Virus record (IMG/VR): IMGVR_UViG_3300020020_000139
Span: 1 to 27,274 of that record
Length of the DNA stretch: 27,274 nt
Source of the DNA: a virus
Reading direction: 5' to 3' (one strand)
The notes under the pieces are model-generated. The model was not told the DNA's origin, did no database searches, and worked only from the letters and a program-made list of their open reading frames with translations. Below, piece after piece: positions 1-27,274 of this stretch. The translations under genes and the position numbers were made by a program. Positions within the stretch are counted from its first letter, which is position 1; each line of letters begins with the position of its first letter.

Positions 1-1
1 T

Positions 2-651
2 AACGAGAAAATCCTTTATGCGAGCCATGAGATGGACCGTAGCCAAGTAAACACTTTCACAGTACCCATGACTTCAAAGCTAGAGGACTCTGGAACGCCG
101 CTCCTACTGGATCAAATTAATGAGAACCTGCACATTAATGCTACAGGTTACACAATCCCTCTGAATACTAAGATAGGACAAGAGGCTTACGAAGCGGCGA
201 TTGAAGAGGGTAAGTATACAGGGTTAGTCATTGACACTCTTAAGTCCTCAGTAAGGGGAGCTTTGAGTGAAGAGAAACCAATGACTGAGTTTGTAGACTG
301 GCTGATGAACATTATTCAGAAGTATGGTATCTGGGTACTGGTTCTTCATCATATTCGTAAGGGTCAACAGACTAATAAGAAGCAAGTCAGGGAGATTGAG
401 GTAGATGACTCCTATGAGCCGGAGTTGTTGCTCATCGAGCAAGCTCTGTATTCTCTTACACAAGGGACGATTTTACTAATCTCAAGGGTAGATTCTCTAC
501 TGGAAAGAATAAGATTGGACTTACGTACACCAATGGATGGATAGAGCGGGGTTCTACTACAGCTGTAGATACCTCCAGAAATCCCCAAAATTCATCCTTA
601 ATTGGAGTAACTCCGCCCCCTAATGATGACGGATTGGAGAACTTCGGCTAG
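2..651 (+). CDS. Replicative DNA helicase, RecA/DnaB-fold (5' partial, apparent frameshift)
   Basis: The frame is open from base 2, before the first ATG at 32, and reads KILYASHEMDRSQ, like the strand after Walker A in DnaB/RepA-type hexameric helicases (LYxSxEM). The Walker A part lies outside the window. Next come a Walker B-like strand (GLVIDTLKS) and VLVLHHIRKGQ, with the sensor-like histidines of the family. Near 413-421 the protein-like reading moves to another frame: AGVVAHRASSVFSY, then GKNKIGLTYTNGWIERG, running to TAG at 649-651. That continuation fits the family; the unshifted tail ending at 544 does not. The TAG overlaps the GTG of the polymerase gene (TAGTG), which supports 651 as the natural end. 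The shift equals one missing base near 418 (sequencing error or real lesion). No classical slippery heptamer is visible. It should unwind DNA at the phage replication fork. Confidence 0.72.
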
Positions 652-2417
652 TGCTGATAACGTCTGAGGACCAAGCACAAGAACTAGCTCAGCAAATTGC
701 TGGGTCCACCTTTGTAGTGATAGATACTGAAACTCACAAGACAGAGCAATACTATAATAAGGAGTTGCTAGGTGTCGCTATTGGCATACCTAAAGGCCTG
801 GAACTTGAGACGTACTATACGACACCAGGAATATTTAGATTTTTGCATGGGCCGTTATCCAAGACGGAGTGGATCGGACACAACCTCAAGTTCGACCTTG
901 AAATCCTCAGAGAAAACGGACTAGATTTCAAGGGTCCAATTTGGGATACTCAGATAATGGTCCATCTCTGTGATGAGAACTTCCTAGACTACAGCTTGGA
1001 TAAGCTAGGCCTACATCTGTTCAACGATCGCAAGATGGATATGAAACCTTTTGAAAAAGGGTTTCAAGGGTGGGAGAAGATTCCACCTGTTATCATGGGT
1101 AACTACGCTGAACAAGACCTGCGTATTACATGGAAGCTCTTTCAGAAGTATCTGGGACAGCTACGTGACCAGGGGCTGATCGAGCTGTGGCCTGTCGTCA
1201 TGGACTACGTGAGATCCCTACAGCTAATGATCCGCTCCGGGATCAGGATTGACCGCCCGCTGTTGTCCGACCTCAGTCGTGAAGCTGGTATCAGACTCAG
1301 CGAGTTAGAATCCCAGCTAGCAGCGGTTGGTATCCTGAAACCGGGGAGCCAGAAGCAGGTACGTAAGTATTTGTATCACGACCTAGGGCTGAAGGCAAGG
1401 ACTTTTACCAACCCACCTAAACGCAAGGACGGGACCCAAGCACAACCCCAGCCGTCTGTCGACTCAGCTGCGATCAACGCCTACATCGAAGATAACTTAG
1501 AATTAGCTGATAAACTGGAGCCAATCCTTGAATACAGAAGGCTCTCCAAAGCCTTATCAACTTGGTATAACGGCTTCGCTACAAAAATGGGGGATCGAGA
1601 TTACCTTCACCCCGGACTTAAACAGCACGGAACTAAAACAGGTCGACTCAGCTGTGCTGAACCAAATCTACAACAAATTCCTAGAGACTCTGCAAGAGTT
1701 AAGCGAGCCTTTATTGGAACGGAACATGAGGCTCTTGTTGAATTTGACTATAGCCAGATTGAGCTAAGAATAGGTGCCTACTTCGCTAGGAAGTTTGGCG
1801 ACTCAACTTTGTTCGACGTCTACAGTGAAGGCGGAGATGTTCACGCTCTGACTGGAGAAATGATTGGTGCGATTAAGCACTTAGGGTTCAAGGAGGGGAG
1901 GCAAGTAGGTAAGACTGGGAACTTCCTGTGGATTTACCAAGGAGGTCCCAAGCGTTTACGTACTACTCTCTGGCGTGACGCCAAGATGCGCACTACACTG
2001 GAGAGTTGTGAGATATGGACTGAACAGTTCCATAGAGCTTACCCAGGTTTCAAGAAGGCTAACCTAGCTGCTGCTCGGGTTCATCAGAAACTGGGCTACG
2101 TTAAGATGTACAATGGAAGACGTAGACGGATTAGAACACGAAACGATAGAAACCAGGTTAAGCATTACACAGCCTTCAATGCTGTAGTTCAAGGTAGTGC
2201 TGGTCAGGTTCTAATGGAAGCTATCAATGAATTAGCTTCTCAGCAGGAGTCAGGTGCTCCTTGGAGACTGTGTTGTACGGTTCATGATAGTGTCATGTTG
2301 TACGTACCACGAGACAGGTTAGAGGAAGTTAAGCCCACAATCTGTAAAATCATGGCAAGCCCGGCTGAACGTCAGTTTGAGCTTCCTTTCGATGTAGACA
2401 TGAAAGAGATGGGGTAA
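651..2417 (+). CDS. Family A DNA polymerase with 3'-5' exonuclease domain
   Basis: This 588-residue Pol I-like replicative polymerase has no 5' nuclease domain. The proofreading domain has all three exo motifs: DTET (residues 25-28), GHNLKFD (76-82) and YAEQD (152-156). The polymerase domain has TGRLSCAEPNLQQIP (about 330-344), motif A DYSQIELR (366-373), a motif B helix R417-K421-F425-Y429 and motif C VHDS (544-547). Family members usually have VHDE in motif C, so the Ser is a variant, though both catalytic Asp (366, 546) are kept. Phe425 sits at the position that governs ddNTP discrimination (Phe in E. coli Pol I, Tyr in T7). The GTG start overlaps the helicase stop (TAGTG), so the two are probably co-translated and work together at the fork. 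Confidence 0.96.
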   Translation: MLITSEDQAQELAQQIAGSTFVVIDTETHKTEQYYNKELLGVAIGIPKGLELETYYTTPGIFRFLHGPLSKTEWIGHNLKFDLEILRENGLDFKGPIWDTQIMVHLCDENFLDYSLDKLGLHLFNDRKMDMKPFEKGFQGWEKIPPVIMGNYAEQDLRITWKLFQKYLGQLRDQGLIELWPVVMDYVRSLQLMIRSGIRIDRPLLSDLSREAGIRLSELESQLAAVGILKPGSQKQVRKYLYHDLGLKARTFTNPPKRKDGTQAQPQPSVDSAAINAYIEDNLELADKLEPILEYRRLSKALSTWYNGFATKMGDRDYLHPGLKQHGTKTGRLSCAEPNLQQIPRDSARVKRAFIGTEHEALVEFDYSQIELRIGAYFARKFGDSTLFDVYSEGGDVHALTGEMIGAIKHLGFKEGRQVGKTGNFLWIYQGGPKRLRTTLWRDAKMRTTLESCEIWTEQFHRAYPGFKKANLAAARVHQKLGYVKMYNGRRRRIRTRNDRNQVKHYTAFNAVVQGSAGQVLMEAINELASQQESGAPWRLCCTVHDSVMLYVPRDRLEEVKPTICKIMASPAERQFELPFDVDMKEMG

Positions 2418-2423
2418 AAATAA

Positions 2424-2729
2424 ATGGCTCCGACAGCCAAGTTGATTTCTCGCACGACTAGCGTAGGAGTAGCAGCAGCTAACTTTGATGCTAAGGATGC
2501 CTTTGGTAATGCTCAGTACGGATATCAGAATCTAGTAATTACCAACCTTTCACCTTCTGCTCTAGTAGGTGTAGGATGGAACGGTGTAACTGCTACACTA
2601 GCTGGTACTAGGGACGACGTTCGACACATTGGCCCATATGGTACTCTTACTATTCAGTACCCACCACTAGGAATTCTTAGCCTAATCTCTGACACTGCTG
2701 CTACACCTGTTGAAATTGCTGGAGCCTGA
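2424..2729 (+). CDS. Small beta-rich protein, probable virion decoration domain
   Basis: A 101-residue protein rich in Gly, Thr, Val and Ala with alternating beta-strand patterns and no charged helices. The segment from about residue 37 (LVITNLSP, then GPYGTLTIQYPP, ending in PVEIAGA) resembles short beta-sandwich domains found in phage head-decoration and minor structural proteins. It starts with ATG 6 nt after the polymerase stop and ends 1 nt before the next ATG, so it lies inside the replication operon. No signal peptide or membrane segment is seen. The structural role is inferred from composition and pattern only. Confidence 0.6.
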   Translation: MAPTAKLISRTTSVGVAAANFDAKDAFGNAQYGYQNLVITNLSPSALVGVGWNGVTATLAGTRDDVRHIGPYGTLTIQYPPLGILSLISDTAATPVEIAGA

Positions 2730-2730
2730 A

Positions 2731-3276
2731 ATGGGACTAAACGTTATAGGTTCTGTAGGCCCTAGATTTAAGGGAAACTCTCTTAGGACCGGTATCTACT
2801 ACGGTCCGACTGGATTAACTGGAACAGATGCCACCGGTACTCTCGTTCAAGACAGGGAGTATGGAGTTAGATTTGAGTTAGAAGAAGCTAAAACATTCTC
2901 TCGAATTGGCATTCATGTAACTATAGCACAACCTGCTTCTGTTGTTCGCCTAGGCATTCGGCAAGACGATTATGGAATGCCAGGCACCCTAGTATTAGAT
3001 GCTGGTACTGTAGCCTCAACCTCTACAGGTTTCAAAGAGATAACTATCTCCCAACCTCTAACAATAGGCCGTTACTGGCTAACAGCTACAATACAGGGAG
3101 CTGCTGGGGTTGAGGTTAAGGCTAAATACAGTGATCCCTTTATTGGACAGCTTGCTGGCGATCACGCCAACCTGTCTTCTATTCAACAATCAGGTATCTC
3201 TGGAGCTTTACCTGCTTCATGGAGTTCTTATGCTCCTGACTCTATTGGAGCTAAGGTCATGCTTAAGGTAACATAG
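2731..3276 (+). CDS. Beta-sandwich virion/fibre-like protein
   Basis: I chose the ATG at 2731, just after the upstream TGA (TGAAATG), with GGAG 6 nt before it; an in-frame TTG at 2710 is possible but overlaps the upstream gene. The 181-residue product is beta-rich. Its middle part (FSRIGIHVTIAQ, RLGIRQDDYGMPGTLVLDAG, then LTIGRYWLTATIQG) matches a domain common in phage fibre and appendage proteins, where these strands form a jelly-roll or carbohydrate-binding-like fold. It could be a head fibre, or a receptor-binding protein made with the replication genes. It pairs with the preceding small beta protein. Confidence 0.65.
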   Translation: MGLNVIGSVGPRFKGNSLRTGIYYGPTGLTGTDATGTLVQDREYGVRFELEEAKTFSRIGIHVTIAQPASVVRLGIRQDDYGMPGTLVLDAGTVASTSTGFKEITISQPLTIGRYWLTATIQGAAGVEVKAKYSDPFIGQLAGDHANLSSIQQSGISGALPASWSSYAPDSIGAKVMLKVT

Positions 3277-3285
3277 GGGGTTAAG

Positions 3286-3606
3286 GTGCGTGAGCCGGAT
3301 TGGAAGGAAGACTCTCTATGTTACAAGGGTGCAAGAAACCAAGCTAGCATCTTCTTTCCGAACGTTAAGCGTGGAGTAAACAACTACTCACTTTATTTAG
3401 TAGCTAAGACTATTTGCCAAGGCTGTGACTATCGTTGGGACTGTCTAGAATTCTTCATAGAAGAACCCTTAGGAGTATTTGGTGGAACAACCCCAGATGA
3501 ACGAAAGGAACTCAGACAACGTGTTAGAATTCGATCCAAGTCTTCACTCAAAGCATACACCGAACGGAACTTCAATTCGAGCCCAAGTTTTAAACGAAGC
3601 GCTTGA
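3286..3606 (+). CDS. WhiB-like iron-sulfur transcription regulator
   Basis: A 106-residue protein with the WhiB layout: Cys12, then C44-x2-C47-x5-C53, the four ligands of a [4Fe-4S] cluster, followed by the turn GVFGG (63-67; G[VI]WGG in most members) and a basic tail (DERKELRQRVRIRSK). Cellular WhiB proteins bind sigma factors and DNA to alter transcription in Actinobacteria; phage copies can antagonise or replace host WhiB function. It starts at GTG 3286 behind a G-rich/AAGG ribosome site. Its last ~110 nt overlap the next gene in another frame. This gene is the main evidence for an actinobacterial host. Confidence 0.9.
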   Translation: MREPDWKEDSLCYKGARNQASIFFPNVKRGVNNYSLYLVAKTICQGCDYRWDCLEFFIEEPLGVFGGTTPDERKELRQRVRIRSKSSLKAYTERNFNSSPSFKRSA

Positions 3607-3868
3607 CATCATTCAAGGTGATCGTCACGAATCCTATGGGGATCCAGAGGACAACTTCCGAGACATTGCCAACTACTGGACTACTTACCTTCGTACTATG
3701 ACTCAAGTAGACAACGACGGTAGGGTAATGCTAGAGCCACACAACGTTGCAGATATGATGATTCTAATGAAGGTAGCTAGGAATCAGTTTGCTCCTAAGT
3801 GGGACAATTACGTAGACATTGCAGGTTACGCAGGTTGCGGGGCCGAAGCAGCAAAGGTGGAGAAGTAA
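3497..3868 (+). CDS. DUF6378-like phage protein
   Basis: From the ATG at 3497 the product has 123 residues; a TTG at 3479 is an alternative. The core VLNEALDIIQGDRHESYGDP, then NFRDIANYW, ADMMILMKVAR and YVDIAGYAG matches a widespread small phage family (DUF6378 by my recollection) of unknown function. That family often lies near nucleotide-metabolism and replication genes. The fold appears all-helical, with conserved Asp/Glu and Arg positions recalling MazG-like or nucleotide-binding helices, but no activity can be assigned. Its first ~110 nt overlap the end of the WhiB-like gene, and its stop is directly followed by the next ATG. Confidence 0.8.
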   Translation: MNERNSDNVLEFDPSLHSKHTPNGTSIRAQVLNEALDIIQGDRHESYGDPEDNFRDIANYWTTYLRTMTQVDNDGRVMLEPHNVADMMILMKVARNQFAPKWDNYVDIAGYAGCGAEAAKVEK

Positions 3869-4105
3869 ATGGCTAAGTTTGCTAAGTTTATTGTAGCCCT
3901 CTTTGGCGGTATCGCTACATGGGGTGTTACTGCTGGTGCTGATGGTAGCATTTCTGATATAGAATACTATGGCTTGCTAGCTGTAATTGGTACAGCCTTT
4001 GAAGTATTTGCAATTGCTAACGTAGCAATCAACAAGAATGACAACACTGCTACTCCTGTTACTTCCATTACTAGTAGCATGACTAACCCTCACTCCACTT
4101 CGTGA
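3869..4105 (+). CDS. Two-helix membrane protein, putative holin
   Basis: A 78-residue protein with two hydrophobic segments, about 5-22 (FAKFIVALFGGIATWGV) and 34-54 (YYGLLAVIGTAFEVFAIANV). A short Asp/Gly-containing turn separates them, and a polar Thr/Ser-rich tail follows. The pattern resembles small putative holins of actinophages. A holin would form pores in the host membrane and time lysis, but no endolysin gene is recognisable in this window, so the call rests on topology and family resemblance. It starts directly after the upstream TAA with GGTGGAG as ribosome site, and its TGA overlaps the GTG of the RuvC-like gene. Confidence 0.6.
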   Translation: MAKFAKFIVALFGGIATWGVTAGADGSISDIEYYGLLAVIGTAFEVFAIANVAINKNDNTATPVTSITSSMTNPHSTS

Positions 4106-4533
4106 GGTTCATAGGAATTGATCCAGGAGGGACTACAGGCTACTGCATTTTAGATAAGGATCCTGAGACTAAGAAAATAGTCATTCAAGATGTAGGGGAA
4201 GTCAAGAGTAATAGTTTCTACACCTGGCTTGATTCCTGGGGCACAAAGGGCCTACAGGTTGTAGTATGTGAGGATTTCATAGCTCGACCTAACCTAACTG
4301 ATGGTAGATGGACTGAGATGCCAGTACCTGAACAGAAGGGCGCAATAGCCTACAGGAGTCATCAACTAGGGTGTAGGTTTGTAGTTCTACAGCCTTCTGA
4401 TAAGCCAATGGGATACAAGGCAGCTAACCTTCCATACCATCCTGGTAAGAAGGGCACTCATATGCAGGATGCATCAGCTCACGCCTTCTACGCCGCTAAA
4501 CTCGGATACACTAAATCACAGAGGAAGTTCTAA
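4102..4533 (+). CDS. RuvC-like Holliday junction resolvase (RNase H fold)
   Basis: A 143-residue protein with the RNase H-fold acidic set of RuvC-type resolvases: Asp7 in IGIDPGGTTGY, Glu57 in VVVCEDF, and a C-terminal HMQDASAHAFYAA with Asp123 and His127. The length is near that of phage RuvC-like enzymes. It should cut branched DNA during recombination or resolve replication intermediates before packaging. The GTG start overlaps the holin-like gene's stop (GTGA), and its stop overlaps the next start (TAATG), so it is translationally coupled on both sides. Confidence 0.85.
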   Translation: MRFIGIDPGGTTGYCILDKDPETKKIVIQDVGEVKSNSFYTWLDSWGTKGLQVVVCEDFIARPNLTDGRWTEMPVPEQKGAIAYRSHQLGCRFVVLQPSDKPMGYKAANLPYHPGKKGTHMQDASAHAFYAAKLGYTKSQRKF

Positions 4534-5165
4534 TGACTAATCTAGCACCTAGTGCAGCACCACTAATCATACCAGAAACAGCTACACCTAAGTACGTCTA
4601 CATCTCTGTCGACATGGAGTCTACAGGAAGCAAGCCCTCTTGGGGAGATATGGTTTCCCTCGGTGCTTGTACCCTCTGGCTAGAAGATCTAGATAAGATG
4701 GAGACTTTCTACATCAACTTGAAGCCAGCTTATGGCCGCTCAGAAGCTGATACCATGAGTGAGTTTTGGGCTAAGTGGCCTGAGCGTTGGCGTGATACTC
4801 AGACAGATCAGCAGCACGTTAATGAAGGAATGCAGAGCTTCGCTGATTGGGTAAAAGAAGTCAGTGGAGAAGCTACTCCTATCTTCCTGGCTTGGCCCGC
4901 TACATTCGATTTCAACTGGGTAGACCATTACCTCAAGCTAAACAATATTCCTAATCCCTTCAGCTATAAAGCCCTAGATCAGATCAGCTTTATCGCTGGC
5001 CTGCTTAAGAAGCCAGAACTAGTTGTAGGTTCTCGTTCCAAGGGTACGCTAACGATCCCAGAGAGTTGGGAGGGTACCAACATGACCCCCCATAATGCCC
5101 TGGCTGATGCTGTAGCTCAGCGACAGGGCTTCATCCAGACCCTCAAGGATACAGGAGTGATCTAA
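4533..5165 (+). CDS. DEDDh 3'-5' exonuclease
   Basis: A 210-residue protein with all five DEDDh positions: Asp27 and Glu29 (SVDMESTG), Asp126 (AWPATFDFNW) and His187/Asp192 (HNALADA). This is the fold of DnaQ and RNase T. The first ~20 residues (Ala/Pro/Thr-rich) are probably disordered. Since the polymerase already has a proofreading domain, this enzyme more likely trims single-stranded DNA or RNA in recombination, repair or host nucleic acid turnover. It is coupled to the RuvC-like gene by TAATG, and the tiny membrane ORF follows directly. Confidence 0.88.
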   Translation: MTNLAPSAAPLIIPETATPKYVYISVDMESTGSKPSWGDMVSLGACTLWLEDLDKMETFYINLKPAYGRSEADTMSEFWAKWPERWRDTQTDQQHVNEGMQSFADWVKEVSGEATPIFLAWPATFDFNWVDHYLKLNNIPNPFSYKALDQISFIAGLLKKPELVVGSRSKGTLTIPESWEGTNMTPHNALADAVAQRQGFIQTLKDTGVI

Positions 5166-5243
5166 GTGGATCTTCTTCTCATTGTACTGATTGTTTTGGG
5201 GATTGTAGCCTTGCTGGCCATCATTCTCAGAGGCAGGATCTAA
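5166..5243 (+). CDS. Tiny single-helix membrane peptide (25 aa)
   Basis: A GTG directly after the exonuclease TAA opens a 25-codon frame: MDLLLIVLIVLG, a further hydrophobic run (IVALLAIIL), then the basic tail RGRI and TAA. It is almost one transmembrane helix with an acidic N-terminus and a positive C-terminus, which suggests the tail faces the cytoplasm. It is the last gene before the terminator. A ribosome site (GGAGTGATCTAA) lies in the end of the exonuclease gene. The function is unknown; a lysis modulator or membrane-acting peptide is possible. So short a frame could arise by chance, but its position, start spacing and composition favour a real gene. Confidence 0.6.
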   Translation: MDLLLIVLIVLGIVALLAIILRGRI

Positions 5244-5250
5244 GGAAAAC

Positions 5251-5292
5251 AAAAAGCCCCCTAGACTCCAACTCGGAGCTAGGGGGCTTTTT
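5251..5292. terminator. Bidirectional intrinsic terminator
   Basis: A perfect outer stem pairs 5251-5264 (AAAAAGCCCCCTAG) with 5279-5292 (CTAGGGGGCTTTTT), with an inner CTCC/GGAG stem. It has a T-run in the + direction and, from the A-run, another in the - direction. It lies exactly where the + strand replication operon and the - strand virion operon meet, so it ends both transcripts. Confidence 0.95.
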
Positions 5293-5629
5293 AGTTCTCT
5301 GGGTGTTCTAACTGATGCAATCTAGCCTGCAAGCTAAGAAGCCTTTGATTGCAACTAGCATGATCTCTAGTTAAATCGTCTATCCTGTCGTTTGACTGTC
5401 GACACGTTTCCTTACATTCCTCATAATGAGTCTCAAGTTTTTCATACTTGCCAACAACCCGCTCTAACTCCTTGGCGAGCATGTTGTTCACTTTCTCACT
5501 TAATTGACCATCAGTTAAACGAGATTCACTGACTACTTTCCGACGGGTGGTGAATGTCCCTGCTAATCCACCTAACCCCCCTGCTCCTAGACCTGCCGCT
5601 AGAGCTGCTGTTACTGTCTCCCATGCCAC
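5291..5629 (-). CDS. N-terminal membrane segment plus coiled coil; possible lysis accessory protein
   Basis: I place the start at GTG 5629, where AAGGAGG lies about 10 nt upstream; a TTG at 5638 is in frame but too close to that site. The product (about 112 residues) begins with a Gly/Ala-rich hydrophobic stretch (ALAAGLGAGGLGGLAG), followed by basic residues (TTRRKVV). A charged helical region of about 60 residues with heptad-like Leu/Ile then follows (LAKELERVVGKYEKLETHYEE to LLSLQARLHQLEHP), with three Cys. This membrane-anchor plus coiled-coil form recalls inner-membrane spanin-like or holin-associated proteins. It overlaps the upstream 3-helix protein by about 100 nt and is the last gene before the terminator. 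Confidence 0.7.
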   Translation of the reverse strand: MAWETVTAALAAGLGAGGLGGLAGTFTTRRKVVSESRLTDGQLSEKVNNMLAKELERVVGKYEKLETHYEECKETCRQSNDRIDDLTRDHASCNQRLLSLQARLHQLEHPEN

Positions 5630-5939
5630 TATGCCCAATCCTCCTTATGGCTTTCTCTTCCCAAATGTGTAGCATGGGGGCCCACAATACTCCAAAGAAC
5701 ATGAGTGGAAAGAACCACTGAGTAACTTGACTGTACTGCAAAGGCCCTAGTACACCCATTACAAGGAGTACGGCGTAGACACTAAACAGTCCCAAAGTAA
5801 CAGCCCTATACAGATAAAGCATTCTCCAATCTCTGTCTATCAGCCTCAACATAGCAGCCCTAATGTTGGCTATTGATCCTGCTAACAGAAGGACGAAACT
5901 AACTCGCTGAGACCAAGTCCACTCAGCCCATACCTTCAT
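5526..5939 (-). CDS. Three-helix membrane protein
   Basis: A 137-residue protein with three hydrophobic segments: about 12-30 (RVSFVLLLAGSIANIRAAML), 47-65 (TLGLFSVYAVLLVMGVLG) and 74-92 (WFFPLMFFGVLWAPMLHIW). A Ser/Arg-rich tail follows, and most of it overlaps the next gene. AGGAG lies 9 nt before the ATG, and the start overlaps the end of the large virion gene by 17 nt. A membrane role, perhaps in lysis with the following coiled-coil protein, is inferred from topology and position. The family was not recognised. Confidence 0.7.
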   Translation of the reverse strand: MKVWAEWTWSQRVSFVLLLAGSIANIRAAMLRLIDRDWRMLYLYRAVTLGLFSVYAVLLVMGVLGPLQYSQVTQWFFPLMFFGVLWAPMLHIWEEKAIRRIGHSGMGDSNSSSSGRSRSRGVRWISRDIHHPSESSQ

Positions 5940-8808
5940 CAGTCAGAACTCCTAGGATCTTTCTGTTGTTGTCCTTGTACTTTTGAAGGCGTGCAATCTT
6001 CTCTGTTCTAATCCTTTGAGTCAAACGATCAGGAGCTTCTTCCGGCTTGATCCCATTCTCCTGTAGGACTCTAGCTCTTTCAGCCCTAATCTGAGCATCA
6101 ACTACATCTTCTCTACGCCTATACTCACCTTGCTGACGATCAGCAGTGACAGGTTGCAAGTTCAAACCACCTAGCCAGGAAGTTCCGAACCTTACGTCAC
6201 CTTCTGCAAACCTAGAACCAGCTCGTGTAGGACCTAGCTGACTCAATCCCCATTTACCCCAATCGTCAATTGGCTGACCAGTAAAGGTAGAGCGACCAGT
6301 ACCCAGCTCAGCAGGAATCTTGGCAGCCGGAGTAACCATATTAATGAGGTTATTGAACAGCTCCTTCGTTCCAGCCATTGGACTACCAGTCTCTACACCC
6401 CTAGCTATTGGAGAAGTTAGAGTATCTAGGTCACCAATTGGAGTTTGGTTAGAGGCAATGTTGGCAAATACAGGTTCACCTTGACCAGCACCAGCTAGCT
6501 TCTTAATTAACTTACCTACAGCTGTATTCTTGTCATTATCAGCTACAGCAAGTCGAACAGGAGCTAGATCACGAACCCACTTATTAACCATGTAGTCACC
6601 CTCACCGTTTTCAGTGCCGAGTAACCCTTGAAATAAATCCTGACCCTTAGGATACATAGCCATGTAGCCAGGCTTAGTGAAAAGCATTTCAACCTGTAGG
6701 GGCAGGTTACGTCGCATCCACCCATAGAAGGGGATGATACGACGCATCACATTACGCTCTACAGATGAAAGCTGACCGTAGTCAATGTTATACTTACGTA
6801 CTCTCTCACCAGCCTTAAGTGAAGCTTGCTCCAACTGCTCCATTGTAGCTGGACCTTTAAGATGCTTTAGATCATCTTCCATGCCCTTGATATGGTGAGC
6901 TAGACGGAAAAAGTCTTCTCTAGTTTCAGACATATCCGAGATGCCCTGGTTAAGCTTATGAGCACCTCTACCAGCGAGGGTTTTCGACCGATCTACAGCT
7001 TTGCCTACAGCCCCTCTAGTCAAAGGATCGAGGCTAGCTACAATATCGTTAGTGATGAAGCCGGTCTTAGAGCCACCCTTAAGATAGAGATTCCACATCT
7101 CATCAGGAGTCAGTTGGTTCTTACCAACCTTGATTCTCTTAATAGAATCTAAAGGCTCTACAATTCCTAGAACTTCCTCGTCCTTAATTCCCTTAGCCTT
7201 CCGAAGAACGGTACCGGCTCGGCCATAAAGTGAAGGGTTAGTAACACCGTCCATAAAGTTGACGATGCCATCAGACATGGAGTTACGGACGTGGTAGCCT
7301 GGGTTGTAGGCAGTGTTTGCAGACTTCCACATCCCGATAATTTTGTCGTACCAGCGTACGAATTGTGCCCCAGTCTGACCGTCCTTGAGAACTGTCTCTG
7401 TGGAGTTGAGAGCACGAGCAATAGGTTCTGGAATCCATTTACCACCTACAGCCTCATTAGCTTGAGCTACAGGAGCAGCTAGATACTCCTTAGCTGGAGC
7501 CCAGTCGTTCTTAATTAGGAAGGCACGGTTAGCATCAGTAGCGTCTACACCGAACTTCTCTACAGCGTTCTTAACTAGCCCTTGACGACCCATAGTGCGA
7601 TAATGCTTAGCAGCTCTAAGGCCAAGCATCTCACCGACTTCCATAGCTGGGTCGTAACCAGCTCGACGAGCTTCATCTAGAGAGTATTCCTTAGCTCTCT
7701 TAGCAGCTAAGGTAAGAACTGTAGCGGGGTCTTCTGTCTTGAGAAGATTTCTAAGTTCAGCGCTAGAGCCATCAGTACTGAATGCTCCACCTCTAGCAGC
7801 AGCCGGTAGTCCAGGCTTACCGGGCTTAATACCCTTCTTGTAATATTTGTAAACGTACTGAGAATTAAACTGGTCAGGTTTGTAAAGTCCTAGTTCAGCT
7901 TCCTCATCAAAGAAACGCTTAAGCTCCTTCTGAGCTACTTTCTGATAAGCGCCTAGGTTAGTAAACTCACCTGTCCTAGCCTTACCATAAACAGGTACAT
8001 CCGACAGGTCCTTACCAGACTCAATGGCTCGGGAAATGTCTTCCTGCTCATCACGTGTTAGCCTACCAAAGAACCCCTTGATAGCATTCTGATGGCGATC
8101 GTAGATTCCAGCGTTAGCAGACTCTAGTACCCGTTCCTCATCAGCTAGTCCAAAGGGAAGCTCACTCCTACGACTTGATACTCTAGCGAGAAGTCGTCGA
8201 GCGTCCTCAGGTCCAACGATGGCTTCCTTAATACCACGTCCAACATTAGCTGGACCTTCAAATTCTGGTGAAACTTTTCTTCCGCCGAACGTAAGGTAAG
8301 TACGAGAGGGATCGAGAGCTTGAAGTGTTTTTCCAGTTCGCTCAACTGATTCGACCGTCACTTCCTGTCCAGCTTCCGTAAGATCACGAACAGCACGAAG
8401 TCGGCCCTCAGCTCCTGAGATGCCTTTTACATTCTTGATTCCTACATAAGTCAATGGATCCAGAGCTACGTCACCAGCGAAACCACCTACAGCCTTGACA
8501 ACTGGGTTCTTTACTCCCAAGTTACCAAGAACATCAGAGTAGGTAGCATCTGACTTCCCTCTTAGTCCGCTAACGAAGCCGCCCATAGCGGAGCTAGTGG
8601 GGTCATCATCAGTAATAGCCTCTGCCAACCCAGCAGAAGCTCTAGATGGGCGAGATAAAACGTCGAATAAAGTGCCGAAGGCAGAGCTGTTAGCACGACG
8701 TTTACCTTCATTTCCACCTAGTAGCTCATCTTCCTCGTCAACAAATTCAGCTTGACGAGTTTGATCAATAAGCTTCTGGATCTCATTGAAGTCTATTCTA
8801 GGGGCCAC
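5923..8808 (-). CDS. Large virion protein, candidate internal (DNA-ejection) protein
   Basis: A 961-residue protein, the longest in the window, rich in Ala, Arg, Lys and Glu and mostly helical. Residues ~40-125 form a repeat-like domain also seen in the next gene upstream (RPSRASAGLAEAI, then GFAGDVALDPLTYVG). The middle contains helical stretches with aromatic clusters (MWKSANTAYNPGYHVRNSMSD; IIPFYGWMRRNLPLQVEMLF). The C-terminus is strongly charged (RREDVVDAQIRAERAR). In podoviruses, large helical proteins at this point of the virion operon are usually internal core or ejectosome proteins that enter the host with the DNA. The GTG start follows the previous stop by 1 nt (TAAAGTG). No lytic transglycosylase motif was recognised. 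Confidence 0.75.
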   Translation of the reverse strand: MAPRIDFNEIQKLIDQTRQAEFVDEEDELLGGNEGKRRANSSAFGTLFDVLSRPSRASAGLAEAITDDDPTSSAMGGFVSGLRGKSDATYSDVLGNLGVKNPVVKAVGGFAGDVALDPLTYVGIKNVKGISGAEGRLRAVRDLTEAGQEVTVESVERTGKTLQALDPSRTYLTFGGRKVSPEFEGPANVGRGIKEAIVGPEDARRLLARVSSRRSELPFGLADEERVLESANAGIYDRHQNAIKGFFGRLTRDEQEDISRAIESGKDLSDVPVYGKARTGEFTNLGAYQKVAQKELKRFFDEEAELGLYKPDQFNSQYVYKYYKKGIKPGKPGLPAAARGGAFSTDGSSAELRNLLKTEDPATVLTLAAKRAKEYSLDEARRAGYDPAMEVGEMLGLRAAKHYRTMGRQGLVKNAVEKFGVDATDANRAFLIKNDWAPAKEYLAAPVAQANEAVGGKWIPEPIARALNSTETVLKDGQTGAQFVRWYDKIIGMWKSANTAYNPGYHVRNSMSDGIVNFMDGVTNPSLYGRAGTVLRKAKGIKDEEVLGIVEPLDSIKRIKVGKNQLTPDEMWNLYLKGGSKTGFITNDIVASLDPLTRGAVGKAVDRSKTLAGRGAHKLNQGISDMSETREDFFRLAHHIKGMEDDLKHLKGPATMEQLEQASLKAGERVRKYNIDYGQLSSVERNVMRRIIPFYGWMRRNLPLQVEMLFTKPGYMAMYPKGQDLFQGLLGTENGEGDYMVNKWVRDLAPVRLAVADNDKNTAVGKLIKKLAGAGQGEPVFANIASNQTPIGDLDTLTSPIARGVETGSPMAGTKELFNNLINMVTPAAKIPAELGTGRSTFTGQPIDDWGKWGLSQLGPTRAGSRFAEGDVRFGTSWLGGLNLQPVTADRQQGEYRRREDVVDAQIRAERARVLQENGIKPEEAPDRLTQRIRTEKIARLQKYKDNNRKILGVLTDEGMG

Positions 8809-8809
8809 T

Positions 8810-9910
8810 TTACCCGCTTAACTGTCGAATAACACGGCCTAGCGTATCAGGATCATTTTGCAGCATTTCTAGAAGAGCACGCTGATCCCCACCTACAAAT
8901 CTACCTTGACTTCTACCTGACTGAGCAATCAATCTAGCAATTGCATCAGGTCGCTGTCCACTAGAAGTGTTGAATGGTAATCCTTGCAGTCCTTCTACAA
9001 AAGAACTTTCACTCTTCTGGCTTAAAGGGATATTTACGAAGGGCTCAGACCCCCTCCCTGCTAGGGCTGGGGAGGGGGTACTACCACGAGGCAAAGCTGC
9101 TGGACCGCCTGAGGCGTCACTAAGGAGACTCTCAAGGGAACGTGAGAGAGGCTGCTCATCTAGGCCTCGGATGGCAGGAGTAGCGGCTCCTTCATCTAAT
9201 ACATCAGCCTTACTAACTGTGAACTTTCCAGGATTAAAAAGTTGACCTTCTGGAATGTCTTGTAGTTCCTCAGGAACTTCTGTAGCTGCCTTACCAAGCT
9301 TGCCAGCAAATCTACGAGCTATAGCAGGAGCTAATCTTGTTTCAGCTTGGCGACCCAAGACTGTAGCTCCAAGAGCAAGCATCGGATCACCGCCAGAACC
9401 AAGTACACCCTGATAAGCTTGACGACCAAGCTGAGCAACTTTCTGACCACGGCTAGCCTCTTCTGGAAGCTTACCAAAAGAGGCAGCCCCCTTAGCTAAA
9501 CTACCCATTTTTCCGGAACCCGCAATAGGCCCTACAGCTAACAATGGATCAGCACTCATATTCAATGCTGTAGACATTACTTGATTACCGAATCCCTGGG
9601 CATTGCTCTCTCGGTTACCTCCGGCGAGTTCAACTGCTAAGTCGGCTGGTCTAAGGTTACCTTTAGCACCGCTAACAATTCCGCTAAACAGAGTAGAAGT
9701 ATCTTCATCAGCTCGACGTAAAGCAGACCATTGAGAAGTGTCTACTCCACTTTCCTCAAGGTCATCAAGCATCTTGTTATATCCACGCTGCTCACGCTCA
9801 GCCTTGCTACCCCTATCACCAGTTAGCTGGTTAATTCCACCAGCGATAGCTCCAGTAGCAATTGACTGAGGCTTCTGAATGATTCCTAGAATATCATCAA
9901 GAATTCCCAT
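8810..9910 (-). CDS. Virion protein sharing a domain with the 961-aa protein; candidate ejection protein
   Basis: A 366-residue protein. Its first ~130 residues follow the same order as the N-terminus of the 961-residue protein: a KPQSIATGAIAGGI helix, a GIVSGAKGNLRPADLAVEL segment, then ALNMSADPLLAVGP, which matches the ALDPLTYVG turn. Gly/Ala-rich amphipathic helices follow, then a Pro/Ser-rich linker (about 255-300) and a short helical end. It starts at ATG 9910 in a TAATG overlap with the upstream gene. Small Gly/Ala-rich helical proteins of this kind often associate with membranes during DNA delivery. The function is inferred from context. Confidence 0.72.
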   Translation of the reverse strand: MGILDDILGIIQKPQSIATGAIAGGINQLTGDRGSKAEREQRGYNKMLDDLEESGVDTSQWSALRRADEDTSTLFSGIVSGAKGNLRPADLAVELAGGNRESNAQGFGNQVMSTALNMSADPLLAVGPIAGSGKMGSLAKGAASFGKLPEEASRGQKVAQLGRQAYQGVLGSGGDPMLALGATVLGRQAETRLAPAIARRFAGKLGKAATEVPEELQDIPEGQLFNPGKFTVSKADVLDEGAATPAIRGLDEQPLSRSLESLLSDASGGPAALPRGSTPSPALAGRGSEPFVNIPLSQKSESSFVEGLQGLPFNTSSGQRPDAIARLIAQSGRSQGRFVGGDQRALLEMLQNDPDTLGRVIRQLSG

Positions 9911-11166
9911 TAGGAACCAAACCTCATGCTAGTCCCTACAGTTGGGTAGATGGGTAGTGCAGAGTAACCACCAATTGAGGAAGCCTTACCACCTCCACCA
10001 AACTTCTGCCCATAAGCCTGAGATAGAGACTTAGCAGCGGACTGCCTATTCCATCCACCACTACTGGGGAGACTAGAAAGAGGACCAGCTCCACCTACAG
10101 AGGTTCCTTGGTTAGGCGGACGGTCCATAACTCCCTGCTGATAAAGAAGCTCTAGGATAGCAGGATTAACACCACCAGAGATGTTACCAAGAGCATCCCT
10201 CTGCATGTTTTCAGAAAGGAAACTGGTTAGCTGCATGGGATCAATCTTGTTACCCTGTAGGAATTCGCTCTGTCGTAAACCAAAGTCTCGATCAGTATTG
10301 CTCTGATCCTGAGCCATTCCCCAAGCCTGCATCTGCATAGCAAGCTTTTCCTTCTCAGTCATTTCTCCAGCTTGTGCCCTCGCATCTCTCTCGTCGGCCA
10401 TGCCTTGCGCCCGTAGGGAAAGTTCAGCTTGGGTAGCAGAGTGACGGTCAGAAGCTTCCGCTGCCTGTTGATCCAGCTGGGCTTGCTTAAATGCCTGCTC
10501 GAATTCTTGGGCACTTAGCTGATTCACCTGTTCTGCTAGATAGGCACCACGCTCGCCTAGCATCTCAGCTAGACGGTCATTCATGTCAGAAGTCTGCTCA
10601 GCTCCGCTAAGATTGTTCTCCTGAATAGCTCGCAGAAGGTCAGACTCTAGTCTAGAAAGAGCATCAGCTCTCATCATATGACCAGTACCTTCTTGCTGGC
10701 TGTAGATATCTCCAGATTGAGCAGCCCAATTACGAAGGTTACCGGTAACTGTAGCATCTCGGTTAGCGTTGTTGGCAATTAGCTGATTAGCCTCAGACTC
10801 CAGCCCACCAATAACTGGCATGGCGTAGTTACCAGCATTCATGCTACGAGCTAGTTCAGCCATCGTATTACGAGAGGTGTCTCGTAGTGAAGTACCAATT
10901 TGCTGAGCATCCCGATAACCCTGACCTACCTGATTACCAGCGGTAGTAAGGGCACCCATCGCATTCTGCTTATTAGCACCTAGAAGACCCTGTAGAGTAT
11001 CGTAGGCTCCACCGATATTAGCTCGTCCCTGTTCTCCAAACACGTTCATGGAGTTGTTACGAACATTAGTGGTATCGTTGATTAGCTTGATTCGAGCATC
11101 AATAGCAGCCTGCTGAGGGTTGAACCTAGCATCTGCCATTGCTTGTGCTTGATCTAGAGCTGCCAT
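9910..11166 (-). CDS. Ala/Gln-rich helical virion protein, candidate internal core protein
   Basis: A 418-residue, nearly all-helical protein rich in Ala, Gln, Asn and Met, with long coiled-coil stretches (about 195-285: NQLSAQEFEQAFKQAQLDQQ and similar) and a Gly/Ser-rich tail (SSLPSSGGWNRQ, KFGGGGKASS). No enzymatic motif is seen. Composition and place, between the adaptor/nozzle genes and the largest protein, fit an internal core or ejection protein of a podovirus. It is coupled to the next gene by TAATG; ATG 11166 has a weak ribosome site (AAGGA 13 nt away). Confidence 0.7.
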   Translation of the reverse strand: MAALDQAQAMADARFNPQQAAIDARIKLINDTTNVRNNSMNVFGEQGRANIGGAYDTLQGLLGANKQNAMGALTTAGNQVGQGYRDAQQIGTSLRDTSRNTMAELARSMNAGNYAMPVIGGLESEANQLIANNANRDATVTGNLRNWAAQSGDIYSQQEGTGHMMRADALSRLESDLLRAIQENNLSGAEQTSDMNDRLAEMLGERGAYLAEQVNQLSAQEFEQAFKQAQLDQQAAEASDRHSATQAELSLRAQGMADERDARAQAGEMTEKEKLAMQMQAWGMAQDQSNTDRDFGLRQSEFLQGNKIDPMQLTSFLSENMQRDALGNISGGVNPAILELLYQQGVMDRPPNQGTSVGGAGPLSSLPSSGGWNRQSAAKSLSQAYGQKFGGGGKASSIGGYSALPIYPTVGTSMRFGS

Positions 11167-11181
11167 TATTTACTCACTTCC

Positions 11182-12204
11182 TTAAAGTGCCGCAAGGTTT
11201 CCACCACCCCAACCACGGTTCTGATGGATTCGACTTAGAACTGCCTGACGAATTTCGCTAGGGAGTCCTAGCTCCTTATCCCATAGATAGTTCAGCCAGT
11301 TCTGATCGGGTGAAGCTCCTACAGCTTGCATGAAGGTACCAGCATTTACCATCTGCCCATTAGGAAGTCCGTAGACAGCATCGTTAGGACGCCCTCCACC
11401 ACCTCCGCCTCCAGGAATACCAGCGTTATATCCACCGCCGCCACCCATTGAAGCCATTAACTGACGCTGAGCGGCTGCCTGTTGGGCTGCTACATCTTGA
11501 GCATATTGCCATTGCTGCTGAGCTTGAGCCTGCATCTGCTGCTGATACTCTTGCTGTAGACGCATTTGTTCTTGTCTGGCTTGGGCTTCGGCAGCTTCTC
11601 TAGCACGCTCTCTAGCTAGTTGCTCTTCTTCTTGAACCTGCTGGAAATAAAGACCTTCACGTTGACGATTAACGTCCTCAATCTGCTGACCGTATCCCTG
11701 TTCAGCTGAGGCGATATTACCCGATCTAATTCGACCTAGATTATCAACATATCGATTGTAGTTACCTTCTTGCTCACCACGCTTGACAATCATAGCTGAG
11801 CTAGAGCCCATGCCACGAGACATTAGAGACTGGTGTAGCTTATTTACCGCTTGCTGCTGTACTCGCTGGGCATCAGATAGCTGGGTGTTGTAAAGATCGT
11901 TAGCCTGGAAGAGCTGATTCTGACGTTGTAGTCCAGCGTCAGCTACGTTTCTCTCTAGGCCTGCACTTAAACCCTGATACTTAGGATTGAAGGAGAACTG
12001 CTTTAACTGAGCCTGAGAAGGAGCTGGCTGCTGTGGAGCTGTGTTAGGAGCAAGATCAAACCCTGTGAACATAGCAGGAGTATTAGCATCTTGGCCTACA
12101 GCTTCTTGATCATCCTCACTATATGGGGCAGTTAGTCTACGATTCGCTGCACTAATTAGTCCAGCGTTCTGCAGATTTATCTGCTGCCCGTTCTGTAAAG
12201 CCAC
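11182..12204 (-). CDS. Gln-rich coiled-coil virion protein with poly-Gly linkers
   Basis: A 340-residue protein. Residues ~75-180 form helices with the segment LSDAQRVQQQAVNKLHQSLMSRGMGSSSAM, cut here into parts: a heptad-rich helix, then SRGMGSSSAM and a second helix (ERNVADAGLQRQ lies before it). From ~185 to 250 there is an extreme Glu/Gln/Ala coiled coil (EEEQLARERAREAAEAQARQ), followed by two poly-Gly runs (GGGGG and GGGGGGG, about 255-272) and a folded C-terminal segment. GTG 12204 has GGGAGG just upstream. A tail-interior or ejection role is inferred from composition and neighbours. Confidence 0.7.
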   Translation of the reverse strand: MALQNGQQINLQNAGLISAANRRLTAPYSEDDQEAVGQDANTPAMFTGFDLAPNTAPQQPAPSQAQLKQFSFNPKYQGLSAGLERNVADAGLQRQNQLFQANDLYNTQLSDAQRVQQQAVNKLHQSLMSRGMGSSSAMIVKRGEQEGNYNRYVDNLGRIRSGNIASAEQGYGQQIEDVNRQREGLYFQQVQEEEQLARERAREAAEAQARQEQMRLQQEYQQQMQAQAQQQWQYAQDVAAQQAAAQRQLMASMGGGGGYNAGIPGGGGGGGRPNDAVYGLPNGQMVNAGTFMQAVGASPDQNWLNYLWDKELGLPSEIRQAVLSRIHQNRGWGGGNLAAL

Positions 12205-12436
12205 GTAACCTCCCTTGAATAGCCTGCATTAACTGTGGAGTAATAACTCCACCTTGTGTGAAAGTTGCTGCTGATTCCCTAGGTCTACCAGCTCCTGGTG
12301 GACCTAATGTAGCACCTGCCTCATAGACATTCTTACCTCTGGAAAACATTCCAGCACTACTACGAGGATCGAAAATGCTAGCTGCTGTCCCTGTAGGAAC
12401 AGGCTTAGGAATCGAGGGATTGATTGGTTCTAACAT
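12152..12436 (-). CDS. Small hypothetical virion-operon protein
   Basis: A 94-residue protein starting at ATG 12436 with AGGAG 4 nt upstream. The N-terminus is Pro-rich (MLEPINPSIPKPVPTG), the middle Gly/Arg/Pro-rich (GATLGPPGAGRPRES), and the last ~35 residues form a basic amphipathic helix (LMQAIQGRLRGFTERAADK). It overlaps the next gene by 53 nt. No family was recognised. It may be a small adaptor or an assembly factor for the internal proteins. Confidence 0.6.
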   Translation of the reverse strand: MLEPINPSIPKPVPTGTAASIFDPRSSAGMFSRGKNVYEAGATLGPPGAGRPRESAATFTQGGVITPQLMQAIQGRLRGFTERAADKSAERWTN

Positions 12437-12442
12437 TTTCTC

Positions 12443-12934
12443 CTACTTAATAGGGATAACTGCTAGCCTACGTCGAAGCCAAGTAGATCCACCACCGGTG
12501 TTCAAATACTTGGCTGTGAATGTGTTAACTCCTGGAGTAAGCCTGGGGTCAAGCAGGACGGCATTTACAGTTTGGTTAGCTGCAAACGAGATCATAGCAT
12601 AATCATCTGCTTGAGCTAAAGTAGAAGCTCCTGTTACAGCATAGCCCATTCTACAATCCCCGCCACCAGCAGGAAGCTGCTGAGCACTTAACATGACTAT
12701 TGCTCTAGCACCTGTTTTAACAGTGACAATTGGACCTATAGTAGCTAAATCTCCCCAAGCATTAGCAGCAGCCTGAGCTTGTGCAGTTAATACCTGTTCA
12801 GCATCTGGACTAACATTCAACTCAGCGTTTACACTTCTGAAAGCCTGCCTAATCCTTTCAAAGGATTGATTCAGATAGTTTAGGAGAGAGATATCGAACT
12901 TAGGTAGGGGAAGTGGATCAAATTTAACTGGCAT
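12443..12934 (-). CDS. Small beta-rich structural protein with N-terminal helix
   Basis: A 163-residue protein. The first ~40 residues form a helix (LLNYLNQSFERIRQAFRSV) of the type that anchors fibre or decoration proteins to the virion. From ~65 on it is beta-rich (PIVTVKTGARAIVMLSAQ, DDYAMISFAANQTVNAVLLD, TFTAKYLNTGGGSTWLRRR). That second part resembles the receptor or fibre-head beta domains of phage minor structural proteins. Its ATG overlaps the upstream stop (TAATG). A short tail-associated or head fibre is the likely role. Confidence 0.65.
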   Translation of the reverse strand: MPVKFDPLPLPKFDISLLNYLNQSFERIRQAFRSVNAELNVSPDAEQVLTAQAQAAANAWGDLATIGPIVTVKTGARAIVMLSAQQLPAGGGDCRMGYAVTGASTLAQADDYAMISFAANQTVNAVLLDPRLTPGVNTFTAKYLNTGGGSTWLRRRLAVIPIK

Positions 12935-14493
12935 TACGAAGCGTTCCCACTCAATCTATGGGCCGGTTCACGAACAGCATCTGCTGAAATAGCAGAGTAA
13001 ATCTTAAGAGGACCAGGAGTTTCCCCTGTCTGAGTAGTTGCTGTAATATCAATGCCCTTTGCCCTGTATTTTCCAGCACCGGGAAAAGCTACAAACCTAC
13101 GCTTAGTATCAGGTAAGCGCACCGTATTACTAGCTACTGGAGTCCTGTCGAAGTCTACGCACTGGATATTTTCAGCTGCTGAACCCTCTACATCAAGGGC
13201 ATTATAATGATTTCTCTTGTAATATCCTGGCTGATCTTGATCGGACACCCCTAACTTAGCTGTGCTACTGTAGCTGTTTACATCTGCTCCACCGGTAGAG
13301 CCAGCAGTGTCGTCCCTATACCAAGCATCCTCGGCATTAGTGAGATAATACAATCCACTGGACGCTCCTGCATTGTTGTATCCAGAGCCCATGCAAAGAT
13401 AATCTTTATTAGCCTCCGTATACGGCTTCATTCCTCTTATTGAGGTATTTCCAAGAAGGGCTCGCCAAGTAGTCCAAGTTTCAGATACTACATCAAATAC
13501 ATAGATAGTAGGGTTGGTAGGAGTTAATGCCTTACCAGGATTAAGAATATATTTATTATCCCAGTAGACAGCCTCACCTTGGATCATATTTTCTCGATCA
13601 GTTACATCAGCAGTTACAAACTTATCCCTGATAGGCTCAGAAACTTCCTCGAAGGTAGTTCCATCAGTTCTATAGACACCTTCTTCGGAATGAAAGTACA
13701 AGAAACCCTCTACCAACTGAGGTGATCCTCTGCTAACACAGCCGATAGAAGCATGAATTAAACGAAGTTGAGCGTCATTAGGATCATCCTCTACAGACAT
13801 TGTCCAAATAGAGCGATTTTTGAAAATCCACAGAGTATCATTGTAAACAATAGCAGAGACTAGCATCTGCCCATCTCCAGGCTGAATATCTACGAACCCG
13901 CCATTAGGAGCCACCCAAACATTGAATGCTCCAGCCATACTCCAATAAAGACGGTTCTCCTGCCCTACCACCGGATCAGCTGTGTTTAGAACCCACATTC
14001 TATTTCTATAAGGTAAGCAAAAAGTACCAGCAGGACCCCCACCAGCATTTACAGCATTAGTAGAAGCCACTACAGCAATCGTTTGACCATTACGTCGACA
14101 CATTTGAAGATGGTAAGGGGCACCAACCCAACCCCATTCAAATCCCCACTCAAACTGACCTGTTACTCCAGGTACTACGGCCCAAGTAGGGCTAATTACA
14201 GTTCCACCTGTAGTCTTAAACAGGTCATTGTTATCGTAGGCAAAGGCATAAGGAAGGTGAGCACCCGCATTAATATATCGAACAATAGCCATAAGAGTTA
14301 ATTTCTCACCAGCTGTACCAGGGTGATCGTTATTAGCTCTCCAAATACCTCTACGCTTCTCCAGATATCCACCACGATTAGTGTTAAAGTTTTCAAGCGT
14401 GCCAAACTCACCATCCTCTAAAGCATGGCGAGAAACACTAGACCGTAAACCTTTAAGGGGTCGTGTCGTAGAGATATTGTAAGGAGTAGCCAT
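12934..14493 (-). CDS. Podovirus tail nozzle / packaged-DNA stabilisation-like beta-propeller protein
   Basis: A 519-residue protein with repeated beta-blade units typical of short-tail nozzle and DNA-stabilisation proteins (T7 gp12 / P22 gp10-like). The most telling stretch is about 180-235: ENRLYWSMAGAFNVW, then GFVDIQPGDGQMLVSAIVYN and LWIFKNRSIWTMSVED. The N-terminus (GEFGTLENFNTNRGGYLEKRRG) matches the usual start of such proteins. It would form the tube below the adaptor ring through which DNA leaves. It overlaps the adaptor gene by 41 nt. The resemblance is by motif pattern; fold comparison would settle T7-like versus P22-like type. Confidence 0.82.
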   Translation of the reverse strand: MATPYNISTTRPLKGLRSSVSRHALEDGEFGTLENFNTNRGGYLEKRRGIWRANNDHPGTAGEKLTLMAIVRYINAGAHLPYAFAYDNNDLFKTTGGTVISPTWAVVPGVTGQFEWGFEWGWVGAPYHLQMCRRNGQTIAVVASTNAVNAGGGPAGTFCLPYRNRMWVLNTADPVVGQENRLYWSMAGAFNVWVAPNGGFVDIQPGDGQMLVSAIVYNDTLWIFKNRSIWTMSVEDDPNDAQLRLIHASIGCVSRGSPQLVEGFLYFHSEEGVYRTDGTTFEEVSEPIRDKFVTADVTDRENMIQGEAVYWDNKYILNPGKALTPTNPTIYVFDVVSETWTTWRALLGNTSIRGMKPYTEANKDYLCMGSGYNNAGASSGLYYLTNAEDAWYRDDTAGSTGGADVNSYSSTAKLGVSDQDQPGYYKRNHYNALDVEGSAAENIQCVDFDRTPVASNTVRLPDTKRRFVAFPGAGKYRAKGIDITATTQTGETPGPLKIYSAISADAVREPAHRLSGNAS

Positions 14494-15139
14494 ATTCCTT
14501 TACCTGGGGGTTTTCGTTGTACCCGCCCTCAACCTGGTAAGTTTCCCAATCAGTCATTACCTGATTAAACAAACCTCTGAAATACTTAGAGCCCTCATAA
14601 TCACCCTCCGCCGTTTTAAGAAGATGAGTAGCATAAAAGACAATCGCTTCATGAAGAACTTCTGGAACCTTCGGTACGTCAGCACCAGCTACTAGAACTG
14701 GCATCTTAGCGACGTAGTAGAGCTGTAGAGCACCCGCTTGAGTTAAAGCTTGGTAAGGGTAGAAGATTATCCTTCTAACTCCTGTGACAACATTGAAAGG
14801 AGTAATTGTGTAGTGGGTAGGAGCGCTAGACTGAAATTCGATATTATCCCCTCTTAGGAAGAACTCATCGTATCTCATTCTCTCTAGCCGATATCCGTTC
14901 CAGCGAACTTCAATTTCTTGGAAGAAATCTGCGGGAACCGACACACCCCCTACACCGTCTACGGTAACCCCATCAAGAGCGGCGTATGAAGTGGTGGCTC
15001 TAATTTGCCCAGTTCGCTTAGATACCTCGCCCAATCCGAAGTTGATGTACCTAGTAAGCTGTGCATCACTAAACTGAGCAGACGATAGATCACCGCCAAA
15101 TTCTCGAACAGTTGTGAGTAGAAGTGTAAGATCAGCCAT
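14453..15139 (-). CDS. Head-tail adaptor protein (T7 gp11 / P22 gp4-like)
   Basis: A 228-residue protein. It begins with a helix (LTLLLTTVREFGGDLSSAQF, SDAQLTRYINFGLGEVSKRT), has a beta section in the middle (VSVPADFFQEIEVRWNGYRL) and ends with helices (EVLHEAIVFYATHLLKTAEG, DYEGSKYFRGLFNQVMTDWE). The LKTAEGDYE...YFRGLFNQ run is characteristic of podovirus adaptor proteins that bind under the portal and receive the nozzle. The ATG overlaps the upstream stop (ATGGCTGA). Its position right before the nozzle gene agrees. Confidence 0.85.
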   Translation of the reverse strand: MADLTLLLTTVREFGGDLSSAQFSDAQLTRYINFGLGEVSKRTGQIRATTSYAALDGVTVDGVGGVSVPADFFQEIEVRWNGYRLERMRYDEFFLRGDNIEFQSSAPTHYTITPFNVVTGVRRIIFYPYQALTQAGALQLYYVAKMPVLVAGADVPKVPEVLHEAIVFYATHLLKTAEGDYEGSKYFRGLFNQVMTDWETYQVEGGYNENPQVKEYGYSLQYLYDTTP

Positions 15140-15557
15140 CCTTCACCGTCACAGTTTCTCCCTCATCATTCTTAAAGCTGTAGGACCCCTTTGGAGACCT
15201 GAAAATATGCTCCAAAACGTCTCTTTTTTCGGCCCTCACCTCGGCCCCTACAGCTTGCTTGTCCTTCTTAACCTGCTCATCTTCCTTCTTGAATAACTCA
15301 TCTAGCTCCCGGCGGCTAAGATCCCGGAGGCTTAATTGGTCGATTACTCGACGATCAAGTTGCCAAACTCCGAGAACACAGTAACCGGTGTCTACCTCGA
15401 CGATTCGATAGGGAGTGTCCGTTATCTCTGCAAACCGATCAGGGTCTAGATACTGAACAGTTAGTTCGGGCCACCGATCCCGAATCTCAGAGACGATCCC
15501 CATTACGTCATCATCTACCTGTACAACTTCGCCGTTATTAGTTAATGCCTTAGCCAT
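15132..15557 (-). CDS. Hypothetical virion-operon protein with charged C-terminal helix
   Basis: I chose ATG 15557 (AAGGA about 8 nt upstream); frames that begin further right would run into the hairpin. The 141-residue product has a beta-rich first half (VVQVDDDVMGIVSEI, YRIVEVDTGYCVLGVWQLD) and a strongly charged helix (RELDELFKKEDEQVKKDKQ) before a short beta end. No family was recognised. It sits between the capsid and adaptor genes, where head-completion or minor head proteins commonly lie. The next start overlaps its stop. Confidence 0.7.
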   Translation of the reverse strand: MAKALTNNGEVVQVDDDVMGIVSEIRDRWPELTVQYLDPDRFAEITDTPYRIVEVDTGYCVLGVWQLDRRVIDQLSLRDLSRRELDELFKKEDEQVKKDKQAVGAEVRAEKRDVLEHIFRSPKGSYSFKNDEGETVTVKDG

Positions 15558-15591
15558 TGTAAAAGTCCTTAGTGGGGTTGGAGAGGAACGA

Positions 15592-15636
15592 AAGGAGCCC
15601 ACCTACCCTACTCGAAAGCAGGGAGGTGGGCTCCTT
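15592..15636 (-). terminator. Strong hairpin between capsid and adaptor blocks, probable partial terminator
   Basis: A 13-bp perfect stem pairs 15592-15604 (AAGGAGCCCACCT) with 15624-15636, with an inner CCCT/AGGG stem (15606-15609 with 15620-15623). On the - strand it is followed by a moderately T-rich tail (TTTCGTTCCTC), so it could end or reduce transcription after the highly expressed capsid gene. A weaker nested dyad lies just upstream (GAGACT at 15657-15662 with AGTCTC at 15696-15701, and AATGTA/TACATT inside). It could instead be an RNA-processing site. Confidence 0.65.
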
Positions 15637-15693
15637 CCGACTCACCCTCTCCAAATGAGACTGGGGCAATGTAAGCTAGGCCTACATTTAAAC

Positions 15694-15897
15694 TTAGTCT
15701 CTCTTTTCCTCCTGTACAGCTAACCAACAGGAGACAGCCCCTACGAAAGAAGCTGAAAAGAGAGCCCAGACAGAGACACCTACTAAGTAAGGTACGCTGT
15801 CCTTGAGCGGGGTGAACATGGAGATAGGGGTCATTACGGCCCACAGTACCATGTTGGCTAGATTGAAGGCTAAACAGACGAGAACTAGCCGTCTCAT
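15694..15897 (-). CDS. Two-helix small membrane protein after capsid gene
   Basis: A 67-residue protein with two hydrophobic helices, about 4-28 (LVLVCLAFNLANMVLWAVMT) and 37-62 (PYLVGVSVWALFSASFVGAV), a short loop and a charged end (QEEKRD). Its ATG follows the capsid TAA directly (TAAATG). Holin-like topology is possible, but it is placed in the structural block and no family was recognised. It ends before the strong hairpin. Confidence 0.65.
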   Translation of the reverse strand: MRRLVLVCLAFNLANMVLWAVMTPISMFTPLKDSVPYLVGVSVWALFSASFVGAVSCWLAVQEEKRD

Positions 15898-17094
15898 TTA
15901 GTTTTCAGCAACTCCGATAAGCGCACCTAGAGCGTTGCGCTGCTTGATCCCAAGCTCGAAGTAACGCTTCATGAAGACATCGTAAGCATCTACGTTACTC
16001 ACCTGAGTGAACATCGAGCCAGTCTTGTCCTCGAAGTGCCAATCCTTGGTGTGATAAACCCGCATGAGCTTCTCAGGAACAGCGTACATACGACCAGCAG
16101 GAGCGTCGGGATCCTCTACTAGAGGAATATCCTTAGAGCCGTAGCTGAACGGAAGAGCCTTGAAGCCACCGTTAAACTCCATTGTCCCAGTGAATCGACG
16201 CTGCTGTACTAGAAGGTTGAAGTAAGCACGCCGTACACCAAGACTGGTGAAGATAACGGAAGGAGTGTTACCAGTAGCGATCCGAATGTCGTCAAGGAGC
16301 TTAATCATCGACGTTTCGGAAAGCGGAGCACCACCATTGTTGATAACACGGGCCTTCCACATCGGATCATTTAGACCGAATAGGTTGACAGTGTTGTCAG
16401 CAATACGAGCTAGACCAGTAGGCTCACGCTGGGTACCGCCGAGGAAGTTACCAGCACGAACTACACGGTGTGCAGTAGTCGTCTGGAAGTTGGCACCAGA
16501 AAGAGTTACGGTCTTGGCATCGTAATCTACAGCGGTAATCGTACGAGTAACTGCTAGATCAGTACCAGCAGAAGTAGTAACGTCAACAACTGCGTCAATT
16601 TCTAGCCAGCGGGCATCATCTACAGTAAAGGTAAGGCCAGGAGCACCCATTGCTACGGAGCACTGAGCAAGAGCACCGGTACCATCACCGTAGAAGATAC
16701 GGTTCTGGTCCTTCTTGACCGAATCCTCTAAAACCTGCATCTCGTTATCGACTGCATCGACGAACGACTGCTTGTCAGTCTCTGCAATCTCGAAGATCTG
16801 GCCCTGAATACGGCACCGCACATAACCGTAGAATAGTCCTACGTTTACTTCCTTGAGGCGGGCTCGTCCAGGATCACCTAGCGTCTCATTTTCCTGACGA
16901 TAGGAGATTCCCTGGTTACGACCAACCTGGATCGGGAAGTCTACGTACTTACCGCCAGCCTTCTGAACTACTCCCTTAGAAGAGGATTCAATTCGCTGAG
17001 TAAGTACGGTCTCATCGTTGATCGCCTTAACGATCTTACCTTCGTACAGCTCCTTAAGAGCTGGCGTCAGAGACGCAATGTTGGCGTTCGGCAT
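15898..17094 (-). CDS. Major capsid protein (HK97 fold)
   Basis: A 398-residue protein. The N-terminal arm (SLTPALKELYEGKIVKAIND), the E-loop region (VDFPIQVGRNQGISYRQENE, TLGDPGRARLKEVNVGLFYG), the spine helix (SFVDAVDNEMQVLEDSVKKD) and IFYGDGTGALA are typical of HK97-fold capsid proteins. A beta-rich stretch at about 150-220 (ARWLEIDAVVDVTT, TITAVDYDAKTVTLSGANF) looks like an insertion domain on the shell surface. The end (DAYDVFMKRYFELGIKQRNA) matches the capsid C-terminus. It follows the scaffold gene, with AAGGA 6 nt before the ATG. Confidence 0.93.
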   Translation of the reverse strand: MPNANIASLTPALKELYEGKIVKAINDETVLTQRIESSSKGVVQKAGGKYVDFPIQVGRNQGISYRQENETLGDPGRARLKEVNVGLFYGYVRCRIQGQIFEIAETDKQSFVDAVDNEMQVLEDSVKKDQNRIFYGDGTGALAQCSVAMGAPGLTFTVDDARWLEIDAVVDVTTSAGTDLAVTRTITAVDYDAKTVTLSGANFQTTTAHRVVRAGNFLGGTQREPTGLARIADNTVNLFGLNDPMWKARVINNGGAPLSETSMIKLLDDIRIATGNTPSVIFTSLGVRRAYFNLLVQQRRFTGTMEFNGGFKALPFSYGSKDIPLVEDPDAPAGRMYAVPEKLMRVYHTKDWHFEDKTGSMFTQVSNVDAYDVFMKRYFELGIKQRNALGALIGVAEN

Positions 17095-17108
17095 CTTAGT
17101 TCCTTAGG

Positions 17109-17900
17109 TTAACTGCCGAAGTCTCCAAGTCGAGCTAGGAAAGCTGCTCGACGCTGGTCTTCAGTCATGTTGGCGGGATCTTGTGCAACAGGAGGCTGCG
17201 AATTAGCGCCCATAATATTAGGCGGCTTAGCCGCTGCCCGCTGATTAATAGCTCCCTGAGTGATTGTCTGCCATTCCTTGGCAATTGTTGCCGGATCTAC
17301 AGTCCCTGCGTTCAAATACGCTAGGATAAACTGCTCCGGTACGTTACCAAAGTTTGTCTTGAACTCACCCAGATAATTCTCAAGCTGCTTATCTGCCGCA
17401 GCTTGTTCAGCAGCCTGCTGCTGCTTAGTAAAGTTTTCAGCCATCAACCCAACAGCCCGCTCCATTCGGTCTAGCTTAGACCACCGATCCTGATAAGGAT
17501 CTGGAGTCTTAGCTTGAGGCTGGGCATTAGGATCCGGTACGATTTCACCCTGTGCGTTGTACTTGAAGCCTTGATCTGCTAGCCAGTTAACGACACTTTC
17601 AGGATCGTTAACTAACTTATCATAAACCTGGCGTGCATCACGAAGTTCATCAGCTGAGCCCAGTCCTTCATACGACTTAAGCTGGCCTTGAACTTGCTGA
17701 GCGTACTTGGTGAAACCACCGTCCCACTTGGGAAGATACTTACTAACAATTCCCCGCTCTTCCTCTGGAACTTCCTCAAGGAACTTCTGTCCGTAGGGGG
17801 AAAGCTGTGGTGCTTGTGGTGTGGCAGGTTGAACCTCTGGGTCACCGGCGGGCTGTCCTTCGGACTCTGGCCCTGGACCTGATTCTTCCAGGAAACTCAT
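17109..17900 (-). CDS. Scaffolding protein
   Basis: A 263-residue acidic protein with a Pro/Glu/Gln-rich disordered N-terminus (ESGPGPESEGQPAGDPEVQP) and long helices in the middle (YAQQVQGQLKSYEGLG; KLDRMERAVGLMAENFTKQQ). It has a Pro/Ala/Gln linker, and a short helix at the C-terminus (TEDQRRAAFLARLGDFGS) is the usual capsid-binding element. The place directly upstream of the major capsid gene and the composition are standard for scaffolds. It directs procapsid assembly and leaves or is lost before packaging. ATG 17900 has GGAG 10 nt upstream. Confidence 0.87.
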   Translation of the reverse strand: MSFLEESGPGPESEGQPAGDPEVQPATPQAPQLSPYGQKFLEEVPEEERGIVSKYLPKWDGGFTKYAQQVQGQLKSYEGLGSADELRDARQVYDKLVNDPESVVNWLADQGFKYNAQGEIVPDPNAQPQAKTPDPYQDRWSKLDRMERAVGLMAENFTKQQQAAEQAAADKQLENYLGEFKTNFGNVPEQFILAYLNAGTVDPATIAKEWQTITQGAINQRAAAKPPNIMGANSQPPVAQDPANMTEDQRRAAFLARLGDFGS

Positions 17901-17905
17901 TTAGA

Positions 17906-18748
17906 TTAAACTCCTAATACGGGTGTAGTTGACCATGCTTCAAAATAGCTGATTGGCGAATAGACATGAGTACCTGCTGGAAGTACAACTCCCATTAGAG
18001 TTCCGGTAAGTGCCTGAGCTGCGGCGTTCAAAGTCCAGTCATCAAGCTTAACCCCATTGAGGAAAACCTGAGCTGTAGTCCCTGAAAGTCGAAGCCCGAA
18101 AGCGTTACCAGTTGCAGGTGTAGTTGTTGGAATCGTGATATCCCGCTCCGTTGCAGGCGTACCAGCGACGTTCCTAGTTACACGTAGGTTAGTAGCAGCC
18201 TGACGTGAAAGTCCAATCCAGTTATTAGCGTCAGTAACACGAGCTACATGCTGGGTAACAGTAGTTACATCAGCATCAGACATTGTTAGCCACTGAGCAA
18301 AGATATCATTACTTCTACCAGTTCCTAGGTTAACAGAAACTAGACCAGCAGCAGAACTCATTGCACCTAGAGGACCTCGTGAAAGGTCACCAGGAGAAGC
18401 AATAGCCTTACCGGTTGAATCTAGGATAACTCCTGTAGCCCTACGAATCGACATAGGTACATCAGAACTCTCATAGGACTGACCACCACCAGGATGGAAA
18501 GCCGCTAGAAGTCGTGGATTCCTAGTAGAAGGAGCTTGGAACCGTGAGGTGTACACATTACGATGTGCGAATAGAATATCATTCTGGGTTGGCTCCCACT
18601 CAAGTGTAGCGTTAGCTAGACCAGCCCTACGATTCTTAGCAAACCGACGGTAAGGTGGAGAAAGAAGGTTCTCATACTGGAAGGGATTAGTGAAACCAGG
18701 GGTACCTGGCTCATTAAACCCTTCATCAGTTCCGTATGTCATTGTCAC
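17906..18748 (-). CDS. Lectin/LamG-like virion surface protein
   Basis: A 280-residue protein. GTG 18748 overlaps the portal stop (GTGA) and has GGAGG 9 nt upstream; an ATG at 18742 is the alternative. The first ~100 residues are Pro/Arg-rich. From ~105 on the strands read like a concanavalin/LamG domain: DIFAQWLTMSDADVTTVTQH, RVTDANNWIGLSRQ, FGLRLSGTTAQVFLNGVKLD, PISYFEAWST. Such domains bind sugars or decorate heads and fibres. Finding it between portal and scaffold suggests a head-surface component. The domain call is by pattern only. Confidence 0.68.
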   Translation of the reverse strand: MTMTYGTDEGFNEPGTPGFTNPFQYENLLSPPYRRFAKNRRAGLANATLEWEPTQNDILFAHRNVYTSRFQAPSTRNPRLLAAFHPGGGQSYESSDVPMSIRRATGVILDSTGKAIASPGDLSRGPLGAMSSAAGLVSVNLGTGRSNDIFAQWLTMSDADVTTVTQHVARVTDANNWIGLSRQAATNLRVTRNVAGTPATERDITIPTTTPATGNAFGLRLSGTTAQVFLNGVKLDDWTLNAAAQALTGTLMGVVLPAGTHVYSPISYFEAWSTTPVLGV

Positions 18749-20850
18749 TGCGGTGGACCTCCACTAGATGCAGTATTCGACTGTGGAGCTGGTGCTGCTC
18801 CCATTCCTCCTGATTGTAGGCTAATAATGAATCCTCGTAAAGCTTCCTCCACCATGTCAGGCACATAATACTGAGCCATTTCAGCCATCTCTGGGTTCAT
18901 CATCATCATTTGAGGTGGAATCTGCGGGGTCATTACCTCAGATGGAATGCTAGCTACTAATTCAGGAGCTAGTTGCTTAGCAAGTAAGAACATATCCTTG
19001 AACACATGATGACGGAAGATCATCTTAGGCTGATCCTCTAAAGCCTCATATTCCTCCCGCTTTCTGTAGTTGTCGTGTACCTGGATATGAACTAGCAAGT
19101 TCTGCCAGTCATTAGTATCCTGAGGTTCTCCCTGAGCCATATGCAGATTCTGACGCTCAGCTTCCCGAACATCAACCTGCATTTCCTCGAAGACTCTAGC
19201 AGTGTCTCCCATATCAAGGAACTGTAGTCCCTTATCAGCTGGGAGAATGCCCATCTTCATTAGCTCCATTAGGAGAGCTTGCTTAGCAGCCCTACTTTGC
19301 GGAGTTGCAGATCCAGCAACTACATGCCAGTCAGTGTTTCCACGGAGATTAGTAGCAGACAGTAGATAGGTCTCGAAGTTCTGATCCTGACCTACAACCT
19401 TAATCTGCCGCTCAGCATCCCAAAATTGAACCACGTAACCTAGAAGATGACGACAGATTCTCTGATAAGCTCGCTCCTTATCTCGAAGACACTCAGAAAG
19501 AACTTCATCCTGATTCTCCTGTAGATAAGAGATAGCAGTTGCTGCCGTTACTCCAGAGGGGATACCCTGTTCTAGCTGTCGCTGCTCTGCTAGATCACTC
19601 ATTTCTTCCTGTAGATGCTGTAAGTGTTCTACAACATAATTAGGAATGTTGGGCATTTGAATAGGAGCAGGCGGTGGAGTTCCTGGCTTATACATGATCA
19701 TTTCACCAGGTCGACCTTGAACAGCGTTGGCATTAATAGAACCTTGCTGAACTGCCATCATAGGTCGAGCCATCCGGTTCTTGTCCTCAATGATCTGAGA
19801 ACGAGTCCGATTGTACTCCATCTGTAAAGGACGAAGGTCTACAATGATTGACTCACCATAGAATCGACCAGTCTCTAGGAATTGACGACGAGTGAAAGGA
19901 TATTCCTTATGAGCATAAGGCCACTCAGGATAATACCCTAGTACAATGTCATTGCACCAAGTTAGCACCATTCCTTCTGGGTACTCAGTGCAAGGCTTAG
20001 CCCACAGCTCAAATACTTCAATACCCTTCTTAGAGGTATTAGACTTGTAGCCTTGAGCTGCCTGTAGCTTGGCCTCAATAGAGGAACCAGCCAGCTTAGC
20101 ATCCTCACCTGGATCTACCTGATACTGATCCATAATCTGACTACGAGTTCTAACAGCGACGTGACAGATCCAATCCTGTAGATCAATATCTGGCTCATCA
20201 ATGTTAGATACGAAGATGTGGAACGGAGAAATAGTCTCTACGACTGGAGCACCCATCATCGTTGATGGACGCTTTTCACCTGTCATAGGGTCTTCTTCTT
20301 CTGGTCCTGCCATCTTGATGCTCTCGTTATAGTAATCCTTCGAGAACCCAGTACCGCAGGTCAGCATCCACCAGTCAGTTCGATTAAGCCGCTCTTGCAA
20401 CTTAGTCAAATCAATAAGGTAAGTATTGAGCCGCTCACCAGCCCGAGCAGCAGCAATATCGCTATCGTCAGTTGTAGAAGGCGCAATAAAGCCCCTAATT
20501 TGCTCCTTGCAGAGCTTCGCATATTGCTTATTCACCAACTTCCGAACACGGTTCACAGTAATGCGAACACGGTGGGGAGGCACCTTCGGTTCAATCATTG
20601 AACCTAGATGGGTAGAAGAAGCAGCTGCATCCCACATGAGCCATTGCCGTCCGAACATGAAGGCAATGTTTTGATACCACTCTCTTTCAAACGGAACCCT
20701 CGCCATCTTAGCAGCGTTTACTTCCGTCTTCCATTTCTGAATCAGATGTTCAGGATTTGGGGGTAAAATCCGGCCTTCGCCGGCAATTCCTACAGCTTCC
20801 CTTGTGGGATTAGCTTGTCCACCTGGAGCTTCAGTGTTCGTTACGCTCAC
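18745..20850 (-). CDS. Portal protein
   Basis: I chose GTG 20850 (GGGAG 7 nt upstream); a TTG at 20877 is in frame but lacks a site. The ~701-residue product shows portal features: the N-terminal EWYQNIAFMFGRQWLMWD, the clip/wing HRVRITVNRVRKLVNKQYAK, the FHIFVSNIDEPDIDLQDW region, the long stem-like helix QIPNIPNYVVEHLQHLQEEM with LEQGIPSGVTAATAISYLQE, and a helical crown. The C-terminus is Met/Pro-rich (PPQMMMMNPEM). Length and gene order (terminase, portal, scaffold, capsid) agree. It forms the 12-subunit ring through which DNA is packaged and ejected. Confidence 0.92.
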   Translation of the reverse strand: MSVTNTEAPGGQANPTREAVGIAGEGRILPPNPEHLIQKWKTEVNAAKMARVPFEREWYQNIAFMFGRQWLMWDAAASSTHLGSMIEPKVPPHRVRITVNRVRKLVNKQYAKLCKEQIRGFIAPSTTDDSDIAAARAGERLNTYLIDLTKLQERLNRTDWWMLTCGTGFSKDYYNESIKMAGPEEEDPMTGEKRPSTMMGAPVVETISPFHIFVSNIDEPDIDLQDWICHVAVRTRSQIMDQYQVDPGEDAKLAGSSIEAKLQAAQGYKSNTSKKGIEVFELWAKPCTEYPEGMVLTWCNDIVLGYYPEWPYAHKEYPFTRRQFLETGRFYGESIIVDLRPLQMEYNRTRSQIIEDKNRMARPMMAVQQGSINANAVQGRPGEMIMYKPGTPPPAPIQMPNIPNYVVEHLQHLQEEMSDLAEQRQLEQGIPSGVTAATAISYLQENQDEVLSECLRDKERAYQRICRHLLGYVVQFWDAERQIKVVGQDQNFETYLLSATNLRGNTDWHVVAGSATPQSRAAKQALLMELMKMGILPADKGLQFLDMGDTARVFEEMQVDVREAERQNLHMAQGEPQDTNDWQNLLVHIQVHDNYRKREEYEALEDQPKMIFRHHVFKDMFLLAKQLAPELVASIPSEVMTPQIPPQMMMMNPEMAEMAQYYVPDMVEEALRGFIISLQSGGMGAAPAPQSNTASSGGPPQ

Positions 20851-21193
20851 TCTCGTACTCCCTCGCAATCTCGTCAATCATGAAGTCGGGCGTTAGATCA
20901 AACAGCACAGCTTCCGGGTCGGAGTTAGAGTCCTCGTCTTCATACCCGGGGGTTATAATCGTTTGATCGGGGAGAGGAACGTTGTAGTATTGTACCTGGT
21001 TTAGATCAGCCAAAGTCCGGGAGGTCAGCCGATCCATTGCGTCCCTTGCTAGCTGGGTGTGACTTTCTAGCGCGTCCTTCTGACTCCTTAGAATCAGGCT
21101 CGTCAACTTCGTCTGCTGGTGCTGAAAGTAGAGCAGTAGCAAGCTCGACAGCAGCACTATGAGCACCAGTAATGAGATTACGAAAACGAGCAT
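20831..21193 (-). CDS. Single-helix membrane protein overlapping two neighbours
   Basis: A 120-residue protein with a strong N-terminal transmembrane helix (VISLLVLIVLLSSLLLLYF, about 5-23). A helical soluble part with Gln/His/Arg follows, and the C-terminus is acidic (TPGYEDEDSNSDPEAVLFD to EYESERNEH). ATG 21193 has a very good ribosome site (GAGGAAGAGA). The first 188 nt overlap the end of the upstream gene in another frame, and the last 20 nt overlap the portal start. The topology resembles spanin-type or membrane-anchored phage proteins, but the role is unknown. Confidence 0.65.
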   Translation of the reverse strand: MLVFVISLLVLIVLLSSLLLLYFQHQQTKLTSLILRSQKDALESHTQLARDAMDRLTSRTLADLNQVQYYNVPLPDQTIITPGYEDEDSNSDPEAVLFDLTPDFMIDEIAREYESERNEH

Positions 21194-21440
21194 TCTCTTC
21201 CTCTAGTTCCTTGTTACGTAGGCACAGTAATTCAAACTCGTCGTTGGGAATGTAGCCGATTAGTGTAGCGATGTTCTCAGCAGTTGAAGCTCCAATGTTG
21301 ATCCGACCGTCATATACGTCCCTGTCGGTATCAATGAAGTAGGGCTCGTCTACCTTACCAGTGAAGAAATCTTCCGCTGGACTAGCCATTTCCCTACGAT
21401 CAGTGACTAGCTTGAATCTTCCTAGTTCAGTTGTGCTCAC
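21006..21440 (-). CDS. Hypothetical protein with acidic, disordered C-terminus
   Basis: GTG 21440 (GGAAGGG about 11 nt upstream) gives a 144-residue product starting MSTTELGRF; ATG 21452 is the alternative but sits against the ribosome site. A beta-rich part (DEPYFIDTDRDVYDGRINIG) is followed by a helix LLCLRNKELEEENARFRNLI with leucine-zipper spacing, then a Ser/Asp/Glu/Lys-rich tail. No family was recognised. The second half of the gene overlaps the membrane-protein gene in another frame, so composition there may be shaped by the overlap. It lies between packaging and portal genes. Confidence 0.68.
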   Translation of the reverse strand: MSTTELGRFKLVTDRREMASPAEDFFTGKVDEPYFIDTDRDVYDGRINIGASTAENIATLIGYIPNDEFELLCLRNKELEEENARFRNLITGAHSAAVELATALLSAPADEVDEPDSKESEGRARKSHPASKGRNGSADLPDFG

Positions 21441-21603
21441 GACGACCAGCATCCCTTCCTGTCTCAATAGCGTTAGCAAACCAGCCTACGAGAAACCCTA
21501 CATCGACAGCTAGATCTGGCTTCCCCCATACTGTTTCTTTAAAAGCCTTAGCCCAAATCATTCCGTCTGTAGTACTTAAAAGTTCTTTCTCAGTCGTGCT
21601 CAT
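21427..21603 (-). CDS. Small conserved-looking phage protein (58 aa)
   Basis: A 58-residue frame read from the - strand: MSTTEKELLS, then DGMIWAKAFKETV, then WFANAIETGRDAGRR, ending HN. I recall small proteins of tailed phages with a GWFANAIETGRxAG motif, which speaks for a real gene. The start overlaps the upstream Acb2-like stop (ATGA), and the end overlaps the next gene by about 14 nt. No catalytic or membrane features are seen. Confidence 0.82.
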   Translation of the reverse strand: MSTTEKELLSTTDGMIWAKAFKETVWGKPDLAVDVGFLVGWFANAIETGRDAGRREHN

Positions 21604-21860
21604 ACTTCACCCTCTCCTACAGCAATTGCCTGGGTGGCTCGCATTAGGCCTTCTTCTAGCTTAGTGAAGCACTCAGCCTTAGCCTTACCCTCTGGGCACA
21701 TCTTGTTAACTAGTCGAGCTAGATCCATAAAGGCTCCACGTAGAATGGTGTACCGCTCTGGCTGATCTAGTTCTGGACGAGCAGGGTGATAGCTCATCAT
21801 GTTGACGAATTCATCTTCGTTGCTCTGTAGGGTGTAGTCCCTACGATGTGACTCACTCAT
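21600..21860 (-). CDS. Acb2/Tad1 hairpin-domain protein, putative cyclic-nucleotide sponge (anti-CBASS/anti-Thoeris)
   Basis: I chose ATG 21860, 1 nt after the HNH stop, with GAGGA 8 nt upstream; ATG 21875 is in frame but sits on that site. The 86-residue helical protein has the layout of the Acb2/Tad1 hairpin family: MMSYHPARPE, then Tyr37 with YTILRGAFMDLARLV, CPEGKAKAEC, and LEEGLMRATQAIAV near the end. Known Acb2 proteins bind cyclic di- and trinucleotides, and Tad proteins bind Thoeris signals; both act as sponges that block host immune signalling. The match is by recalled pattern only, and nucleotide preference cannot be read. The gene lies between HNH and the 58-residue gene in the virion operon. 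Confidence 0.72.
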   Translation of the reverse strand: MSESHRRDYTLQSNEDEFVNMMSYHPARPELDQPERYTILRGAFMDLARLVNKMCPEGKAKAECFTKLEEGLMRATQAIAVGEGEV

Positions 21861-21861
21861 C

Positions 21862-22311
21862 TTACCATTCCTCAATTCTGCCGTGATAGCGTTCTAGGGC
21901 GTTTCTATTATGACACTTACGACAATCAAACCATTTGTACTTGCCACGAGTCTTTGGTATTGCATTGAAACCTGTAAGTTGATGGCCCTTCTTACACGTT
22001 TTAACACCATCAATTACTCTGTGTCCAAACTTAGCTTCAAATTGACGACGTATATTCTCTCCTTGTGTAACAGCTTCTAAACACTCCGGCCTGAAACAAT
22101 GTCGAATCCTACAATCGTGATCTACCTGAAAACCTTCGGGAATGTCACCAATGAAGAATAAATGAGACAGAATATGAACATATCTCATTTCTCGTCTTGC
22201 TGGATCCCATAGTTTTCCGTACCCTTCTGAAATGTATCCAGTCCATAGCCAGTGGTTGTCAGTGAAGTCTGTATTCTCCAGGATTTTAGATATGAAATAA
22301 CTGCGCCGCAA
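21862..22311 (-). CDS. HNH endonuclease-like protein with altered active site and zinc-binding Cys
   Basis: A 149-residue protein starting at TTG 22311, 5 nt after the terminase stop. It resembles the HNH_3 type: HILSHLFFIGDIPEGFQVDH with His65, then CRIRHCFRPECLEAVTQGEN. In the usual CVNPxHLE the catalytic Asn and final His are R74 and C77 here, so DNA cleavage may be impaired. The C-terminus has a Cys/His set (TCKKGH, DCRKCH) of a zinc-finger type. HNH genes beside terminases can be packaging partners or homing enzymes. It lies next to the large terminase gene and could be either a packaging aid or a decayed homing gene. Confidence 0.85.
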   Translation of the reverse strand: MRRSYFISKILENTDFTDNHWLWTGYISEGYGKLWDPARREMRYVHILSHLFFIGDIPEGFQVDHDCRIRHCFRPECLEAVTQGENIRRQFEAKFGHRVIDGVKTCKKGHQLTGFNAIPKTRGKYKWFDCRKCHNRNALERYHGRIEEW

Positions 22312-22316
22312 TTAGA

Positions 22317-23777
22317 TCACCAATCCTCACCTAGTATGAAATGTGACCCGTTACTTTCTGCCATCTCGTAGTCACTTTCCCTGACCACATCACTAACTTG
22401 GGGAGGGGCGGCGAATGGAAGGTACAGGTTACCAGCAGGGCCTTTAAACTCTTCCTCGGGCCTACTACAGATCAGGTACCTTTCAGCGTCTAAGGCGTGG
22501 TCCCTTACTTTTCTCGGCTTGTCCTTTGACTCCTTCGTTTCTTCGTTCTTCCTAGTTGCCCAGGTATCCCATCGGTAGTTTCGCTTCTCCTTGATGAGGT
22601 TGGTGCAAATGTTGGCGATGAAGAGCCCTGAGTTTTGGATGTAGGTGCGGACTCGATTAAGTCCGTAATTAACGTCGTTGTTTCCTGTTCCGATGTAGAT
22701 ACCGTGGTCTGCGTACTCACTTTGTACAGAGCCACCCGTGATAGCAGAGCGCTGGGCAATAGCCGGGTCACCGACTCTATAGCTCGGTTCGATCCCATTA
22801 GCCTTCTCGAACTCCTTAATTACATCGCAATGTTCCTTGATGGTTCTCTCAGCTTGATAGTACTCATGGAAAATCGTGACCCGACCTTCATGATCTACAA
22901 TTGCCCATAGCCAAGCTGTAGGATTTCTAAGTCCGTGGTCCATTCCACAGATCACTGTGTGATGCTTCAACTCTGAGAGGTTTAAGGGAGGGACGGTGTG
23001 GACTGTCTCATGGAATTCAGGATAGATCAATCCTGTAGCCGCCATGAATTGACCATGACGCCGTGCCATTCTCTCGGCTTCACTGAGTCCTCTAGTCATT
23101 TCCTCTAGGATTGCCTGGGAAATGTACGGGTTCTCTACAGTACTGATCTGGAACACATCTACATTGAGGTTATCTTCTTCCTCAACTACAGGCCTGTAGT
23201 AACCGTAATAGATCCAAGTCATTCCCTGAACAGGCGTCATTGTTAGACACCACTTACCACCCGTATCTACGAGGCGAAGCAAATCTTCGTTGAAGACATA
23301 CTGAGGAGGTTCCTCGTCGAACCACTGCCAATGACGACTTGTACCGGCATGTTTGTCCACGTCCATTTCATAGGTGAGGAAGTCCATCGTGGACCCATTG
23401 CGAAGAGTAAGAACTCTTCCTTGCTTGTCATATGAATCTTCCCAACTTCCATTTATTAAGTCGGACGGTGGAATCCATCGAGCGATTTCCGGGAGCATGA
23501 TCTTTTTAATTCCCTGCTCAATATCAACCGCAGAACCTCTCGCTCTGATAGGAGCTTCTGGGACTCGCTGATAGGGATGGTTGCCCCGCAAACGGTACAC
23601 GGTTTCAACAGCGCCGGCAACAGTCTTTCCTGCTCGGTTACCACCGAGGAAAATCCTTCCTGTTGCTTCTGACTCATGGAATTTCTCCTGTAGCTCGTGT
23701 GGCTTGTAACCGAAAACGTTCGGTCGCTTAGCTGAGTCCCTAATTCCGCTGAGGAAGCTCTCTTTTAAGTCGCTCAC
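22317..23777 (-). CDS. Terminase large subunit
   Basis: A 486-residue packaging motor. ATPase domain: Walker A GGNRAGKT (45-52), Walker B WQWFDEEPP (151-158), and the coupling segment LTMTP (178-182). Nuclease domain: Asp280 (GMDHG), Asp337 (VGDPA) and Asp430 (DHALDAERY), the usual three-acid RNase H-like set that cuts concatemers. GTG 23777 overlaps the small subunit stop (GTGA), as expected for a stoichiometric motor. It pumps DNA through the portal. Confidence 0.96.
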   Translation of the reverse strand: MSDLKESFLSGIRDSAKRPNVFGYKPHELQEKFHESEATGRIFLGGNRAGKTVAGAVETVYRLRGNHPYQRVPEAPIRARGSAVDIEQGIKKIMLPEIARWIPPSDLINGSWEDSYDKQGRVLTLRNGSTMDFLTYEMDVDKHAGTSRHWQWFDEEPPQYVFNEDLLRLVDTGGKWCLTMTPVQGMTWIYYGYYRPVVEEEDNLNVDVFQISTVENPYISQAILEEMTRGLSEAERMARRHGQFMAATGLIYPEFHETVHTVPPLNLSELKHHTVICGMDHGLRNPTAWLWAIVDHEGRVTIFHEYYQAERTIKEHCDVIKEFEKANGIEPSYRVGDPAIAQRSAITGGSVQSEYADHGIYIGTGNNDVNYGLNRVRTYIQNSGLFIANICTNLIKEKRNYRWDTWATRKNEETKESKDKPRKVRDHALDAERYLICSRPEEEFKGPAGNLYLPFAAPPQVSDVVRESDYEMAESNGSHFILGEDW

Positions 23778-24526
23778 CCGAACTCCGCTAGCAAGTCAGA
23801 ACCTTCTTCAGAGCTTGAGGGCAGGTCTAGAACTTTCCTAGAAGGTTTGGTTCTGGCTGGGAGGCGGGCTGGTTCTGGAAGCTGGGGGAACAAGACTTCT
23901 TCTAGTTCTCCATGGATCAACTCTAGAGTTTCTGGTGGTACGTGACGCTGGAGAACCTCTAGTAACTTCTGAGTCAGTTCCCTGACTTCGCCCGTTAGGT
24001 GAGTGACTTGAGTCTTAGAGGTTGGGCTGTACTCACCAGTTAGCTCGAAGTAAAACTTAATTGCGTTGACGTTCCGACTTACTGCTGCCTCTTGAGCTAA
24101 GGCGTTTAGAACTAAAGTTCGAGAGTCGTTGAACTTCTTGTCTGTTTCCCCTCGAACGAGCTGTACGAAGGTAGTGTCCCTCATCCAGCTAGCGAACTCA
24201 GCCTGACTCACTTTCGCTAGCGAAAGCTTCTTAGAGAGAGGCAGAATGTTGGTCGGGTCCGTGAAGTCCCGAATGAAGTCTAGCTGCTTAGGCGTGAGAA
24301 CTGGAGCTGGCTTGTAGGGGTTAGGAACCCCTCTTTCCTCGAAGTACTTAACTAAACTTTCGCGAGTTAAGCAGTCTTCCCAGTCTTCCTTAGTGAACTT
24401 AGTCTTGAATTCGGAGTTAAGGTTAGCGGGCGAGTCTGGTGCGAAGCCGAAGTTCCAGTAGTACGCCTCGTAACACGCCACGAACTCTTGACGGGTAGCC
24501 GAGGAAGTGGTAGAGGTAGTTGTCAC
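23774..24526 (-). CDS. Terminase small subunit
   Basis: A 250-residue protein. A helix-turn-helix-like segment, LTPKQLDFIRDFTDPTNILP with KVSQAEFASWMRDTTFVQLV, matches the DNA-binding part of phBC6A51-type small terminases. A helical middle (SRTLVLNALAQEAAVSRNVN, IKFYFELTGEYSP) suits ring formation, and the acidic tail (PSSSEEGSDLLAEFG) would contact the large subunit. GTG 24526 has AGGA 8 nt upstream and overlaps the HTH gene's stop. It recognises phage DNA for packaging. Confidence 0.82.
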   Translation of the reverse strand: MTTTSTTSSATRQEFVACYEAYYWNFGFAPDSPANLNSEFKTKFTKEDWEDCLTRESLVKYFEERGVPNPYKPAPVLTPKQLDFIRDFTDPTNILPLSKKLSLAKVSQAEFASWMRDTTFVQLVRGETDKKFNDSRTLVLNALAQEAAVSRNVNAIKFYFELTGEYSPTSKTQVTHLTGEVRELTQKLLEVLQRHVPPETLELIHGELEEVLFPQLPEPARLPARTKPSRKVLDLPSSSEEGSDLLAEFG

Positions 24527-25098
24527 GAGGTTAATCCTGTTAGTTGCGTTTCTGTTAGTTCTCCGCTAATGAAGAGTCGCCCGTAGAAGGAGGGTGGGCA
24601 GTTAACTTGACGCAGCGCTTCTGTCACGTTACTTGGTAACCGCCGCCTTCTAAGCTTCGTTTCCTTCGCGAACCGGAACACTTCTGCGGGAGTCACACAA
24701 ATTAAACTAGCGAATTGAAACGGAGTCACCTCAAGAAAATCTAGTAACTCGTCGAAACTCTCCAAATTAGCCCAATTTCTCGGGTCAAAATTTAACCCCC
24801 TACAGCCCTTGATGGAACAGGTGTAAGTAGAATCAGGGTGAGCGTGGAAGTAATAGAGTCTTTTAGCTGTTTTGAATTGTTGGTAGGCTAGTGCTTGGGC
24901 CGGAGTTAGAAGGGGTCGGTAAGGAAGGGGAGGGTAAGCAAAGCAACCTTGCTCTGCAAACTGAACGGTTGTCTTGGAAAGTTTAAGCTGGACGGCTAGT
25001 TCGGCTTGGCTCAAGTTGCGCAGTGTCCGTAGGGTTGTGAGCGGGTTTGGGGGGAGAAAGTCCTGGTCAGAAGGGGTGTGAGTGTCGTTTCGTGTCAT
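24523..25098 (-). CDS. Tandem helix-turn-helix DNA-binding protein heading the virion operon
   Basis: I chose ATG 25098, preceded by GAGGA at 8 nt; an upstream ATG at 25161 would add a low-complexity stretch. The 191-residue protein has a Cro/CI-type HTH near its start (LTTLRTLRNLSQAELAVQLK, LSKTTVQFAEQG) and a second similar unit near the end (DELLDFLEVTPFQFASLICV, TPAEVFRFAKETK). A pair of Cys (CSIKGC) lies between. It is the first gene of the packaging/virion operon and stands beside a control region with paired dyads, so it may regulate that region, or take part in terminase DNA recognition. Confidence 0.75.
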   Translation of the reverse strand: MTRNDTHTPSDQDFLPPNPLTTLRTLRNLSQAELAVQLKLSKTTVQFAEQGCFAYPPLPYRPLLTPAQALAYQQFKTAKRLYYFHAHPDSTYTCSIKGCRGLNFDPRNWANLESFDELLDFLEVTPFQFASLICVTPAEVFRFAKETKLRRRRLPSNVTEALRQVNCPPSFYGRLFISGELTETQLTGLTS

Positions 25099-25250
25099 TC
25101 TGCTAGTCCTCTTATATAGGGGGGAGTGGAGGGGGTGGGATACTGCGGGATGAGAGGGCATAGCGCTGCCCCGGTGTGTCCCCTAGTCTGGCTTCTAAGG
25201 GTGGGCTAGTCAAACTGGGAAGAAAAAGATCCTAGGAAAGCTAGAGAGGG

Positions 25251-25279
25251 AAAATTTCTGGAATTTGAAAAATTTCTGG
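25251..25279. repeat. 11-bp direct repeat pair
   Basis: AAAATTTCTGG occurs at 25251-25261 and again at 25269-25279, 18 bp apart, inside an AT-rich stretch of the control region. The role is unknown. Confidence 0.7.
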
Positions 25280-25298
25280 CAGTAAAGGATTGTACTCC

Positions 25299-25341
25299 CT
25301 AACGCCGTTAGAAAACTCCGATCAATATCTAACACCGTTAG
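25299..25341. promoter_or_regulatory. Paired palindromic operator-like sites
   Basis: CTAACGCCGTTAG (25299-25311) and CTAACACCGTTAG (25329-25341) share 12 of 13 bases. Each has CTAAC and GTTAG half-sites around a 3-base centre. Their centres are 30 bp apart, close to three helical turns, so proteins bound at both would face the same side. A further GTTAG half-site follows at 25351-25355. The HTH protein encoded just to the left is an obvious candidate binder. Confidence 0.75.
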
Positions 25342-25412
25342 TTTATCAGTGTTAGCTAGTTAAGCCTGCCTGACACTCCATATTGGAATGCGTGAATTCA
25401 GTAAATAAGGTC

Positions 25413-25444
25413 AGCTTACTAAGCCAAATAGCGCAAGCTTACTA
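25413..25444. repeat. 9-bp direct repeat pair
   Basis: AGCTTACTA occurs at 25413-25421 and 25436-25444, 23 bp apart, within the control region. Such a short pair could be chance, but it adds to other repeats here. Confidence 0.5.
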
Positions 25445-25470
25445 CACCATGCTACCCTCCCTTAACAAAG

Positions 25471-25480
25471 CAAGCGCTTG
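25471..25480. promoter_or_regulatory. Perfect 10-bp palindrome, operator-like
   Basis: CAAGCGCTTG is a perfect dyad about 30 bp before the first promoter -10 (25512). It could bind a regulator of the right operon. No protein can be named. Confidence 0.5.
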
Positions 25481-25481
25481 G

Positions 25482-25515
25482 TTGCATGATATACGCTCCA
25501 TTCTTGCATGATATA
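25482..25515. repeat. 12-bp direct repeat pair
   Basis: TTGCATGATATA occurs at 25482-25493 and 25504-25515, period 22 bp, near two helical turns. The second copy forms part of an extended -10 promoter element, so the repeat may be both regulatory site and promoter. Confidence 0.7.
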
Positions 25516-25517
25516 AT
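25509..25517 (+). promoter_or_regulatory. Extended -10 promoter, right operon (P1)
   Basis: TGATATAAT (TG at 25509, TATAAT at 25512-25517) is a consensus extended -10 element. No good -35 is seen at the expected place (ATATAC). It lies upstream of the stronger promoter at 25543-25570 and reads toward the same operon. Confidence 0.6.
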
Positions 25518-25542
25518 TCTCTAGATTTCTTTCCCAGGGCTA

Positions 25543-25570
25543 TTGACCTTTCAGCTCGAATCCCTATAAT
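25543..25570 (+). promoter_or_regulatory. Sigma70-type promoter, right operon (P2)
   Basis: TTGACC (25543-25548) and TATAAT (25565-25570) are 16 bp apart, close to the consensus for primary sigma factors. Transcription would start near 25577 and give a leader of about 59 nt with a stem-loop before the first ATG at 25636. It probably works with host RNA polymerase at the start of infection. Confidence 0.85.
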
Positions 25571-25592
25571 GGACCTTGCAAGGCAGTGAGGC

Positions 25593-25607
25593 CCCGGAAA
25601 GTCCGGG
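25593..25607 (+). promoter_or_regulatory. Leader stem-loop 1
   Basis: CCCGGA (25593-25598) pairs with TCCGGG (25602-25607) around AAG. It lies in the leader of the first right-operon gene, about 28 nt before its start. There is no T-run, so it is not a classical terminator. A similar stem-loop stands before the next gene and at the window's end. Confidence 0.6.
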
Positions 25608-25635
25608 AGGGTTCCAACTCAGAAACGAGGAAACA

Positions 25636-25758
25636 ATGAGTGACGACGCTAAGGCCGATGCCTACGACGACGCTGTCCGTGATTTGATCGAAAGATTCAA
25701 CTCCTCAGAGCTGACTCTCGACGAATACATGGACGAACTAGATAACCTTGAATCCTAA
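25636..25758 (+). CDS. Small acidic protein, first gene of right operon (40 aa)
   Basis: I chose ATG 25636, which has GAGG 6 nt upstream in the context ACGAGGAAACA; longer frames back to 25576 run through the leader hairpin. The 40-residue product is strongly acidic and helical (DDAKADAYDDAVRDLIERF, LTLDEYMDELDNLES). Small acidic proteins at the start of early phage operons can mimic DNA or bind host proteins, but none is recognised here. It follows the best promoter of the window. Confidence 0.8.
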   Translation: MSDDAKADAYDDAVRDLIERFNSSELTLDEYMDELDNLES

Positions 25759-25818
25759 GCGGTTCAGTTCTGGGGAGCAGTCTCTGACTGTTGCCTTGAG
25801 CCTAACGGCTAACAAGTC

Positions 25819-25833
25819 CCGGGAAACTCCCGG
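25819..25833 (+). promoter_or_regulatory. Leader stem-loop 2
   Basis: CCGGGA (25819-25824) pairs with TCCCGG (25828-25833) around AAC, 30 nt before the ATG at 25864. The sequence after it, CCCAGAAACGGGGAAATAACAATG, runs parallel to that before the first gene (CTCAGAAACGAGG, AAACAATG). The two leaders thus look like copies of one element. Confidence 0.6.
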
Positions 25834-25863
25834 TAGCGTCAACCCAGAAACGGGGAAATAACA

Positions 25864-26649
25864 ATGGACATGAAGTCTCTTCTTCTGCCTGTTCTGCTTG
25901 CGGAGCATGAGAAGTACACGGCCATGTACCTGTCGCAGGTGAGTGATGACCTTCCCGGAAAGCGGGAGTGGTTGAAGTCGCTCGAAGGTTCTGCTGCTGA
26001 GTACGACACAACCGAGTACTTCGCACCGATCCGGGATGCTGCGGGTGGTACAGAGGATCCGGCTGAAATCCTGGCTCTTCTGAACGGCTTGGTTGAAGTT
26101 CAGAAGAACCTCAAGGAGTGGTTGTCTGGAATGTTCGCAGCGATGAACAACAACGCTTCGAATAAGACGGACGGCGTCTCTACTCCCGAGGAGATTCAGG
26201 GTCAGCTCAAGATGGTCCGAGATGCCTTCGATGCCTGCCTCTCAATGGTTCGATTGAACCAGATGACCGAAGCGGATATCAAGGAAGCTCTGACCTTCAC
26301 CTCTGAGAATGAGGACGATCCGGAAGTCCGATGGGAGATGAGGAACACCCGGGGTAATCCGGTGTTCACTTATAAGCCTGTCGGAACTGTCAAGGTTCGG
26401 ACTGTCACAACGAACGCAGTCGGTCCCAAGTCCAACAGCAAGCGCTACCGGTTGGTAGTCGATGGTGAGCTGAGCCCAGAAGTTCAGTTCGGTGAAGCTT
26501 GCCGTAAGGCTGGGATCGAGGGTTCGGTCCTTCAGGCTGCGGTTGTGGAAGGCCTCGGTAAGGATGCCTGGACGAACGAAGCCAAGTATTCCGACAACAT
26601 GGTGACAATCAACGGTCACACCTACGGACTGCGGATGAGTAAGTCCTAG
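25864..26649 (+). CDS. Unrecognised 261-aa early protein with distinct base use
   Basis: A mostly helical, acidic protein with an N-terminal region (LLLPVLLAEHEKYTAMYLSQ) and a predicted helical middle (PAEILALLNGLVEVQKNLKE; MVRDAFDACLSMVRLNQMTE). The C-terminal module (SKRYRLVVDGELSPEVQFGE, then AVVEGLGKDAWTNEAKYSDN and TINGHTYGLRM) looks like a folded beta-alpha domain. No known motif was recognised. Codons here favour C or G in the third position and the CTGTAG/CTACAG hexamer common in the left part is absent, so this gene may have a different origin. Leader stem-loop 2 precedes it and a long hairpin follows. Confidence 0.8.
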   Translation: MDMKSLLLPVLLAEHEKYTAMYLSQVSDDLPGKREWLKSLEGSAAEYDTTEYFAPIRDAAGGTEDPAEILALLNGLVEVQKNLKEWLSGMFAAMNNNASNKTDGVSTPEEIQGQLKMVRDAFDACLSMVRLNQMTEADIKEALTFTSENEDDPEVRWEMRNTRGNPVFTYKPVGTVKVRTVTTNAVGPKSNSKRYRLVVDGELSPEVQFGEACRKAGIEGSVLQAAVVEGLGKDAWTNEAKYSDNMVTINGHTYGLRMSKS

Positions 26650-26661
26650 CAAGTGGAGTGG

Positions 26662-26692
26662 AGTACACACTGGTGATACATCAGTGTGTACT
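26662..26692 (+). promoter_or_regulatory. Long leader hairpin before the 53-aa gene
   Basis: AGTACACACTG (26662-26672) pairs perfectly with CAGTGTGTACT (26682-26692), an 11-bp stem with a 9-base loop. It lies in the 67-base gap between two right-operon genes, about 24 nt before ATG 26717. It lacks a following T-run, so processing, attenuation or translation control is more likely than termination. Confidence 0.6.
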
Positions 26693-26716
26693 ACTCCCTA
26701 CTTGAAAGGTGAAACA

Positions 26717-26878
26717 ATGAATGGGGCAATCAAGGTAGATCGGATTCTGGTTGCTTATGACAGACTGGAACTGATTGAGAAGTTGAACGTGCGAGACTAC
26801 TTAGTCGATAACGGAAAGACGGTAATAGTTCATTATTACCCGCATGACACGTTTCACAACTCGCAAAGGTGGGTGTAG
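26717..26878 (+). CDS. Small hypothetical protein (53 aa)
   Basis: I chose ATG 26717, which has AAGGTG about 6 nt upstream in the recurrent context GAAACAATG. The product (MNGAIKVDRILVAYDRLELI, EKLNVRDYLVDNGKTVIVHY) is a mixed alpha/beta protein ending in HNSQRWV. No family was recognised. It lies after the long leader hairpin and is followed by a gene starting 4 nt after its stop. Confidence 0.75.
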   Translation: MNGAIKVDRILVAYDRLELIEKLNVRDYLVDNGKTVIVHYYPHDTFHNSQRWV

Positions 26879-26882
26879 ACAA

Positions 26883-27071
26883 GTGACACTAGCTAATACC
26901 CGTATGTGGTGGAACGATCGAGATGGTTATGTGACAGTAAACGTAATCATGGGAGGAGTGGAAGACGAAACAGACGGACATTTCCTTCTACAGATGCCTG
27001 ATGGCTCTCTCAGGGTTGCCTTCGGAAACACTCTAGAAGGCTGGTTCTGGTCAAAGTCAGTCAACTACTGA
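26883..27071 (+). CDS. Small hypothetical protein (62 aa)
   Basis: GTG 26883 lies 4 nt after the previous stop with AAAGGTGGG about 9 nt upstream. The 62-residue product is beta-rich and aromatic (TRMWWNDRDGYVTVNVIMGG, FLLQMPDGSLRVAFG, LEGWFWSKSVNY). No family was recognised. The base use is closer to the left part of the window than that of the 261-residue gene. Confidence 0.75.
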   Translation: MTLANTRMWWNDRDGYVTVNVIMGGVEDETDGHFLLQMPDGSLRVAFGNTLEGWFWSKSVNY

Positions 27072-27081
27072 AAGGATGAAC

Positions 27082-27249
27082 ATGACACTGGAAGAGTTCG
27101 GACAGTGGGTAGTCGACAACAGTTGTAAGAGTCGAGTCTCAGAAGACGGTATTGAATACGGCGAACTAGATTTCTGTTGCTTCGATATGGAATACAGCTA
27201 TAGCAGAGCAACCGGACAAGTCGAAATCGTGAGAGTAGGAGAAAAGTGA
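27082..27249 (+). CDS. Small hypothetical acidic protein (55 aa)
   Basis: ATG 27082 has AAAGGA about 6 nt upstream. The 55-residue frame begins MTLEEFGQWVVDNSCKS, is acidic, contains a CC pair (ELDFCCFDMEYSYS) and ends VEIVRVGEK. No family was recognised. It is followed by a leader-type stem-loop at the window's end, so another gene of the operon probably lies beyond. Confidence 0.75.
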   Translation: MTLEEFGQWVVDNSCKSRVSEDGIEYGELDFCCFDMEYSYSRATGQVEIVRVGEK

Positions 27250-27257
27250 GAAACCTC

Positions 27258-27274
27258 CCCGGACAAGTTCTGGG
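27258..27274 (+). promoter_or_regulatory. Leader stem-loop 3, at window edge
   Basis: CCCGGA (27258-27263) pairs with TCTGGG (27269-27274), with one G-U pair, matching leader stem-loops 1 and 2. The gene it would precede is outside the window. Confidence 0.5.

Follow-up and report, generated by a model that had tools for sequence, protein, structure and literature searches.

The DNA analyzed here, referred to as the window, is a whole IMG/VR entry of 27,274 bases. The record is classed as linear, and the window is therefore probably a fragment of a larger genome. Sequence comparison places this uncultured, actinobacteriophage-like podovirus among the relatives of podoviruses of actinobacteria. 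The window encodes a family-A DNA polymerase (651 to 2417, + strand), and its virion genes, including those for the portal (18745 to 20877) and the terminase (22317 to 23777), lie on the − strand. The terminase is 41.5% identical to that of the uncultured podovirus MW202795 and 33 to 39% identical to those of Arthrobacter phages (Jasmine and Adat among them), Microbacterium phage Shocker, and Cellulosimicrobium phage DS1. Comparison of the portal leads to the same relatives, and the nearest relatives in IMG/VR share 53 to 54% terminase identity. Since the genomes of the named phage relatives are 42 to 46 kb long, about 15 to 19 kb, mostly of the early arm, would be absent from the record.

A rightward operon of small genes begins at 25636 and runs to the window end. 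Searches of PHROG, Pfam, PADLOC, and the relatives detected no homologues of its proteins. Upstream, a consensus scan identified a promoter-like site, TTGACC-16-TATAAT, at 25543 to 25570 (+ strand; 11 of 12 matches), where we infer that the early promoter likely lies. Transcription would begin near 25577, and the first leader hairpin would begin about 15 to 20 nt into the transcript. Just upstream of this site, the exact direct repeat TTGCATGATATA occurs at 25482 to 25493 and at 25504 to 25515, 22 bp apart, a pair of matches reached by 0 shuffles; the second copy continues into TGATATAAT, which is extended −10 like. The divergent intergenic region at 25299 to 25358 contains CTAACNCCGTTAG twice, 30 bp apart, with TGTTAGCTAGTTA close by, and these are possible operator sites.

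The operon features are all on the + strand. The first leader, M1 (25593 to 25638), consists of a hairpin (25593 to 25607), a linker, and an element that bears the Shine-Dalgarno (SD) sequence (CAACUCAGAAACGAGG, AAACAATG). Behind it lies the first early gene (25636 to 25758), an open reading frame with an SD that encodes a small acidic protein of 40 amino acids with no significant family match. The second leader, M2 (25819 to 25866), likewise contains a hairpin (25819 to 25833), a linker, and the element CAACCCAGAAACGGGG, AAATAACAATG, and precedes the gene for a 261-amino-acid early protein (25864 to 26649), an orphan in PHROG, Pfam, and PADLOC and among the relatives. A long imperfect hairpin at 26650 to 26709, with about 24 bp and staggered 2-nt bulges, is located 5′ of the gene at 26717 to 26878, which encodes a 53-amino-acid orphan protein and has the SD AAAGGUG. 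The window closes with CCCGGA-CAAGU-UCUGGG (27258 to 27274), a weak, possible third leader copy that ends at the contig edge. The first-pass annotation had described stem-loops ahead of the genes at 25636, 25864, and 26717 and a common ACAATG at their starts. Both observations are correct: the stem-loops lie 24 to 30 nt before the ATGs, and all three starts read ACAATG. The genes at 26883 and 27082, with little or no preceding gap, are without a comparable hairpin. The consensus scan found no promoter-like site 5′ of M2, no intrinsic terminator (a GC-rich hairpin followed by a U run) occurs in 24500 to 27274, and no Rfam family matched the window at its curated threshold.

M1 and M2 are copies of one leader

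M1 and M2 share a layout of about 46 nt, comprising a 6-bp hairpin, a linker, CAACYC-AGAAACGRGG-AAA, and the start codon. The hairpin reads CCCGGA-AAG-UCCGGG in M1 (−8.8 kcal/mol) and CCGGGA-AAC-UCCCGG in M2. The similarity score of the two gaps is 39, compared with 14.2 ± 2.2 for shuffled sequences, and was reached by 0 of 1,000 shuffles. Hairpin and linker without the SD are also similar between the copies (P = 0.008). Flank identity is 35 to 40% upstream and 10 to 24% past the ATG, against a background with a mean of 25% and a 95th percentile of 40%. The copied unit therefore runs, with sharp limits, from hairpin to start codon and is joined to unrelated genes on both occasions. These data identify M1 and M2, by sequence, as true copies of one leader before two neighboring early genes. 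In strength, the short hairpins alone are marginal, barely exceeding shuffled sequence (P = 0.04 to 0.07 for M1; P = 0.06 to 0.16 for M2). Thus, the recurrent module of the first-pass annotation stands as a duplicated leader and falls as a module of four copies, since the hairpin before 26717 is unrelated and the window-end stem-loop marginal.

The G-rich site noted after each stem-loop is present in the visible leaders as the SD, and it is an ordinary or extended SD and no new element. AGAAACGAGG in M1 agrees at 9 of 10 bases with AGAAAGGAGG, which is complementary to the anti-SD of actinobacteria. Among the relatives, AGAAAnGR occurs before 16% of open reading frame starts, compared with 9% for rotated motifs, an enrichment that would be expected of an extended SD. 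AGAAA loops had been considered as protein-binding loops, and this idea was rejected because AGAAA belongs to the extended SD.

With M1 and M2 in register, four paired positions differ, and together they account for two whole base pairs. One, in the main stem, is C-G in M1 and G-C in M2; the other, in a 3-bp mini-stem in which the SD core forms the 3′ arm, is U-A in M1 and C-G in M2. Pairing holds in all 18 cells of the alignment of the two copies, and when partners were slid by 1 to 3 columns, zero double changes were obtained. The alignment behind this analysis (A5) leaves out one linker base of M1 and three bases of M2; MAFFT on the untrimmed copies places the stem one base away, which leaves a slight ambiguity in how it aligns. 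Column shuffles equaled the observed counts of compensated pairs in 122 of 500 cases. Since only two copies are certain, both compensated pairs rest on a single comparison. That both substituted pairs are compensated is suggestive of RNA structure in the leader and is not proof of it. The A-to-G change in M2 weakens the computed pairing with the 16S tail from −9.7 to −8.8 kcal/mol (for an actinobacterial tail), and yet its partner base has changed with it, a mild argument in favor of a role for the mini-stem. Overall, the two-copy leader is real, and the RNA-level constraint on it is only a hint.

Other hairpins in the operon and in relatives

Among the stem-loops of the operon, only the long hairpin at 26650 to 26709 is clearly nonrandom (minimum free energy [MFE], −35.7; z, −6.3; P ≤ 0.003 against shuffles). 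It lacks the CCCGGA core. Under stricter scoring it shows no similarity to M1 and M2 (P = 0.60 and 0.86, respectively), and looser scoring gave P values of 0.05 and 0.67. The long hairpin is different in kind from the leader hairpins. With about 24 pairs, staggered bulges, and no U tail, it is a candidate for processing of the RNase III type; RNase III requires double-stranded RNA of about 20 bp or more, a length that the imperfect stem of about 24 bp provides. The first-pass annotation also saw a matching stem-loop closing the window. Its 17 visible nucleotides (27258 to 27274) have a hairpin strength of P = 0.09 and a similarity of P = 0.03 to 0.07 to M1 and P = 0.04 to 0.31 to M2, and its SD and start would lie past the contig end. 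The match is not convincing, and a third leader copy at this site is doubtful.

A covariance model built from M1 and M2 (R2) found only these two leaders in the window, the third-best place (E = 0.27) being the leader with the long hairpin. Across about 1.3 Mb from the loci of 98 relatives, the next-best match had an E value of 1.7, and 38 whole relative contigs yielded zero matches. Recurrence of the module beyond the operon is therefore not supported at the level that R2 can detect; because R2 rests on two sequences, divergent members would be missed. Exact patterns searched against IMG/VR gave one chance match each, in L003 and, within an open reading frame, in L090, and no genuine one, and the window-end pattern gave zero matches. 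A descriptor of a hairpin plus an SD mini-hairpin with a GAAA loop matched 7 of 46,006 leaders, compared with 1.9 expected; M1, M2, and the leader of a 272-amino-acid early gene in L004 were among the seven. This excess is suggestive but weak, being post hoc, as L004 was inspected before the descriptor was written. The L004 leader was rejected as a homologue of M1 and M2, ranking 986 of 16,441, and is not homologous at the sequence level. In Shocker, the idea that the SD generally sits within a mini-hairpin was likewise rejected (9 observed versus 10.6 expected), and complementary SD flanks are not enriched genome-wide.

Strong local hairpins, defined as 70-nt segments with an MFE of ≤−26 and a z of <−3.5, number 157 in 364 kb upstream of the terminase in the relatives, compared with 112 in 380 kb downstream. 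Many of them lie in gaps of the small-gene arm, some at 7 to 55 nt before a start, and their sequences are unrelated. L004 has one 5′ of the 272-amino-acid gene and another 5′ of the next gene, L080 has one 5′ of the small gene that comes after its 270-amino-acid gene, and DS1 has several in early-arm gaps. Some of the relatives' strong hairpins carry U-rich tails and are terminator-like. Hairpins in the gaps of early operons are thus a habit common to the relatives, and their sequence is not. The recurrence of sequence-unrelated hairpins in these gaps suggests that this podovirus group generally cuts or terminates its transcripts between the small early genes.

Several further observations were made in the relatives. 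The early arms of L029, L019, L009, and L016 contain clusters of very strong hairpins within 1 to 3 kb, with z values down to −11 in L019. Shocker (L008) has a start-linked repeat, AGAGATTGGAGACTCT and variants, directly 5′ of several ATGs (sites at 31205, 38684, 43739, 41798, 902, and 2716), and TACCCTA, which is −10 like, is repeated just upstream of many of its starts. In DS1 (L009), 32386 is the annotated start of one gene, for which the in-frame ATG at 32416, preceded by AAGAAAGAGGAACC and a small hairpin, is a better start. Early genes of 260 to 320 amino acids lie near the divergent region in the window (25864 to 26649), L004 (935 to 1753), L010 (47 to 1006), L080 (3954 to 4763), and L017 (726 to 1505). 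Homology is detectable in some pairs only (L004/L010), and the gene in the window is an orphan; these genes may form one fast-evolving family.

Possible roles of the leader

We read M1 and M2 as a translation-initiation leader used twice, for the first two early genes, in which the hairpin acts by insulation, and we assign this reading a probability of about 0.45. In each leader, a small GC-rich hairpin would stand 12 to 13 nt upstream of the extended SD AGAAAnGRGG, which is close to AGAAAGGAGG. The hairpin would fold on its own and stop upstream RNA from pairing with the ribosome-binding site; it may also slow decay from the 5′ side. The weak 3-bp mini-hairpin, whose 3′ arm contains the SD, may fine-tune initiation. 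Each gene would as a result be translated efficiently and independently of its neighbor. The leader would be read by the host, and a phage RNA-binding protein would not be required. The long hairpin at 26650 to 26709 would serve separately, most likely in RNase III-type processing or in partial termination between one cistron and the next. When the M1 stem was forbidden in folding, the predicted accessibility of the SD core fell from about 0.97 to about 0.4. For M2, folding predicts an SD that the mini-stem keeps mostly closed, with or without the main stem, and the insulation effect is therefore seen for M1 only. From these predictions, we infer insulation or stabilization for the main hairpin and possible tuning for the mini-stem. 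Since M2 has no promoter-like site, the module would act there on an internal cistron.

A possible, if doubtful, alternative is that a leader with a strong ribosome-binding site was copied by recombination and that only the extended SD is selected, the hairpins being incidental. The marginal strength of the short hairpins against shuffles, the SD element as the best-conserved stretch, and the absence of the module from every relative searched all fit this account. It is harder to reconcile with the conservation of the hairpin part alone (P = 0.008) and with the compensation of the sole paired difference in the hairpin.

It is unlikely that the leaders form a posttranscriptional regulon, a reading that the first-pass annotation had raised. 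In such a regulon, the hairpin, with the mini-hairpin over the SD, would be the operator through which an RNA-binding protein of the phage or of the host switches several early genes together. The module is discrete and was copied 5′ of unrelated genes, the SD is partly closed in M2, and paired changes are present, as such an operator might have them. There are only two copies, however, with loops that differ (AAG versus AAC); the relatives have zero copies, and the window yielded no candidate RNA-binding protein. A dedicated RNA-binding protein for the leader is not supported, the evidence pointing neither way. An extended form of this idea, that the structured RNA (hairpin plus SD mini-hairpin) stands before many early genes, mostly in the absent 15 to 19 kb, and is bound by one factor to make a translational early regulon, is improbable. 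If an RNA regulon were nevertheless the true reading, the start-associated sequences that lack an explanation in other actinobacteriophages could likewise be RNA elements.

Inverted repeats with a 3-nt spacer could also be DNA-level operators or stoperator-like sites for a phage repressor, and the ESAS of cluster K phages, with their promoters and inverted repeats, have been read as DNA sites (PMC11373665, PMC3203893). A weak HTH protein is encoded at 24523 to 25161. We nonetheless regard a DNA operator as distinctly improbable, because the differences between the M1 and M2 half-sites are symmetrical, so that the shared half-site is lost and RNA pairing is kept, and because M2 is far from any promoter-like site; in addition, the downstream SD element lies inside the conserved unit.

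Least probable of all is that every hairpin is an RNase III-type site and that cutting at these sites, as in T7-like phages, turns the early transcript into mRNAs of one gene each. The long hairpin (z, −6.3) and similar long hairpins 5′ of early genes in L004, L080, L006, and L009 would suit such cutting, but usual RNase III substrates have stems far longer than the 6 bp of M1 and M2, and processing would be of little use at M1, which stands at the very beginning of the transcript.

Comparison with known start-linked repeats

In T7-like phages, RNase III sites are found between early genes. The hairpin at 26650 to 26709 resembles these sites as a long imperfect hairpin in the gap before an early gene, with putative cleavage, whereas the M1 and M2 hairpins are too short and their sequence is unrelated.

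Start-linked repeats are better known from actinobacteriophages. Cluster K mycobacteriophages carry a 13-bp start-associated sequence (SAS) at gene starts, about half of these sites with an upstream inverted repeat (PMC3203893), and the ESAS repeats contain putative promoters (PMC11373665). M1 and M2 are similar in that a repeat is located at the ribosome-binding site of nonstructural, unrelated genes with an inverted repeat just upstream, as in about half of the cluster K sites. They differ in sequence and in number, with 11 to 19 copies in cluster K and two in the window, although most of the early arm lies outside the contig. Moreover, the changes between M1 and M2 favor RNA pairing, which the variation of the cluster K repeats does not support (PMC3203893). 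The cluster K SAS, GGGATAGGAGCCC within 3 to 9 bp of starts, is absent from the window; a single + strand match with two mismatches, at 24318, lies inside genes on the opposite strand, with a chance expectation of 0.66. ESAS repeats carry −35/−10 promoter hexamers; a promoter-like site occurs upstream of M1 only, with none at M2.

Microbacterium phage clusters EF, EG, EC, and EI each have start-linked repeats of their own (PMC7302621). In cluster EF, a conserved SD-centered motif, GGGAAAGGACCCC, is tied to a conserved upstream stretch, as in M1 and M2; unlike these, it has ten copies, and its upstream part is centered on GTAGAG and is not a hairpin (PMC7302621). GGGAAAGGACCCC is absent from starts in the window with up to two mismatches allowed. 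The 18-bp inverted repeats of cluster EG, 14 to 22 bp before starts, and the 18-bp motifs of cluster EC resemble M1 and M2 in lying in small gaps, 14 to 30 bp before starts and upstream of the ribosome-binding site (PMC7302621). In contrast to M1 and M2, EG and EC have 8 to 12 copies with the SD outside the repeat, and the EG sequence is fixed as GATCAACCNNGGTTGATC, which is absent from the window as a start-linked repeat (a single three-mismatch match, at 19018, is inside the portal gene).

The first-pass suggestion that the module may be undescribed thus holds for its sequence and not for its kind, since start-linked repeats, including inverted repeats upstream of ribosome-binding sites, are known (PMC3203893, PMC7302621). 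By sequence, M1 and M2 belong to none of the sets compared here (the motifs of clusters K, EF, and EG); in place and manner they are like the known actinobacteriophage repeats, of which they are a private new example. Their novelty is modest, and they are unusual only by the hint of pairing at the RNA level. Repeats associated with gene starts have been on record since 2011 for several clusters of actinobacteriophages, with no role assigned to them. M1 and M2 are a small instance whose between-copy changes favor RNA pairing, which provides a testable handle on such repeats.
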